NCBI GenBank assembly: GCA_003161435.1
Contig: PMOS01000020.1
Span: 1-64,000 of the forward strand
Source of the DNA: Vulcanimicrobiota bacterium
GTDB taxonomy: Bacteria; Vulcanimicrobiota; Vulcanimicrobiia; Vulcanimicrobiales; Vulcanimicrobiaceae
Length of the DNA: 64,000 nucleotides
Direction: 5' to 3'
Shown here: positions 1 through 64,000 of the stretch, one piece after another
How positions within the stretch are numbered: position 1 is the first letter of the stretch
Layout: every line of letters begins with the position of its first letter
Position numbers and translations under genes: made by a program
Notes under the pieces: generated by a model
Database searches by the model: none
Told to the model about the DNA's origin: nothing
What the model saw: the letters and a program-made list of their open reading frames with translations, nothing else

Positions 1-1
1 C

Positions 2-115
2 GAGCCGTCCATCGGCGACTACGGCGACCGCCGTGAGGAGTTGCTCAAGTGGTGGGACGCGCAGGACGGGCAGAGGCCGCCGATGCGAGGTGATCGTGAT
101 GCTTACAGTCCGTGA
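2..115 (+). CDS. 3' end of an unrecognised CDS, cut by the window start
   Basis: An open frame enters from the left edge and ends with TGA at 113-115, giving 37 residues that include GDYGDRREELLKWWDAQ. The charged, Trp-rich helix-like composition looks like a genuine protein C-terminus. The frame overlaps the next gene start (99) by 17 nt, which suggests translational coupling. Too little is visible to name a family. Confidence 0.4.
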   Translation, partial: EPSIGDYGDRREELLKWWDAQDGQRPPMRGDRDAYSP

Positions 116-827
116 AGTCTCGTCGAATTCTAAGCGCAGGCGCCGAGTCGGCCTCGGACTCCGCGCGCTCAAAGGAGGCGCCGTGGTCGTCGGCGTCGCC
201 GTCGAGGATGACGAACCTCGCGTCCTGTTCTCCACGTTCCTTGCAACCGGCGCCGAGGGTGACCGCCTTTCCCTCGAGCCCTACCGGGTCGCACACGAGT
301 TGGCGCGGGGTCCGCAAGGCGGAGCTTCGGCCGAGGCGGCGGCCGTCGTTGCGGAGGGGCGTGGACGCCAAGATCAACTGGCGGCGAAGGGCTTGCAGAA
401 TATCGTCCGTCAGTTGGACGAAGCGCCAGTCGTCGCGGCACTGCTCGTCAATCGCGCCGGCTGGATCACCGACCTCCTGGAGTATAGTCTTGCCTGGCCG
501 GAGCATGTGCCCGTCGCCGAAGGACTCGCCGTGCGCGACGCGCTTCGGTTTGCGCTCAAAGAGTGCCGTTTCGAAGTCGTCGAGCTTGACGAGAAGTCTC
601 TTCCCGATCTCGCGGAAAATGCGCTCGGCCTCTCGTCGGCAGAGATCGACGCACGCCTGAAGGGTCTGGGTACGACCGCGGGTAGGCCCTGGCGCAAAGA
701 GCAGAAGCTCGCCTGCCTATCCGCTTGGATTACTATTTGCAGCAGCAAGGAAGTACCGTCTCGATCCCCAATCAAGGGCTCCCTCCCGTGCGGCACTCAC
801 GATCGAGACGCCGGACCACCCGAATGA
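99..827 (+). CDS. Conserved hypothetical protein, possibly RNase H-fold-like
   Basis: 242 residues from the ATG at 99, which has a GAGG motif (85-88) about 10 nt upstream; an earlier in-frame ATG at 33 only adds an arginine-rich stretch that also codes for the end of the upstream gene. The N-terminal strand pattern VGLGLRALKGGAVVVGVAV followed by PRVL resembles small conserved proteins of unknown function that begin with a hydrophobic beta-hairpin as in RNase H-like folds; I know of no experimental function. The conserved-looking part ends near KLACLSAWI, about 30 residues before the stop. The remaining tail is low in pattern and may result from a late frameshift or lost stop. Function unknown. 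Confidence 0.55.
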   Translation: MLTVREVSSNSKRRRRVGLGLRALKGGAVVVGVAVEDDEPRVLFSTFLATGAEGDRLSLEPYRVAHELARGPQGGASAEAAAVVAEGRGRQDQLAAKGLQNIVRQLDEAPVVAALLVNRAGWITDLLEYSLAWPEHVPVAEGLAVRDALRFALKECRFEVVELDEKSLPDLAENALGLSSAEIDARLKGLGTTAGRPWRKEQKLACLSAWITICSSKEVPSRSPIKGSLPCGTHDRDAGPPE

Positions 828-840
828 TGGAGAGCCGCGC

Positions 841-1524
841 ATGAGCCTCGCTCCGCTCCACGTCGCGATCGCCGCGGCCATGATAGCCAACGTTCCCTCG
901 GGCAATATTCCGCACAAGATGCTGCCGGTGTCCGGACAGGGATCGGCGCCTCGCACTGTGCCGGCAAAGCCGGGCTCGTTTACGGTAAAGTCGACCGGCG
1001 GCGCCACGATCGCGACTGTCTCGATCAAAGGTGGCACGGGCGGCAATCCGGCGACAATGGTCGTCACCTTGCCGACCGCCGCAGCCGCTGCCAATGCGGC
1101 GGCACAAGTCGTGACCGAATGCGTGACCGGTGCCAGTACCTTCGTCAAGTTCGGGCCGTTCGTCAACGGACGCGCGACGAAGGTCGTGTCGTACATCCAG
1201 TACCAGCAGATCGGAGTTGGATTTGGCTTTCTCGTCACGAACAACGGGGTGAGCGGTTGCACCAAGTTGCCGTCGACGATGATGTCCCATGCGCCCTCTG
1301 CCAAGTCCATGCACGTGCCTCCAGGTTCGTACGGAAACAACTGTCCGAGCGCGCACATGCAGGGTAAGATACTCGTCGCGTCCTGCCTCGGGCCGTCGCC
1401 CGGCGGTGGTGTGGACACAACAACGGAAACGCAGATCAATCCGGCGAGCTGTCACGGACGCGACATCGTGGACTCGAACGGCAGGCTCGCGTGCGGACCT
1501 CCGGGTTCGCATCCGCCCGTGTGA
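841..1524 (+). CDS. Secreted protein with C-terminal cyanovirin-N-like (CVNH) segment
   Basis: 227 residues, start ATG 841 with GGAGAG just upstream. The N-terminus (1-20) is hydrophobic and could be a weak signal peptide. Residues about 45-140 form a beta-rich region with Cys94 and Cys140. Residues 161-218 match the CVNH pattern: GSYGNNCPSAHMQGKILVASC, then INPASCHGRDIVDSNGRLAC, with the typical Gly-Ser/Asn start, paired cysteines and the NGRL strand end. CVNH domains bind mannose-type glycans in cyanobacteria and fungi, so a carbohydrate-binding role outside the cell is possible. Only about one half-repeat of the usual pseudo-symmetric domain is seen. A long open frame on the opposite strand (717-1439) is treated as a shadow. 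Confidence 0.6.
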   Translation: MSLAPLHVAIAAAMIANVPSGNIPHKMLPVSGQGSAPRTVPAKPGSFTVKSTGGATIATVSIKGGTGGNPATMVVTLPTAAAAANAAAQVVTECVTGASTFVKFGPFVNGRATKVVSYIQYQQIGVGFGFLVTNNGVSGCTKLPSTMMSHAPSAKSMHVPPGSYGNNCPSAHMQGKILVASCLGPSPGGGVDTTTETQINPASCHGRDIVDSNGRLACGPPGSHPPV

Positions 1525-1669
1525 AGCGCGATCTATACACGTGATGCGCGTCTTGCGGTCAGCTACGAGATGACCTCGCTGTTCGAAGGAGCGTAGGCCG
1601 GGATTAGCCGACCGAAGCCGGGCGTGTCGGGTGATCCGACACGCCCGCCTTCAGGTCTGTACCCGCGAG

Positions 1670-3985
1670 CTATCCCGCGGTGCGCGGGCGCGGCGGTCGG
1701 GCGGCCGCGTCGCGGGTGGCCCTCGCGAGCTTGGCTTTCGCCATCACTTCTTTCGCGTACGCCTCGGCCTGGTCCACGGTTGTGATCCCGCGTACGCGCT
1801 CCTGAATCGCCGCGATCTCGGCCGGATCGCCGCGCGTCAACTCGACGTCCGTCTTGGCAAGGATCTGCAAGAAGCCTTGGGTGCTGCCCGTCTGGGGCAA
1901 GGGACGGCCCGTGCTTAGCGCCGCAGGCGCCGGCGCCGAGGCTTGCATCACCGGGTTGTTGAGGACGGTCGGGCAATCCGTGCGCGGCGTGGTCAGCGAG
2001 AGCAGGTGCAGCACATTGTTGGCGCCCGCGTCGCGGTCGGTCATGTGCGAGAGACTGTACAACGATTCCACCGTTGCCGGAACGGAGGCGTGATCGTACA
2101 GCGTATGGTCGACGGTGCCTAGCGGGATCAGCGGCGAGACGATGACCGCGGGGACGCGCACGCCGTACCAGTCGAACAGAAACCCGCCGGAGTTGATGGA
2201 GAGATCGTTGGGGCTGCCGTCTCCCGGCGGCGTTGCAGCGCCCGGCGCAACGGAATCGTAGAAGCCGCCGTGCTCGTCGTACGTGATGATCAGCAGGCTG
2301 CGCTCCCAGAGCGGTGAATTGCGGATCGCTTCGTAGGTCGCCTTGATCAGCGCCTCGCCGCGCGCCATCGAATCCATCGGGTGTTGCGAAGACCCGCCGG
2401 TATACGAGCCGCCGAGGACGTCGCCGTAATTCGGCTCGAGGAACGTGTAGGTATACGGATACGGGCCCGAGACGTCTTCGGCGAAAGACGCAAAGGAGTT
2501 GGTGTTGACCTCGTACGTGATTCCCTTGAGTGATGACACCTGCGGGATGCCGCCCAGGGTCGTTCCGTTTTCATCCACGTAGATGCGCCACGTCAGGCCG
2601 GCCGCCGCCAACTTGTCGTAGATCGACGAGCCGCCCGGGTAGGTGAAGCCGAATCCGGGAACTTCCCATGCCGCGATCTGGGTCGACTTCGGCGAATCCG
2701 TCCAACCGGCGGACGACGCGCCGTGAACGAAGAATCGGTTGGGCCAGGTGGGTCCGGGAATCGACGCGTGCCATTGATCGCAGACGGCAAACGTCGTCGC
2801 CAGCTGATAGATCACCGGCAACTCGTTCGGCGTGTCGAAGCACAGCATGATGTCGCCGTACTCCGCCGGTGTGGGCAGGTTGGGGTTGTTCGAGGTGATC
2901 TCCGTCTTCGTCGTGGCGTAATTGGCGACGAAGCCGCTGTTGACGATCGGCTTGTTGTAGGGCTGCCACGGTGTATGCACGACTTTCTCGCCGCACAACT
3001 GTTCGACGGTGTCGGAGAACTCGTGCCCGGGATCGGTCGGCATCGCCGGCGGTGCCGGAGAACCGACCGCATAGGGCGTACCGTTGTAACTGTTGCTGTC
3101 GGCGGACGTCGCGACCGTGATGCCTTTGATCCCTGAGAAGGCAAAGATGTTGTCGAATGAGTGGTTCTCCAACATCAGTACGAAGACGTTGTCGACGAGC
3201 GTGTACGGTCCGACGCGATTCATCCCGGCTTGGCACGCCCCCGACGGGAGATTGATCGAAAACGTCTTGGTGTCGACCGTGAGCGGCAAAGTCTTTCCGG
3301 CGTCGGCGGATTGGAGCTGACACTCCTTCCAATTCTTGACGACCCACGATCCGACGCTCTGGTAGATGCCGGGCGCCGAGCCGTCCTGCACGGCGATCTT
3401 GATGGCCCAGTAATCGAGGACGAATCCCACCTGGATGCCCAATCGAAAGTAGACGGTGAGCGGCCCGACTCGAGCGCCCGGTGCGGCAAACCAGGTCGCG
3501 CTCTGCATTCCGTCCGTGTCGTTGCTGTGAAACAGCGTTATGGTCGCGTGACCATCGGTGTTGTTGGTGACGTAGGCCTGCGCAGAGACGCGATCGACCG
3601 CGTTCATCGGCGTCGTGCAGCCGCCGGACTTCAGGTTGATGGCGAAGCTCTTCGTGTTGACCGTAAAGACGAGGTTCTGGCCGGCGTCGGCGCTCTGCAA
3701 CTGGCATTCCTTCCAGTCGCTGTATTGCAGGATGCCGCTGCTCTCGTAGAGCCCGGGCGTCGAGCCGCCGACCACGCTGATCTCGCAGGCCCAGTAATCG
3801 AGCGTCGTCCAGGACCCCCAGCCGGTGTTGAAATGGACCGTCAGCGGACCGACGGTCTGACCGGGTGCGGCCGTCCATGTACCGCTTTCGGTCCCGTAGT
3901 CCTTATTGTTGTGCCACAACGAAATGGTAGCGGTACCATCGGTGGTGTTGGTGATCGTGACTTGGGCCGTCTGTGGCGTTGACAT
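1670..3985 (-). CDS. Phosphoesterase (phospholipase C/acid phosphatase family) with duplicated N-terminal domain
   Basis: 771 residues; start ATG at 3985 chosen because GGGGAG lies 9 nt upstream, while the in-frame extension to 4261 overlaps the divergent DUF3175 gene. Two repeats of about 120 residues (5-133 and 144-260) share TDG.ATI, AAPG..VGPLTV, LDYWA and WKECQLQSADAG. The rest is the PF04185 phosphoesterase domain: ENHSFDN (283-289), a DQWHASIPGPTWPNRFF block, IITYDEHGGFYDSV and YDHASVPATVE, the metal and substrate ligands known in bacterial phospholipase C and AcpA. The family hydrolyses phosphodiesters or phosphomonoesters of lipids. No Sec or Tat signal is evident, so export would need another route. 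A second, frameshifted member lies at 7380-8926. Confidence 0.85.
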   Translation of the reverse strand: MSTPQTAQVTITNTTDGTATISLWHNNKDYGTESGTWTAAPGQTVGPLTVHFNTGWGSWTTLDYWACEISVVGGSTPGLYESSGILQYSDWKECQLQSADAGQNLVFTVNTKSFAINLKSGGCTTPMNAVDRVSAQAYVTNNTDGHATITLFHSNDTDGMQSATWFAAPGARVGPLTVYFRLGIQVGFVLDYWAIKIAVQDGSAPGIYQSVGSWVVKNWKECQLQSADAGKTLPLTVDTKTFSINLPSGACQAGMNRVGPYTLVDNVFVLMLENHSFDNIFAFSGIKGITVATSADSNSYNGTPYAVGSPAPPAMPTDPGHEFSDTVEQLCGEKVVHTPWQPYNKPIVNSGFVANYATTKTEITSNNPNLPTPAEYGDIMLCFDTPNELPVIYQLATTFAVCDQWHASIPGPTWPNRFFVHGASSAGWTDSPKSTQIAAWEVPGFGFTYPGGSSIYDKLAAAGLTWRIYVDENGTTLGGIPQVSSLKGITYEVNTNSFASFAEDVSGPYPYTYTFLEPNYGDVLGGSYTGGSSQHPMDSMARGEALIKATYEAIRNSPLWERSLLIITYDEHGGFYDSVAPGAATPPGDGSPNDLSINSGGFLFDWYGVRVPAVIVSPLIPLGTVDHTLYDHASVPATVESLYSLSHMTDRDAGANNVLHLLSLTTPRTDCPTVLNNPVMQASAPAPAALSTGRPLPQTGSTQGFLQILAKTDVELTRGDPAEIAAIQERVRGITTVDQAEAYAKEVMAKAKLARATRDAAARPPRPRTAG

Positions 3986-4106
3986 GTGTTCTACTCCCCG
4001 ACGTAGATGACAAGCGCAAGGGAGCGGTCTTCTATGGTTCGTGACAGTGAGCCCTCTGGCTGGATGCGTCGGATCGACTGGGGCAACGGGCGGGTAAGAG
4101 CTGCGC

Positions 4107-4475
4107 ATGGCTTCAAAGCGAAAGACCGGCAAGAAATGGTCGCAGCACGTGACCGAGACCAGCGACGCGATGGACATCGAGAAGGGGACGTTCGCCTCCG
4201 ACGATCCGGAAAAGATCGCGCCCGCGGTCGAAGGGGATGCCGAACGTTCGACCCGGCGCAAGTCGACACCGTACCGCTCGGCGATGTCGATGCTGACGTT
4301 CTACATCAACCGCGGCGGAAAGAACCTGACGGCCAAACACCGCAAGGTGCTCGAGGACGCGAAGGACGTGCTGCGCGAAAAGTTCGGGCCCGGCTCCAAG
4401 TCGGCATCGAAGAGCGGGCCCGCCACGAAAAAGGCCGCGGCAACCCAAAAGAAGGCGCGGTCGGGGCTCGGATAA
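4107..4475 (+). CDS. DUF3175 domain protein
   Basis: 122 residues, very basic. The core KKWSQHVTETSDAMDIEKG and STPYRSAMSMLTFYINRGG is the DUF3175 signature; the family is small, widespread in soil bacteria and without assigned function. The C-terminal 30 residues are a Lys/Ala/Ser-rich tail of the kind found on nucleic-acid-binding proteins. It stands alone, divergent from the phosphoesterase and separated from the next operon by two palindromes. Confidence 0.8.
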   Translation: MASKRKTGKKWSQHVTETSDAMDIEKGTFASDDPEKIAPAVEGDAERSTRRKSTPYRSAMSMLTFYINRGGKNLTAKHRKVLEDAKDVLREKFGPGSKSASKSGPATKKAAATQKKARSGLG

Positions 4476-4478
4476 ATC

Positions 4479-4529
4479 CGCAACCTGGGGGTTGCGCTTT
4501 CGTCCACGATGTGCAACTATAGGGTTGCA
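4479..4529 (+). promoter_or_regulatory. Tandem ArsR-type operators GCAAC-N6-GTTGC
   Basis: Two 18-bp palindromes lie 33 bp apart (start to start) before the SRPBCC-ArsR operon: 4479-4496 (arms CGCAACC/GGTTGCG) and 4512-4529 (arms TGCAAC/GTTGCA, spacer TATAGG). Both contain the same GCAAC-N6-GTTGC core. ArsR-family dimers bind such inverted repeats over their own promoters, so autoregulation by the gene at 5006 is likely. The first could also act as a stem-loop after the DUF3175 gene. Confidence 0.65.
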
Positions 4530-4543
4530 GATCGGGAGGTATC

Positions 4544-4990
4544 GTGGAACAAGACCGGATCGAGCGAGAAGTCGAGATCGCTGCTCCGCCGGAGCGCGTG
4601 TGGGAGATCATCACGCAGGCGGAACATGTCGGCAAATGGTTCGGCGACTCGGCGGAGGTCGACTTGCGGCCGGGCGGAACGATCGTGTTTCGCTGGGAGA
4701 AGCACGGCACCCAGTACGCGACGATCGAGAAAATCGACGAGCCTCGCTCCTTCTCTTATCGCTGGAAGCCGGGTGTAACCAACGAAAAGCCGGGCAACGA
4801 CGACTCGACGCTGGTGGAGTTCACGTTGACGCCGCATGAAGGGCAGACGCGACTGCGCGTGGTCGAAACCGGCTTCAGCCGTCTGTCGCTGAACGAGAGC
4901 AAGCGCGCCGAGCAGTTCGAGAGCAACACCGAAGGCTGGGCGATCCAGATGCGTGATCTGCAGGAATACGTCGAAGGGCTTGCGGCGTAA
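4544..4990 (+). CDS. SRPBCC/AHSA1 family protein
   Basis: 148 residues; GTG start at 4544 with GGGAGGT 6 nt upstream. It has the START-like AHSA1 pattern: EREVEIAAPPERVWEIITQ, WFGDSAEVDLRPGG, then VEFTLTPHEGQTRLRVVETGF. The fold binds hydrophobic ligands; most stand-alone bacterial members have unknown ligands. It is the first gene of a unit with the ArsR regulator 15 nt downstream, a pairing common in soil bacteria and repeated here at 12193-12920. Cytoplasmic. Confidence 0.85.
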   Translation: MEQDRIEREVEIAAPPERVWEIITQAEHVGKWFGDSAEVDLRPGGTIVFRWEKHGTQYATIEKIDEPRSFSYRWKPGVTNEKPGNDDSTLVEFTLTPHEGQTRLRVVETGFSRLSLNESKRAEQFESNTEGWAIQMRDLQEYVEGLAA

Positions 4991-5005
4991 CGCCGCGGGG
5001 CGGCG

Positions 5006-5332
5006 ATGAACACGCGCAAGGGCGACGTAGACGAGGTGCTCGTCGCCCTGGCCGACCCCACGCGGCGCCGGCTGCTCGACGCGCTTTCGGCTCATCCGCA
5101 AACGACCGCGACGGCGCTGGCGGAAAAACTCCCCGTGACGCGCCAAGCGATCGTGAAGCACCTCGCCGTCCTCGAGCAAGCCGGGTTAGTCGAAGCGCGC
5201 AAGCTAGGCCGCGAAGTGCAGTTCTCCGTTCGCCCCGAGCGCCTCGAATCAACGGCGCGATGGATGCACGGCGTCGCAGCGGCGTGGGATGAACGTCTGA
5301 ACGCGATCAAGCGTCTCGCAGAAAGTCAGTAA
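5006..5332 (+). CDS. ArsR-family winged-helix regulator
   Basis: 108 residues. LADPTRRRLLDAL at the start and the recognition helix VTRQAIVKHLAVLEQAGLV are typical of the ArsR fold. No metal-binding cysteines are visible, so it is the metal-independent subtype usually paired with AHSA1 proteins. It lies between the SRPBCC gene and a DUF2182 membrane protein (13 nt gap) and probably represses the unit through the palindromes at 4479-4529. Confidence 0.9.
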   Translation: MNTRKGDVDEVLVALADPTRRRLLDALSAHPQTTATALAEKLPVTRQAIVKHLAVLEQAGLVEARKLGREVQFSVRPERLESTARWMHGVAAAWDERLNAIKRLAESQ

Positions 5333-5344
5333 GGGTAGGCAACA

Positions 5345-5863
5345 ATGGAAATGGGCGGGTGGGTCGCGATGATGGCGGCGATGATGCTGCCGGGCGCGAT
5401 CCCGGCAGTGTTCAGAGCCGCTCGGGCCGGCGGTGGCGTGCGGACCGTGCCGCTCTTCGTCGGATCGTACCTCGCCGTGTGGGCGCTCGTGAGCGTCGTC
5501 GCGTACGCGTTGTACCGGCCGCACGCAGCGGTCGCTGCGGCCGTCGTCGTGATCGCTGCGGGCATCTACGAGCTCACGCCGCTCAAGCGGTACTTCCGCC
5601 GGCGCTGCCGCGAGACGGTGCGCTCCGGAATCGAATTCGGGCTCTGCTGCGTCGGCTCGTGCATCGGGCTCATGCTGCTGCTCGTCGCGATCGACGTCAT
5701 GAGCGTCGCCTGGATGACGGTGATCGCGGTCATCGTCTTCGTCCAAAAACTTCTGCCCGCGAAAGCGGTTGTCGATGTGCCGTTGGCGCTCGCGATCGTC
5801 GGACTTGGAACCCTGATCGTGCTCGCGCCTTCAGCGGTCCCCGGCTTCATGCCGGATATGTAA
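5345..5863 (+). CDS. DUF2182 integral membrane protein
   Basis: 172 residues, about five hydrophobic segments. MMAAMMLPGAIPAV near the start, YELTPLKRYFRRRCR in the middle and GLCCVGSCIGLMLLL are hallmarks of DUF2182, described as a predicted metal-binding membrane protein. The conserved Met and Cys clusters would suit metal or thiol chemistry in the membrane, but no function is established. SD-like AAGGGTAGG precedes the ATG. Third gene of the ArsR-regulated cluster. Confidence 0.85.
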   Translation: MEMGGWVAMMAAMMLPGAIPAVFRAARAGGGVRTVPLFVGSYLAVWALVSVVAYALYRPHAAVAAAVVVIAAGIYELTPLKRYFRRRCRETVRSGIEFGLCCVGSCIGLMLLLVAIDVMSVAWMTVIAVIVFVQKLLPAKAVVDVPLALAIVGLGTLIVLAPSAVPGFMPDM

Positions 5864-5900
5864 CCCAAACACTCGTATTATTTCAAGAAACGAGAGAACG

Positions 5901-6671
5901 ATGATCGACCACGAGATCGGAACGCGCGAAGAGTGGCTTGCGGCAAGGTTGCAGCTCCTTGAGGCCGAGAAGGCGCTGACGCGGCGCGGCGACGAGCTGG
6001 CGCAGATGCGGCAAGAGCTGCCCTGGGTTCGCGTCGACAAGGAGTACCGCTTCGAAACCGACGAGGGGACCGCGACGCTGGCGGATCTCTTCCGCGGTCG
6101 CTCGCAGCTCCTCATCTATCACTTCATGTTCGGCCCCGAGTACGAGGCGGGGTGTCCATCGTGTTCCGCGATCGCGGACAGCTTCAACGGCTCGGTCTCC
6201 CATCTGGTGAACCACGACGTTTCGTTCTACGCCGTCTCGCGCGCGCCGCTCGCGAAGCTGCAATGGTACGAGCGGCGAATGGGCTGGAGCTTTCCATGGG
6301 CGTCGTCGTTCGGGAGCGATTTCAACTACGACTATCAGGTTGCGCGTACCGAAGAACAGCAGCGGTCCGGGAGCGTCGAGTACAACTTCCGCCCGATGGA
6401 CATGCGGCCGGCGCTGAACGCGCCGCCGGAAAGCTGGGTCGCGCAGATCGCGCACAGCACGGGGACCGACGTGGCGACGTACATGCGCGAAGGCCCCGGG
6501 CTGAGCGCGTTCGTGCTTAAGGACGGGGTCGTCTACCACACCTACTCGGCGTACGGTCGCGGCGTCGACGCGATCTGGGGTATGTACCAGTGGCTCGACC
6601 GAGCGCCGCTCGGCCGCAACGAGGACGGCGACTGGTGGTTCCGCCGCCACGACGAATACGAGCGCACGTAA
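5901..6671 (+). CDS. DUF899 thioredoxin-like protein
   Basis: 256 residues, start supported by GAGAG 7 nt upstream. Family marks: TREEWLAARLQLLEAEKALT, ELPWVRVDKEYRFET, LIYHFMFGPEYEAGCPSCSA with a CPSC pair, and the GWSFPWASSF segment. DUF899 proteins have a thioredoxin-like core and are often found next to ArsR/AHSA1 genes; their substrate is unknown. As the last gene of the 4544-6671 cluster it may provide the redox step. Cytoplasmic, no signal peptide. Confidence 0.88.
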   Translation: MIDHEIGTREEWLAARLQLLEAEKALTRRGDELAQMRQELPWVRVDKEYRFETDEGTATLADLFRGRSQLLIYHFMFGPEYEAGCPSCSAIADSFNGSVSHLVNHDVSFYAVSRAPLAKLQWYERRMGWSFPWASSFGSDFNYDYQVARTEEQQRSGSVEYNFRPMDMRPALNAPPESWVAQIAHSTGTDVATYMREGPGLSAFVLKDGVVYHTYSAYGRGVDAIWGMYQWLDRAPLGRNEDGDWWFRRHDEYERT

Positions 6672-6700
6672 CGCGTCAAACCGCGTGGAAGGGGACGAAG

Positions 6701-7363
6701 TTGTCGGAGCGATCAGGAAACCTCGCTGATGATCCGTTCGGTGGCCGGCACCCAACCAGTCACGAACGGATGACGGGACTGCCCTGGGATGCGTCGTACC
6801 ACGACGGCCCTGCGCCTTGGGATATTGGCCGGCCGCAGCCACCAATAGTGCGTTTGGCATCTGAAGGCGGATTCGCCGGAGCGGTGCTCGATGCGGGCTG
6901 CGGAACCGGCGAGAACGCTCTTCACATCGCCGCGCAGGGATTGTCGGTTCTCGGCGTTGACGTCGCTGAGACGGCATTGGCGATCGCGCGAAGGAACGCC
7001 GACGACCGCGGGATCGAGGTTGAGTTCGCTGCGGCTGACGCGTTCCAGCTGCAGCGTCTTGGCCGCAGGTTTGAAACGGTGCTGGACTGCGGACTCTTCC
7101 ACGCCTTCGACGGCGACGAGCGGCCAGGGTACGTGGCGAGTCTAGCGTCGGTGACCGAGCACGACGGAACCCTGTATGTGTTGTGCTTCAGTGACGATGG
7201 TCCCGATACCGGCCCGCACCCCATCAGTCAGGAAGAGCTGAGAGCGGCGTTCAATCCCGGCAATGGATGGAATGTCGCCGCCATCGAACCGGACCGGCTT
7301 CAGACGAGATATCACGACGACAACGGCGCACCGGCCTGGGTCGCGACAATCAAACGGATCTAG
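6701..7363 (+). CDS. Class I SAM-dependent methyltransferase
   Basis: 220 residues from a TTG start at 6701, chosen for the strong GGAAGGGGAC upstream; the conserved part begins at the ATG 6770 (MTGLPWDASYHDGPAPWD), which is the alternative start. Motif I is VLDAGCGTGENALHIA, followed by the acidic GVDVAETAL and CGLFHAF as post motifs. The WDIGRPQPPIV opening is found in small-molecule methyltransferases near the thiopurine/tellurite group. The substrate is unknown. It begins 29 nt after the DUF899 gene on the same strand and may be co-transcribed. Confidence 0.82.
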   Translation: MSERSGNLADDPFGGRHPTSHERMTGLPWDASYHDGPAPWDIGRPQPPIVRLASEGGFAGAVLDAGCGTGENALHIAAQGLSVLGVDVAETALAIARRNADDRGIEVEFAAADAFQLQRLGRRFETVLDCGLFHAFDGDERPGYVASLASVTEHDGTLYVLCFSDDGPDTGPHPISQEELRAAFNPGNGWNVAAIEPDRLQTRYHDDNGAPAWVATIKRI

Positions 7364-7379
7364 ACTGCGAAATGAGGCG

Positions 7380-8926
7380 TTATGTGTGCGGTTGCGCGAT
7401 GAGCGTCGCCTCGAACTCCTCCGGATCGCGTTTGTATTCCGCAATCTTCTTCATTATCTGCTCGGGCGTGCGGGACGTCGCGGTGATGTAGCGCGCGCTC
7501 GCGCGAGATACGCCTTCGAAGAGCGCGTTGTTCGTGCGCGGCGGCTTCGTCTCCGCCGGCGCGGCGAGTGGACCCTTGGCGAACGTCTCCTGAATCGCCG
7601 CGTCGTTGTCGGCAGCGGCCGTGTCGTTGCTGCTTAGCACACCGTCGAACGTCGGCGCCTGCGGCATTCGATTGAAGAAGCCGGCAGTGTTGATGTCGAC
7701 TCCCGCCCATCCCAGCAGCGTCTTGATGAGCGACGTGTGATCGAACGGATACGCGCTCCCCGCCGGCGCGCGGAAGACGGTGTAGGGTGCAATGTACGGC
7801 GACATGAGGATCGTCGGCACACGCACGCCGAAGAGATTGAAGTCGAATCCGTTGTCGCTCACCAAGCCGTCGGGATTGATCGCGCCCCACTGCGGGGGTA
7901 CGTGATCGTATGTTCCGCCGTGCTCGTCGAACGTGATGATGAGCAGCGTGTTCTTCCATTGCGGGCTCCGCACGAGAACCTGAATGACGTTACCGACGAA
8001 CTGATCGCCGGGCGTAACGCTCGTCGGCGGATGCAGATCGGTCCCCTGCGTCATCTCGATCGAACCGGACAGGCCGTATCCCCACTTCGGCTCGAGGTAC
8101 GTGAACGGAAGCAGCGTGCCGTTGAGCGCGCGTGTGTAGAACTGCGCGATGTTCGCGATCTCGTCGCAGCCGCTCGTGAGCTGCGGAAACGTGTACTGCG
8201 TGAAGCATTGGTTCTGATGCCAGATGTCGGTGAAGTACAGGCCGCACGCTTTCCCCGCCTGCGCGAGCGCGTTGAAGATCGTCGGTAGGTTGAACTGCTC
8301 GACCGCGGACAGCGACTGATTGGCGTCGCGTCCGCACGACGTGCCGACGATCGAATAGGCGCGATTCGGATTCGTTTGCGTCGGCACCGAAGCGAACCAC
8401 GCATCGCTGATCGCGCCGTGCCGCGCGCCCGACGAGAGGTTCGGAATCTGCGACGGCTGGAACATCCAGAGGATGTCCATTCCGCCGTAAGCTTCCGTCG
8501 TCTCGGTCGTCCAGTAGTCCTGAAGAAAGCCGAGCATCGTCGGTTGGGTGCCATACGGCGGTCGGTCGAGACCTTGTTCTGGTTGCCGAAGATCTGGTTG
8601 AGGACGCCGTGCCCCGTTCCGAACCGCGACAAGTACTCCTCGGTCGGATCCCACCACGGAATGATCGACGGATCATCGCCTTGCTGGAGCAGTTGCTGGA
8701 TGGGGATCGGCAGGACGGGATAGTTCTTCAGATTGCCCCACCAGTCGAACGCGGGATTGCTCGCGGCCGCGGGGACGCCGTTGTACCGCTGCGGCGAGCC
8801 TTTGGGGTAGAACGTCAGCGGTGCCCCGGCCGCCGGGTAGAGATAGCCGAAGAGATTGTCGAGCGAGCGGTTCTCCAGCATGAGCATCACGATGTTGTTG
8901 ATCTGCGGCATCGTCGATTGCGGCAT
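7380..8926 (-). pseudogene. Phosphoesterase (phospholipase C family), frameshifted
   Basis: Two overlapping frames together encode one protein of about 515 residues. The N-terminal frame starts at ATG 8926 (AGGACGG upstream) with MLMLENRSLDNLFGYL and runs to QIFGNQNKVS; the second continues with RPPYGTQPTMLGFLQDYW and contains CGRDANQSLS, IITFDEHGGTYDHVPP and PFDHTSLIKTLL, the PF04185 metal-site motifs. The join lies near 8556-8575 and needs only a one-base change. Either it is an inactivated gene or a sequencing error; the rest is well preserved, which favours a recent event. No clear signal peptide. Paralogue of the gene at 1670-3985 but without the N-terminal repeats. Confidence 0.8.
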
Positions 8927-9062
8927 TCGGTACCCGTCCTATCGCGGCAAGTGCAGTGCCACGGCTCCGTGAGCCGTCCCGTCAGTTTTCAGGCGTCAAC
9001 GTTCCGTCGTGAGCCTCGGCGATCATCCTGCCGCACCGCCCATATTCCGCGGGCCATGACGT

Positions 9063-9956
9063 TCAGGACGGGAAGTACGCCGCGCTGTCCAGATCGTCGA
9101 GAAGTGCAGGCTCGGTCGGATGCCACGCGAGCGATTGCCGCGTTTTGGTGCTCGATGCGCCGGCGTCAATTTGCGCGAACCGCGTGAACCAGCCGAAGTG
9201 TGCGTCGACGTCGTCTCCCGATATGCTGACGACCGGAAGGTTCAAACGACGCCCGATGACGCCGGCGATCTCGCGGAACGGCACGCCCTCGTCGGCGACC
9301 GCGTGATAAACGGCGTGCTCCGCAGAGCGCTCGAGGGCGAGACGGTAGAGCCGCGCCGCATCGCGGCGGTGGACGCCGGGCCACCGATTATTCCCGTCGC
9401 CCACGTAGGCGGATACGCCGTGCTCGCGGGCAAGCCCGACGACGATCGGGACGAAGCCGTGGTCGCCTTTTCCGTGAACGGACGGAGAGAGCCGAATCAC
9501 GGAGACGCGTACACCGCGCGCAGCCGCGGCGGCCGCCGCCGACTCGGGGTCGCGCGGGAACGGCGCCGCGTTAGGATCGCGGACATCGTCTTCCGTCACC
9601 ATGCGTCCTGGTGCGATCAGCGCAACACCGGATGTGACGATGAGCGGCCGGCCCGTCCCGGCCAATGCGGAGCCCAGCGCGTCGATGGCGCTCCGCTCGG
9701 CCGCGCCGTTTTCGGCGAAGCGCGCGAAATCATGGCTGAAGGCGGTGTGGATGACGGCGTCCGAGGCGGCTGCGCCGGCGCGCAGGCTCTCGAGATCTTC
9801 GAGGCTCCCCCGGTGCACAGCGATCCCCGCGGAAGCCAGGGCGGCGGCCGCATCGTCGGACCGCGCTAGGGCGACGACGCTATGACCGGCGTCCCGAAGC
9901 TCCTCGATGACGGCCGACCCCACCCATCCGGTGGCTCCGGTGACGAAAACACGCAT
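9063..9956 (-). CDS. NAD(P)-dependent epimerase/reductase (extended SDR)
   Basis: 297 residues. The N-terminus MRVFVTGATGWVGSAVIEEL carries the GxxGxxG nucleotide-binding motif; VIHTAFSHD and a later VIRLSPSVHGKGDHG are typical of the atypical/extended SDR group that includes nucleoside-diphosphate-sugar epimerase-like proteins. The usual YxxxK is not obvious, so the catalytic type is uncertain. It is transcribed away from a TetR regulator with two operator-like repeats between them, so it is the likely TetR target. Confidence 0.85.
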   Translation of the reverse strand: MRVFVTGATGWVGSAVIEELRDAGHSVVALARSDDAAAALASAGIAVHRGSLEDLESLRAGAAASDAVIHTAFSHDFARFAENGAAERSAIDALGSALAGTGRPLIVTSGVALIAPGRMVTEDDVRDPNAAPFPRDPESAAAAAAARGVRVSVIRLSPSVHGKGDHGFVPIVVGLAREHGVSAYVGDGNNRWPGVHRRDAARLYRLALERSAEHAVYHAVADEGVPFREIAGVIGRRLNLPVVSISGDDVDAHFGWFTRFAQIDAGASSTKTRQSLAWHPTEPALLDDLDSAAYFPS

Positions 9957-9978
9957 GACTCGGACGTTCCCCTCGTGA

Positions 9979-10023
9979 TGGCAGTTACTGACATGAGGAT
10001 AGCACAGACGTCAGCCACTGTCA
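9979..10023. promoter_or_regulatory. Paired TetR operator candidates in a divergent promoter
   Basis: Two 15-bp near-palindromes in opposite orientation, centred 30 bp apart: TGGCAGTTACTGACA at 9979-9993 and, read on the minus strand, TGACAGTGGCTGACG at 10009-10023. Each contains CAGT/ACTG or CAG/CTG arms. Three helical turns between centres suit two TetR dimers on one DNA face, repressing both the SDR gene and tetR. Confidence 0.55.
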
Positions 10024-10029
10024 TCATGT

Positions 10030-10608
10030 ATGATGGAAGGAATGAGCCGATGGAGCCCCAATGCGCGCGGCCGCCTCGAGCAGGCCGCTTACGAGCTTTT
10101 CCTTGACCAGGGGTACGAGCAGACCACCGTCGCCGATATTGCGAAGCGGGCGGGACTGACTGAGCGGACGTTTTTCCGGCATTACGCGGACAAGCGTGAG
10201 GTGCTCTTTGGCGGCTCCGCCGCATTGCGTGACGAGTTGCTGCGGGTGCTCGAGGGGCTACCGCCGGCGCTTCCGACGATCGAGGCCGTTCGGGTCGCCG
10301 TCGAAGCGATGTCGAGCCTTATGAATGGACGGCGCGCCGTTGCACGTGAGCGCCACCGGGTCGTCGCCGCGCACGCGGACCTGCAGGAGCGCGAACTGAT
10401 CAAACGCGCGACGCTCACCGCGGCGCTCGCACAGGCCTTGCACCGGCGCGGAGTACCGGAACCGACGGCAAGTCTCGCTGCCGATATGGGGATGGCCGTG
10501 TTCTACGTCGGATTCGGCCATTGGCTCGACGATCCGGCAGACCGAGAGCTCGTCGAGATCGTTCACGAGGGATTCGATCAGCTCAAAGCCGTCGCTTCCG
10601 GCACCTAA
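10030..10608 (+). CDS. TetR-family transcriptional regulator
   Basis: 192 residues. The HTH is GYEQTTVADIAKRAGLTERTFFRHYADKREVLF, classic TetR; the C-terminal half is an unassigned ligand-binding domain. Three in-frame ATGs lie close together (10030, 10033, 10042); the first is listed, although GGAAGG lies just before the third and protein similarity starts near MSRWSPNARGRL. Divergent from the SDR gene at 9063-9956, with which it probably forms a small detoxification switch. Confidence 0.9.
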   Translation: MMEGMSRWSPNARGRLEQAAYELFLDQGYEQTTVADIAKRAGLTERTFFRHYADKREVLFGGSAALRDELLRVLEGLPPALPTIEAVRVAVEAMSSLMNGRRAVARERHRVVAAHADLQERELIKRATLTAALAQALHRRGVPEPTASLAADMGMAVFYVGFGHWLDDPADRELVEIVHEGFDQLKAVASGT

Positions 10609-10660
10609 TCGCTTCTCAGCGCGACCGGTAAGCTGGGCGCTTGGCGTCGAAAATGGGCGC

Positions 10661-11464
10661 GTGCCGAAAGTCTTCAGCCGACGGACGCTTGGGGAGTTCG
10701 AGGCCGCGTCAGCGTCGATTCCTCTTCGTCAGCTCGATCGGGCATTTGACGGCGCGAATATTCGTCTGGGCGAGGATCCCGGTGGACCCGACGGAGCGCG
10801 CCGAGCGCAATTCCGCCGCTACATAGTCAGCGTGGATCAGAATGATCCGCAACAGCTGGATCGACTTGCCGACGCGCTCGGGGCATTGATTGAGGAAGTG
10901 GCAACGTCGAAGCAAGATTTCCTCGTGAAGGCCGCGGAACGTGACGGCTTCTTCTTCGCGGACGGCGTCTTTCGGCCGGCGGGGACTGCCGCAAGTTCTT
11001 TCGCGGTGACGCGTGTCGAGGACTTGGCGCTTATCGATGACCGTGGTAGGCGGCTGCATCTCCTTGCAAACGATAGTCCGAAAGACGCCATTGGTGGAGC
11101 AGAAGAGCTGGTCGAATCCGTTTGTCGGACCGTCTTGCGCCTCATCGGCGAGCCGGCCCCTGGGAAAACAGCTGACCTCGTCGATATCGCGAAATCGACG
11201 CTCGAGGCCCTCGAGGTAGTTCCTGGGGGTATCAACGATGCGAAAAAGGGCGCCGCCCTCGTCCGTAGATTTCTACAGCAGCTAGGCGCCGTCGTTGCTA
11301 GTATCGGCGAACTGCGAAACGTATACGGTTCGGGTCACGGGCGCGACGGCAAATGGAAAGGTCTTTCACCCCGTCATGCTCGACTCGCGGTCGGCGCGGC
11401 CGTCACGTTCGCCGGCTTCATTGCGGAAACGTACGTGGAGCGGGCCGCGTCGAAAAACAGTTGA
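10661..11464 (+). CDS. Abortive-infection family protein (Abi_C domain)
   Basis: 267 residues from a GTG at 10661. The C-terminal 60 residues, ELRNVYGSGHGRDGKWKGL then SPRHARLAVGAAVTFAGFI and ET, fit the Abi_C (PF14355) signature. Members occur in phage-defence proteins, where this domain accompanies variable N-termini. Here the N-terminal part (1-200) is helical and unassigned; no nuclease or NTPase motif is visible. It is a single gene with no partner, near the end of the TetR block. A defence role is possible but rests on the domain name only. Confidence 0.7.
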   Translation: MPKVFSRRTLGEFEAASASIPLRQLDRAFDGANIRLGEDPGGPDGARRAQFRRYIVSVDQNDPQQLDRLADALGALIEEVATSKQDFLVKAAERDGFFFADGVFRPAGTAASSFAVTRVEDLALIDDRGRRLHLLANDSPKDAIGGAEELVESVCRTVLRLIGEPAPGKTADLVDIAKSTLEALEVVPGGINDAKKGAALVRRFLQQLGAVVASIGELRNVYGSGHGRDGKWKGLSPRHARLAVGAAVTFAGFIAETYVERAASKNS

Positions 11465-11484
11465 CGGTGCGCTCGCGAAGCGTC

Positions 11485-12108
11485 TCAGGCGGGCGCGGGC
11501 AGCCGAAGCGCTTCGCGGATCTCGTCCCACGCGAGCACGCGGCCCAGACAGGTTTCGATCAGCGTTAGCGCCATGCGGTGCGCCTCCTCGCCGTCCATCG
11601 AGTCGACGCAGTCGCGCAGCACGACCAGATCGAAGTCGCGGTTGACGGTTTCGAACGACGTGCAGAGCACGCAGCTGTTCGTGTTGACGCCCGCGAGCAA
11701 CACCGTCTTCGCGCCGAGGTCGCGCAGCACGAACTCCAGGTCGGTATGAAGGTACGCGCTGTAGCGCTTCTTGGTCGCGACGATAATGTCGGCCGGTGCG
11801 TACAGCTCGGGGACGATCTGCGTTCCGGGCGAGCCCGCGAGGTTGTGTTCGTGCGAGCGTGCGCGCGTCGCCGAGCGTTTGCCGCCCCAGAACGGGTTCG
11901 ACTCCGACTCGCGCGACGTTCGGTAGATCGTCACGACGTGGACGACCGGGATCCCGCTCGCCCGCAGCGCGGCGAAGATCGGCGCGCTGCGTTCGATCAG
12001 CGCCCGGCTGCGTTCCGCCGGGAGCGGCAACGTCGCGACGCTCGGGTCGAGATGGCCGCGGTGCATGTCGACTGCGACGAGGACGGTCGCGTGGGGTTCC
12101 AACTCCAT
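11485..12108 (-). CDS. Isochorismatase-family cysteine hydrolase
   Basis: 207 residues from the ATG 12108 (a GTG directly before it is also possible). The catalytic triad of the family is present: Asp14 (VAVDMHRGH), Lys in ATKKRYSAY near 113, and Cys146 in AGVNTNSCVLCTSFE. The family includes isochorismatases, nicotinamidases and N-carbamoyl hydrolases; the substrate cannot be read from the sequence. Divergent from the ArsR/SRPBCC pair at 12193. Confidence 0.87.
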   Translation of the reverse strand: MELEPHATVLVAVDMHRGHLDPSVATLPLPAERSRALIERSAPIFAALRASGIPVVHVVTIYRTSRESESNPFWGGKRSATRARSHEHNLAGSPGTQIVPELYAPADIIVATKKRYSAYLHTDLEFVLRDLGAKTVLLAGVNTNSCVLCTSFETVNRDFDLVVLRDCVDSMDGEEAHRMALTLIETCLGRVLAWDEIREALRLPAPA

Positions 12109-12156
12109 CACCCCCGGCGATTACCGGCCGTGCGGGACCACGCCTCCGCGAATGTC

Positions 12157-12186
12157 TTGACTCATTCATAACCGATGGGCTATTGT
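12157..12186 (+). promoter_or_regulatory. Promoter of ArsR-SRPBCC pair, leaderless layout, with operator
   Basis: TTGACT at 12157-12162, 18 bp, TATTGT at 12181-12186. The expected start of transcription, 7 nt further on, is position 12193, exactly the GTG of the ArsR gene. An imperfect 16-bp palindrome, ATAACCGATGGGCTAT at 12168-12183 (6 of 8 pairs match), covers the spacer and -10 and would allow autorepression. Confidence 0.6.
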
Positions 12187-12192
12187 TTCTGG

Positions 12193-12513
12193 GTGCAAGC
12201 TACCGCTGATGACCTCTTTCGGGCACTCGCCGACCCCACACGGCGGGCACTTTTCGAGCGCCTCGTCCTCGCGGAGTTGCCTGTTCACGCCCTGACCGAG
12301 CGTGCCGGCGTCTCGCAGCCCGCCGTGTCAAAACATCTGCGCGTTCTGAAGCAGGCCGGTCTGGTACGCGACCGCCATGAAGGACGCCAAACCCATTATA
12401 GCGCGCAGCTCGGCGCGCTTGCGCCCCTGATCGACTGGACAAGCCAGATGGCCGGGTTCTGGCAGAGCCGATTCGACCACCTCGAAGAGCTGCTGAAAAG
12501 GATGGACCAATGA
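12193..12513 (+). CDS. ArsR-family winged-helix regulator
   Basis: 106 residues from GTG 12193, which coincides with the predicted transcription start; an in-frame ATG at 12175 lies inside the promoter and is unlikely. Sequence features: LFRALADPTRRALFERLV and the recognition helix SQPAVSKHLRVLKQAGLV. No metal ligands. It overlaps the SRPBCC gene by ATGA (12510-12513), so the two are translationally coupled. Probably an autorepressor. Confidence 0.9.
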   Translation: MQATADDLFRALADPTRRALFERLVLAELPVHALTERAGVSQPAVSKHLRVLKQAGLVRDRHEGRQTHYSAQLGALAPLIDWTSQMAGFWQSRFDHLEELLKRMDQ

Positions 12514-12920
12514 GCGAGGAATCGACCGAAACGCTCTCCGTCGTGGTCGAACGTGAGGTACCTCATCCGCCGGAAAAGATCTGGCGCGCTCTCACTCAAC
12601 CACAGCTGATCGACGAGTGGCTGATGAAGAACGACTTCAAGCCTGTCGTGGACCATCGTTTCAATCTTCGCGCAGACTGGGGCGCTGTCGACTGTCGGGT
12701 CCTGGCAGTCGAGCCGAACAAAACGCTGTCTTACACGTGGGCGGCCTATGGTCTCGAGAGTGTCGTCACTTGGACTCTCACCCCTACGAGCACGGGGACC
12801 AACGTGCGCATGGAGCAGTCGGGCTTCCGGCCGGATCAGCAGCAGGCATACCAGGGCGCCAAGGGCGGATGGCCGCAGTTCTTTACGGCCCTGGAGCAGG
12901 TATTGGCGCGAATAGATTGA
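12510..12920 (+). CDS. SRPBCC/AHSA1 family protein
   Basis: 136 residues. VEREVPHPPEKIWRALTQPQ and LIDEWLMKNDF open the START-like fold; VVTWTLTPTSTGTNVRMEQSGF closes it. Typical partner of metal-independent ArsR proteins. Ligand unknown. The gene ends 28 nt before a stem-loop that separates it from katG. Confidence 0.88.
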   Translation: MSEESTETLSVVVEREVPHPPEKIWRALTQPQLIDEWLMKNDFKPVVDHRFNLRADWGAVDCRVLAVEPNKTLSYTWAAYGLESVVTWTLTPTSTGTNVRMEQSGFRPDQQQAYQGAKGGWPQFFTALEQVLARID

Positions 12921-12947
12921 TGCCGGCAGAAATGAGCTCTAAGCACA

Positions 12948-12979
12948 AGAAGAGGCCCCGCTTTCGCGAGGCCTCTTCT
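12948..12979. terminator. Stem-loop terminator between convergent genes
   Basis: Perfect 10-bp inverted repeat AGAAGAGGCC (12948-12957) and GGCCTCTTCT (12970-12979) with a 12-nt loop, placed between the convergent SRPBCC gene and katG. There is no long T run on either side, but position and symmetry fit a bidirectional terminator. Confidence 0.7.
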
Positions 12980-13002
12980 CCGTTGACTCGCGGAGTACGA
13001 GG

Positions 13003-15334
<2,332 letters not shown>

Positions 15335-15369
15335 GTCCGTAACCGGGAGGCTACTCCATCCCCAAGCCC

Positions 15370-15765
15370 GTGTCAAGCGCCGTTCAAGGGCTCCCGCCGA
15401 ACTACCGGACGGTCCTCGACGTCGTCGAGGAAGCCGGACCCGGCGGCCACCTGACCGCCCAAGAAATCTGGCTCCGCGCCCGCGCACTGCAGCCCCGGAT
15501 CGGCTTCGCCACGGTGCACCGCGGATTGATCCGGCTGCACGAGTTCGGCGCGGTGATGAAGATCGACGTCCCCGGCGAGGCCTCGGCGGTGTACGAGCCC
15601 GCCGCGAGCCCGCACGCCCACTTCCTCTGTACGGGTTGCGGCGCGATCACCGATCTCGAATACGCCGTTCCGGCGCAAACCGTCCGCCGGCTCGCCGAAC
15701 GCCACGGAGTCGCGATCGAAGGCGAGACGGTAACGTTCACCGGTCGTTGCGCGAGCTGCGGCTAG
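15370..15765 (+). CDS. Fur-family regulator (PerR-like)
   Basis: 131 residues from GTG 15370. The winged helix GFATVHRGLIRLHEFGAV and the two zinc-site pairs CTGCG and CASCG are typical of Fur/PerR proteins; HAHFLC carries metal ligands. Opposite katG, the arrangement known for PerR or FurA control of catalase-peroxidase, so a peroxide sensor is likely, though iron sensing cannot be excluded. Odd start: the only good SD (GGGAGG, 15345-15350) sits 7 nt before an in-frame ATC (15358), not before the GTG, which is 19 nt away; translation may begin at ATC, or an ATG has been altered. Confidence 0.88.
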   Translation: MSSAVQGLPPNYRTVLDVVEEAGPGGHLTAQEIWLRARALQPRIGFATVHRGLIRLHEFGAVMKIDVPGEASAVYEPAASPHAHFLCTGCGAITDLEYAVPAQTVRRLAERHGVAIEGETVTFTGRCASCG

Positions 15766-16386
15766 CTAGACCAGCGCGGTGCCGATCATCCCGTTGCGCG
15801 TGACCAGCGCGGCAAGCTCGGCTTCCGGCGCGCCCTCCGTACCCGACGGTCGCTGCGGCAACACGAGGTAGCGCACTTCGGCGGTGCTGTCCCACACGAC
15901 GATCTCGACGTCGGCGTCGACCGTCGTGCCGAACTCCGCGAGCACGCTCCTCGGGTCGCGCACCACGCGCGAGCGGTACGCGGCGCTCTTGTACCATGTC
16001 GGCGAGGGCCCGAGCAGGGCGAGCGGGTAGCACGAGCAGAGCGTGCAGACGATGACGTTGTGGCGCGCCGGCTCGTTCGCGACGACGCGCAGCGTCACCG
16101 GCGACCAGTGCGTGAGGTCGATGCCGATCTCCGCGAGCGCCGCATTGCCGTCGGCGAGCAGCCGCGCGCGAAAGCCGTCGTCGAGCCAGGCGCGAGCGAT
16201 CGCACGCGCGCCGTTCGCGGGCTGCGCGTGAACGAGAAATGTCTCGATCACCGCGTCGAGTTCCGCTTCCGTCATCATGCCGGCGCGTTCCAGGTCGGCG
16301 ACGAGAGCCTTCACGCGGTTCGAAGCGCCCGCCGATGTCTCGTGGACGTGACCGTGTCCCTCACCGTGGTCGTGGTCGTGCGTCAT
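15766..16386 (-). CDS. nthA: Nitrile hydratase alpha subunit, cobalt type
   Basis: 206 residues from ATG 16386. The metal-binding loop is VIVCTLCSCYPLALLG; the Thr in C-T-L-C-S-C is characteristic of the cobalt enzymes (iron enzymes have Ser). Two of the cysteines are normally oxidised to sulfinic/sulfenic acid. WYKSAAYRSRVVRDPR and VVWDSTAEVRYLVLPQRP are further family blocks. The N-terminus is His-rich (MTHDHDHGEGHGHVH), as often seen in cobalt-type enzymes. The enzyme hydrates nitriles to amides. It overlaps the preceding beta-C gene by ATGA. No activator gene for cobalt insertion is visible next to it. Confidence 0.93.
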   Translation of the reverse strand: MTHDHDHGEGHGHVHETSAGASNRVKALVADLERAGMMTEAELDAVIETFLVHAQPANGARAIARAWLDDGFRARLLADGNAALAEIGIDLTHWSPVTLRVVANEPARHNVIVCTLCSCYPLALLGPSPTWYKSAAYRSRVVRDPRSVLAEFGTTVDADVEIVVWDSTAEVRYLVLPQRPSGTEGAPEAELAALVTRNGMIGTALV

Positions 16387-16652
16387 TCCGGCTCCAAATA
16401 TGATGCGTACAAGTCGGCGCACACGCTGCCGTGCGGGTCGGCGTCCGTGCCCCAGACGTCCGGATTCGCGAAGCGCACTGTGAAGGCGCGCTGCGATGCG
16501 GCGACGTCGCCCGCCGCGCGCGCATCCGCGAACGGCAGCGGCCCCAAGTCCCACACCACGACGCCGGGTCGGCCGCGAAGGTACGCCGGCAGCCGCGTGT
16601 GTCCGGACGGGTTCATCACCTTCGTGCGCACGCGGTCACCGATCGCGAACAT
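16383..16652 (-). CDS. Nitrile hydratase beta subunit, C-terminal half as a separate gene
   Basis: 89 residues from ATG 16652. MFAIGDRVRTKVMNPSGHTR, then LPAYLRGRPGVVVW and FANPDVWGTDADPHGSVCAD are the SH3-like C-terminal domain of NHase beta. The start lies inside the end of the beta-N gene (17 nt overlap, other frame) and the stop overlaps the alpha start. In thiocyanate hydrolase and toyocamycin nitrile hydratase, the beta chain is likewise two polypeptides. The alternative is a one-gene beta chain broken by a frameshift; the ready ATG and lack of leftover linker favour a real split. Confidence 0.85.
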   Translation of the reverse strand: MFAIGDRVRTKVMNPSGHTRLPAYLRGRPGVVVWDLGPLPFADARAAGDVAASQRAFTVRFANPDVWGTDADPHGSVCADLYASYLEPE

Positions 16653-16911
16653 CGGTGAGCCCCTTCTCGCGCACCAGCGTCTCGATGCCGTGCAGCCACT
16701 TCTCGTAGTACGACGCTGCCAGATACTCCACCGGCGGCATCCGTTCGACGGCATCGCGAAATTCGTCGAGCGTGTAGCACCGCGCCCGCAGCAGGAGGCG
16801 GTTGATCGCGAAAACGCGTGCCTCCCATTCGTGGTGAAATGGCGGCTCGTCGGATTCAATCTTTAGCGGACCGAACCCATGTGCGCCGCCGAGGTCGTGG
16901 ATACGGCTCAT
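16636..16911 (-). CDS. nthB: Nitrile hydratase beta subunit, N-terminal half as a separate gene
   Basis: 91 residues. The start ATG 16911 has GGAGG 5 nt upstream; an in-frame ATG at 16956 has none. MSRIHDLGGAHGFGPL is the canonical NHase beta N-terminus; EWEARVFAINRLL and YYEKWLHGIETLVREKGL end the helical domain. Translation stops at TGA 16638-16636 just before the region where fused beta chains have their linker. Gene order beta-N, beta-C, alpha matches the order recalled for the thiocyanate hydrolase genes scnB-scnA-scnC, but the alpha loop looks like a nitrile hydratase. Confidence 0.87.
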   Translation of the reverse strand: MSRIHDLGGAHGFGPLKIESDEPPFHHEWEARVFAINRLLLRARCYTLDEFRDAVERMPPVEYLAASYYEKWLHGIETLVREKGLTDVRDR

Positions 16912-17189
16912 GTGGGCCTCCGTGAGGGCGTCACGTAAAGGGTCTATGCCCGTCATGCGGCGCACTCCTTGCGCCTTCGCTCGTACCAACGGAGCACCCA
17001 CAGCGTTCGGAGCGTGGTCCACCGACTCGGCTCACCGACTGATTCGCCGAACGGAAGGGCGAGCGCCTCGTCGTACGCGCAATCGAGGAGCCATCGACCG
17101 TCGGCCTCCCCTGCGTTACGGCTTCTCGAGCCACCATTGCAGGCGAGCGGCCGTCAGGGCGAGCATACTGGGCGAATGAGGAGGGTCGT

Positions 17190-17603
17190 ATGAACCGATT
17201 CCGTCTCCTGGCCGTCGTGGCCGCTTGCGCCGTCGTAACCACCGTTGCGGCCTCCGCCGCACCGGGTCGCGTCAAGATTCACGTACACGTTCGCGTGACG
17301 AACATTCCGCTCAACGACGTGACGATCAGCTGCGGCAGCTTCGGCGCCGGAGCACCGCCCCACATCGGAGAGCGGCCGCTGACGCATGTGTCCACCGCAC
17401 CGACCGCGCCGCTTCAAACGATCGAGCTTACCGTGCCGGTGGCGTCGGCCGCGTTCTTCGTCGGCTGTTGGCCGTCGACGAGCCTGCCCAACGGGCTGAA
17501 CGAAAAATCCACGACGCGGATGGTGTCGGCGCGCTTGCCGCGACCGCTGCCTGCCACGCCGATCGTGATGGCGCCAATGATCGTGCTGGGCAATAGCCGC
17601 TGA
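17190..17603 (+). CDS. Small secreted protein of unknown function
   Basis: 137 residues with a clear signal peptide (MNRFRLLAVVAACAVVTTVA, cleavage near ASA-AP). The mature part is beta-rich with Cys49 and Cys94 or so and no recognised domain. GGAGGG precedes the ATG by 6 nt. Probably periplasmic or extracellular. Divergent from the nitrile hydratase genes. Confidence 0.65.
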   Translation: MNRFRLLAVVAACAVVTTVAASAAPGRVKIHVHVRVTNIPLNDVTISCGSFGAGAPPHIGERPLTHVSTAPTAPLQTIELTVPVASAAFFVGCWPSTSLPNGLNEKSTTRMVSARLPRPLPATPIVMAPMIVLGNSR

Positions 17604-17672
17604 CCTACTCGCTCCAGTGAATCTCCAAGCCGATGCCCCGCAGGTTCCGGCGTACTTCATGCTGCTCGCGTC

Positions 17673-18473
17673 ATGGCTGACACGGCAGACGCTCAAATGA
17701 CCGTATCAACGCCGGGTTCGAACCTCGGTCGTCATCTGTTTGGAGTGGCGGCTTTGGCCTTCGGCCTCATCACGCTGGTCTGGCACGACTACAACGATTG
17801 GGATCAACTGCGTCACGTGTTGAACGCTACCGACGGCCCGGTCTTTGTCTACGCCGCGGCTGCCGCCCAGATCTTCGGCGGCGCTGCGATTCAGTTTCGC
17901 CGGACCGCGAAAACCGGCGCTGTCGTCCTAGGCGCGGTGTATCTCGTCTTCGCCTTACTGTACGTGCCACGAATCGTCGCCACACCGCAGATTTACGACC
18001 GCTGGGGCAACTTTTTCGAGCCGTTCTCTCTCGTGACCGGAGCGGCGATCGTCTATGCGCGCTTGTCATCCGCATGGGCACCGGAAACGCTTCATCGGAT
18101 CGCGCGAATTCTTTTTGGTATCTGTGTCGCTTCCTTCACCCTCGAACAGGCATTTTATCTTGACAATACCGCGAGTCTTGTTCCGAAGTGGCTTCCGCCA
18201 AGCGAGACGTTCTGGGCCGTAGCGACGACCGTTGCATTTGCACTCGCCGCCGTGGCGCTTCTTACGAATCGAATGGCACTTCTCGCGACTCGCCTACTGA
18301 CGATGATGATCGTGCTCTTTGGGCTACTCGTGTGGGTGCCGTTGATTCTTTCGGGTCCGCACAGTCATACGAATTGGAGCGAATTCGCCGAAACCTTCGC
18401 GATCGCCGGAGCCGCATGGATTCTCGCGGATCTCCTCGGCGACTATCGGCTCAATGACCATCGCCCGCGATAA
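17673..18473 (+). CDS. Integral membrane protein of unknown function
   Basis: 266 residues with about seven hydrophobic segments: GVAALAFGLITLVWH, FVYAAAAAQIFGGAAI, AVVLGAVYLVFALLYV, a segment near FFEPFSLVTGAAIV, and three more toward the C-terminus. The pattern resembles DoxX-like or DUF-type membrane proteins, but no motif decides it. No SD before ATG 17673; a second ATG is at 17697. Confidence 0.6.
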   Translation: MADTADAQMTVSTPGSNLGRHLFGVAALAFGLITLVWHDYNDWDQLRHVLNATDGPVFVYAAAAAQIFGGAAIQFRRTAKTGAVVLGAVYLVFALLYVPRIVATPQIYDRWGNFFEPFSLVTGAAIVYARLSSAWAPETLHRIARILFGICVASFTLEQAFYLDNTASLVPKWLPPSETFWAVATTVAFALAAVALLTNRMALLATRLLTMMIVLFGLLVWVPLILSGPHSHTNWSEFAETFAIAGAAWILADLLGDYRLNDHRPR

Positions 18474-18594
18474 CGTGACGTGCGCCGCAATGAGGCTCCC
18501 ACAGGTATCTCGGCCACTATTGGAGAACCTAACGGTTTGGTTTAGAATGCCGCCGATGGGTACCGTGCGCGTCGGAAACGTCAGGAACAGCGAA

Positions 18595-19034
18595 ATGCAA
18601 AAACGAAGGATCCCCGCATTGCTACGACAGCAGCCGAACTTCGAGAGGCGGGGAAGCGCGCCCGGTCCGCTGCTAAGACAGCGACAGTCATTGTTGACGC
18701 ACGCTATGCAAAGTCTCAAGATGCGATTGTCGTCCGTCTCAATACCGGCTCGACATTCCTTATCCCGCGGCGGCGACTTCCTGGCTTTGAGAAGATTGCG
18801 CCTGTCGCGTTGCGCAAACCCGAAATTGAAGCACCTGGTAACGCGCTTTGGTTCGATGCGCCGGATATCGGCGTCCGTCTCGAAACGCTGATGATCGCTG
18901 CCGCCGGCGAAGGCATCGTTCGGAGCGCGGCTGCGCAACTCTTGGGCTCGCGCAAGAGCGCACATAAGGCGTCTTCGTCCGCGGCGAACGGAAAGTTAGG
19001 CGGCCGACCGCCAAAGAAGAGTCGGGCCGCTTGA
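18595..19034 (+). pseudogene. DUF2442 protein, frameshifted at an A5 run
   Basis: The long frame ending at TGA 19034 has no start codon after its upstream stop, but encodes a full DUF2442-like protein: TAAELREAGKRARSAAKTA, VIVDARYAKSQDAIVVRL, STFLIPRRRLPGFEKIAP, FDAPDIGVRLETLM and a C-terminal GGRPPKKSRAA. An ATG at 18595 lies in another frame, joined to it by the run of five A at 18599-18603; one more A gives a continuous protein starting MQKTKDPRIATT. DUF2442 proteins are small and often found with DUF4160 in toxin-antitoxin-like pairs; no partner is seen. Slippage at the run, a sequencing error or real decay are all possible. Confidence 0.7.
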
Positions 19035-19061
19035 CCAGCGCGACCTCGCGCGTCCCTTAGC

Positions 19062-19448
19062 GTGGAAAGCATTACACTCAACCGTCCGGTCGGACCCGCC
19101 GAACTCGAGTTGATTCGTGCGTCTGGATGGAAGCGGTTCCCGCCGCGTTTGCCGGGGCAGCCCATCTTCTATCCCGTCGAGAACGAAGCGTATGCGCGGC
19201 AGATCGCTCGCGACTGGAACGTCAAGAGCGACGGGGAAGGCCACGTGCTTCGATTCAGCGTGCAGGCCGACTTCCTCCAGCGTTACCCGGTGCAGCAGGT
19301 GGGCAACGCTACGCATCGGGAGCGATGGATTCCAGCTGACGAGCTCGACGAATTCAACGATCACATCGTCGGGGAAATCGAGGTGATCGTGTCATACCGA
19401 GCTGACGCGGGGTTCAGCGCGACGCGTTGGGATCGAGAACCACTTTGA
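19062..19448 (+). CDS. Conserved hypothetical protein (often named ADP-ribosylation/crystallin J1)
   Basis: 128 residues, GTG start. The sequence LNRPVGPAELELIRASGW, FPPRLPGQPIFYPV, IARDWNVKSD, RYPVQQVG and ERWIPADELDEFNDHIVGEI fits a widespread family carrying that automatic name; it is not the same as ADP-ribosylglycohydrolase and its role is unknown. The last 15 residues or so (after VIVSYR) are encoded by the antisense of an alcohol dehydrogenase remnant, so the natural C-terminus has probably been replaced by a rearrangement. Confidence 0.75.
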   Translation: MESITLNRPVGPAELELIRASGWKRFPPRLPGQPIFYPVENEAYARQIARDWNVKSDGEGHVLRFSVQADFLQRYPVQQVGNATHRERWIPADELDEFNDHIVGEIEVIVSYRADAGFSATRWDREPL

Positions 19449-19526
19449 TGTAGCCGTTGCCGCGCGCGTCGAACTTGGCGAAGGCGTCCGCAGCATCGAT
19501 CAGGGGCAGACGATAGGAGACGATTC
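19410..19526 (-). pseudogene. 3' remnant of an alcohol dehydrogenase gene (copy of 20848-20964)
   Basis: 117 bp match 20848-20964 in the same orientation with 9 mismatches and no gap by direct reading. On the minus strand it encodes the last 37 residues of the dehydrogenase, RIVSYRLPLIDAADAFAKFD and GYIKVVLDPNASR, followed by its stop (19416-19414). Similarity ends abruptly at 19526. Most differences are silent or conservative, so this is a diverged homologue rather than a fresh copy. Confidence 0.8.
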
Positions 19527-19581
19527 TTGCGCAGCGAGGACGTGTAGAGAACCACGTCTCAGCCGAAGACCCTTGCCGGCA

Positions 19582-20085
19582 CTAGCCGACCGTCACGACC
19601 GCGTGACCCCAGGCGTCCTGCGCCGTGTCCTGCTGAAAGATGGTGGCGGTATCGACCGCGATGTCTTTTCCGGCGCGGCGCACGGCGTAGCGGTCCATCG
19701 CGCGATCCGGACGGCCCTGGATGAGTTCCCCATCGGGTTGAAAGAGCGCGTCGTGCCGCGGACAATGGAATTCCCTGGAATCGGGCAGCCATTCGAGCGT
19801 CGTCGTCGCGCGATGCGGGCAGATGACGGAAAAGGCATAGACCGCATTCTTCACTCGCGCGAGGATCACGCCGTTTCTCGCATCGATCAGCGCACCATCC
19901 TTGGCCGGAACCGCGTACATAAGCACTTTCCCGCTCGAGCTCATCGGCGCGATGGAACCAACCGATTGCGCGAGGGCCGGTTCCGCGAGAAGCGCAGTAC
20001 CCGCGAGTCCCGCCAACGCGGTCAAGGCGGTGGAGCGCAGAAAGCGCGCGCGGTCGAGCGGGCACCCTCCCTCGCATGGTCGCAT
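19582..20085 (-). CDS. Rieske [2Fe-2S] protein with Tat-like leader
   Basis: 167 residues from ATG 20085. Cluster ligands: CPHR (Cys-x-His) and CPRHD (Cys-x-x-His), separated by 15 or so residues, as in Rieske ferredoxin-type domains. The N-terminus MRPCEGGCPLDRARFLRSTA, then a hydrophobic Ala/Leu stretch, looks like a Tat signal or anchor with a single-Arg-pair variant. The start overlaps the stop of the membrane protein upstream by one base (TGATG), so the two are coupled and likely form a membrane electron-transfer pair. Partner oxidase or reductase not visible. Confidence 0.82.
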   Translation of the reverse strand: MRPCEGGCPLDRARFLRSTALTALAGLAGTALLAEPALAQSVGSIAPMSSSGKVLMYAVPAKDGALIDARNGVILARVKNAVYAFSVICPHRATTTLEWLPDSREFHCPRHDALFQPDGELIQGRPDRAMDRYAVRRAGKDIAVDTATIFQQDTAQDAWGHAVVTVG

Positions 20086-20603
20086 CACTTTGAGAGTGTG
20101 AGCACGATGCTCACCAGCACGATGGATCCCCACAAGACCGCGCTCACGATCGAACTCGTCCCGATTCGCCTCCAGGCGATCGCCGCTTCGCCCGTCGAAG
20201 CGACGCGCAACGTTCCTTCCGCGGAGGTCATGACCAGAGCGTTCGCAAGCAACATGGCGATGAGCGACATCTTGATCCAGAACGGCACCGACACGATGTA
20301 CGTCTTGACATCGGCCGCAAACAGCGCGAGTCCGCTGAGCATACAAATCGCAAGTGCCACGACTATAGTGCGGTGCACCGCATGCAGTTCCGAAAAATGA
20401 TGCTCGCGGATGGCTGCGGTCCAGCGATTGGCACGCAAGGTCCCTCGATCGTGCGCGATGGCGAGCCCGCCCGCAACCAGCATGGAAAGGACGTGCGTCC
20501 CGACGACGGCCATCTCGAGCGTCGCCGAATGGCTAAAGAGCGACCGCCAGGGGCCGGTAAATCCCACGAGGTCGCGGACCATGATGGTGCTTTCCCAGAG
20601 CAT
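20085..20603 (-). CDS. Integral membrane protein coupled to the Rieske protein
   Basis: 172 residues with four or five membrane segments (THVLSMLVAGGLAIAHD, TIVVALAICMLSGLALFA, VPFWIKMSLIAMLLANALVM, SAVLWGSIVLVSIVLTL). His residues in HHFSELHAVHR lie at a membrane edge and could bind haem or metal, but no cytochrome b family is recognised. Start 20603 listed; ATG 20582 has a better SD (GGGAAAG). The following Rieske gene overlaps by one base. Confidence 0.68.
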   Translation of the reverse strand: MLWESTIMVRDLVGFTGPWRSLFSHSATLEMAVVGTHVLSMLVAGGLAIAHDRGTLRANRWTAAIREHHFSELHAVHRTIVVALAICMLSGLALFAADVKTYIVSVPFWIKMSLIAMLLANALVMTSAEGTLRVASTGEAAIAWRRIGTSSIVSAVLWGSIVLVSIVLTLSK

Positions 20604-20851
20604 GCATCAAGGATCGCAGGCGGCCCTGACAATTTCCTGACGTTTGGATGAACGGACGGTGAGGCGTACGTGAAAAAGCCATGAGACGCGTGAGCGGGGG
20701 TTTCGAGGCGGTCGATTTCACGCAGCCAGTAGGCCGCGGACGTACGCGTCGCTCCCTGCGCCCCTACTGGACAGGTGTACAAGGTGACGTCCACGCGCGC
20801 CCGCGCGGCAACTTCTTCCCACCTGAGAGCCGGCTACCATGAGGGCAGGGC

Positions 20852-22045
20852 TCAGCGCGACGCAATAGGATCGAGAACCACTTTGATGTAGCCGTCGCTG
20901 CGCGCGTCGAACTTGGCGAAGGCGTCGGCAGCGTCGATCAGGGGCAGACGATGGGAGACGATTCGGCCGGGTTTCAGCGTTCCGCGCACGATCGCGTCGC
21001 GCAGGATGTCGTCGTAGCGCTTGTCGTGGTCGCGCCCCATGCCGACGTTGACACCTTTCTTGAAGAGCGTTCCCCACGGGATGAGGTACTCGCCCCGTCG
21101 CGCCGATTCGGTCGTTGCGTGCGGATCTTGGTCGAGAAAGACGCCGATGATCGCGAGGCGGCCGTTCGGCGCGATCAGACGCGCGAGGTCTGCGATGACC
21201 GCATCGGGATTCTCGACGGCGTAGTCGCGCCGATCGCGCGCTTGAAAGCCGATCGCGTCGATCGCGACCGTGACGCCGAGGTTCGCCTCCTCGCCGCGCC
21301 AGGCGACTCCCCGTCGTTCGCGCGCGAGCTCTTCCAAGATGCGTTCGACGGGATCGCCCTCGCGCATGTCGATCGGCTGCGCGCCCAGCTCGCCGGCCTT
21401 GTCGAGGCGCGCCGGAACGGCGTCGACGACGAAGACCTTGCTAGCACCGCGCATGAAGGCGCACATCGCGGTGAGCAGGCCGACCGCCCCCGCGCCGTAG
21501 ATCGCGACGATATCCCCGGGCCGGACACGTGCCAGCTCCGTCGCATGATACGCCGTCGGGAGCGCATCGGCGAGCAAAACGAAGTCGTGCTCCCAGCGAT
21601 CCCCGGGCTCGCCCGGCAGCCGCACGCAATTCGCGTCGCCGAACGGAACCCGCAGCCGTTCGGCCTGCGCGCCGGCGTAGCCGCCCATCCCCGGATAGCC
21701 GTATGCCGCGCCCCATTTGCCGGGATTGGTCGTCAAGCACGAGCCGGAGTAGCCGTGCCAACAATTCGGACAGAAACCGCAGCAGATGTGGGTCGGCACG
21801 GTGACACGGTCACCGACGCGGACGTTCACCACGGCGTCGCCGACACGCTCGACGACGCCCAGCGGCTCGTGCCCGATGACGATGCGCGATCCGTCACCGA
21901 GTCGCCCCTCGTAGATGTGCAGATCGGTGCCGCAGATCGCGCTCGACGTCACTCGCAGCAGCACGTCGGTCTGCGCTTGCAGCTCCGGTTCCGGGACCGC
22001 CTCGACGCTAATCTTGCGGGGTTCGTTCAACACGACAGCTTGCAC
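20852..22045 (-). CDS. Zinc-dependent alcohol dehydrogenase, glutathione-independent formaldehyde dehydrogenase-like
   Basis: 397 residues from GTG 22045 (AGGTAC upstream); the open frame reaching to 23539 is only a shadow over the next two genes. Catalytic zinc site ICGTDLHIYEGR and GHEPLGVVERVGD; structural zinc region CCGFCPNCWHGYSGSC; NAD site YGAGAVGLLTAM. The long insert around PGDRWEHDFVLLADALPTAY and the FQARDRRDYAVENPDAVI block are found in FdhA-type formaldehyde/aldehyde dehydrogenases. It oxidises an alcohol or formaldehyde with NAD; substrate inferred. Last of three same-strand genes (23478-20852). Its 3' end is duplicated at 19410-19526. Confidence 0.88.
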   Translation of the reverse strand: MQAVVLNEPRKISVEAVPEPELQAQTDVLLRVTSSAICGTDLHIYEGRLGDGSRIVIGHEPLGVVERVGDAVVNVRVGDRVTVPTHICCGFCPNCWHGYSGSCLTTNPGKWGAAYGYPGMGGYAGAQAERLRVPFGDANCVRLPGEPGDRWEHDFVLLADALPTAYHATELARVRPGDIVAIYGAGAVGLLTAMCAFMRGASKVFVVDAVPARLDKAGELGAQPIDMREGDPVERILEELARERRGVAWRGEEANLGVTVAIDAIGFQARDRRDYAVENPDAVIADLARLIAPNGRLAIIGVFLDQDPHATTESARRGEYLIPWGTLFKKGVNVGMGRDHDKRYDDILRDAIVRGTLKPGRIVSHRLPLIDAADAFAKFDARSDGYIKVVLDPIASR

Positions 22046-22056
22046 GAGATGTACCT

Positions 22057-23475
22057 CTAGGGCGCGCTGCGCAGCCGCGTCGTGAGGAACGATGTGATGC
22101 GCTGGATCGACGCGCGGACTGTGGCGGGCGGAGTCTCGACGACGCCGGCGTCGAAGCGATGCCCCACGTTCGGATAGACCACGAGCTCGACGGAGCTGCC
22201 GACCAGGCGCGCACTCTGAGCGAGTGCTTCGCAGGCAGGGGCCGATACGGTGGTGTCGTCTGCGCCGACTTGGAGGAGCACCGGAACCGTGGTGCGATAC
22301 CCGATGGCGGCGCTGGGCGCGGGCGTGCCGCCGGGCCAATCCCCATAGGCGAGTTGACAGTAGCCGTAGTCGACGACCGCCAACGCGAACGGGGGACGAG
22401 CGTCGAGCCCGAAGGGTGGCGGCGTCGACGGGGCGTGCGCGTCCTGAACGATCGCCGCGAAGATCGCCGTTCCGCCACTCGAGCGCCCGAGCAGGCCGAT
22501 GGAGGGCGACAGGACGAACGGCTGCGCGGCGAGATAGGCACGTGCGTCGAGCAGGTCGCGCGCGCGCACCGTGCGCGCGTCGATCCGCCAGTGGTTCTTC
22601 CACGACGAACGGCGCGACAGGTAGCTGTCGACGATCAGCGATGCGTAGCCCAGATCGCGCAGGCGCCGTGCCCAGGGGCGTTCCCAAAACGGAAAGCCTT
22701 CGATGCCGGCGGTGCCCGGCGAGATGACGATCGCCGGCGCGCTCGCTCCGCCGGCGGGCAGCGTGAGCTCGCCGGTCAACGTCGTGCCCGGCTGCGAGGA
22801 GGGAAAGGAAACGTTGGCATACTGCGCGTTCTGCGCGATGAACGACTGAACGCCGGCGAAGGCGTCGTCGGTCGTGTAGCTGACGAAGTATTCGTGCTCG
22901 TACGAATCGCGCGCCAGATCGCGGCATTGCGTTTGGCCGCCGACGATCAGCAACGGCGTCGGTGTGCGATACAGTCCACGTAGCGCCGCGTTGCCCCCGT
23001 GCGGTGCGCCGGTCGAACCGGTACTGCCCTGCCCCGCGAGCGAGCGGCCGACCCAATCTCCGTAGCGGCGCGCGCACGTTGGACCGAACGCCACGGCGGA
23101 ACGGAAGGCGGGCGGTCGCGCGACGGCGAGGTCGTAGCGCTCGACGATCGTCGCGAGGACGCTCGACGCACCGCTCCCGTACCCAACGACCGCGACGTCG
23201 TCGCTTCGCACCGACGGCCGGCGCTCGAGGGCGGCGGCGGCGGCGAGAGGGTCGTGCGTCACGGTGAGCGTCGCGTAGCCGGCTCGTTGGAGGTCGCGGG
23301 CCATCGTGCGACTCGGCGCCGACGCCGCGGCGGCGTCGGGATCGAGGATGACGACTCCGGGCATGCCTCGAGCGCCGAGCGCGCTCTGGCTGCGCGCCGG
23401 GACGGTCGTGGAGCAGAGTGCGAGCACCACGATCGCCGAGCAGCATGCGGTGCGGAGGGCGCCCCAAGCCCGCAT
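22057..23475 (-). CDS. Secreted alpha/beta hydrolase (dienelactone hydrolase-like)
   Basis: 472 residues from ATG 23475. Signal peptide: MRAWGALRTACCSAIVVLAL, with cleavage near ARS. The N-terminal half contains a hydrolase-like VAVVGYGSGASSVLAT element; the C-terminal half is a complete dienelactone-hydrolase-type fold with nucleophile Ser in IGLLGRSSGGTAI and catalytic His in VVYPNVGHRFD. Two hydrolase-like halves in one chain are unusual. The start lies 2 nt after the stop of the dehydrogenase upstream (translational coupling). Periplasmic; substrate unknown. Confidence 0.78.
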   Translation of the reverse strand: MRAWGALRTACCSAIVVLALCSTTVPARSQSALGARGMPGVVILDPDAAAASAPSRTMARDLQRAGYATLTVTHDPLAAAAALERRPSVRSDDVAVVGYGSGASSVLATIVERYDLAVARPPAFRSAVAFGPTCARRYGDWVGRSLAGQGSTGSTGAPHGGNAALRGLYRTPTPLLIVGGQTQCRDLARDSYEHEYFVSYTTDDAFAGVQSFIAQNAQYANVSFPSSQPGTTLTGELTLPAGGASAPAIVISPGTAGIEGFPFWERPWARRLRDLGYASLIVDSYLSRRSSWKNHWRIDARTVRARDLLDARAYLAAQPFVLSPSIGLLGRSSGGTAIFAAIVQDAHAPSTPPPFGLDARPPFALAVVDYGYCQLAYGDWPGGTPAPSAAIGYRTTVPVLLQVGADDTTVSAPACEALAQSARLVGSSVELVVYPNVGHRFDAGVVETPPATVRASIQRITSFLTTRLRSAP

Positions 23476-23477
23476 GT

Positions 23478-24341
23478 CTATTGCAGCTGGAGGTACGCGC
23501 CGGCGACGTCGCGGTCGCCGAGACCGGCGCGCAGAGCATCGTCCCATTGTCCGCCGATCGTCTTCACGATCGGCAGGCTCCGCTTCGCGCCCGCCGCGGC
23601 GTCGAGCGCGAGGTGCAGATCCTTCGTCGCCAGCGCGAGCGAGAACTCGGGATCGAACGTCTCGTGCTCGATCTTGCCGAGCTTCGCGAGCGCCCATGGC
23701 GCACTGAGTGCGGTGCTCCCGAGGCAGTCGGACAAATCGTCGAGCGAGACGCCGAGCGATTGCGCCAGCGCCGCCGTCTCGGCGATCCCTTCGCCGAGGA
23801 TTGCGAGCCACGTGTTGAGGACCATCTTCATGCGCGAGCCGCTTCCGGCGCGCTCCCAGCGCATTGTCTTCTGACCGAGCGCGGCGAAAACCGGCGCCAA
23901 CGCGTCGAGCACCGCGGCGGGGCCCGACGCAAGGATCAGCAGCTTTCCCTGTTCCGCAGGTCCCTTCGATCCCGAGACGGGAGCATCGACGAACGCGACG
24001 TCGGGGCGGAGCTGCTGCGCGAGCGCCATCGCGCGCTCGGTTCCTTCGACCCCGATCGTGCTCATCTGCAACCAGATGCTGTCGGCGCGCATCGCCGGGA
24101 GCGCGCGCGGCATCGTCTCTTCGAGCGACGCGATCGTCGGGACCATCGTCAGCACGACGCCGGCGTCGCGGACGGCGTCTTCGGGCGTGCGGGCGGCCTC
24201 GGCGCCGGCATCGGCAAGCCGCGCCGCAGCGGGATAGGAGACATCCCAGGCCCGCACGTGCATCCCGGCTCCGAGCAGTCGTCGCGCAAACGCGGATCCC
24301 ATCGTTCCGGTGCCGAGCACCGCGATTGTTTCTTTTGCCAT
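23478..24341 (-). CDS. NAD(P)-dependent 3-hydroxyisobutyrate dehydrogenase-family oxidoreductase
   Basis: 287 residues from ATG 24341 (GAGGAAC 8 nt upstream). Rossmann motif IAVLGTGTMGSAFARRLL; substrate motif FVDAPVSGSKGPAEQGKL; catalytic Lys in RMKMVLNTW (KxxxN). The family reduces or oxidises beta-hydroxyacids, with cofactor NAD or NADP. First gene of an apparent three-gene unit with the hydrolase and the alcohol dehydrogenase. Substrate not deducible. Confidence 0.88.
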   Translation of the reverse strand: MAKETIAVLGTGTMGSAFARRLLGAGMHVRAWDVSYPAAARLADAGAEAARTPEDAVRDAGVVLTMVPTIASLEETMPRALPAMRADSIWLQMSTIGVEGTERAMALAQQLRPDVAFVDAPVSGSKGPAEQGKLLILASGPAAVLDALAPVFAALGQKTMRWERAGSGSRMKMVLNTWLAILGEGIAETAALAQSLGVSLDDLSDCLGSTALSAPWALAKLGKIEHETFDPEFSLALATKDLHLALDAAAGAKRSLPIVKTIGGQWDDALRAGLGDRDVAGAYLQLQ

Positions 24342-24486
24342 CACATGTTCCTCAGTTGCAGCGAAGGTGAGCGGTACTCCCGATATAACGGCCCGATCCA
24401 GAGACTCGCCGGAGAGGGTTAGGTATACCCGCCGCAATCGGGATTCAATATCAGACGGGCGCAGCAACCAGGCACTGGACGTGCGG

Positions 24487-26820
24487 TTAGACTTTCGCGC
24501 TTCTCAAGCGCAGCGCGTTGGTAATCACCGAGACCGAGCTGAACGACATCGCTGCCGCCGCGATCATCGGCGAGAGCAGGATGCCGAACGCCGGGTAGAG
24601 CACGCCGGCGGCGATCGGAATCCCCAGCGCGTTGTACGCGAAGGCGAAGAAGAGGTTCTCCCGGATGTTGTGCATCGTCGCCTGGCTCAAGTGCCGCGCA
24701 CGAACGATCCCGCGGAGGTCGCCCTTGACGAGCGTGACGCCGGCGCTTTCCATCGCGACGTCCGTCCCGGTGCCCATCGCGATACCGACCTGCGCTTGAG
24801 CGAGCGCCGGCGCGTCATTGATCCCATCCCCGGCCATCGCGACGAATCGGCCCTCGGACTGAAGTCGTTTCACGGTTTGGGCCTTCTGGTCCGGCAGTAC
24901 GTCGGCCACGACCTCGTCGATGGCGAGCTTTCGGGCCACCGCGTTGGCCGTCGTTTGGTGATCTCCCGTCAACATCACGATGCGCATCCCCGCAGCATGG
25001 ATCGCTCGGATCGCCGCCGGGGTCGTCTCTTTGATAGGGTCCGCCACTGCGACGAGGCCGAAGATGGCCCCGTCCGCGGCAACGAACATGACCGTCTTCC
25101 CTTCGGCGCGGAGACTCTCGGCGCGAGGCACGAGTCGCGTGAGGTCGATGTTGAGCGCACCCATCAGTGCGGCGTTCCCAAGTGCCACGTCTTGCTCACC
25201 GATCCGTCCACGCACGCCTTGGCCCGGGATCGCTTCGAAGCCGCTGACCGGCGCAAGTACCGTACCGTGCTCCTGGCCGCCTTTCAGGATCGCCTCTGCG
25301 AGGGGGTGTTCGCTGCCGCGTTCGAGCGACGCCGCAAGCTGCAGGATCGTCGCGTCGCTTTGGCCATCGACGGCAACGATATCTTGCAAGCGAGGACGGC
25401 CTTCCGTGAGGGTGCCGGTCTTGTCGACCACCAGCGTATCGACGCGCCGCAGCGTCTCGATCGCTTCGGCATTCTTGAACAGCACGCCGAACGTCGCGCC
25501 TTTGCCCATCGCGACCATGATCGACATCGGCGTCGCGAGACCGAGCGCGCACGGGCAGGCGATGATGAGGACCGAGACGGCGTTGACGATCGCATAGGCG
25601 AGTGCCGGCCGCGGCCCCGCGATGAGCCACGCGACGAACGTGATGACGGCGATCGTTATCACCGCCGGGACGAAGTAGGCGGAGACCTGGTCGGCGAGCT
25701 TCTGGATCGGGGCTCGACTCCGGCTCGCTTCGCCCACCATGTGCACGATCTGCGCGAGGAGCGTGTCGCTCCCTACGCGCTGCGCCTCCATCACGACGGT
25801 TCCGTTCTCATTGACCGTCGCACCGATGACGCGATCGCCGGCGGTCTTCTCGACCGGGATCGGCTCCCCGGTGATCATCGACTCGTCGAGCGACGAAACG
25901 CCCTCGACGACGACGCCGTCCACCGGAACCTTCTCGCCGGGCCGAACGCGGAGACGATCACCCACGCGAACGTCTTCGAGTGGAACGTCCTCTTCCGAGC
26001 CGTCCTGACGCACGAGGCGCGCGGTCTTTGGGGCAAGCTCGAGGAGGGAGCGAATCGCCGCGTTGGTTTGGCTGCGTGCTCGCCGTTCGAGGACTTGCCC
26101 GAGGAGCACGAGCGTCGTGATGACCGCCGCCGCCTCGAAGTAGACTGCCGGTACGCCTGCGTCCATCCGGAACGATGGAGGAAAGATGCCGGGCGCGAGT
26201 ACCGCGACCAGACTGTAAGCGTACGCGACGCCGACGCCCAGACCGATGAGCGTGAACATGTTGAGGCTGCGCAGGATCATCGAGTTCCAGGCCCGCGCGA
26301 AAAACGGCCAGCCGCCCCATAAGACGACCGGTGTGCTCAAGGTGAGTTCGAGCCAAAGCGTGAGCGTCGTAGGGATGCGACCGCGTAACGCCGGCACGTA
26401 GTCGCTCATCGACAGGATGAGCACCGGCACCGCCAACGCGAGACTCACCCAAAAGCGCCGCGTCATGTCGACGAGTTCCGAATTCTCATCGTCCGTGCCG
26501 ATGCCGCGCGCCTCGAGAGGCATCCCGCAGATCGGGCATGCACCGGGTTTCGACCGAACGATCTCGGGATGCATGGGGCAAGTCCAACCGGTCTGCTTTG
26601 CCGCAAGTTCTGGCTCGAACGCGAGCGACGCGACGGGTGCCGACAGCTGAGCGGGCGCTAAGACCGCCACGCGTGAGTGCGATCTTGTCCGGCAGATGCT
26701 CCGATCGATGCGCTTCTTCAAGCGGCCGACCGACAGTTTGCACCTCATCAGAAAGAGTGTTGTGCTCTTACGCAAAGCCATGCTGGCCGGCGCCGTTTGG
26801 GAGACGCTAATGTCCGCCAT
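24487..26820 (-). CDS. copA: Copper-exporting P-type ATPase (P1B-1)
   Basis: 777 residues from ATG 26820 (AGAGGA upstream). The N-terminus has, instead of CxxC heavy-metal domains, a [19 protein letters not shown] metal-binding motif near residues 80-105. P1B-1 marks: [10 protein letters not shown] in TM6, N(x6)YN(x4)P in [14 protein letters not shown] and MSFSS in the last helix, which select Cu(+). Phosphorylation site DKTGTLT, nucleotide domain HPLAEAI, hinge [11 protein letters not shown]. Exports copper across the inner membrane. Alone on its strand; the divergent Met/Gly-rich membrane protein may be related. Confidence 0.93.
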
Positions 26821-27008
26821 GGGGTCCTCTAATCCAGGCACGGGAGCGACCTTTCGGAGACGCGATCTGCCTTGCGGACAGTCTACGACGGGCTGTAAGA
26901 CAGAGTCGCGAAGAACCTGGGAAAGCTTTTGCCCGGTCCTTCCGCTTCCGTTCCTAAGAATGGGGGAACGCCGGGGAGACAATAGACCTCAGAAAGCGAG
27001 AAAACCCA

Positions 27009-27326
27009 ATGCGCAATGTTTCCGCCACACTGCAGCCCGCCGCGTTCGCGGTCGCGGGAGGCGTCGCCGCGATCGCGCTAATGATCTTCGGCAGCCTTGG
27101 CATGATGGGCGCCGGATCCATGATGGGCGGATGGATGATGGGCGGATACGGTCAGGGACCGGCCGGCTACCACATGGGATTTGGGAGCGGCCTCTTCATG
27201 CTTGTGTGGGCATTCGTCGGCGGCGCGCTTGCCGGCTGGGTCCTTGCGACCGTCTACAACCGCGTCGCATCCGGACAGCGCGACAATTCCGATGCCGTTT
27301 CAGGCGGACCACTCACGAACCGCTGA
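27009..27326 (+). CDS. Small Met/Gly-rich membrane protein next to the copper ATPase
   Basis: 105 residues. Two hydrophobic helices (AVAGGVAAIALMIFGSLGMM and GLFMLVWAFVGGALAGWVLA) are joined by a GSMMGGWMMGGYGQGP loop. Such methionine-rich loops can bind Cu(+) or Ag(+). Divergent from the copper ATPase with a 188-bp shared promoter region, so a role in copper handling is suggested by context; no family function is known. Confidence 0.65.
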   Translation: MRNVSATLQPAAFAVAGGVAAIALMIFGSLGMMGAGSMMGGWMMGGYGQGPAGYHMGFGSGLFMLVWAFVGGALAGWVLATVYNRVASGQRDNSDAVSGGPLTNR

Positions 27327-27342
27327 GCATGGGCGTCAGCGG
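27320..27342 (+). terminator. Possible terminator hairpin
   Basis: Inverted repeat CCGCTGA (27320-27326) / TCAGCGG (27336-27342) with a 9-nt loop, beginning inside the stop codon of the small membrane protein. No T run follows, so this is a weak candidate. Confidence 0.3.
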
Positions 27343-27420
27343 CGTCCTGGGTGCGGTTGTAGGAAACCGGGCAATTGTGAAGCAGCAGGCCGGCGATGGG
27401 GCTCCCGCTAAGGTCGTGCC

Positions 27421-28074
27421 ATGAACGTGCGCTCGATCGCTCTGCTCGCTGGCGCTCTTACTGTAATGTTTCCCGTCGCAGCGAAGGCCGATACCTGGGT
27501 TACCCTCGGTAACCTCGAGTCGAAGACGCTGCAATTCTCGCTCCGCTGCGCCGGCGCCAGCGCTTGGCACAATTTTTCGCTCGGCGCGGGTCAGTACAAG
27601 CAGTTCGGTGCCGGCGACTGGAACGCCGAAGACTGCACCACGTACGAACTGTCGATCGGGACGAACCAAGGCAACGGCACGGCGAGCACGCAGGTCATCA
27701 AAATGACGAATGAGCACACGTACTTGCTCGTCAAGACGTCGAGCGTCGGGTATGCCGCTCACGATGCGCAGCAAATGATCGTGGTCAAGAACGCTTCGTC
27801 ACGCGACTTGGACTTGAACTACTTCTGCTCCGACGTCAGTCCGAAGCTGATGTCGATCGGTCCGCACGAACAGAGCTGGCTCTTCACCGGCAGTCCGTCA
27901 GCGTGCAATCCGTACGTGGGCTCGGTTCGCGAGGCCGGCCGGGAGTTGGCGACGCTGCCGACGACGTCGCTGCCGACCGGCCACGTCTACACGCTGACGT
28001 GGAACGATGGCAAACACATGTGGAGCATCCAAAGCGTCCGCGCGGGCGCCGGAGTCGGCGACCCCGGCAACTAG
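27421..28074 (+). CDS. Secreted protein of unknown function
   Basis: 217 residues with a signal peptide ending at AKA-D (MNVRSIALLAGALTVMFPVA). The mature part consists of two similar beta-rich halves: LGNLESKTLQFSLRCAG with LGAGQYKQF, and VKNASSRDLDLNYFCSD with IGPHEQSWLF, each with a conserved Cys and a following Cys (DCTTYEL, SACNPYV). An internal duplication is likely. No known domain recognised. Confidence 0.6.
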   Translation: MNVRSIALLAGALTVMFPVAAKADTWVTLGNLESKTLQFSLRCAGASAWHNFSLGAGQYKQFGAGDWNAEDCTTYELSIGTNQGNGTASTQVIKMTNEHTYLLVKTSSVGYAAHDAQQMIVVKNASSRDLDLNYFCSDVSPKLMSIGPHEQSWLFTGSPSACNPYVGSVREAGRELATLPTTSLPTGHVYTLTWNDGKHMWSIQSVRAGAGVGDPGN

Positions 28075-28083
28075 ACCGAAACC

Positions 28084-28509
28084 CTAGGCGCCAGGCCGCC
28101 TGTTTTCTCCGCCGTTGTGCTCGCGTTGCTGCATCGCCTTTTCCAATTCTTGCTGGTGACCGGTGAGCAGAGAATGAATCTTGCGATGCGTTTCGTCGCT
28201 GATAGCGTGAATCTGCGGACCAAGCTCCTGACGCGATGCTTTAGGGTTGTTATCGAGCACCACCTGAATCTTGTCATGGTGCTCCACAAGCAGCAGCCGG
28301 ACCTGACGCTGCTGCTCCTGTGTCAACTCCAGGTCTTTCGTGAGCCGAGCAAGTTCCTCGTCGATCGATTGCGGCGTATGGATTCCTTGAAGCTGCTGAC
28401 GCGCTGAGGGCTGCTGCACTCCATTGTCCTGAGCTACGGCAGCACCGACTATTACGAGCACGAGCATAACCACAGATGCGAGCGTGAAGGATCGATTTCG
28501 CATGGACAT
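28084..28509 (-). CDS. Spy/CpxP-like periplasmic protein
   Basis: 141 residues. Signal peptide SFTLASVVMLVLVIVGAAVA. The helical mature part includes LTKDLELTQEQQRQVRLLLV, close to the LTxxQ motif of Spy/CpxP proteins, then EHHDKIQVVLDNNPK and HRKIHSLLTGHQQELEKAM. Such proteins are periplasmic chaperones or metal-stress sensors. Two nt downstream of the Gly-rich secreted protein, so co-transcribed. Close to the copper genes. Confidence 0.68.
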   Translation of the reverse strand: MSMRNRSFTLASVVMLVLVIVGAAVAQDNGVQQPSARQQLQGIHTPQSIDEELARLTKDLELTQEQQRQVRLLLVEHHDKIQVVLDNNPKASRQELGPQIHAISDETHRKIHSLLTGHQQELEKAMQQREHNGGENRRPGA

Positions 28510-28511
28510 TG

Positions 28512-29372
28512 CTACGACGTGCGCTCGATGTTCCAGGAACGCGTCGTCGTTTGGCTCTGGTCGTCAGCGGCTTGATTCGCCTCGACGATGGTCGCCGACG
28601 ACAGCTGGCCATCGTGGCCGAAGTGCGCGGCGACGGTGATCTTCGTCGTCACCTTGATGCTCTTGGGGCCGGAGCTCGAGCCGAGGGAGCCGCCCATCCG
28701 GCCGCCGCCCATACCGCCGCCTGCCCCGCCACGCCGGCCCGTGCCGCCACCGCCGCCTCCGCGCGGAGAGCCATTGCCCACCGGGCGCGTCACCGTGCGA
28801 TCGATGGAACCCGACGCGGCGAGGGTCGTCCCCGTCACGTCGTCGCTGCGCGTTCCCGCGACCGGAATGTTCAGCGGCTGCGGTGCTTGCGAGCTCTTCG
28901 CGACCGGCGCATCCGGCGCTGGGGCCGCGGGCGGCTGCACGACAAGCGTGGTCTTCCACGTTTTCGCGCCCGCCGGTGCCGCCGCGACGAAGCCGTCGAG
29001 GCGATTCAGCACTGCAATGGCAATGGCGATGCGTTGTCCTTCGGGATCGTCGCTCACATTGTCGAGCGTGAGCGTGCCGTCGGCGGCGCGCGTCGCGACC
29101 AAGGGCGTCGCCTGCGTGTCGTCGGCGCTCGTCAGTGTCATCACGAGCTTCTGGCCCAACTTCCAGCGCAGCGACACCGTCTGCACGTTCGGCGCGCTCC
29201 CCGCGGGGCCGGCCGACGTCGTGAGGCGGTACGTCACAGCGCTCCCCAAGCGGTCGGGCCCGATGAAGAGCGGCGCGGGAACCAGCGCGATCGCCGGCGC
29301 GGCGATGGCGCCGGCCAAGACAATGGGCAACGCCACGCTTGCAGAGAGCGGGATTCGACGGAGCATCGGCAT
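28512..29372 (-). CDS. Secreted Gly-rich protein of unknown function
   Basis: 286 residues. Signal peptide near 5-30 (LSASVALPIVLAGAIAAPAIA). Beta-rich middle with VTYRLTTSAGP and VSLRWKLGQKLVMTL, then a Gly/Arg/Met-rich low-complexity linker about residues 205-232, then ITVAAHFGHDGQLSSATI. No family recognised. Operon with the Spy-like gene (2-nt gap). A long plus-strand frame over it (28509-30008) is rich in Arg and Ala and is rejected as a shadow. Confidence 0.6.
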   Translation of the reverse strand: MPMLRRIPLSASVALPIVLAGAIAAPAIALVPAPLFIGPDRLGSAVTYRLTTSAGPAGSAPNVQTVSLRWKLGQKLVMTLTSADDTQATPLVATRAADGTLTLDNVSDDPEGQRIAIAIAVLNRLDGFVAAAPAGAKTWKTTLVVQPPAAPAPDAPVAKSSQAPQPLNIPVAGTRSDDVTGTTLAASGSIDRTVTRPVGNGSPRGGGGGGTGRRGGAGGGMGGGRMGGSLGSSSGPKSIKVTTKITVAAHFGHDGQLSSATIVEANQAADDQSQTTTRSWNIERTS

Positions 29373-29436
29373 GACGTCCCCGATGATAGCTGCCGATTCT
29401 GCGAGCTAATAGGGAAGCGCGACGATGCGTTCGCGC

Positions 29437-30672
29437 TCAGGGGTTTTGAATCGCGGCGACCAGCACGTCGCTGGCGACGGCCGTCTCGCGGAGGATTCGG
29501 TCGACATCGCGATAGCGTTCCGCCATTGCGCGCTCTTCGTCGGTGCGGACCTGGGCCTGCATGTAGGCGCCCAAATGGCGCGCGTGCTCGAGGACGAGGG
29601 TTCCGAATGCGAGGCGTTCGACCTCATACACTGCCAGCGCCCGAGGGAGCGTCGACTCCTCCGCGAGCACGCGCACCAACGCCGCAGCGTCTCCGCCGGC
29701 TTTCGTCACCCCCATACCACAATGCGGCCGGGCGACGAATGCGGCGTCTCCGAGAAGCACGACGCGGCCATCGACGAGCGTGGGGCTCGCCAGATCGTAG
29801 ATCGGTTGGAAGAACAGGTGCTTCGCGCACTGAACCACCTCGACAAACTGCGGTGCGAGCAGCCGCAGCGCATCCTCGCGCGCCTGTCCCGGCCATTGCG
29901 GCTCGACCAGATGCGGTGGTATTCCGTCGGGATAGTGCCGTCCGTCCCGGGCGGTCATCATCGCTCGCAACGCGGCATCGTCGACGGGTCGGTACCACAC
30001 AAAGTTGAACCGGCGCCGACCGGCTTCGACGAGATCGCCGTCGCCGGCGATGGGATAGCCGAGCATCTGCTCCGAGGGCGGCAAGCAAAACGCAAACCGA
30101 TCGAAGAGGGTGTCGCGAGTGCGCGCCGAGAGTTCTGCCTCGTCGGCGGTCCCGCGCCAGGCGATGTAGCCGGCGTACTGAGGCTCGACGTCCGGACGGA
30201 TGCTGCGGCGGATCGTGCTGCGGATGCCGTCGGCTCCGACGAGGAGGTCCGCAATCTGCGTCGTCCCATCGGTGAACGACACGCGCACGCCGTCCGGGCG
30301 GTTCTCATATTCGCGCACGATGCTTCCGGCGTGATACCGATCGTTCGGAAAGGCGGCGCGCAATTTCGCGAACACGGAGCTCCAACTTGTCAGGAGCTGC
30401 GGCAGCGGAATCTCTCCGATGACCGCGCCGTCCAGACCCAGAGCGAGCCGCGCCGGGACGTGAACGCCCAGTCCGGCCGACACGTCGACGCCGGCGCACG
30501 CGAGGACCTCGAGAAGCTCGGGATGGGTGACGATCCCCGCGCCGCGTCCCGCGAGCGGGTCGGCGGCCCGTTCGTGAATCTCGACGTCCCAGCCGGCGCG
30601 CAACAAGAGATTTGCTGCGATCAGCCCACCGAGTGAACCGCCGACGACGACGGCACGCCCAGGGGTAATCAT
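29437..30672 (-). CDS. FAD-dependent aromatic monooxygenase
   Basis: 411 residues. FAD motifs of group A flavin monooxygenases: AVVVGGSLGGLIAANLLL (GxGxxG variant), the DG motif LVGADGIRSTIRRSI, and GRVVLLGDAAFVARPHCGMG (GD motif). The overall pattern is close to 2,6-dihydroxypyridine 3-monooxygenase. It hydroxylates an aromatic ring with NAD(P)H and oxygen; substrate inferred only. It starts 2 nt after the stop of the VOC gene, so the two form an operon. Confidence 0.88.
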   Translation of the reverse strand: MITPGRAVVVGGSLGGLIAANLLLRAGWDVEIHERAADPLAGRGAGIVTHPELLEVLACAGVDVSAGLGVHVPARLALGLDGAVIGEIPLPQLLTSWSSVFAKLRAAFPNDRYHAGSIVREYENRPDGVRVSFTDGTTQIADLLVGADGIRSTIRRSIRPDVEPQYAGYIAWRGTADEAELSARTRDTLFDRFAFCLPPSEQMLGYPIAGDGDLVEAGRRRFNFVWYRPVDDAALRAMMTARDGRHYPDGIPPHLVEPQWPGQAREDALRLLAPQFVEVVQCAKHLFFQPIYDLASPTLVDGRVVLLGDAAFVARPHCGMGVTKAGGDAAALVRVLAEESTLPRALAVYEVERLAFGTLVLEHARHLGAYMQAQVRTDEERAMAERYRDVDRILRETAVASDVLVAAIQNP

Positions 30673-30673
30673 C

Positions 30674-31120
30674 TCAGGACAGCTGCGCGGCGGTCAGGGC
30701 GACCTCAGCGGTTTCGTCCGCCGGGAAGACCAGCTCGATGCTGATGCCGTTCGGCTCGTCGACGAAGACCTGTCGTTCCCCAAGATCGGGAACCACTCGC
30801 TCGCGCGGCGCTAAGCCGAAAGCGCGGACGCGCTGCAGGAACGAAGCGTAACCGGTGCATCGAAACGCCACATGGTCCAGCGCCCCCTTGCCCGCGAGAT
30901 CTCCGGTTGCGCCGAGGTACCCGGAGAGGCCGGAATCGTCCGAGTCCGTCGCTTCCGCGAGATGCACGACCGGCCGGTCGTCAAGATACAACCAGGCACC
31001 GGGAAACGGGAATGCGGGTCGTGGACCGATGTGAAGCCCCAGCACGTCGACAAAGAAGGCCGTCGTTTCGTCGAGTCTTCGCGTGCGGAGCGTGAAGTGA
31101 TCGAGGCGCGCGATTGTCAT
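30674..31120 (-). CDS. VOC-family (glyoxalase/extradiol dioxygenase-like) protein
   Basis: 148 residues; GGAGG precedes the ATG. LDHFTLRTRRLDETTAFFVD opens the first beta-alpha-beta module, GALDHVAFRC the second, and VDEPNGISIELVF the C-terminal metal-ligand strand. Ligands H8, H81-like and E in ISIELVF suit a metal site. Probably an aromatic-ring or small-molecule enzyme working with the FAD monooxygenase 2 nt downstream. Confidence 0.85.
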   Translation of the reverse strand: MTIARLDHFTLRTRRLDETTAFFVDVLGLHIGPRPAFPFPGAWLYLDDRPVVHLAEATDSDDSGLSGYLGATGDLAGKGALDHVAFRCTGYASFLQRVRAFGLAPRERVVPDLGERQVFVDEPNGISIELVFPADETAEVALTAAQLS

Positions 31121-31160
31121 CTGGCGATCCTCCGCGCCGGCTCAGGCAATCCGGCGCCGT

Positions 31161-31182
31161 AATATTGAGCGTTTGGTCAATA
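31161..31182. promoter_or_regulatory. Operator-like palindrome upstream of the VOC/monooxygenase operon
   Basis: Perfect 7-bp arms ATATTGA (31161-31167) and TCAATAT (31176-31182) around GCGTTTGG, in an AT-rich patch 41 bp before the operon start on the minus strand. The form fits a TetR- or MarR-type site, but no such regulator is adjacent. Confidence 0.5.
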
Positions 31183-31335
31183 TATCCGTTACGGATGGAC
31201 TCTGTCCAATCCGTCTTCAAGGGCGTCGCCTGCTCCCGCGATTCGATACTGGGAAAATCCCGAGGCGCGGGTTTCATTCGCCGTTATGCCGGTCCCCATC
31301 AGTGTCCCATATCCGTGACCTAGGCTGCCGATGTC

Positions 31336-32838
31336 ATGCCACGGATAGACTTCATCGTCGTGTTGCTGGTCGTCAGTATCCCGCTCGTCGCGTTGGCGAG
31401 ACGGATCAACGTTGGATATCCCGTCTTGCTCGTGCTCGGTGGCTTGGTCCTCAGTTTCATTCCCACGCATCCGCATCCGGAGATAAATCCCGACCTCATT
31501 TTATTGGTGTTCCTGCCGCCGCTGCTGTATTGGCAAGCGGTCACCGCACCAACGGATACGATGCGGTCCAACCTGCGCGCGATTGGGTCGCTCGCGATCG
31601 GGCTCGTTCTCGTGACGGCGGCGACCGTGGCGGTCATCGCCCACGTGATCATCCCGGGCATCGCCTGGCAGGCCGCGATCGCCCTCGGAGCGATCGTCGC
31701 GCCGACGGACGACGTCGCGTTTTGGCCGGTCGCGCAGCGGCTCCGACTGCCGCGGCGCATTGTCGTGCTGATCGGCGGCGAAGCGCTGCTCAACGATGCG
31801 CCGTCGCTGGTTCTCTACGGCATCGCCGTCGCCGCTGCGGTGTCGGGGACGTTCTCGCCGGGCGGCGAGTCGCTACACTTGCTCTGGATCGTCCCGTGCT
31901 CCGTCGGAATCGGACTACTGGTCGGACGCATTGTTTCGCTCCTGTGGAAGAACGTGCGCGACTCGCAGCTGCAGACGCTCATTGCGGTGATCGTGCCGTA
32001 TGTTGCCTACCTGCCCGCCGCTCAGCTGGGCCTTTCCGGCGTGCTGGCCGTGGTGACCGCCGCCATTTGGGTCAATCGTACCTCGCACACCGTCCTTTGC
32101 CCCGAGGCGCGGCAGCACGCTACCGCCTTCTGGGACACGGCGGTGTTTGTGATCAACGCAATCATGTTCGTGCTGATCGGATTTCATTTGCACCATGCGC
32201 TTCCGACGCTTGGACGCTATCCGCCGGCCGTGCTCGTGGGTTCCGTCGCGGCGGTGAACGCCGCCGTCGTGGGGCTGCGGTTCGCTTGGATCTTTGCCGA
32301 CCGCGCCTTCGGTGATCGAAGGTCGCGCACCATTGTGGCGTGGGTCGGTCTGCGGGGCGCGGTGTCGCTCGCCGCTGCCTTGGCACTCCCACGGACGGTC
32401 GCCGGCGGCGCGCCCTTCGCGCACCGCGACCTGATCATCCTCGTCGCCTTCAGCGTGATTCTGGTGACGCTGGTCGGTCAAGGCTTGACGTTGCCGTGGG
32501 TCGTGGGACGCGTGCGCCCGCGTACGGACTTCGCCGAGGAGAGGGAAGAGCGCCATGCGTTCGCGACCATGCGAGATGCGGCGCTGCAGCGCGTTCACGA
32601 GCTCGAGTCCGAAGGGCGCATCGTGCCCGACCACGCGCAGCAGCTGCGACAGTGGTACGTGCATCGCAGTCAGGCGCCGGAGGTCGCTCGCGAGCTGGTC
32701 GATGTCGAGCGCGCATCGCTGATCGAAGCGCGCGAGCGCGGACTGATCGACAATACGGTCATGCGCCGAGCGCAGGCGGCGCTGGATATGGAGGAGCTTC
32801 ACCTCGAACGGTTGCCGCCCGCGGTTGGGAAACCGTGA
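31336..32838 (+). CDS. Na+/H+ antiporter, CPA1 family
   Basis: 500 residues with about 12 membrane helices. Family marks: LLVFLPPLLYWQA, ALGAIVAPTDDVAFWPVAQ, VLIGGEALLNDAPSLVLYG and WVGLRGAVSLAAALALP. The ion-binding ND of the GExLLNDA motif is present. One oddity is TDDVA where many relatives have TDPVA or TDAVA. A cytoplasmic helical tail of about 110 residues follows, typical of the group. Exchanges Na+ or K+ for protons in the inner membrane. Confidence 0.9.
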   Translation: MPRIDFIVVLLVVSIPLVALARRINVGYPVLLVLGGLVLSFIPTHPHPEINPDLILLVFLPPLLYWQAVTAPTDTMRSNLRAIGSLAIGLVLVTAATVAVIAHVIIPGIAWQAAIALGAIVAPTDDVAFWPVAQRLRLPRRIVVLIGGEALLNDAPSLVLYGIAVAAAVSGTFSPGGESLHLLWIVPCSVGIGLLVGRIVSLLWKNVRDSQLQTLIAVIVPYVAYLPAAQLGLSGVLAVVTAAIWVNRTSHTVLCPEARQHATAFWDTAVFVINAIMFVLIGFHLHHALPTLGRYPPAVLVGSVAAVNAAVVGLRFAWIFADRAFGDRRSRTIVAWVGLRGAVSLAAALALPRTVAGGAPFAHRDLIILVAFSVILVTLVGQGLTLPWVVGRVRPRTDFAEEREERHAFATMRDAALQRVHELESEGRIVPDHAQQLRQWYVHRSQAPEVARELVDVERASLIEARERGLIDNTVMRRAQAALDMEELHLERLPPAVGKP

Positions 32839-32955
32839 AGCGCATGCGCACGCCGGGCAAAGTGTCTTACGCGGCGGCCCCGGACGGGTTCGCCGGTGCG
32901 GCGCCGAGGGGCACGGTTGATGACGTGCGGTGCAGGCCGCGATCGCGCGTGGGAG

Positions 32956-33699
32956 CTAGGCCGCGGCGTCGCTGAGTTTCGCGTGCAGGAGCGTGGTCAG
33001 CGATTGCCAGTGGCGCTCTGCCGCCGCCGCGTCGTAGACCGGCGTGTCGTGGAACACCCAGCCGTGTTTGGCGTTGTAGGTTTCAATCGTGTGATCGACG
33101 CCGGCCGTCGTAAGCGCTTCCTCGAGCCGCGCCTTCATGTCATCCGGGAATGACTGATCCTCGATCGCGCCGGCGACATAGACGCGCGCCTTCATTTTCG
33201 GAGCGAGGAGATGCGGGCTCTGCGGATCGTCCGTGGCAAGCCGGCCGCCGTGATACGACGCCGTCGCGACGATCTCATCGGGATACGTGCCGGCTGCCGT
33301 CAACGACATCAGGCCGCCCATGCAGTAACCCGTCGTCGCGATCGGGCCGGCCTTCACGTCGGGTTGCGCTTCGAGGTAATCGAGGAACGCGCGGGTGTCG
33401 GACATGATGTTCGCTTGCGTCGCGAGCGCGAAGTACTTTTCCATGAGGATCTTGCGCTTTTCGGGATCGGCGAATACCGTGTGCGGATCCATCGGCTCGT
33501 ACGGTCCGGAGCGGTAGAACAGATCCGGTAGCAGGACGAAATAGCCGAACGTGGCGAGCCGCTCGCCGAGCTCGAGCATCGCCGGACGAATGCCGAGGCC
33601 GTCCATGTACACGAGCACGGCGGGCCAGGGCCCCTTTCCCGTGGGTCGATAGACGTAGCTCCGGCAGGTCCCGTCGTTTGTGGCAATCTCGATCTGCAT
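32956..33699 (-). CDS. Dienelactone hydrolase family protein
   Basis: 247 residues from ATG 33699; the frame continues upstream only as a shadow of msrA. Catalytic triad: Cys126 in TTGYCMGGLM, an acidic residue near 180 (GAIEDQSFP) and His212 in YNAKHGWVFHD. PAVLVYMDGLGIRPAM is the oxyanion region. Dienelactone hydrolases open lactones from chloroaromatic degradation, but relatives act on varied esters. Cytoplasmic, monocistronic. Confidence 0.9.
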   Translation of the reverse strand: MQIEIATNDGTCRSYVYRPTGKGPWPAVLVYMDGLGIRPAMLELGERLATFGYFVLLPDLFYRSGPYEPMDPHTVFADPEKRKILMEKYFALATQANIMSDTRAFLDYLEAQPDVKAGPIATTGYCMGGLMSLTAAGTYPDEIVATASYHGGRLATDDPQSPHLLAPKMKARVYVAGAIEDQSFPDDMKARLEEALTTAGVDHTIETYNAKHGWVFHDTPVYDAAAAERHWQSLTTLLHAKLSDAAA

Positions 33700-33789
33700 G
33701 CGCCGCGGCCTTCGCTGCGTTGTCGACGGCTCCCGCGCGGTCAGCCGGGCGACGCAGGCGGGTGACACCCTGGCGTAGTAGCGTGTTTT

Positions 33790-34323
33790 ATGGCGAGTGT
33801 GAATAGTCAATCTGAAAGGGCTGTCCTGGCCGGCGGTTGCTTCTGGGGCGTCCAGGACCTGGTCCGCAAGCTCCCCGGCGTTCTCTCCACCCGCGTGGGT
33901 TACACCGGCGGCGACGTCGCCAACGCGACCTATCGGAATCACGGTACACACGCCGAGGCCCTCGAGATCGTCTTCGATCCGAGCCGGATCACCTATCGCG
34001 ATCTGCTCGAGTTCTTTTTCCAGATTCACGATCCGACGACCGTCAATCGTCAAGGCAACGACCGCGGGCTCAGCTACCGCTCCGCCATCTTCTACACGAC
34101 GGACGAGCAGCGCCGCATCGCCGAGGACACGATTGCCGACGTGAACGCCTCCGGTCTGTGGCCGGGTAAAGTCGTCACGGAAGTTGCCCCGGCGTCCGCG
34201 TTCTGGGAGGCTGAGCCCGAGCACCAAGATTACTTGGAGCGCATCCCCAACGGCTACACGTGCCAATTCATTCGGCCGAATTGGAAGCTCCCCCATCGAG
34301 CGAGCGTGCAACCTATCGGCTGA
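33790..34323 (+). CDS. msrA: Peptide-methionine (S)-S-oxide reductase
   Basis: 177 residues. The active site GGCFWG has the nucleophile Cys17; [21 protein letters not shown] and [10 protein letters not shown] are MsrA blocks; [17 protein letters not shown] carries the YLE and Cys of the recycling region. It repairs oxidised methionine in proteins using thioredoxin. Cytoplasmic, single gene with a short leader. Complements the oxidative-stress theme with katG. Confidence 0.96.
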
Positions 34324-34328
34324 ATCGT

Positions 34329-34715
34329 CTATTCGTCGGTTGGCGCTTGCGCGTACAGCTCCCAACGATAGCCGTCCGGATCGCGAAACCAGAGTCCCAT
34401 GCTTTTCGAGCCTTCGGCCACGGCGCCGATCTCGTCGCCCGGATCTTCGAGCGCGACTCCCTTGTCGCGGAGCACGTCCCGAGCGGCCTCGAGCGTGGTC
34501 ATGTCGCGTGTCCGAAACGCCATGTGCGTCAACGCCGCCGGGTCGGGTGTGCCCTGGACGAACGCGATGACGATCGCGTCGTTGCCGAGTAAGACCCGAC
34601 GCGGCGCGCTGCGGTACTCCTCGAGATCGAACAACGAACGCCACCACGCGGCGCTGGATTGCGGATCGGTGACCGCGAGGCTGAAGTGGTGAACCGGGCC
34701 GAGTGCGATTGCCAT
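34329..34715 (-). CDS. VOC-family protein
   Basis: 128 residues. LGPVHHFSLAVTDPQSSAAW starts the first module, ALTHMAFRTRD the second and GLWFRDPDGYRWELYA ends with the C-terminal strand and Glu ligand. Single-chain glyoxalase-like protein; substrate unknown. Convergent with msrA (5-nt gap). Confidence 0.85.
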   Translation of the reverse strand: MAIALGPVHHFSLAVTDPQSSAAWWRSLFDLEEYRSAPRRVLLGNDAIVIAFVQGTPDPAALTHMAFRTRDMTTLEAARDVLRDKGVALEDPGDEIGAVAEGSKSMGLWFRDPDGYRWELYAQAPTDE

Positions 34716-34785
34716 GATGCTTCGGTTGTTCGAGGTCCGAACTCGGTTGACTCTACCGACGGCGGCAACGAATCACGGCGATCGT

Positions 34786-36624
34786 TCAAATCGATGGCAG
34801 CGAGGTGTTGAAGATCGGTAGCGACACGCTGCCCGTCACGAGGACCGGGACGACGGCCGGTTTCGCCGCGTTGACGCTCCCGTTTCGCGCGTACTGATCT
34901 TGGAGGCCGTACACGAGCACGCCAAGCTGATCGCCCGGTTGCAGGCGGGCGCCGCCACCTGCGAGATCCACGTTGAAACGACCCATACCACGCAGGGGCG
35001 TCACTTGGTTGTCGACGAGATCCCACACTCCGGGGTGCGCGGCGTGCATCTGCCCGATGCCGACGAACACGATCGGCGTGCCCACCGCGACGCCGCCGAC
35101 GGCTGCGACGTCGAGCGTCGCGTGCGGAATGCCCGCCTCTACGGCACCGTTCGCGGGCGCGGTGTAGAGCGCGACAGCCGACGGCACGTCGACGTTTGCG
35201 CCGGCGACTGTGGTCAACGTACCGATGTTGTACGTCGTCTCTCGTTGGCCGCTCGTCTGCGTGGGGACCTCCGGCAACGTGATCGCATCGCCGGCTGCCA
35301 GCGAGATGCACGGCTGGGTCGGGATGGCCGCGGCCGCGTTGCTCTTGTTCTTCAGGTACCGATCGAACCACATCAACTGCGCGGCGTCCTCGTTGAGCGT
35401 CGAGCCGCAGCGTGAGTCGCTGGTGTCGCCGGACGGAAGGAACAGCGTCGCGCCGGGATCGGGGACGGCGCCCAGACTGTTGTGGCCGGCCTGGTAGCTC
35501 AGCAGCCGCACGTCGCCTCCCGCGCGCTGCAGACAACGATAGTTCGCGTAGCCGCCGTTGAAGTCGAAGAGTGTATCGCGCACGCCGATCCAGATCATCG
35601 CATTGACTTTCGGCGGCACGGCTGTCGGCGGGCGCTGCGGCGCGGTACCCGGCCCGCCGTTCGTCGCAACGGATGGTCCACCGCAGAAATACGCCTCGCT
35701 GTGGTACGCGTAATAGTCGTGCGAGTACGAGCTCTCGGTATTGTTGAGCGTGTCGTCCGTGGCGAAGAACTGGGTCGTGATGAACGGGTCGAGCCGTTGT
35801 CGCCCGTTACCGAGGCCGTCCCCCCAGAGGATGTCGTTCCAGAGCGATTTGAACGCGCCGTTCGGAACCAGCGCGTAGTTCAGGTCGTTCGGCGCGATGT
35901 TCGGCGTGATCGCGCGGACGCGACGGCGCGGATCGGCGTTGGCGATGAGCAGCTGGTACATGCCGCCGTAGGATCCGCCGATCGCGCCGACGATGGGCTC
36001 GTGCGGATCGCGACCGTCCAACGTCGGGCCGTACGCGAGCCAGGGCAGCTTTGCTTGGGCCCAGTCGAGAACGGCAAGGATGTCAACCGCGTCTTTGTCG
36101 GGGTTCATCGAATCGACGACGCCGGTGTTCTCGCCGAAGCCCCGCTGGTCGAAGCTGATCACGCCGTAGCCGGCCGCGACCAGCTCGGCGAGATTGTCGC
36201 CGACGTTCAGACCTGCGCTCGAGCTCGCCGCGGGCGATCCGAGCGTGGTGGTGCGGCTTTGGCCCCAACCCGGCCCATGGAGCACCAGCGGGTACGTTGC
36301 TCCACCGCTCACGGTCGCGGGTTCGAAGACGGTGAAGGCCGCCGTGTCGCCGATCGACGAGGTCAAATAGATGCTATAGATCTGTCCGGGCCGCGATGTG
36401 CCCCGCGCGGGCGGAGGCGGAACGGCGTTTGCGTGCCCCGGCGCATCGGGCGGAGCAGTCGGCCCGTCCGGCGGAGACGTGCGCGCGAGCTCCGACGTCA
36501 TCGAGCCCGCGGCGTCGGTCGCAGCGCGCGGCAGCACGCTCGAGGAACCTCGACCGCCGCAGCCTGCAAACAGGACCGTCGCGACGACTGCCAGGGATAT
36601 CGGGAGAAGCCGGAGTGCTCGCAT
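34786..36624 (-). CDS. Lipoprotein of the X-Pro dipeptidyl-peptidase/S15-type hydrolase group
   Basis: 612 residues from ATG 36624. Lipoprotein signal MRALRLLPISLAVVATVLFAGC with lipobox LFAGC. A Pro/Ser-rich linker to about residue 80 leads to an alpha/beta hydrolase: YPLVLHGPGWGQSRT, VISFDQRGFGENTG, nucleophile Ser in GAIGGSYGGMYQLL, a DTLFDFNGGY acid region and QAGHNSLG for the His. A C-terminal beta-domain of about 150 residues is typical of S15/CocE proteins. Acts at the outer side of a membrane as peptidase or esterase; the substrate is not known. Confidence 0.8.
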   Translation of the reverse strand: MRALRLLPISLAVVATVLFAGCGGRGSSSVLPRAATDAAGSMTSELARTSPPDGPTAPPDAPGHANAVPPPPARGTSRPGQIYSIYLTSSIGDTAAFTVFEPATVSGGATYPLVLHGPGWGQSRTTTLGSPAASSSAGLNVGDNLAELVAAGYGVISFDQRGFGENTGVVDSMNPDKDAVDILAVLDWAQAKLPWLAYGPTLDGRDPHEPIVGAIGGSYGGMYQLLIANADPRRRVRAITPNIAPNDLNYALVPNGAFKSLWNDILWGDGLGNGRQRLDPFITTQFFATDDTLNNTESSYSHDYYAYHSEAYFCGGPSVATNGGPGTAPQRPPTAVPPKVNAMIWIGVRDTLFDFNGGYANYRCLQRAGGDVRLLSYQAGHNSLGAVPDPGATLFLPSGDTSDSRCGSTLNEDAAQLMWFDRYLKNKSNAAAAIPTQPCISLAAGDAITLPEVPTQTSGQRETTYNIGTLTTVAGANVDVPSAVALYTAPANGAVEAGIPHATLDVAAVGGVAVGTPIVFVGIGQMHAAHPGVWDLVDNQVTPLRGMGRFNVDLAGGGARLQPGDQLGVLVYGLQDQYARNGSVNAAKPAVVPVLVTGSVSLPIFNTSLPSI

Positions 36625-36753
36625 GATCTCTGTTTCGCTCACGCCGGCGCTTGCGGACATACCCGAAATCCGGTAGAAGCCCCCGTTCCAGCGCGGCAAC
36701 CAAAGGCATTGGCTCCGGTTCGGGCAGCGTAGCATGACCGGAGACGTTGAGCG

Positions 36754-37812
36754 ATGAGCGCGGTGTTGGTTACCGGAGGTTCGGGCTTCATCGGAAGCCA
36801 TGCGATCGTGCAGTTGCTCGCTGCAGGGCACCAGGTTCGCACGACGGTACGCAATCTCGCTCGCGAGCGAGACGTGCGCGAGCTCGTGCGCGCCGGCGGC
36901 GCCGATCCTGGCGGCCGCCTCACGGTCGTCGCGGCCGACCTCGAGCGCGACGCGGGATGACCTGAGGCCGTCGCTGAGATCGACTACGTGCTGCACGTCG
37001 CGTCGCCTTTTCCGTCGACCGTACCGAAGGACGAGAACGAGCTGATCGTTCCCGCACGCGAGGGCGCGCTGCGCGTGCTGCGGGCGGCACGCGGTGCCGG
37101 CGTCCAGCGCGTGGTGATGACGTCGTCGTTCGCCGCCATCGGTTACGGCCTTCCCGAGCACACCACGCTGTTCGACGAAACCTATTGGACGAACGTCGAA
37201 GGACCTGGCGTGACGGCGTATGTGAAGTCGAAAACCATCGCTGAACGAGCGGCGTGGGATTTCATCGCTGCGGAAGGTGCGGAGCTCGAGCTCGCGGTCG
37301 TGAATCCCGTCGGCGTGTTCGGTCCGGTGCTCGGCCGCGATTACGCGACGTCGATCTTGCTCGTGCAGCGCCTCATGGACGGAGCGCTACCGGGATGCCC
37401 GAGACTCACGTTCGGAGTCGTCGACGTCCGCGACGTAGCCGATCTGCATCTGCGCGCGATGACGCATCCGCAAGCCCGTGGTCAGCGGTTCCTGGCCTGC
37501 GCCGGCGATTTCATGAGAATCGTGGAGATGGCGCGCGTCCTCAAGGAGCGCATGGGGCCGGCGGCACGTCGCGTCCCCGTGCGCGAACTTCCCGACTGGC
37601 TCGTCCGCGCGTTCGCGATGGTCGATCCCACGGCGCGACAGATCGTCCCGGAGCTCGGCAAGTTGAAGAATGCGACGAGCGCGAAGGCGACACAGATGCT
37701 GGGCTGGGTTCCGCGACCGCGTGAAGACGCGCTCGTCGCCACAGCGGAGAGCCTCGTACGGTTAGGTCTGCTCAAAGAAAGCAGCACGCAGCCGACGGCG
37801 CAGACGCGATAA
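36754..37812 (+). pseudogene. NAD-dependent epimerase/dihydroflavonol reductase-like SDR with in-frame TGA
   Basis: A continuous frame of 353 codons interrupted once by TGA at 36958-36960. Before it: MSAVLVTGGSGFIGSHAIVQ with the NAD motif; after it: YVLHVASPFPSTVPKDEN, VVMTSSFAAIGYG and AYVKSKTIAERAAWDF with YxxxK. At the stop, relatives usually have Trp (GW..AV.G.DYVLHVASPFP), so TGG to TGA explains it. The frame is intact on both sides. A single nonsense change, readthrough or sequence error are possible; selenocysteine is unlikely here. Confidence 0.82.
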
Positions 37813-37827
37813 CAAGAAACGAGCGCC

Positions 37828-38220
37828 TTAGCACTGACTGTTCGAGAACCCGACCCGGGCCGATCTGAAGTTCACCGGCGAGTAAACGTGCACCCAGGCG
37901 AAGCCGGTCGTCGCTTCCCGTGGGTTGAGCTCGGCGCGGACGTGCATCTTGCCGCTCGGACCGATCGTGATCGTGCGCATGCGCCAGGCATGATTGCTCG
38001 CGCGCGCCCAATGATACTTGACGACGTGCGGCATGCCGGCCGGCCAGTTCGCCGTGACGATGTCGGCGTCGAACCGAAAGAGGCCGCAGCCGTTGACGGA
38101 GTTGCGCGACTCGACGTTCTCGACCGTGATGGTCGGCGCGCCGGCCGCCGCCGGTGTGAGCGGCAGGTTCGCGGCAATCGCCAGCGCGAGTGCAGCCGCC
38201 GCCGGTGCGAAAAGGCGCAT
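37828..38220 (-). CDS. Small secreted protein of unknown function
   Basis: 130 residues from ATG 38220 (GAGGTG 8 nt upstream); the frame continues upstream only as low-quality sequence. Signal peptide MRLFAPAAAALALAIAANLP to about AAAG. The mature part has TVENVESRNSVNGCGLFRFD and a C-terminal Cys, which could form a disulfide. No domain recognised. Confidence 0.6.
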   Translation of the reverse strand: MRLFAPAAAALALAIAANLPLTPAAAGAPTITVENVESRNSVNGCGLFRFDADIVTANWPAGMPHVVKYHWARASNHAWRMRTITIGPSGKMHVRAELNPREATTGFAWVHVYSPVNFRSARVGFSNSQC

Positions 38221-38608
38221 GATCGAACACCTCAGGATGGAAAGGGTGGAAGAGGTTGGTCGCTCCGCTTTACCACAGGAGCTTGCGACTCCCTCAGTCC
38301 GGCAGAGCCGGGTAACGCGGTCGCAATCGCCATCGTCGTGCCGGAGATCGCGCCGGTTGCGTACCGTGCGGCCTCGTTCTTGACGTTGGTGATCGTCCGT
38401 TTGGCGAGCCGCCGGTGTTGCGTAGTTGTGACGACGGCTTGACGAATGCGCACGCCGCGACGATGAAGTCGATGGAGTCAGCGCCCGCATCGCGCAGACT
38501 GCGACGACGCGGTTCCTCGCGGCGATGCTGCGTTGATTTCCCTGGACGTTGCCTGCGGAAAGTGTCATGATTGCCGTAGAGAAGTCCGCGTCCAGGGGGA
38601 TCACCGTC
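38221..38608. other. 388-bp stretch without a convincing gene
   Basis: Short frames on the minus strand contain fragments that look partly coding (DAGADSIDFIVAACAFVKPS near 38430-38490, and NEAARYATGAISGTTMAIAT near 38310-38370) but in different frames and without starts. This may be the wreck of an old gene. An AGGGGGA SD for the next gene lies at its right end. Confidence 0.35.
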
Positions 38609-39217
38609 ATGAGCGATTCACGTCCTCTCCTCGTCTGGTCCGACGTCATTTGACCGTTTTGCTATCTCGGCTCGGTCTGGGTCGAGCAAGCAGCGCAGCA
38701 GCTTGGCGTGCCGACGCGTTGGCTCCCGTTCGAGCTGCATCCCGATACGCCGTCGGAGGGGGCGCCGAAGCCGTTCAGCGACGAGCAATGGCCCGCGATC
38801 GATCGCCGTCTGCGCACGCTCGCGCAGCAGGTCGGTGTTCCGATCGAACCGCCGCGCCGCAACGCGAACTCGCGTCTCGCGTTGGAAACCGGTGAGCTCG
38901 TGCGCGCTCGCGGCGGCGACGAATCGTCGGCCGCCTTCCATCACGGCGTCTCTCGCGCATTCTTCGTCGAGGGCGCGGACATCGGCGATCTCCAGGTCAT
39001 CGCGAACCACGCAGCGCCCTTCGGCATCAGCGAAGACGACCTCCGCGCGGCGTGGACGTCACACTTGTATGCCGGAGCGATCGACGCCTCGATGCGCGCC
39101 GCGAGAGCCGCCGGCGTGACGGGTGTCCCGGCGTTCGGCTGGCCCGAGTCGCGTGCCGTCAGCGGAATGATGGAACCGCAGCAAATCGTCGCGATCCTGC
39201 AGGGCTCGGCGCGCTGA
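38609..39217 (+). CDS. DsbA/FrnE-like oxidoreductase with in-frame UGA at the first Cys of CxxC (candidate selenoprotein)
   Basis: 202 residues if UGA at 38651-38653 is read through. Start ATG 38609 has AGGGGGA 9 nt upstream. The frame reads LLVWSDVI-UGA-PFCYLGSVWVEQ; relatives have DVxCPFCYLG or DVVCPWCY, so UGA sits exactly where the catalytic N-terminal cysteine belongs. Downstream the frame is intact, with FELHPDTP, SSAAFHHGVSRAFFVEGADI and the cis-Pro loop GVTGVPAF of DsbA-fold FrnE/2-hydroxychromene isomerase-type proteins. A hairpin 16 nt after the UGA resembles a bacterial SECIS element. UxxC variants of thioredoxin-fold proteins are known in selenoprotein families. Alternative: a TGC/TGT to TGA nonsense change. 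No selA, selB, selC or selD gene is in the window. Confidence 0.62.
38670..38687 (+). promoter_or_regulatory. SECIS-like stem-loop downstream of UGA
   Basis: GCTCGG (38670-38675) pairs with TCGAGC (38682-38687): five Watson-Crick pairs plus one G-U, apical loop TCTGGG (or GTCTGGGT if the G-U is open). The loop begins about 21 nt after the UGA, inside the distance known for bacterial SECIS elements, and contains the expected guanines. Short hairpins are common in GC-rich DNA, so this is supporting evidence only. Confidence 0.4.
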
Positions 39218-39229
39218 GAGCGCTCGTGC

Positions 39230-39556
39230 TCAGGCGACGGCCATCGGCGTGAGACGCGTTCCGGCGCGGCCGCCGAGATAGCGGCCTTCCTCGCACACGA
39301 TGCGGCCCGCCTGAAGCACCATGCGAATCGCCAGCGGGGCGCGGACCGGATCGCGGTAGTCGAGCTGGTCGGCGACCTTGTGCTGATCGAAGAGCACCAG
39401 GGCCGCTGCGCAGCCCGCGGCGATTCGGCCGCGACCGGCGATGCCGAACGTGTCGGCGGCGAGCGACGTCATGCGCCGGATCGCTTCGGCGGCGCCTAGC
39501 GCGCCGCGCGTGCGGACGAGCCTCACCGTCGACGACGATCCGACGATGGTCTTCAC
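39230..39556 (-). pseudogene. C-terminal remnant of an N-acyl-D-amino-acid deacylase-type amidohydrolase
   Basis: About 105 residues: TVRLVRTRGALGAAEAIRRM, TSLAADTFGIAGRGRIAAGC, AALVLFD, YRDPVRAPLAIRMVL and GRIVCEEGRYLG match the end of D-aminoacylase-like amidohydrolases. The metal-binding barrel, normally about 400 residues before this, is missing; hipA ends 19 bp before it. The remnant was probably cut off when the hipBA segment arrived. Confidence 0.7.
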
Positions 39557-39574
39557 GCGAGTCGCCGAGAAGCA

Positions 39575-40843
39575 CTATCCGGCGTAAAATGCGTCAGCCA
39601 TGTCGCCTTGCTCTGTTCGCTTGATCCCAACTGAGCCGGCAAGTTCACGCCACTTGCTGACGGCGTCTGCTATGCGGTCGATGATTGACGTCGCTTGGGC
39701 GTCTCTGATACGAAAATACGGCGCGACGGATCGCACCAGATCGAGATCGAGCGCATTGTCGCTTTCGTTGATATTCAGGCAAAGACCGGAGGAGCCCGGA
39801 ACCGGATTCATGTCATAGGCTCCCGAGAGCCGCCAGCCGGCGTTCGGCGTTAGCAGAAATCCATGGTTACGAGGATGGTCGTCCGTATTGGACACCATGA
39901 CGTTGAAGACGATACGCGACCAGAGCTCGATGAGGTCTTCGCGCGGCGAAGCGCCCTGCGATATGATGATTTCAGCAATTTCGAGATAGCTCGCGCCCCT
40001 GGACGCGTCGGCGCCGTCGTAGTGTCCCGTGAGGGTCATCGCCGAAGCAAAATGGACGCGCTCCCCCGCTGCACGACGATCGAAGCGCCGCACCAAGAAC
40101 GTATGCCCGTTGCTCCCGAACGTGCGTGCCTCGCTGACCGGCACGCGTAAGCCGGAACGCTCGGCGAGCTTCGCAACGACGAGTTCCCACGCGCCGACGT
40201 CGTAGTGGTCCTTGGCGCTCGGAAATTTTGCGATCCACAGATTCGCCTCGGGATCGACGACTGTTGCCTTCGGACGCGCTCCGCCAAGGGACGCTCCAGG
40301 AGCGAGGAGCAGGCGAAGCCACTCGTCTGTTGCGGGATCATCGTCATTCGAGTCGGCTTCGAGTGCGCGGCTCGCGGCTTCGAGTTCGCCCAGGCGAACG
40401 AACGGCGGCGCGGCGCTCGCGTCGCGGTCGTCCAGGAACGGGCCGTCCGGCGTACGTTTGTACCGCAGCGCTCCGGATCGAAATGCGTCGTGGACGCCGA
40501 GCAGATAGTCCGATTGCCCGAGGCGCGCGTTTTGGGGGACCAAGCCGGCGCGCTTATCGCGATCGAACCGGCGCCGTATGAGCATTTCTCCCCAGCGATC
40601 CGGACTCGAGTCTTTGAAGACGCCAAACACCGCGCGTCCATCTTTGGGAAATTGCGGCCCCGGAAAAATCCCCAAGTCCGGGTCGAGTGATTGCTTCGGC
40701 AAGATCTTGTCCGTAAGCGCGTCGTCGTCGAATGCAAAATCGAAGAGCTCGCCGGTTCGCCCTGGGCGTACGCGCAGAGTCCCGAGCCGTTTCGGCAGTT
40801 CGTCAGCGTTCCAGTCTTCGTACACCTCGATCACGCCTTCCAT
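39575..40843 (-). CDS. hipA: HipA-family Ser/Thr kinase toxin
   Basis: 422 residues, full length. N-terminal HipA domain with GRAVFGVFKDSSPDRWGEML; SLGGARPK (185-192) is the P-loop-like region with its regulatory Ser; catalytic NTDDHPRNH (319-327) and YDMNP (343-347) bind Mg-ATP. HipA kinases phosphorylate aminoacyl-tRNA synthetases such as GltX and induce dormancy. GAGGAGCG lies 8 nt before ATG 40843, and the start overlaps the end of hipB by 13 nt, the normal TA arrangement. Confidence 0.95.
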   Translation of the reverse strand: MEGVIEVYEDWNADELPKRLGTLRVRPGRTGELFDFAFDDDALTDKILPKQSLDPDLGIFPGPQFPKDGRAVFGVFKDSSPDRWGEMLIRRRFDRDKRAGLVPQNARLGQSDYLLGVHDAFRSGALRYKRTPDGPFLDDRDASAAPPFVRLGELEAASRALEADSNDDDPATDEWLRLLLAPGASLGGARPKATVVDPEANLWIAKFPSAKDHYDVGAWELVVAKLAERSGLRVPVSEARTFGSNGHTFLVRRFDRRAAGERVHFASAMTLTGHYDGADASRGASYLEIAEIIISQGASPREDLIELWSRIVFNVMVSNTDDHPRNHGFLLTPNAGWRLSGAYDMNPVPGSSGLCLNINESDNALDLDLVRSVAPYFRIRDAQATSIIDRIADAVSKWRELAGSVGIKRTEQGDMADAFYAG

Positions 40844-41157
40844 CGAGATGCGCTCCTCGTGCGTGCACTCTGGGGAAGAGTCGCATCCTGGAGATCACGA
40901 CCGAGCGTATCGGCCGCCGCGACAGCATCGAGATCGCCGTCGAGCCCAAGAACGTGCAGAACGGCGGCATACGCGCCGATGGTGACGCCCATGCCGCCGT
41001 TCTCGACGTTCCGCAGCGTCATCACGGACATACCTGCCCGCTCTGCAACGAGTTTTGCAGAGAGCCGGCGCCGCAGCCGGGCCGTGCGGATTCGCTCACC
41101 AAGGCGCGTAAGCCGGCGTTCCAACGGCGGGAGCAGCGGAGCCACACGCTTGGCCAT
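40831..41157 (-). CDS. hipB: HipB-like XRE-family antitoxin
   Basis: 108 residues. HTH of the XRE type: LGERIRTARLRRRLSAKLVA then ERAGMSVMTLRNVENGG; the C-terminal part GAYAAVLHVLGLDGDLDAVA is as in HipB-like antitoxins. It neutralises HipA and represses the operon through the upstream palindromes. ATG 41157 coincides with the predicted transcription start, so the message may be leaderless. Confidence 0.92.
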   Translation of the reverse strand: MAKRVAPLLPPLERRLTRLGERIRTARLRRRLSAKLVAERAGMSVMTLRNVENGGMGVTIGAYAAVLHVLGLDGDLDAVAAADTLGRDLQDATLPQSARTRSASRWKA

Positions 41158-41160
41158 GGC

Positions 41161-41199
41161 ATTATTCTGGCATATTTTGCCACTTAGAGCAAGAATAAT
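41161..41199 (-). promoter_or_regulatory. hipBA promoter with nested palindromic operators
   Basis: On the minus strand: TTGCTC (41192-41187), 17 bp, CAGAAT (41169-41164), then the ATG 7 nt on. The spacer holds TGGCATATTTTGCCA (41168-41182, perfect 5-bp arms), and a larger repeat ATTATTCT/AGAATAAT (41161-41168, 41192-41199) encloses it. The AT-rich patch stands out from its GC-rich surroundings, consistent with imported DNA and with HipB autoregulation. Confidence 0.65.
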
Positions 41200-41206
41200 G
41201 ACATTA

Positions 41207-41430
41207 TCACGCGACCGCGCCGATCACCGGCCAGAGGATCGTTCCGGTGGCGACGCTGCGATTCGCCAGGATGCGCAGGTCGACAATCGGGGTCTTGGTC
41301 CCACCGCGGTGCTCCAGGCGGCCGACGGATCCGAGAGCCAGCCGTGCCGCTCGCCCTCGGTCAGCACGTACTACAGCGTTCCGAGCGTGACGGCGAGCTG
41401 CGCGAGGCCGATCCGCGCGATGACGCGGCT
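41207..41430 (-). pseudogene. Remnant of a DHA2-type MFS drug transporter
   Basis: Minus-strand fragments in two frames give ARIGLAQLAVTLGTL-stop-YVLTEGERHGWLSDPSA, then RGGTKTPIVDLRILANRSVA, which together match the middle loop of 14-helix EmrB/QacA-type transporters (L.YVL.EG...DW...; PLVDLR.L.NR). A TAG replaces Gln and a frameshift separates the parts. Both ends of the transporter are missing. Confidence 0.65.
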
Positions 41431-41528
41431 CTACCTCGAAAACAAGCGGCGAGGCGGAATCGATCGTAGAACGGTGAGCGGGCCGATTGGCTAAAGCGGC
41501 CAGTCGCATTCGATGCGAAGAATGCGCC

Positions 41529-42640
41529 GTGACGCACCTCTTCATCGTATGTCGTCGCGCGGCGTGCAGTGTAGCCGCATCGGCGGTCGTCGTCCTCGTC
41601 GCCATCCTGGCGATGTCGTCTTCTGCGCGGGCCGACGTCGCGCCGATCCCCGTTCGCGTCGTCGTCGTCACGACGTTCGAGGTCGGCGCCGACACGGGCG
41701 ACGTCCCCGGCGAGTTTCAATATTGGGTCGAGCGACTGCCGCTGCCCGAGACGCTCCCTTTTCCGCAAGCCTACCGGCATCTTCGGTTCAACAGGGCGCG
41801 CGGCGTCCTCGGTATCGTCACCGGTGAAGGCGCGGAGCGCGGCGCCGCTTCCATCATGGCGTTGGGTTCCGATCCACGCTTCGACCTGTCGAAAGCATAC
41901 TGGGTCATCGCCGGGATCGCCGGCGTCGATCCGAACGTGGCGTCGGTCGGATCGGCGGCTTGGGCGAACTGGGTCGTCAACGGGGATCTCGCGTTCGAGA
42001 TCGACGCGCGTGACATGCCGCGGTCGTGGACGACCGGCATCATACCGTTCGACCGGACGGCGCCGTACGCAACACCGGCGTCCGCTCGCGACTCCATGCA
42101 CGGCGTGTCAGCCTACGAGCTCGACGCGAACCTCGTCGACTGGGCCTATCGGCTCACCGTCTCGACCCGCTCGCGGACGACGCGGCATTGCGCGCGATCC
42201 GCGCGCCATACTCGCGGTATGCGAACGCGTCGCGCGCGCCGTTCGTCCTGCGCGGCGACGCCTTGGCCGGCGATCGCTTCTGGATCGGCGCGTCGATGAA
42301 CGCCTGGGCCGAACGCTGGGTGTCGTACTGGACCGGTGGTCGCGGTACGTTCGTGATGACGGCCGAAGAAGACGCCGGTATCATGCAATCGCTGACGTTT
42401 CTCGCGCAGGCGGGGCGCGTCGACATGCATCGCGTCCTCGTCCTGCGCACGGCGAGCGATTACGCGATGCCGGGCGATCGCGGCGACGCCGCGAGCTTGC
42501 TCGCGCAGGACGCGAGCAAGAGCGGAGAGTCGGCATATCGCGAAGCGCTCGAAGCGGCGTACCGCGTGGCGAGTCCCGTCGTCGACGAATTGTCGACACA
42601 TTGGGAGCTCTACCGCGACCACGCTCCGGGTCCGCGATAG
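41529..42640 (+). pseudogene. Purine nucleoside permease (NUP family), frameshifted
   Basis: Start GTG 41529 (TTG 41487 possible) with a signal-like CSVAASAVVVLVAILAMSSS. Frame 1 carries RVVVVTTFEVGADTGDVPGE, GVLGIVTGEGAERGAASIMA, YWVIAGIAGVDPNVAS and FEIDARDMPRSWTTGIIP; frame 2 takes over near 42142-42150 with LDPLADDAALRAIRAPYS, GTFVMTAEEDAGIMQSLTFL and SPVVDELSTHW to the stop at 42640. Together they cover the PF06516 family. A one-base insertion or two-base loss accounts for the break. NUP proteins move or bind purine nucleosides; this copy is probably inactive unless the break is an error. Confidence 0.8.
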
Positions 42641-42707
42641 CGTACGGCCACGCTCACCTCTTCGTGTGTACCAGGGCCGCAGCGCGTGGAGGTCGCATCC
42701 AGCCGCT

Positions 42708-42884
42708 ATGGCTGCCAAGAAGAAGATCGCCCCCGCGAAGCCCAGGCCCGACCGTCCTTGGTCCGAGTTGACGAAGGCCGAGCAAAATCAACAGTACGTC
42801 AGGGCGCTGCGGGCCTACACGCACGAAGGCGGACCGAATCCCGACACACGCGGTACGTATTTCCGTTCGCGCGAGGCGAAATAG
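42708..42884 (+). CDS. Small basic hypothetical protein
   Basis: 58 residues: MAAKKKIAPAKPRPDRPWSE, then LTKAEQNQQYVRALRAYTHE and GPNPDTRGTYF. Lys-rich at the start, helical in the middle. GGAGG is 17 nt upstream, too far for a normal SD. No family is recognised; coding is supported only by composition. Confidence 0.45.
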   Translation: MAAKKKIAPAKPRPDRPWSELTKAEQNQQYVRALRAYTHEGGPNPDTRGTYFRSREAK

Positions 42885-43022
42885 TTCTCGCCGAGTTCCA
42901 GGGTGCGTACGGCGGATTTCGGTGGCGGTGCTTCTTCGTTTGTAAGAAGGAAGGGTGAAGACCCGTAACGGACGAGTGCGAATAGGGGCGTGCTCTGCGT
43001 CGGAAGTTTGAAAGGAGCGGTG

Positions 43023-44264
43023 ATGAGTTTGTCGGTGGGGCGCGTCCGAATTGCACGGGCGGGTATTTTCGTTGGTTTCGGGACGATGCTGTTGCTGTCG
43101 TCGGGCGGCGGGGCTGTCGGAGCGGCGCCGCCGGCGTCTTCGTCGATGAAGGTGACGATCGGGACTGACGTCGCCGCGTTTCAGGCGAAAACCGGCACTC
43201 CCGGTGTCGTGGTCGCGGTATACGATGCGCATCAATTCGGGACGAGCGGATACGTGGCGTCGTTCGGCGTCACGAGCTATCGGGGCAAGACGAAGGTGAC
43301 CGGCGATACGGTTTTCCAGATCGGGTCGATCACGAAGGTGTTCAGCGGAACGCTCTACGGCGTGGCGATGGGGAAGGGCTACGCGACGCCGAAAACGACG
43401 GCCTACAAGGCATTCGGATCTCCCGCGTCGCTCGCGCACGCGACCGACTTTCAGAAAATTACGCTGGCACAACTCGCGACCCATACGGCCGGCTTCCCCG
43501 ACGAAGTCGACCCGCGCGCAGCCGACCCGCTCTTCGCCGGCAGCTCGACGATTCCGAACACCATGATCACGTTCTACAACTCGTTCAAGACGAAGCCGGA
43601 CTGCTATCAGTACTCCAGCGCCGGATTCATCACGCTGGGCTACGCTCTCGCCGATTCGTGGCCCGGCGCACTGCACGGTAAGTATCCCTCGATTCTCGAC
43701 GCGGAGATCAGCAAACCGCTTGGACTGCATTGCACGAACACGGCTCTGCCGACCGCCTGCGTTCCCTTGGAATCGACAGGAGTCGAACTCACGAAGAAGC
43801 CGTACACGCCGGCCAAGCACTCCGCGACGGACATCAAGTCGACGGGGAACGACATGCTGAGATGGATGGAAGCAAACCTCGGCGTCTTGACGAGTACACC
43901 GCAATACCTGACAAGCGCGATCGCGACGGCGCAGAAACCGGAAGGAACGTTCCCGAACTGCAGCAACAAAAAGCCCGTCGTCGTCGGCTTGGCGTGGCAA
44001 GAGGTTCCGCTGACCGGTGCGCCGGGCACGCCGACCGCGCTGACGAAGAACGGCGCGACGGGATACGGCGGCGAGAGCTCCATGATGGTGATCGTCCCTT
44101 CCAAGAAGGTCGGGATCGTGATCCTCACCAACGGCTTGGGCGCCGGCGGGCCTGACGCCCTGGCAAAGAGCCTGGCGATCAAGATACTGACTGCCGATGG
44201 CGGAGGCGCCGTCACCGCCGCCGCCTCGCCGAAGCCGCACCGCAAGCTACGCGCGAAGAAATAG
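43023..44264 (+). CDS. Secreted serine hydrolase, beta-lactamase/D,D-peptidase fold
   Basis: 413 residues from ATG 43023 (AAGGAG 6 nt upstream). Signal-like ARAGIFVGFGTMLLLSSGGG. The active-site SxxK is in FQIGSITKVFSGTLYGVAM; the second motif is YSSAG in place of YxN; the third is probably in YGGESSMMVIV. Class C-like beta-lactamase-fold proteins include D,D-carboxypeptidases, esterases and true lactamases. A Lys/Arg-rich tail follows. Convergent with a second member at 44272-45345. Confidence 0.83.
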   Translation: MSLSVGRVRIARAGIFVGFGTMLLLSSGGGAVGAAPPASSSMKVTIGTDVAAFQAKTGTPGVVVAVYDAHQFGTSGYVASFGVTSYRGKTKVTGDTVFQIGSITKVFSGTLYGVAMGKGYATPKTTAYKAFGSPASLAHATDFQKITLAQLATHTAGFPDEVDPRAADPLFAGSSTIPNTMITFYNSFKTKPDCYQYSSAGFITLGYALADSWPGALHGKYPSILDAEISKPLGLHCTNTALPTACVPLESTGVELTKKPYTPAKHSATDIKSTGNDMLRWMEANLGVLTSTPQYLTSAIATAQKPEGTFPNCSNKKPVVVGLAWQEVPLTGAPGTPTALTKNGATGYGGESSMMVIVPSKKVGIVILTNGLGAGGPDALAKSLAIKILTADGGGAVTAAASPKPHRKLRAKK

Positions 44265-44271
44265 GTTCGCC

Positions 44272-45345
44272 TCAGGTTCGGCGCACCCGATCGAACGCCG
44301 CCTCTACCGCGGCGAGGCCGCTCTGGTGCGTCGACGTTCCGCTCGCGTTGTTCCGCAGCACCACAAAGACGGTACCGTCTGCGCGGTGCTCGAGCCACGC
44401 GCCAAATCCCGCCATGTCTCCGTTCTTCGCGTAGAAATAGCCGCCGTTTTGTAGAGCGACCAGGTCCCAGCCCAGACCGTAGTAGCCGCCCATCGCGTTC
44501 TTGCCCAGCGCCACGTTTTGCGGCGTGAGCATCGCTCTACGCGCAGCCGGCGAGACGATCTTCCCCGCATCGTATGCGGCCAGAATTCGTACCGCGTCGG
44601 TTGCCGACATCGCCCAGCCGCCCGATGGAGTCGATGATCCGCGGCGCATGTTCTCGACGACCTGCCCATGCGCGTAGCCGAGTGCCATGTGCGGCAGGTC
44701 CATGTTGCCGAGGTAACCGACGTCGTCGGCGGCGCCGGCAGGTGTGAAGATGTGCGCGATGACGTAGTCCTGATAATCCTGGCCGCTCGCCTTCGCGATG
44801 ACGGCGCCGAGCACGTCGTAGCCGGCGTCGGAGTATGCGACGTGCGTTCCGGGCCGGAACAACAAGTGGTTCACGGCCGCCGCTTTCCGCGCAACTGAGA
44901 GCGTAAAGGCGCTCTCATCGGTGATCGTCCGCGGGAGCCCGGACGAATGGTTGAGCAGTTGCCGGATGGTGATCGCGGATATCTCGGGATCGTGAGCGGG
45001 CTGCAGGCCGAGGTACGGGAACGCGGGAGTGGAAAGCGCGAGCTTCCGGGCGTCGACGAGTTGCATGATCGCCATTGCGGTGAACGGTTTGGAGCAGTCG
45101 GCCAACGCGAAGATGTTGTCCGCGGTTACTTTGGTGTTTGCTCCGACGTCAGCATAGCCGACGGCGTCGAGATCGACCACGCGGCCGGCACGTTCGACGG
45201 CAAATTGCAGGCCGGGTGCATGGTCCCGCCGCGCCGCGTCGGCGATGCCCGCGTTGACCGCCGCATAACCCGAATCGGCTTGCGCGGGAAGACCGTTGCT
45301 GAAAAGCGCGGCGCTCGTAAACGCCGCGATGAAGAACGAGCGCAT
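44272..45345 (-). CDS. Secreted serine hydrolase, beta-lactamase/D,D-peptidase fold
   Basis: 357 residues from ATG 45345 (AAGGAGC 7 nt upstream). Signal peptide MRSFFIAAFTSAALFSNGLP to about AQA. SxxK motif in FALADCSKPFTAMAIMQLVD; YSDAG as the YxN element; AKNGDMAGFGAWLEHR as the third element. Related in fold to the convergent neighbour but distant in sequence. Periplasmic esterase or D,D-peptidase; true lactamase activity cannot be inferred. Confidence 0.83.
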   Translation of the reverse strand: MRSFFIAAFTSAALFSNGLPAQADSGYAAVNAGIADAARRDHAPGLQFAVERAGRVVDLDAVGYADVGANTKVTADNIFALADCSKPFTAMAIMQLVDARKLALSTPAFPYLGLQPAHDPEISAITIRQLLNHSSGLPRTITDESAFTLSVARKAAAVNHLLFRPGTHVAYSDAGYDVLGAVIAKASGQDYQDYVIAHIFTPAGAADDVGYLGNMDLPHMALGYAHGQVVENMRRGSSTPSGGWAMSATDAVRILAAYDAGKIVSPAARRAMLTPQNVALGKNAMGGYYGLGWDLVALQNGGYFYAKNGDMAGFGAWLEHRADGTVFVVLRNNASGTSTHQSGLAAVEAAFDRVRRT

Positions 45346-45478
45346 TGCTGAGCTCCTTTCGAGAAAAATGCGTTCTGACAGCCACAACGATAAAGGCACC
45401 GCTCGGCTCATGAGTCGAGCGTTAGATTCGTCGGAGCCGGCGCGACACGTCGAACTCGCTCCGAACCGCGGCGATTAC

Positions 45479-45507
45479 TTGACCGCCCGGGGGGCGGGTG
45501 TTATCGT
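45479..45507 (+). promoter_or_regulatory. Promoter of the LuxR gene, leaderless layout
   Basis: TTGACC (45479-45484), 17 bp, TATCGT (45502-45507); the expected start point is 45514, the A of the ATG. The spacer contains a GC hairpin, CCGCCC/GGGCGG (45483-45488, 45492-45497), that may be part of an operator. Confidence 0.55.
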
Positions 45508-45513
45508 CACGTT

Positions 45514-45903
45514 ATGTCCAGCCTCCCGGACCACGGCGGCGACGAGCGCGACGATCCGCGCTGCTTCGTCGGGCCGCCGTCGCCCGAAGAAGCGCTGCCG
45601 GGACTGGCGCCGATCGACGACTCCTACGATCCCCGCTGTTTCGTTCGGGCCGAGCGCGACACGCCTCCGGCGGACGGTGCGAGCGGCCGGATGAGGCTCT
45701 CTCGCGATGCTGTTTTGACCGCCCGCGAACACGAAGTGGCATCGCTGCTCGCCCGGCAGATCTCGAACCGAGAGATTGCCGGACGGCTGCATATCAGCGA
45801 ACGGACCGTCGAGCACCACGTGCAGTCGGTGCTGGGACGGCTGTCGCTGCGAAGCCGCTTTCAAGTGACCGAGGATCTTCTCGCGCAACACGGCTTCGCG
45901 TAA
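45514..45903 (+). CDS. LuxR-type HTH protein with duplicated DPRCFV motif
   Basis: 129 residues. The C-terminal HTH, LTAREHEVASLLARQISNRE then ISERTVEHHVQSVLGRL, is LuxR/GerE type (about 65-125). The N-terminal part is no known receiver or ligand domain but holds two copies of a DPRCFV motif (13-19 and 38-44), each with one cysteine, spaced 25 residues. These might sense redox or bind metal as a pair. The promoter is leaderless. Confidence 0.78.
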   Translation: MSSLPDHGGDERDDPRCFVGPPSPEEALPGLAPIDDSYDPRCFVRAERDTPPADGASGRMRLSRDAVLTAREHEVASLLARQISNREIAGRLHISERTVEHHVQSVLGRLSLRSRFQVTEDLLAQHGFA

Positions 45904-45924
45904 CGCGTCGGCTAGCTAGGGCGC

Positions 45925-48738
45925 CTAGAGCTTCTCGGTGAGTCCGATCCGGAAGACGCTCGGGCCGGGTCCGTCGCTGATCCAGTAGACCTGCTTCCCG
46001 CCCAGCAGCACGGGGCTGACCCCGCCGTTGTAGCCGTTTTGATAGATGGGGAAAGCCGACGAATAGACGTTCGTGAGGTTGGACCACGAGAGCGTGATCT
46101 GCGTCTTGGGACCGACCGGAACGCCTGCCGATGCGTTCAGCACGAAGAACGGCGGCTCGTAATACTGATTGTTCGGCCCGTAGTAGTTGGCATCTAGGCG
46201 AATGAACCCGTCGTTGCGCGTGCGCCAGCCGAGGCTCCCGCTCCCGGCGGAGTAGGGCATGGAGACGCCGTTCGCAGCCCCGTTGAAACCTGTGTTCACG
46301 CCCGTGAAATTGTGCCCGTTGATGATGCCCAGGTTCGTCGAGTTCGGCTGGCCGGGCAGACTGTAGAAGCTCGCCGGGAGGTCGTACGGCGCCGACCGCA
46401 TCAGCGCGCCCGCAACTGACCAGAACAGGCCGCGCCGTGCGTCGTGCAGCAGCGACAGCTCGATGCCTTCATAGCGAGCACGCCCGAGGTTCTGATACTT
46501 CACGACGTACAGCGGCAAACCGTTGAAGGTTCCCGAGGGAGTGCTCTGCGTGAACAGCTGGTTGACGAGGTTGGTCGTGTAGACGTCCGTGGAGATCACG
46601 ATGTCCGGCCCGCGCAAGCGGTAGTCGAGCCCGCCGTCGAAGCCGAACGCCGTCTCCGGCCTGACCGCCGCGTTCGTGACGCTTTCCGTGTAGTAGGTCG
46701 GAGTCGTCGTGCTGTTCGGCGTCGCGGGCAGCGCGCCGCCGATGATGTTCGTCAACACGGCCGGCGCGATCGACGACCCGGCCGAGAATCGGTAGGAAAC
46801 CGCGCTCTCGGGCCGCCAAGTCAGGGCGACCCGCGGCGCGGTGTAACTCGTGACGTAATCGGAGAAGGTCACGTTGTTGTCGACCGACGCGTGCGCGTCG
46901 TACCGGTTGTAATAGACGCTTGCCACGCCGCGCACGTTTCTGGCGACGTCGAACGTTGCGCGCGCGAGCAGCGACTCGATCACCTCGTAGTTTCCTGGAT
47001 AGGGGTTCGCCGCGATGTCCGTTGCGGTGAACCCCGGGAACGAGTAGCCGTAGTCGTAGGTGAACAGCGAGCTGTACCGCGACTTGTCGAAGGCGATCGT
47101 GTAGGTGTTGTCCCCGATCGGCAGATCTGCCTGAAGCGTGAGTCCGCCGAGGTTGGTCCCGTATGTGTACGTGTACGCGCCGAGACTCGGCGTGTATTGG
47201 GCCGCGCTGCCGTTGTACGTCGCGTACGCCGGCGTGCTCCCGCTCGCGACACCGCCATAGAGCGTGGCTGGTACGCTCCCCGGCAAAACGCTGTTCGCGC
47301 CGAGAAACGGCACCCCGTTCTGGTAGTTCTGTCGCGCGTTGAATTGAATCGCCTTCGCCGAAAGCGTCACCTTTCCGAGTTGGCCGACCGCGTCGATGGT
47401 GAACGCGGTGTTGTAGCCTTGCCCGGAGAGTTGCGCCGTCGCCGAACCGTCGTACGCCGTCGCGGCCTGAATGGGCCCGGCAGGCAGCGAGCCCGTGTAT
47501 CCCGCGGGCGGCGTGAAGACGTAATTACCGAGATTCTGCACGCCCAGCTGCTGGAAGGTCTGCGTTCCGAAGAATCCGGCGGTGACGTACAGCGACGGCG
47601 AGAAATCATAGCGCAGCTTGGCGAGCTCGCCACGGTTGCTGTAGCCGGTGTGGTCCATCGTGCAGCACCCGACCGCTTGGACGTCGACGATCGGCGGCGA
47701 GCCGAAGTAGCGCGCGGCGTTCGCGCCGGTCGACGAGTAGCAATTGCTCCCCACGCATTGCGCGAACGGCTGGCCATTGATCGCATTGGTGTTGTTCTGG
47801 CCCAGGATGAAGTAGGTCGGGCGGCCGTCCGAGGGGCCAGGGCTCTCCTGTTGCTCGTACCCGAGCGCGAACGACAGCTTGTCGCCGAACCTACCGACGT
47901 ATTTCGACTTGAAGATCGAGCCGTTGAAGCCGTCGGTTTCGATTTCGACGCGGCCGCCCGGCCGCGCGCTGCGCGGGTCGACGGTCACGAAGTTTACCGA
48001 ACCGTTGATGGCGTTGTTGATGCTGGGGGTCGTCGCGCCGGGACCCTTCACGATGTCGATACTCTGAATGATCCCAGTCGGGATCCAGCCGACGCTGAAG
48101 CCCTGGTTGCTCGCCGCACCGTACATCGGGTGCCCATCGATCAGCGTCCCCGTTTCGAAAGGCTGGCCTCCGCGCACGATCGCGAACACGACGTTGTCGA
48201 ATGCGGCGCTCGAATTGCCCTCGTATTCCGAAGAGCGGCTCAGCGAGACGCCGGGGACGCTTTCCAAGATCTCGCGGACTTGCGGCGTGTCGCGTTCGTC
48301 GAGCACCTGCGCGTTGATCGTCTGGACCGCCGCCGGCGTCACGTTGAAGTGACCGCCCGTCGCGGTCGTCCTCACGGTGCCGATCTGCCTGATGTTCGCA
48401 CTTGCGGCCGCCAGCGTCACGTCGACGACCGTCTCGCCGTCGGTGACCGCGACATCGGCCCGCGAGGCATCGTTGTAACCGGTCGCGCGCACCGTCAGCT
48501 TGTAGATTCCCGGGGCGAGGTTGGAGAGCACGAACGTGCCGTCGGCTCGGCTGGCCGTCGTGCGGACGATCGGGCCGGATGCTTCGATCGATGCGCCCCC
48601 GAGACCGCCGTGCGCCCCGAGGACGGTGCCGCGAATCTGTCCTCCGGTCGTCGTGATCGTCTGCGCGGAGAGACCACCAAACGATGCGAGAAACACGATC
48701 GCTGCCGACCCGGCGACGAGCAGGATGTGACGAATCAT
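45925..48738 (-). CDS. TonB-dependent receptor with carboxypeptidase-regulatory-like N-domain
   Basis: 937 residues. Signal peptide MIRHILLVAGSAAIVFLASF to LSA-Q. Residues about 33-115 form a carboxypeptidase-regulatory-like domain (IRGTVLGAHGGLGGASI). The plug follows: VREILESVPGVSL, IVRGGQPFETGTLIDGHPMY and IDIVKGPGATT. The rest is a beta-barrel ending in an aromatic/hydrophobic strand (VFRIGLTEKL). GAGGACC lies before ATG 48738. It imports a substrate across the outer membrane using TonB energy; the substrate is unknown. Same strand as a thioredoxin-like gene and an MFS transporter upstream, a likely import cluster. Confidence 0.93.
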   Translation of the reverse strand: MIRHILLVAGSAAIVFLASFGGLSAQTITTTGGQIRGTVLGAHGGLGGASIEASGPIVRTTASRADGTFVLSNLAPGIYKLTVRATGYNDASRADVAVTDGETVVDVTLAAASANIRQIGTVRTTATGGHFNVTPAAVQTINAQVLDERDTPQVREILESVPGVSLSRSSEYEGNSSAAFDNVVFAIVRGGQPFETGTLIDGHPMYGAASNQGFSVGWIPTGIIQSIDIVKGPGATTPSINNAINGSVNFVTVDPRSARPGGRVEIETDGFNGSIFKSKYVGRFGDKLSFALGYEQQESPGPSDGRPTYFILGQNNTNAINGQPFAQCVGSNCYSSTGANAARYFGSPPIVDVQAVGCCTMDHTGYSNRGELAKLRYDFSPSLYVTAGFFGTQTFQQLGVQNLGNYVFTPPAGYTGSLPAGPIQAATAYDGSATAQLSGQGYNTAFTIDAVGQLGKVTLSAKAIQFNARQNYQNGVPFLGANSVLPGSVPATLYGGVASGSTPAYATYNGSAAQYTPSLGAYTYTYGTNLGGLTLQADLPIGDNTYTIAFDKSRYSSLFTYDYGYSFPGFTATDIAANPYPGNYEVIESLLARATFDVARNVRGVASVYYNRYDAHASVDNNVTFSDYVTSYTAPRVALTWRPESAVSYRFSAGSSIAPAVLTNIIGGALPATPNSTTTPTYYTESVTNAAVRPETAFGFDGGLDYRLRGPDIVISTDVYTTNLVNQLFTQSTPSGTFNGLPLYVVKYQNLGRARYEGIELSLLHDARRGLFWSVAGALMRSAPYDLPASFYSLPGQPNSTNLGIINGHNFTGVNTGFNGAANGVSMPYSAGSGSLGWRTRNDGFIRLDANYYGPNNQYYEPPFFVLNASAGVPVGPKTQITLSWSNLTNVYSSAFPIYQNGYNGGVSPVLLGGKQVYWISDGPGPSVFRIGLTEKL

Positions 48739-48831
48739 GCGAAGGTCCTCGGCGTTCGAGTGCGGGCCCGGTCACACGTAGCGTAACGCACCGCAGCCGA
48801 AGCAAGCATCGGTGAAATACCTACCGAGCGC

Positions 48832-49212
48832 TCACGTCGGGACGACGCAAGAGCCGTCGGCGCAGTCGTCGTCCGGCGTGTGCGGCAAGCGGCGAGTGAC
48901 CATCGCGAGGATCGCGTCGCGTGCGATCGTGAGCCCGCCGCCGTGGAGGCGTTCGACCGCGACGCCGCCCTGGTACAGGACGAGGCACGGCTCTGCGGCG
49001 CCGAGACGCGCCGTGACGTCCACGTTGGCCCGCAGATCGAAGCGATAGAACCGGCATCGTCCGTCGAACTCGGCGGCGAGTTCCTCGAGCACCCATAAAG
49101 GCGCTGTGCCCGACGGCGTGCCGGCGCCGGCAAAGTCGACGACGCTGAGCGCCGGCGACGTCAGCTTGTCGCCGTCGAACGCCGCAATCGAAAGTTCTTC
49201 CACGCTAGCCAT
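48832..49212 (-). CDS. Thioredoxin-like protein lacking CxxC, with C-terminal CADGSC
   Basis: 126 residues. The thioredoxin-fold pattern is visible: LSVVDFAGAGTPSGTAPLWV in place of the WCGPC loop, VLEELAAEFDGRCRFYRFDL and AEPCLVLYQGGVAVERL. The usual active-site cysteines are absent; a pair occurs instead near the end (DDDCADGSCVVPT). It may act as a carrier, or use the C-terminal pair. It lies between the MFS gene (56-nt gap) and the TonB receptor (93-nt gap). Confidence 0.72.
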   Translation of the reverse strand: MASVEELSIAAFDGDKLTSPALSVVDFAGAGTPSGTAPLWVLEELAAEFDGRCRFYRFDLRANVDVTARLGAAEPCLVLYQGGVAVERLHGGGLTIARDAILAMVTRRLPHTPDDDCADGSCVVPT

Positions 49213-49268
49213 GCTTGGACGGATCTCCTATCCGGGCGATCGACGCGGGGTGAGCGATGAGCAGCGCA

Positions 49269-50660
49269 TCAAACGGCGACCGTCACGTCGGCGTGCGCGG
49301 GACGTTCGATCGCGGCACCGTCGAGGGGCGCATTGACGTCGCGCTGCGCGCGCACGTAAGGCCCCACGCAGAATAGAAAGCCCACCGCGGCGGCAATCGT
49401 GCAAGCGGTCCCGACCAGAGCGAGCGACATCCGAAGCCCCGTCGCGCCGCCGTAGAAGAACCGGTCGCTGACGGCCGCTACGCCGACCGTGCCGATCAAA
49501 ACCGAGAGGAAATCGAAGAACCGGTACACACCCACGATCTGCCCACGCACTTCGTTGGGCGTGGTGTCCTGGATCGCGTTGACCTGAAGCGCGCCGATGA
49601 CGCCCGCCAGCAGCATCGCGACGGCCATGAGCGCGGCCGACGCCGCGTAGGACGGTACGATCGGAAACGCCAGCACGAACGGAATCGCCGCCGCCGGAAA
49701 ATATACAAACAGGCGCGACAATACCTCACCGCGTTTGCGGTTCACCAGCATCTGCGCGAGCGAGCCGCCCAGCAGACGGCCGGCGACGGACGTGACCGCC
49801 TGGAGCGTTCCGACGAGCGCCGCAGCCGCGACGATCGGCACGTGGTAGACGCGGTTCGCGAAGGTCGGCTGCCAGTTGAGAATCGCGTAGGTCAACGCCG
49901 TGAAGAGCGAGCTGGCGACCATGAAGATCACCCACAGCCGCCCGTGCCGCCGCATGTACCATACGAAGGTGCGCAAGCTCGCGGCGACGGTGCGCGTTCC
50001 GGAAACTGCGCGTGATTCCAAGCGCGTCGGCTCGCCGATGGTCAGCAGCAGCGCGCAAACTACCGCCCCGAGACCGGCGATCGTGACGTAGCACAGTTGC
50101 CATGGGTGCACGAGGCCGATCAGCGGAACGACGTGCGGCCCGATCCGTTCGGCGAGCTGCAGGTTGTAGCCGCACAGGGCGAGCCCGGCGCCCGTCCCGA
50201 CCGAGACGCCGATGCCGAACAGGCTGATCGCGATCGTGCGCCGCTCGCGCGAGAACGAGTCGACCAGGATATGGAAGATCGACGCGCCGCCGATCGACAT
50301 GGCGAAACCGTTGACGAAGCGGACGGCGAAGAGCTGCCAGGGGTGCGCGGCCAGGACGACCGCCAGCGCGGTCAGCGTCCAGAGCACGCCGCTTGCCAGG
50401 ATCAGGTTCCGCCGATTGTACGTGTCGGCGAGAATGCCCCCGACGTAGTAGATGAAGACGGCGCCCAGGAAGACCGAAGAGACGGCGATCGCGGCGAACT
50501 GCGTATCGTCGATCCCGTAGGTCTGCTCGATCGGCTTCACCAGCACGCTGACCTGGCCAAGGTCGATGCCGCACGCGAGCTCGTAGGCCAGCACGACGAC
50601 CAGCGTATACCAGTGGGCCCGGGACGGGGAGGCGCTCTGCTCGGGTACGGTGGTCGACAC
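49269..50660 (-). CDS. MFS transporter
   Basis: 463 residues with 12 predicted membrane helices. Loop 2-3 motif GGILADTYNRRNLILASG is the MFS motif A (G..aD..gRr); a second copy lies in VNRKRGEVLSR. N-terminal acidic residues in AYELACGIDLGQVS. The pattern fits sugar-phosphate or organic-anion carriers, but no substrate is clear. First gene of the cluster with the thioredoxin-like protein and the TonB receptor, so it may move the same compound across the inner membrane. Confidence 0.88.
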   Translation of the reverse strand: MSTTVPEQSASPSRAHWYTLVVVLAYELACGIDLGQVSVLVKPIEQTYGIDDTQFAAIAVSSVFLGAVFIYYVGGILADTYNRRNLILASGVLWTLTALAVVLAAHPWQLFAVRFVNGFAMSIGGASIFHILVDSFSRERRTIAISLFGIGVSVGTGAGLALCGYNLQLAERIGPHVVPLIGLVHPWQLCYVTIAGLGAVVCALLLTIGEPTRLESRAVSGTRTVAASLRTFVWYMRRHGRLWVIFMVASSLFTALTYAILNWQPTFANRVYHVPIVAAAALVGTLQAVTSVAGRLLGGSLAQMLVNRKRGEVLSRLFVYFPAAAIPFVLAFPIVPSYAASAALMAVAMLLAGVIGALQVNAIQDTTPNEVRGQIVGVYRFFDFLSVLIGTVGVAAVSDRFFYGGATGLRMSLALVGTACTIAAAVGFLFCVGPYVRAQRDVNAPLDGAAIERPAHADVTVAV

Positions 50661-50774
50661 GATGCGTCCCTACGATACGCGGGCGAGCAGCGCTGGGCAT
50701 CCGCAGAATGCCTAGGCCGCACCGATACGTGGATCACGGATGCCGGCCGCGGCCCGATAGGCTATGCTTGGGCG

Positions 50775-51926
50775 ATGAAGAGCCGGCGCACTCTCGTCCC
50801 GTTCGGAGCGAGTTGGCGGTATCGTCACGAGGACGGTCCGCCCCCCGCAGGCTGGACCGGCGAGAGCTTCGACGACGGCGAGTGGCTCGTCGGGCACGCG
50901 CCGCTCGGGTACAGCCGCAACGAGTCGGGGACGCGGATCGATCCGGGGTCGTCGTTCAAGTGGCGTCCTCTCTCCGCGCAATTTCGCCACACCTTCACCC
51001 TGAATCAGGCCGAGGAGTATGCGCGCTCCTCGCTGACGCTCGCCGTGCATCGAAGCATGGGCGTGCGCGTGTTCCTGAACGGAATGCTCGTGGCGTGGGA
51101 CGGCGTCCCCTGGCCGAATCTCGCGGACGACGTGTCGACCCATTCGTTCACGGCGAGCGACACGACACGCTTCCCGTTACAATTCGTGGTCGGCGGGCGG
51201 TCTCTGCGCAGCGGTACGAACGTCGTCGCGGTCGACCTGCGCCACGCGCAACGCGAGTACGGTTCGATGGCGTTCGATCTCGCTCTCGCGACCGGTGACG
51301 AGCCGCTCGATCGGTCGCAGTTCGCTGCCTCCGTCACGCCGAAGACGCCGTCAACGATCGCACCCGGCAGCCCCGCACCTGACTTCGAATGGCTCGACGT
51401 GTACACGAAGCAGGCGCGGCGCTTGAGCGAGTTCTCGGGGAAGCCGTTCTTGCTGCAATTCTCCGGTGCCGAATGCCGGCCGTGTTGGAAGAAGTTGCCG
51501 GTTATCCGGCGTTGGGCCGACGCCGGCCTCGCATGCCTTTCGATCAGCAGCTGGGGTACCGTCGAGGACATGGTGCCGCCGGCCGAACGCCACGCCGATC
51601 TCCTGCGAGGCATCACGGTGGGAGCCGAGCCGAAAGCATACGACTCGTACCAGACTGCATGCTACCGCGCATACGGACTCTTCAACGGCAGCATCCTCGT
51701 CGGCGCTGACGGCAACGTGCTGCGCGTCGCGACCGGCTTCACGCTCGACGAGTTCCTGCGCGAAGTCGAGCTCATCGACCGCGACTTGCACGCGCTTGGA
51801 TATCAGTTCGAAGACGTCCCCGCCGACATTAGCGTCCTCGGCGGATCCGAAGACTGGCGCGTCGTCACGCCGGCGCTCGAACCGCTAGGAAGCGGCACCG
51901 CACAGCACGTGCACCGATCGCCGTAG
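50775..51926 (+). CDS. Fusion of galactose-binding-like jelly roll and thioredoxin-like (redoxin) domain
   Basis: 383 residues from ATG 50775; longer in-frame extensions are antisense to the MFS gene. Residues about 1-185: FGASWRYRHEDGPPPAGWTG, FDDGEWLVGHAPLGYS, AVHRSMGVRVFLNGMLVAWD and GTNVVAVDLRH, the jelly-roll pattern of galactose-binding-like domains found with phosphatases and glycosidases. Residues about 200-340 are an AhpC/TlpA-type redoxin: PGSPAPDFEW, then FSGAECRPCWKKLPV with Cys234 and Cys237. No signal peptide is seen. Function unknown; the combination is unusual. Confidence 0.75.
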   Translation: MKSRRTLVPFGASWRYRHEDGPPPAGWTGESFDDGEWLVGHAPLGYSRNESGTRIDPGSSFKWRPLSAQFRHTFTLNQAEEYARSSLTLAVHRSMGVRVFLNGMLVAWDGVPWPNLADDVSTHSFTASDTTRFPLQFVVGGRSLRSGTNVVAVDLRHAQREYGSMAFDLALATGDEPLDRSQFAASVTPKTPSTIAPGSPAPDFEWLDVYTKQARRLSEFSGKPFLLQFSGAECRPCWKKLPVIRRWADAGLACLSISSWGTVEDMVPPAERHADLLRGITVGAEPKAYDSYQTACYRAYGLFNGSILVGADGNVLRVATGFTLDEFLREVELIDRDLHALGYQFEDVPADISVLGGSEDWRVVTPALEPLGSGTAQHVHRSP

Positions 51927-51955
51927 CGCGACCTCATCCGCCGGCGGGCACCAGC

Positions 51956-52618
51956 TCAGCGCGCGGCAGGCATCGGATCGATTCGGAAGATCTCGGCAAA
52001 TCGACGCAGCAGCTTGGAGTCCCCGGTGAGGTGCATGACGCCGGTCTTGACCGCAGCCGATGGACTCAGCTCTCCGGCCATCAGCGCGCGAATCTCGGGG
52101 CTCGCGTCGATCGTCAGGTCCGCATCGGCAGGCGCTCCCTGCGCGACGCGAACCCGGCCGCCGATGACGACCGCATGGAGCGCGATGTCACCGACCCGTA
52201 GCGCGAACGTCGCCCGCAGCCCGCGCGCCGCATCAGGCCGGAAGGTCGACCGCAGAGCCGTGATCAGCGAGTCGACGGTGACGGTTTCGCCCTCGCGTGG
52301 AAGACCGAGGTTCTTCGCGCCCCAACGGCCCAGCTCGACGACGACCTGTTCGAGCTCGGCGCCGTACTCGGTCAGTTCGTAGACGACGGCTCGCTCGGGT
52401 CGCGGCAGAACACGCCGGCGGGCGACGCCGGCGCCTTCGAGCTCTTTGAGGCGAGCGGTCAAGACGTTGCTTGGGATCCCGGGCAGCCCGCGGAGCAGGT
52501 CGGTGAAGCGCTTCGGGCCGACCAGCAAATCGCGCACGACCAGGAGGGCCCATCGTTCGCCGACCACTTCCAGGGCACGGGCGAAGCCGCAGTATTGCCC
52601 GTAGGCCCGGGTCTTCAC
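51956..52618 (-). CDS. HxlR-family regulator with C-terminal SCP2 domain
   Basis: 220 residues, GTG start. HxlR winged helix: CGFARALEVVGERWALLVVR, DLLVGPKRFTDLLRGLPGIP and LTARLKELEGAGV. The C-terminal 90 residues (DLTIDASPEIRALMAGELSP and VKTGVMHLTGDSKLLRRF) form an SCP2 sterol-carrier-like domain which may bind a hydrophobic ligand. A TATAGT -10 places transcription about one base before the GTG. Divergent from the VOC pair, its likely target. Confidence 0.9.
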   Translation of the reverse strand: MKTRAYGQYCGFARALEVVGERWALLVVRDLLVGPKRFTDLLRGLPGIPSNVLTARLKELEGAGVARRRVLPRPERAVVYELTEYGAELEQVVVELGRWGAKNLGLPREGETVTVDSLITALRSTFRPDAARGLRATFALRVGDIALHAVVIGGRVRVAQGAPADADLTIDASPEIRALMAGELSPSAAVKTGVMHLTGDSKLLRRFAEIFRIDPMPAAR

Positions 52619-52761
52619 GCTTGCTACTATAGCATGTAATCCTTTTTATGCATAGTGCTTGCATTTATGAAGTGAACTTTGCTATGATGCGGCAGCGCCG
52701 GGAGCTCCCGGCCTCGCAACCGGCATGCCGGCACTCACTCGCTCGACCGCGGAGGAACATC

Positions 52762-53172
52762 ATGGCGAACCAGGTGGTACCCTACATCTTTTTCTACGGA
52801 CGCTGCGGCGAAGCGCTCGCGTTCTACCAGAGTATCTTTGACGGAAGGTCTGAGATCATGCGCGTCGGCGACAGTCCGGTGGCGAGCCAGATGCCGCCGG
52901 GCTCCGAGAACCGCGTGATGCACGCGTCGTTCACGTCCGATACGGTTTCGCTCATGGCGTCGGACGGCCGCGACGTGAAAGACGTCGATCCCGAGGCCGG
53001 CAACATCTCGCTCGCGCTCTCGTTCGATGACGGCGCGCGCGGCGAACAGGTCTTCAACGCGCTCGCCGAGGGAGGCAACGTCGGAATGGCGCTGGACGCC
53101 GCGTTCTGGGGCGGCCGATTCGGCTCGGTGACCGATAAGTTCGGTACCGAATGGATGGTCACGCTGCCATGA
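52762..53172 (+). CDS. PhnB-like VOC protein
   Basis: 136 residues; GGAGGAACATC before ATG 52762. VVPYIFFYGRCGEALAFYQS and GNISLALSFDDG with WGGRFGSVTDKFGTEWMV are the PhnB/DUF1428-like VOC pattern. Overlaps the next VOC gene by ATGA (53169-53172). Substrate unknown; members are often induced by HxlR or other detoxification regulators, as the divergent gene suggests. Confidence 0.9.
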   Translation: MANQVVPYIFFYGRCGEALAFYQSIFDGRSEIMRVGDSPVASQMPPGSENRVMHASFTSDTVSLMASDGRDVKDVDPEAGNISLALSFDDGARGEQVFNALAEGGNVGMALDAAFWGGRFGSVTDKFGTEWMVTLP

Positions 53173-53645
53173 CCGGGGCGATCGTGACGTGTCTTTGGTT
53201 TGACGGAGTGGGCGAAGAAGCGGCCAACTTCTACGCTTCCGTATTTCCGAACTCGAAGATCGTCAGCGTGAGCCGCTACCCGGAGGGCTCGCCGTATCAG
53301 CCGGGGTCGGTGATGACCGTCGAGTTCGAGCTCGACGGCCGGCCGTTCGTCGCCCTCAACGGCGGGCCGCAGTACAGCTTCTCGCCGGCGATCTCGCTCT
53401 GGATCGACTGCAAGGATCAGGCCGAAGTCGATCGATATTGGGCGCGGCTGTCCGAAGGCGGTCACGAGGTCCAATGCGGGTGGCTGCAAGACAAGTACGG
53501 CTTGTCGTGGCAAGTCGTCCCGTCGCTGCTGCCGCGGCTGCTCAAGGACGAGAACAGCAGGAAAGCCGCGGCCGTGATGCAGGCGATGCTCGCGATGGTG
53601 AAGCTCGACGTGGCGACGCTGCAAGCGGCGTACGACGCGGCGTAA
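53169..53645 (+). CDS. PhnB-like VOC protein (3-demethylubiquinone methyltransferase-like name)
   Basis: 158 residues from ATG 53169, inside the ATGA overlap with the preceding gene. VTCLWFDGVGEEAANFYASV, GSVMTVEFELDGRPFVALNG and WLQDKYGLSWQVVPSLL mark the glyoxalase_3/PhnB subgroup, which is commonly misnamed after 3-demethylubiquinone methyltransferase. Two VOC modules. Coupled to the first PhnB-like gene; both probably work together. Confidence 0.9.
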   Translation: MTGAIVTCLWFDGVGEEAANFYASVFPNSKIVSVSRYPEGSPYQPGSVMTVEFELDGRPFVALNGGPQYSFSPAISLWIDCKDQAEVDRYWARLSEGGHEVQCGWLQDKYGLSWQVVPSLLPRLLKDENSRKAAAVMQAMLAMVKLDVATLQAAYDAA

Positions 53646-53716
53646 TTCCCATGACGACGCAATCCCGAGCGAAGTATCCTCCGGGCGTTCCGTGCTGGGT
53701 TGAGACGATGTAGCCA

Positions 53717-55207
53717 TCACGTGCGGCGCGAAAGACGCGCCGCGGTTGCGGCGAGAACGAGCGCGGTAACGGCGATCGCCGCTGCCGTTATGCTCGCGGG
53801 GTAAGCGACGGCCGCGGCGGGATCGAGCGCCGAGAGACCATTTACCGGCCCGAGATACCACGCGAGCAACATCAGTGAGGAAAAGCCGACCGGCGAGCGG
53901 GTGAAGGCACCGAACGCGAGCGCTAGAGCGCAGATCGCGGCGGCGATCGCCACCAGCGTGATCCCGGCGGCGCCGTGGCGAAACGCGAGTGCGGCGACGG
54001 GCACGATCGCGAGCGCGAGGCACGCGCCCCAGCGAGCGACGACGCGGCGCCATACCGCAGTGGGCGTAGCGAGCAGCAGCGCATCGAGGTTGGCGCGCGC
54101 ATCGACGACGCTGCTCGCTGCGATCGGGCCAAGCGGCGAGATCCAGACCAGTGGTGCGATAGCGCGATCGATCGCCACCGTGGGCAGCAACAGCGCGAGC
54201 ACGGCAAGCACGACGGAGCCGAGGAGAACCCAGGGCCCAGCCGTACCGACCGCCGACGCGAGCTCGGCGCGCAGCAACCGTCCGAGCGGGAGGCGCTGCA
54301 CGAATCGCTGCGGCAGACGGCCCAACCGCGAACGTTTGGCCGCCGTCCGCGGGGCCGTCAGCGCGAACGGCGCAACCAACAGCACGACGAGAAACGAAGC
54401 CGGCAGCCACGCGGCGCGTTGTGCCAACATCGTGGCCGACCAGTGGATGCCACCGAAGCGGAAGACGTGCTTTGCGGCTGGGCCACCGCCGATCGAGAGG
54501 TCGTGCTGCGCGTTCGCCGCCGGTTGCGACGCATGCAGCGAATCGAACATCGACGACGCGAGCGTCGTCACCCCCAACGGATCGACCGGGGCAACGTGGA
54601 TGCCGCCGCCGGACTTCGTGAGCGGAACCACGATGAGGGCGGTGGCGATGAAGAGCCACGCGATGCCGCCGAGGACGCCGCGAAGCGGCGGAAGCGCGTC
54701 GACCGCGAGAGCGAGCGCCGCAATCACGGCAACGGCTGGTATCGTCAACGCGAGATAGGGAACGACGTATGCGGCAATGTCGATCGTGCGATCCTCACCG
54801 CGCAGCAGTTGCATCGCGATCGCGGCGATGACGAGCAGGGCACCGAGCGCCGACAAGAGCGCGACGTTGCTGGCCCACTTGCCGAGCACAACCGACGCAC
54901 GGGATAGCGGTGCCGACGCGACCAGCGGGTAGGTGCCGAGGAGCGCATCGCGCGATGACGCGGGCCGCAGCAAGAAGAGGCCCGCATACGGGAGGAGCAT
55001 CGTGCAGAGCCACGCCGTGCACGCCCCCATCCAGGCGCTGTCGTAGACGCCGCGCCAGCCGCCGAGGTCGACCGTCGAGTACGCTGCCGAGGCATCGGGC
55101 ACGAAGAGGTAGCCGAGTTGCAAGGCGGCAGCGACGATCACGACCATCCCGAAGGTGCGCGTCCGTTGCCGGAAGTCGGCGCGCCCGACCGCGAGGATTG
55201 CCGTCAC
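53717..55207 (-). CDS. ABC transporter permease (ABC-2-like)
   Basis: 496 residues with 10 to 12 hydrophobic segments in two halves around a basic loop (PRTAAKRSRLGRLPQRFVQR). Low sequence specificity, but the start overlaps the end of the ATPase gene by ATGA (55204-55207), which fixes its role as the membrane part of the exporter. Substrate unknown. Confidence 0.8.
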   Translation of the reverse strand: MTAILAVGRADFRQRTRTFGMVVIVAAALQLGYLFVPDASAAYSTVDLGGWRGVYDSAWMGACTAWLCTMLLPYAGLFLLRPASSRDALLGTYPLVASAPLSRASVVLGKWASNVALLSALGALLVIAAIAMQLLRGEDRTIDIAAYVVPYLALTIPAVAVIAALALAVDALPPLRGVLGGIAWLFIATALIVVPLTKSGGGIHVAPVDPLGVTTLASSMFDSLHASQPAANAQHDLSIGGGPAAKHVFRFGGIHWSATMLAQRAAWLPASFLVVLLVAPFALTAPRTAAKRSRLGRLPQRFVQRLPLGRLLRAELASAVGTAGPWVLLGSVVLAVLALLLPTVAIDRAIAPLVWISPLGPIAASSVVDARANLDALLLATPTAVWRRVVARWGACLALAIVPVAALAFRHGAAGITLVAIAAAICALALAFGAFTRSPVGFSSLMLLAWYLGPVNGLSALDPAAAVAYPASITAAAIAVTALVLAATAARLSRRT

Positions 55208-55923
55208 GCCGCGCGGCCGACCTCGGCGAGATACGCCGCTTCGAGCGATGGGTGCGGGCCGATGACCTCGCGGGGTGTACCGTCGGCGACTACCCGTCCC
55301 GCCGCAATGACGACGATGCGATCGGCGGTGAACTCGACGTCGGAGACGACGTGCGTCGAGAGCAGCACGATGCGGTCGTGCGCGAAGCGCGCGAGCAGAT
55401 CGCGAAAGCGGACGCGCTGCTCGGGATCGAGGCCCACCGTCGGTTCGTCGACGACGAGCAGTTGAGGGTCGCCGAGCAGAGCCTGCGCGATTGCGACGCG
55501 CTGGCGATTGCCGCCGGAGAGCGTGCCCAGCGCCCGCTTCGCGACCGGGCCGAGATCGAGCGCGTCAAGCAGCTCGCCGATCTGGCGGCGGGCACTGCGC
55601 CCGTCGATCTCCTTGAGCGCCGCGATATAGTCGAGGAACTCGTATGCGTCGAGATGCGGATAGAGGCCGGCATCCTGCGGCAAGTAGCCGAGTACGCGGC
55701 GCAATGCCCGCGGCGCGCGCACGGCGTCGACACCGTTCCAGCGCACCGTCCCGGACGTCGGCCGCGCGACCGTGGCAACGATACCCATCAGCGTCGACTT
55801 CCCGGCTCCGTTGGGGCCCAACAGGCCGATGATCCCGGGTCGCAGATCGAGCGCGACCTCGCACACCGCCTGAATGCCGCCGCGGTACGTCTTGCTGACG
55901 AGGTCGATTTCGAGCCGATGCAT
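55204..55923 (-). CDS. ABC transporter ATP-binding protein
   Basis: 239 residues from ATG 55923. Walker A GLLGPNGAGKSTLMGIV, Q-loop YLPQDAG, signature TLSGGNRQRVAIAQALL, Walker B LLVVDEPTVGLDPEQR and H-loop LSTHVVSDVE. The form is that of an ABC-2 type exporter ATPase (CcmA group). It pairs with the downstream overlapping permease gene. Confidence 0.95.
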   Translation of the reverse strand: MHRLEIDLVSKTYRGGIQAVCEVALDLRPGIIGLLGPNGAGKSTLMGIVATVARPTSGTVRWNGVDAVRAPRALRRVLGYLPQDAGLYPHLDAYEFLDYIAALKEIDGRSARRQIGELLDALDLGPVAKRALGTLSGGNRQRVAIAQALLGDPQLLVVDEPTVGLDPEQRVRFRDLLARFAHDRIVLLSTHVVSDVEFTADRIVVIAAGRVVADGTPREVIGPHPSLEAAYLAEVGRAA

Positions 55924-56092
55924 CGCGCCAGCTACGCGAAGCGGGCGGCAAAGGTTTCGGGCCGGCGTCGAGTGCGCGACCCCTGTCGCCGGGCCTCGGT
56001 GCTGAACCTCAACCGCTTTTCGTTCGACCGAGTATGCGGAGACGAAGGCCTCCGTATATTCCATAGCTCGGCAACTCGACGGAGGTGGTCGC

Positions 56093-57511
56093 ATGCGGCG
56101 TTCTCTCATTTCTACTATTGCCTTAGTTGGGGCGCTCGGAACTATTGCGGTCGCCGACCCGGGCGAACACGTCAGCACGCTGGGTGACCAGCGAGCCGTC
56201 GGGATCACTATTTACAACTCCGAGCTCGCGCTCGTCCGCGATCGCCGACGGCTGTCGATCCCGCGCGGCGAATCGCACCTCGCTTTGCGTGACGTCAGCG
56301 CGCGGATGCAGCCGGAAACCGCGCTGTTGACAAGCATATCGTCTCCGGGTAATCTCGCGGTTCTCGAGCAGAACTTCGACTACGACTTGCTCTCGCCGCA
56401 GAAGCTCCTGGAGAAATACGTCGGCCGGGACGTCGACGTCGTGCGTTACGATCCCCGAACCGGCGAGCGCCGCACCGAACACGCGCGCGTCCTGGCCACC
56501 AACGACGGAGTCGTCTTGCGCTACGCCGATCGCATCGAAACCTCGGTGAACGGGACGCTCTCGTTTCCGTCGCTGCCTCCCGACTTGCGCGATCGTCCCA
56601 CGCTGGTTACCGATGTCAGCAACGGCACCGACGGCGAGCAAGACGTCGAGCTCACCTACCTGACCGGCGGCCTGAGCTGGAAGGCCGACTATACGGCGCT
56701 CCTGTCGCCGAACGACGACCGCCTCGATCTGCACGGGCTCATCACCCTGCAGAACCAGAGTGGAACCGGGTACCGCGACGCAACCGTCCAACTCGTCGCA
56801 GGCGACGTCAACGTTGCGCAAAACGTCCTCAGACAGATCGGCTCGGTCACCACGAGAGCGATGGCCGCCCCGCCGCCCCCGTCCGAACAGGCGCTGTTCG
56901 AGTACCATCTCTACACGCTGCCGCGTCACACGACCGTCGCGGACAATCAGACGAAGCAGGTCGAGCTCATGAGCGCGCCCGGCATTTCGGTCGTCAAGAC
57001 GCTGGAGCTTCGCGGGTACGACTCGTACTATCGATCGGCGACGGCCGATCTCGGAACCCGGCTGAAAATCGGCACGTACGTCACGTTCCGCAACGAGGGC
57101 GGCCAGCTCGGTATTCCGCTGCCGCGCGGCATCGTGCGCGTCTACAAGCGCGACAACGCGGGAACCGCCCAGTTCATCGGGTCCGACTCGATCGACCACA
57201 CGCCGAAGGGTGAAACCGTACGGCTTCACCTCGGCAATTCGTTCGACCTGACGGCGAACAAGAAGCAGACCGACTTCCACATCGTCGATTCGAACCGCAG
57301 CATCTATGAAAGCGCGTACGAGATCGTGCTGCGCAACGCAAAGAAGACGCCGGAAACCGTGCAAGTGATCGAGCCGATCCCCGGCGACTGGACGATGCTC
57401 AGCTCGTCGCTGCCGTATCACAAGTCGTCGGCGGAAACCGCGACTTGGTCCGTGCCCGTTCCGCCGGAGAGCGCCACGACGCTCACCTACCGGGTCCGAA
57501 TCAAGTTCTGA
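56093..57511 (+). CDS. Secreted DUF4139 domain protein
   Basis: 472 residues; GGAGG 7 nt before ATG 56093. Signal peptide MRRSLISTIALVGALGTIAV. GITIYNSELALVRDRRRLSI and the conserved VELTYLTGGLSWKADYTALL mark DUF4139, followed by LPRGIVRVYKRD and WSVPVPPESATTLTYRVRI. The family is beta-rich and of unknown role, sometimes linked to mucoidy or cell surface proteins. Single gene, ends at a strong terminator. Confidence 0.88.
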   Translation: MRRSLISTIALVGALGTIAVADPGEHVSTLGDQRAVGITIYNSELALVRDRRRLSIPRGESHLALRDVSARMQPETALLTSISSPGNLAVLEQNFDYDLLSPQKLLEKYVGRDVDVVRYDPRTGERRTEHARVLATNDGVVLRYADRIETSVNGTLSFPSLPPDLRDRPTLVTDVSNGTDGEQDVELTYLTGGLSWKADYTALLSPNDDRLDLHGLITLQNQSGTGYRDATVQLVAGDVNVAQNVLRQIGSVTTRAMAAPPPPSEQALFEYHLYTLPRHTTVADNQTKQVELMSAPGISVVKTLELRGYDSYYRSATADLGTRLKIGTYVTFRNEGGQLGIPLPRGIVRVYKRDNAGTAQFIGSDSIDHTPKGETVRLHLGNSFDLTANKKQTDFHIVDSNRSIYESAYEIVLRNAKKTPETVQVIEPIPGDWTMLSSSLPYHKSSAETATWSVPVPPESATTLTYRVRIKF

Positions 57512-57541
57512 CGCGCAGCGCCGAGATCGCGCGATAGCGAA

Positions 57542-57573
57542 GCGAGCGCCGGCATGAGCACGCCGGCGCTCGC
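57542..57573. terminator. Strong bidirectional terminator
   Basis: Perfect 12-bp inverted repeat GCGAGCGCCGGC (57542-57553) / GCCGGCGCTCGC (57562-57573) with an 8-nt loop, between the convergent DUF4139 and aldo-keto reductase genes. Confidence 0.8.
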
Positions 57574-57579
57574 CAGTGC

Positions 57580-58566
<987 letters not shown>

Positions 58567-58719
58567 GCGTTGGTTATACCGCGTGCGGATGGGCGCAACC
58601 AGAGACCGCCCAATGATATCACTCGGACTGGTCCTTCAGCGCCTGGTCGGGCGTCCGAAAACCGGGCCCGTTCGGAGATCAGGTCTGTTTGTTCTCGAGC
58701 GTGCGGTGACGGCGAGAAT

Positions 58720-58735
58720 GTAGGGATTTCCCTAC
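58720..58735 (+). promoter_or_regulatory. LuxR-box-like palindrome GTAGGG-N4-CCCTAC
   Basis: GTAGGG (58720-58725), ATTT, CCCTAC (58730-58735). The same element, also followed by TCC, occurs at 62945-62960 before the small LuxR gene. A CATGCT -10 candidate (58754-58759) puts the palindrome near -39, an activator position. Probably controls the lipoprotein gene at 58861. Confidence 0.6.
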
Positions 58736-58860
58736 TCCGAACGTCGGCGTGCCCATGCTACCGTGGCCGTGATGAAGCGGCGCGCCGGCTTCGACCATGC
58801 GGGGCTCGCGCTTGCTTCCATCTGTCGATGCTGTCTAATCACCCCGATCGAGGAATGCTC

Positions 58861-60117
58861 ATGCAGCGCCACGCCGCCATGTCCTTTTGCTCGCTTGCGG
58901 GAGCGCTCACGCTCCTCGCCGTTTTCGCCGTCGGGTGCAATGGCGGTTCATCGACGGCACCGCCCGTCGGCTCCGGGAGCACCGCGACTCCGTCGCCTTC
59001 GCCCGTGCCGCTGCCCGCGTCTGCATCGACGACCCTCTCCGTCGGAACGTCCGCGGCGAGCGCGTCGTTGGGTCCGGTGCTAGGCGGCTACAGCGGCAGC
59101 ATCACCTTGCCCCCCGCGTTGAACACCGCGACGCTGACGGTGACGCTCACTACCACGCAGCCCGCGGGGACGCCGGCGGTGCAGACTGTGAAACGCCGGG
59201 CCCAAACGATCGGCGGCGGCGGTATTGCGCCCATCGCGTTCATGACGATCACATCGAACGTGACGGTGACCTTCGGCGCGACGCCGACCTTTTCGTTCGC
59301 GTTGCCGGCGGGTGCTGCGAGCCTGGGGCAGATCAGTTACGTCGCACTCTACGATTCGACGGCGAATCCGCAATCAGGTTGGGAGACGTTCGAGGGCCCC
59401 GGAACGGTGAGCGGGAATACCATCACGTTCACCGGATCGAGCGCGAGCCTGCAGCTCAAGGCGGGCGTCGTCTATGACATCGCGCTGTTCACCGTCACGA
59501 GTGCGCTGCCGACGCCGACGCCCGCGCCGACGCCGACGCCTCGGCCTACGCCGACGCCTGGGCCCACGCCGACGCCTGGGCCGACCCCGACGCCCGCGCC
59601 GACGCCGACGCCCGCGCCTACGCCGACGCCAAGTGCGGCGTCGCTCAGCTACGAGTTTGGGCTCGACCCGAGCGGTTCGGCGATCGGAATCCCGGAAGTC
59701 GGACGGAACAGCGCGGGTACGGCCGGCTATATCGTGGTCTTCGGGTATCCGTCGAGCAATGCCAACGGCGTGCTCGTGAGCTTGACCGAATACGCGTTGC
59801 AAGACACGCCGCCGACTACGTTTGCCGGCAACGTGTTCGAGATGACGTTGTCGCTCTTGAATCAGGGGTCCAGCAACGCGCCGGTCACCTTCAGCAGGGA
59901 CAGCACGGCTCAGGGGGAGTTCACCATCGAAAGCTCGCTGTTCGCCCTGTCGAAGAACTATACGATGTCGGTCCGCAACGCCGGCACGACGACCACGACG
60001 ACGCCGCGTAAGCCGCAGATGGGCTTCCCGGGAACCTTTCTCTACTTTCCATCGCCGTTCAGCGGTTTGACGGTAGCCAACGGGAGTACCGTGACCGCCT
60101 ACATCATGCAGCAGTAG
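58861..60117 (+). CDS. Lipoprotein with Pro-Thr repeat linker
   Basis: 418 residues from ATG 58861 (GAGGA 6 nt upstream; the ATG at 58855 is too close to it). Signal and lipobox: [16 protein letters not shown]. Residues about 30-215 form a beta-rich domain ending in [16 protein letters not shown]; a (PTPxPT)n linker follows; residues about 265-418 are a second beta-rich domain with [18 protein letters not shown]. No known family. The linker suggests an exposed surface lipoprotein. Carries the shared LuxR-box-like element upstream. Confidence 0.72.
59510..59635 (+). repeat. Pro-Thr coding tandem repeat
   Basis: Repeating ACGCCGACGCCCGCGCCG-type units coding for [14 protein letters not shown] and similar. 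In-frame low-complexity linker between the two domains of the lipoprotein; prone to length change by slippage. Confidence 0.8.
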
Positions 60118-60203
60118 GCGGCGGCACGGCGTCACCAGGGCTGCGCGCGGCGCCTTCGAACGTCTCGCGGAGCGGCCCAGCGGAGGCGCCCGATCGAGAT
60201 GGC

Positions 60204-62948
60204 ATGATCACGCGGCCCATTTCGTGTCGCCGATTGATCGGCCGGCAACGGGAACGCGCGTTCCTGGTCGAACGCCGTCGCGATCTAGCCAAGGGTTACG
60301 GCGGCATCGTGCTGATCGCCGGAGACGCCGGAATCGGCAAATCGCGGCTCGTCCGAGAATTCCTAGACGCTACCGGTAGGGCTCGCGGGCGGGTCGCGAT
60401 CGGTCGCTGCCGTCAGTATGCCGGACGCCCGTACGAACCGATCGCCGAACTCCTCGCAGGGTTCGCGCCCGAGTCCGCGTATGTGCCGCCCGCCGCGTCG
60501 CAGGACGAACAACTCGCTGCGCACGTGAAAGCGTTGCTTGCTGCATCACGAAAGCACGCGCTGGTCGGAGTCGTCGAGGATCTCCATTGGGGCGACCTCG
60601 GAACAATGCTCGTTCTCGCGTCTCTCGCCGAACGCATCGCGACCAGCCGCATCCTCATCGTCGCGACATATCGGAGCCACGAGCTCCATCCCAATCATCC
60701 GCTATTCGTCCCCCTCGCGAATCTCTCGCGGAGCCGTTGCGTTGCGCAAATCGAGCTTGCGCCGCTGACGAGTGACGAAACAAGCAGCTTCATCAATGCC
60801 GCGCTCGAGAATGTCGAGATCTCCCCCGATGCGCGACGAAACGTCGCACGGGTCGCCGAAGGGAACCCCTTCTTTCTCGAAGAGCTGCTGCGAAGCACGC
60901 TTTCCGCGCCTGGTGCGCGAGATCGTGCGGCCAATCTGCCGACGACCATCCGCGGCGCGATCCACGAGCGTATCGGGAGGCTCGAGGCCGATGATCGCGC
61001 GATCCTCACGCAAGCCGCCGTGATCGGTCGCCGCTTTGACATCGGCATTCTCGCACAGTCCATGGGCGTCGACCTGTCGCAGACATTGTGCGCGTTACAG
61101 CGGGCGCGCGCGCTACAGCTCATCGAAGAAACCGACGATCCCGTGACGTTCCGTTTCCGGCACGCACTGACGCGCGAGGCCATTTACGGCGACCTGCTCG
61201 CCGCGCAGGCGCAGCCGCTCCATCGCCGGATCGCGTCGGTGCTCGAAGCGCGAGGCGCGGACGAGCGTACGCTGGACGCGCTCGCGTACCATTGGTGGGC
61301 GACGGGCGATCGCGAGAAGACGCTGATCTATGGGGAGCGGGCCGGCGACTTCGCCCGGACCGTCCATGAATACGCCGGCGCGGTCAGCGCCTATGAGCGA
61401 GCACTTGCACTGCTCGATCCGCAGGGGCGTGACGCAGCCCGAATCCTGGTGAAGATCGGTGCCTCGTGCTTTCGCGCCGGACTGATGGATCGGGCGATCG
61501 ACTGTTTCCGTGACGCTTGGCGCTTCTTCCGAAAAACGGGCGACGATGCGGCGTTTCTGTATCGGCTTGTCCGTGATTTCGCCAGCGCGCTCTATAACGA
61601 CGGGCGAGCCCACGAAGCGCTGGAATTGTGGCGGGAAGCAATCGATATCATCATCGCGACCGGCAACCGCAGCGTCGCGGACATCGCGCGCGCCAACTAT
61701 GCAACCCATCTGATCGACGGCGGATATGTCGAGGAAACCGCGGCAGTCCTCGCTGCGGTCGATGCGACGTCGATCGAAGCCGACCCGGCGACGGCACTCG
61801 CATACCTGTCAACGAACTGCGTGAGCGCCGCGCTCACCGGCGATCGCGAACGTCTTCGATCCTCAGCTGCGCGGCTCTGTGCCGTCGGCGAGCGCGTCGC
61901 TGAAACCGTACTCAGCTGCAGCGACATCGGCCAAGCGGGTGTCTTCGCGCTCTACGCCGGAGAAACGGATGTCGCGCGTAGTTGTATCGCACTATCCGTC
62001 GACAACGCTATCGCATATCGAGCGAGCGCTGCCGCGATAGGCGACCTACTGCTCGCACGCGCGGATGTGGAGAGCTTCTGCGGCGAATATACGGCTGCCC
62101 GCGTACTTGTTCACCGTGCGCGGGCGATGCTCAGCGAAGTGAAGTTGTCGCGGTTCTACCTTACACAAGTCTCGCTGGCCATCGGCATTGCGCTCGACGA
62201 CGACGAATTGCTTGCGCTCGAGCCTGACGCAACGATGATGCGCGAAGCCTTCGCTACCGGAAAGCCGCCGATTTTCGGGCCGCTGGCGGGATTCGCCGGT
62301 CAGATCCTCGCGGCGCGCGGCGACATCACGGCAGCTCGGTGCCTTCTGCGCGACGCAGTCACGGCCGCCGGTGCAGCGGCGACCTCGCTGGGTACCTTTC
62401 CGCTCCCGGTCAGCGCCGCACAATACTGTGCGCGATCCGAGGCCGACGCGGTGCGAGCCCTTTGCGCGCGCGATGCAGGCAAGGGGCGCGCTCCCGCTGC
62501 CACAGCGACGCTTGCCGATGCCATCCTTCGCCAACGCTTCAGTGGCGGCGATGCGACCGCGGCGAACGCCGCTGCCGCCGGCTTCGCCGCCGTCGGCTGG
62601 CCGCTCTACGAGGCGCTGGCGCGCGAGCTCAGCGGGCAGCTTGACGTCGCGCGCGAGATCAAGGGGCGCATCGGCTACGTCGGCATTGCCGGCGCAGCAT
62701 CAGCGGTTGCCCGGAGGGCGTCGAATCACGTGGCCGATCCGCTCGCAGCTGTGCTCACGTCGCGCGAGCTCGAAATTGCCCGGCTCGTTGCGAGCGGGTG
62801 CACGAACCGGGAGGCCGCGACTACGCTCAGCGTCAGCGTGAAGCTGATCGAACAGCGTCTGTCGTCGATCTTCGTGAAGCTGCGCGTCCGCTCGCGCAGC
62901 CAGCTTGCGGCCCACGTCGCATCGCTTGCCGCCGTGCCCGAAGAGTAG
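60204..62948 (+). CDS. Large ATPase-LuxR (LAL/MalT-like) transcriptional regulator
   Basis: 914 residues. N-terminal AAA ATPase with Walker A GDAGIGKSRLV (40-50) and a Walker B-like VGVVEDLHWGDL; the middle 450 residues are helical, TPR-like (YAGAVSAYERALALLDPQGR and similar); the C-terminus is a LuxR HTH, LTSRELEIARLVASGCTNRE with LSVSVKLIEQRLSSIFVKL. LAL-type regulators are ATP- and ligand-controlled activators. The LuxR-box-like sites at 58720 and 62945 flank this gene, making it or the small LuxR protein the candidate binder. Confidence 0.92.
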   Translation: MITRPISCRRLIGRQRERAFLVERRRDLAKGYGGIVLIAGDAGIGKSRLVREFLDATGRARGRVAIGRCRQYAGRPYEPIAELLAGFAPESAYVPPAASQDEQLAAHVKALLAASRKHALVGVVEDLHWGDLGTMLVLASLAERIATSRILIVATYRSHELHPNHPLFVPLANLSRSRCVAQIELAPLTSDETSSFINAALENVEISPDARRNVARVAEGNPFFLEELLRSTLSAPGARDRAANLPTTIRGAIHERIGRLEADDRAILTQAAVIGRRFDIGILAQSMGVDLSQTLCALQRARALQLIEETDDPVTFRFRHALTREAIYGDLLAAQAQPLHRRIASVLEARGADERTLDALAYHWWATGDREKTLIYGERAGDFARTVHEYAGAVSAYERALALLDPQGRDAARILVKIGASCFRAGLMDRAIDCFRDAWRFFRKTGDDAAFLYRLVRDFASALYNDGRAHEALELWREAIDIIIATGNRSVADIARANYATHLIDGGYVEETAAVLAAVDATSIEADPATALAYLSTNCVSAALTGDRERLRSSAARLCAVGERVAETVLSCSDIGQAGVFALYAGETDVARSCIALSVDNAIAYRASAAAIGDLLLARADVESFCGEYTAARVLVHRARAMLSEVKLSRFYLTQVSLAIGIALDDDELLALEPDATMMREAFATGKPPIFGPLAGFAGQILAARGDITAARCLLRDAVTAAGAAATSLGTFPLPVSAAQYCARSEADAVRALCARDAGKGRAPAATATLADAILRQRFSGGDATAANAAAAGFAAVGWPLYEALARELSGQLDVAREIKGRIGYVGIAGAASAVARRASNHVADPLAAVLTSRELEIARLVASGCTNREAATTLSVSVKLIEQRLSSIFVKLRVRSRSQLAAHVASLAAVPEE

Positions 62949-62989
62949 GGGTATCCCTACTCCTGAAACGCGCCCGCTGGCGTCATACT
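62945..62989 (+). promoter_or_regulatory. LuxR-box-like palindrome and promoter of the small LuxR gene
   Basis: GTAGGG (62945-62950), GTAT, CCCTAC (62955-62960), beginning at the stop of the large regulator. A weak -35 TCCTGA (62961-62966), 17 bp and CATACT (62984-62989) follow; transcription would begin at the GTG 62996. The palindrome centre is then at about -43.5, the class II activator position. Confidence 0.6.
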
Positions 62990-62995
62990 CGCGGC

Positions 62996-63229
62996 GTGAC
63001 AGAACGTCGTGCGCCGATGCCTCGAACCGTCTCTGGATTGCTCACGGAGCCCGAGCGCTCTGTAGCGGCACGCGTCGCGCACGGCGCACGCAACACGGAG
63101 ATTGCGAAAGGTCTGGGTCTGAGCGTGAAGACCATCGAGAAACACCTGAGCTCGATTTATCGAAAACTCGCCATTTCGTCGCGCGTCGAGCTCGCTGTGC
63201 TCTGGTCGGGAGAGGCGCGAACGTTATAA
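62996..63229 (+). CDS. Small LuxR/GerE-type regulator (HTH only)
   Basis: 77 residues from GTG 62996; ATG 63017 is an alternative. LLTEPERSVAARVAHGARNT and LGLSVKTIEKHLSSIYRKL form a complete LuxR HTH without any sensory domain, like GerE. It may bind the GTAGGG-N4-CCCTAC element before its own gene and before the lipoprotein gene. Follows the large LAL-type regulator on the same strand. Confidence 0.85.
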   Translation: MTERRAPMPRTVSGLLTEPERSVAARVAHGARNTEIAKGLGLSVKTIEKHLSSIYRKLAISSRVELAVLWSGEARTL

Positions 63230-63378
63230 GATCGAGCCTGCTATCTTTTGCGCTTGCCGCTTCGGTCGGTGCGTTCAGGCCGCCGCCCGCGATCTCGTCG
63301 CGTCGCACCTGCAGTCCTGTTCGAGGCGGTCAAGCAGATAGGCGCTTCGAAACCCTGACGAGATTTTGGGAATGGAGC

Positions 63379-63407
63379 TTGACAGCCCCAATGCTTTGCA
63401 GTACAAA
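63379..63407 (+). promoter_or_regulatory. Promoter of the last gene
   Basis: TTGACA (63379-63384), 17 bp, TACAAA (63402-63407). The expected start point, near 63414, leaves only about 5 nt before the ATG at 63419. Confidence 0.55.
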
Positions 63408-63418
63408 GTAACGAGACA

Positions 63419-64000
63419 ATGCGTCGTTCCTCATTCGTTGCTCTGCTCTTGTGTCTCGGAATCTCGGCACTTCCAAGCAGCGCACTGGCGCGCCCGTGTT
63501 CCGTGCCGAACTACGATTGTTTCGCAGCGATCGATGGATTCGGGTCGAGCGAGCTCGATATTCCCAGCCAGGTGCCGGGCATCGCCGTTATCTGCAAGCG
63601 CGACGCCGGCATCTATCGTGTTTGCGCGCGGACAGCCCCGGCGTCGCAACGCGACGAGGTTTTGATGTCGCTCGCGCTCGTCGACGACGTGGTCGCGGAC
63701 GCCGATCAGCGGTTACACCGATCTCGAGAGGGCACCGTCTACGCGCGCGAAGCGCGTGCCTTGGCGGGACGGCTCGTCGGCGATGTCCATCTTTCGGATG
63801 ACGAGCGCAGTGAAGCACGTGGGATACTGAGCGGCCCCCCGAAGCTCAATGCGTACGAAACGTTCATGAGCCGAAACAGTTTCGAGGTACTCGGGGTCAT
63901 AATGTACGCGTTGTTCTTCGGCCCGATTCTGCTCGCCCTCGCGGCCGTCGTCGCAGGGCTCGTGATCCTCCGGCGGCAGCATCATCGAGCCCGTTTCTGG
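63419..64000 (+). CDS. Secreted protein with C-terminal membrane helix, cut by the window end
   Basis: 194 codons open to the window end without a stop. Signal peptide MRRSSFVALLLCLGISALPS to about ALA-R. The mature part has paired cysteines (RPCSVPNYDCF, VICKRDAG, YRVCART) and a charged helical middle (TVYAREARALAGRLVGDVHL); a membrane helix, MYALFFGPILLALAAVVAGL, lies near 165-185, followed by RRQHHRARFW. It looks like a type I membrane protein or sensor. Family unknown. Confidence 0.7.
   Translation, partial: MRRSSFVALLLCLGISALPSSALARPCSVPNYDCFAAIDGFGSSELDIPSQVPGIAVICKRDAGIYRVCARTAPASQRDEVLMSLALVDDVVADADQRLHRSREGTVYAREARALAGRLVGDVHLSDDERSEARGILSGPPKLNAYETFMSRNSFEVLGVIMYALFFGPILLALAAVVAGLVILRRQHHRARFW

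Follow-up and report, generated by a model that had tools for sequence, protein, structure and literature searches.

A UGA-containing gene of the Eremiobacterota (WPS-2) that very probably encodes a FrnE-type selenoprotein

DsbA-like oxidoreductases with selenocysteine (Sec, U) in place of the first cysteine of the CxxC motif have been known since 2005, and the UxxC redox proteins are an established class of selenoproteins, as the original prediction for the present locus had said. The available part of the Sargasso Sea report describes nine UxxC DsbA-like sequences, which belong to COG2761 (PMC1088965). In the accessible text of a 2026 review, a 'DsbA-like protein form 1' (PF01323, UxxC) is listed, a DsbA-like selenoprotein is also named for Asgard archaea, and the functions of such selenoproteins are said to be largely uncharacterised (PMC13188914). 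Another closely related group is formed by the FrnE proteins. These are described, in the sections available of the paper concerned, as predicted cytoplasmic thiol oxidoreductases of the DsbA family; for the one from Deinococcus radiodurans, the role proposed is that of a disulfide reductase in which a C-terminal CxxxxC pair helps to reset the active site. The pair is present in many FrnE proteins and absent in some (PMC8945050).

The gene described here lies in a window of 64,000 nucleotides, which is the whole stretch of DNA that was analysed. It very probably encodes a selenoprotein, namely a FrnE-type thiol/disulfide oxidoreductase of the DsbA superfamily with Sec as the attacking residue. 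When compared by description with the UxxC DsbA-like proteins of the Sargasso Sea report and the review, as far as the text of these sources was available, it has in common with them the Pfam domain, the Sec at the first position of CxxC and a UGA followed by a hairpin. The hosts of its clade, unlike those of the available Sargasso Sea and Asgard accounts, are MAGs of the Eremiobacterota (WPS-2). The reading is based on the frame, the TGA and its conservation, the cysteine in distant homologues, selection, a conserved hairpin, the fold prediction and the machinery of the relatives; from these, we infer the insertion of Sec in the source organism and the recognition of the hairpin by SelB.

On the forward strand, the 203-codon frame at 38609-39217 is interrupted once, by a TGA at codon 15, ends with a TGA at 39215-39217 and gives a product of 202 residues when codon 15 is read as Sec. 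Its translation runs MSDSRPLLVWSDVI up to the internal TGA and continues as PFCYLG... beyond it. This TGA (38651-38653) stands at the leading Cys position of the catalytic CxxC, which becomes UPFC with U15 as the proposed Sec; the original prediction of an intact frame with a single in-frame TGA at exactly this cysteine is therefore borne out by the translation. The ribosome-binding site that it had placed ahead of the frame can be recognised by eye as a Shine-Dalgarno-like AGGGGG (38594-38599), 9 nt upstream of the ATG. C18 (38660-38662), the last position of UxxC and the putative resolving residue, is the sole cysteine of the protein. Downstream of the TGA, the protein gives a match to Pfam DSBA (PF01323) at 1.2e-21 and 77.8 bits (cut-off 25.6), and NCBIfam assigned no family to the window protein.

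The conservation of the TGA was observed at two scales. A scan of contigs gave five loci related to the window gene, out of which three are Eremiobacterota/WPS-2 MAGs with 85-87% identity, and all three carry TGA at the equivalent of codon 15. A distant alphaproteobacterial relative has TGT at this position, and the fifth locus (L025) spans only query residues 95-160 and is uninformative on codon 15. In a search of 149 genomes of the phylum, 24 had a match at 1e-10 or better, and these divide into 14 full-length close orthologues, nine distant homologues and one fragment (L072, G028), a C-terminal piece that is cut by a contig end and was kept out of the 14. The 14 include the window gene and the three MAGs of the scan (L021, L022 and L023, that is G010, G003 and G001), each counted once; they range from 54 to 100% identity and cover six genera in two families. 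TGA stands at the codon 15 position in all of them, and cysteine stands there in all nine distant homologues (30-36% identity). No close version of the gene with cysteine was found among the 149 genomes. Some orthologues have UPYC instead of UPFC. A second stop was counted in G004 and G085 and is apparently the terminator, as this is where the frame that follows the TGA comes to its end.

The sequence downstream of the TGA is, as judged by substitution patterns, under purifying selection, with dN/dS values far below 1. Over the 187 codons after the TGA, the window gene gave 0.184 against G001, 0.179 against G003 and 0.190 against G010, and these three gave 0.139-0.155 among themselves; the values of the window gene against G017, G004 and G110 were 0.212, 0.356 and 0.198, of which the one for G004 speaks somewhat against the reading. 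The comparison covers seven of the 14 orthologue sequences. The part upstream of the TGA looks to be coding as well, on the evidence of its few codons: for nine codons and all 91 pairs, the mean pN is 0.24 and the mean pS is 0.41. Further disabling mutations in close relatives, which the original prediction had named as a sign against it, were not seen in any of the 14 full-length orthologues. Thus, both the alignment at codon 15 that it had proposed and the pattern of selection support the selenoprotein interpretation. As regards gene order, a Peptidase_S15 gene on one side of the window gene is common to G001, and no further common neighbour was found in the compared loci, several of which include no more than about 1.5 kb of flanking sequence per side.

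A putative bacterial SECIS is predicted at 38666-38686, with the sequence CUCGGCUC-GGUCU-GGGUCGAG, an 8-bp stem and a 5-nt loop at 38674-38678; from the alignment, an outer extension of the stem to 38659-38693 is also predicted. The hairpin with a G-containing loop was therefore anticipated correctly, but not its start at 16 nt, as the stem starts 12 nt and the loop 20 nt after the TGA. According to the accessible part of the review, the bSECIS limits are a loop of 3-9 nt, a stem of 4-16 bp, a G in the first two loop positions, a loop 16-37 nt after the UGA and an energy of at most -7.5 kcal/mol (PMC13188914). All 14 orthologues have a hairpin within these limits, so the spacing agrees with the model, but chance passes are frequent and the agreement is weak alone. 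When the window stretch was recoded synonymously 3000 times according to the codon usage of these genes, the limits were satisfied by 1226 of the versions, and 520 versions were at least as stable; over the five orthologues recoded out of the 14, the range is 581-1226 of 3000. Similarly, three of eight Cys homologues tested (of the nine, L079 was left out) yield a hairpin within the limits, spaced differently, its loop being 34 nt from the codon. The hairpin alone is at the level of chance in a GC-rich gene and is weak evidence. A hairpin in a single sequence is uninformative; it is conservation that decides the case.

In 13 of the 14 orthologues, the loop GGUCU starts 20 nt after the TGA; in G085, the equivalent bases are AGUUU, and the loop of its best hairpin is GUU, beginning one base further on. 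The hairpin window (codons 4-10 after the TGA) ranks first of 182 seven-codon windows for synonymous conservation. Its excess synonymous identity is 0.44, and no window elsewhere in the gene exceeds 0.31; codons 9 and 10 are dropped from this score, like any column with fewer than 40 same-residue pairs, and it is uncorrected for the kinship of the sequences. Out of the eight stem pairs, five are invariant, one alternates between G-U and G-C, one shows a compensatory change from C-G to U-A in G004 only, and the outermost is unpaired in nine of the 14. The support from covariation is weak, as 27 of 500 shuffles equalled the score. We take GGUCU to be the loop contacted by SelB in fdhF. In this gene of E. 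coli K-12 (NC_000913), GGTCT is found 18 nt after the TGA, close to the 20 nt of the window gene; the two genes are different, and so are their stem sequences.

COG2761, to which the Sargasso Sea sequences belong, is presumably the FrnE group, and it is to FrnE that the window protein is closest. An AlphaFold2 model, made with the TGA read as Cys and an alignment of 13 proteins (nine UGA, four Cys), has a mean pLDDT of 92.8. In this model, residue 15 is found directly ahead of the first helix (16-32). V173-P174 (39125-39130), invariant in the 13-sequence alignment, presumably forms the cis-proline loop of the thioredoxin fold. Foldseek ranks 1-5 are taken by the FrnE of D. radiodurans (PDB 5cnw; TM on query 0.82-0.83) and by SCO1869 of Streptomyces coelicolor (3gl5; 0.85), and the same proteins are the top sequence matches, with a profile E of 2.2e-40 to 5cnw. 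Membership of the DsbA superfamily (PF01323) follows from the profile score over the cut-off and from the DsbA-family structures in the fold search. For the FrnE subfamily, both sequence and fold are closest, and the CP(W/F)C motif is present as UPFC. The fold is common to these proteins, but identity in the fold alignment is 24-27%, Sec replaces the first cysteine of their CP(W/F)C-type active site, and the C-terminal CxxxxC pair is absent from the window protein. It is absent throughout the clade: 13 of the 14 proteins have one cysteine after the Sec, and the remaining one has two that do not form CxxxxC.

The following mechanism can be proposed. The UGA at 38651-38653 would be decoded by tRNA-Sec delivered by SelB, and SelB would be recruited by the hairpin with the GGUCU loop just 3' in the mRNA. 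In the finished enzyme, U15 would attack a disulfide or another oxidised thiol of the substrate, and C18 would resolve the mixed selenenylsulfide. Since the second cysteine pair is absent, an outside thiol, glutathione-like or thioredoxin-like, would be required to reset the enzyme. The redox direction and the substrate are presumed here. No leader was seen by eye in the window protein, and its location is probably cytoplasmic.

The machinery for Sec is common in the phylum. In 60 genomes, the window's own MAG included, SelA is above the cut-off in 51 and SelB in 47. A tRNA-Sec of at least 63 bits is present in 43 of the 60 when counted from the rows; the 47 above the cut-off include four more genomes at 47-51 bits, among them the window's own MAG (G000), where the match is actually a tRNA-Ser. 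ARAGORN identified all six loci tested, out of 20 tRNA loci, as tRNA-SeC with the anticodon TCA. Further, within the genus, SelA is found in nine of the ten remaining members, SelB over the cut-off in eight and tRNA-Sec of at least 73 bits in eight. As for the carriers of the UGA gene, SelA is present in 12 of the 14, the exceptions being G000 and G087 (91% complete); the counts for the other two components cover the nine carriers within the 60-genome set, with tRNA-Sec in eight and SelB over the cut-off in six. As the machinery is so common, and is found also in genomes without the UGA gene, its co-occurrence with the gene is permissive and not specific evidence.

A literature search, mostly of papers outside subscription, found no account of the use of Sec in the Eremiobacterota/WPS-2. 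We lean slightly towards the wider view that the phylum holds a clade of obligately Sec-based FrnE-type oxidoreductases, and that the Sec trait is widespread in this soil phylum without a printed account having been found. The present result gives a little-studied phylum a conserved Sec enzyme, together with signs that Sec machinery is widespread in it. Cys has not taken the place of Sec in any of the 14 orthologues, which makes them a useful set for asking why Sec is retained. A gene caller working with the standard code would halt at the UGA, and such genomes may then seem to be without the protein.

The window's own MAG is 83.42% complete and has 44 contigs. The original prediction looked to Sec machinery in the source genome, and here the outcome is mixed. 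SelA had no match in this MAG. SelB had eight matches with none above the cut-off, and by score they were taken for other GTPases. Nor was any convincing tRNA-Sec obtained from the 150 of 562 candidates that were scored. What does speak for the machinery is the selA of nine of the other genus members and a Sec-type selD in the MAG itself: two selD genes are above the cut-off, one with TGA in SHGAG-U-ACK and the other with Cys there. We take this TGA to be at the classical Sec position of SelD. The best Rfam match to tRNA-Sec (47.7 bits) was rejected, since ARAGORN gives it as tRNA-Ser(TGA). The U-form selD (L009 480-2526, contig C28) lies downstream of a protein with two rhodanese stretches, and the Cys form is on a separate contig (L010).

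The region can be compared with that of G001, which belongs to the same genus and has tRNA-Sec at C5:770167-770256 and selB-selA at about C5:797654-800066. Contig C19 of the window's MAG (111012 bp) is collinear, with gaps, to this contig up to query position 15148 (about 770147), and the synteny stops about 20 nt short of the tRNA-Sec site. Beyond it come unrelated sequence and a Mutator-type transposase (together L119 5266-6013), and C19 ends about 750 bp on, inside the transposase gene. Nothing collinear with 795-815 kb or 815-835 kb of G001 was found in the MAG. Isolated segments of the G001 sequence that lies past tRNA-Sec occur within the MAG's contigs C35 (two) and C44 (one). No tRNA-Sec was found in a permissive Rfam scan of the end of C19, or with Rfam and ARAGORN on C35:74-85 kb, C44:80-92 kb and the two selD regions.

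It may therefore be asked whether the clade uses Sec while this lineage has recently lost the machinery, for example by a transposase-linked rearrangement at the tRNA-Sec locus, with the window gene and the U-form selD left as untranslated relics. The failure to find selA, SelB over the cut-off or a convincing tRNA-Sec, the break in synteny beside the tRNA-Sec site with a transposase after it, and the unmatched 795-835 kb of G001 would all suit such a loss. The scattered pieces in C35 and C44 hint at a rearrangement there, and as they come without tRNA-Sec, they give this alternative more weight and the preferred reading less. At 0.18-0.19, the window gene also has a slightly higher dN/dS than its three nearest relatives have among themselves. 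Nevertheless, a loss of this kind is unlikely. The MAG is incomplete, and a contig end within a mobile element, as in C19, is expected of an assembly gap, which is the simplest reading of this end; both TGA genes are otherwise intact, the dN/dS of the window gene is far below 1, and nearly all of the other genus members have selA. A missing EF-Tu was considered as proof that the MAG is incomplete and was dropped, as a split match on C11 may be EF-Tu.

The other two alternatives to a selenoprotein fare much worse. It is very improbable that the UGA is read as some other residue without selenium, by near-cognate read-through or a suppressor tRNA: the failure to find Sec machinery in the window's own MAG would fit, but the distant homologues have Cys, the very residue that Sec replaces, the gene has no other in-frame TGA, and the relatives possess tRNA-Sec with the anticodon TCA along with SelA and SelB. 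For the remaining alternative, a Cys gene that became a pseudogene or was misread through a base-call error, the only point in favour is that TGA is one change from TGC or TGT, and for the clade, both versions are rejected as hardly credible, because the identical TGA recurs in 14 separate genomes, which makes a base-call error untenable, with no other disruptions seen and with purifying selection downstream.

Some neighbours of the selenoprotein gene within the window may also be mentioned. A peptide methionine sulfoxide reductase gene (PF01625; 33790-34323, forward strand), which has no internal TGA, lies about 4 kb upstream. At 39230-39556 on the reverse strand, a short C-terminal amidohydrolase fragment (PF07969) appears to be the remnant of a gene. 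Downstream of the selenoprotein gene and on the opposite strand, 39575-41157 encodes a HipA-like protein (PF07804, HipA_C) and an overlapping small HTH protein, and the two resemble a toxin-antitoxin pair of the HipAB type.
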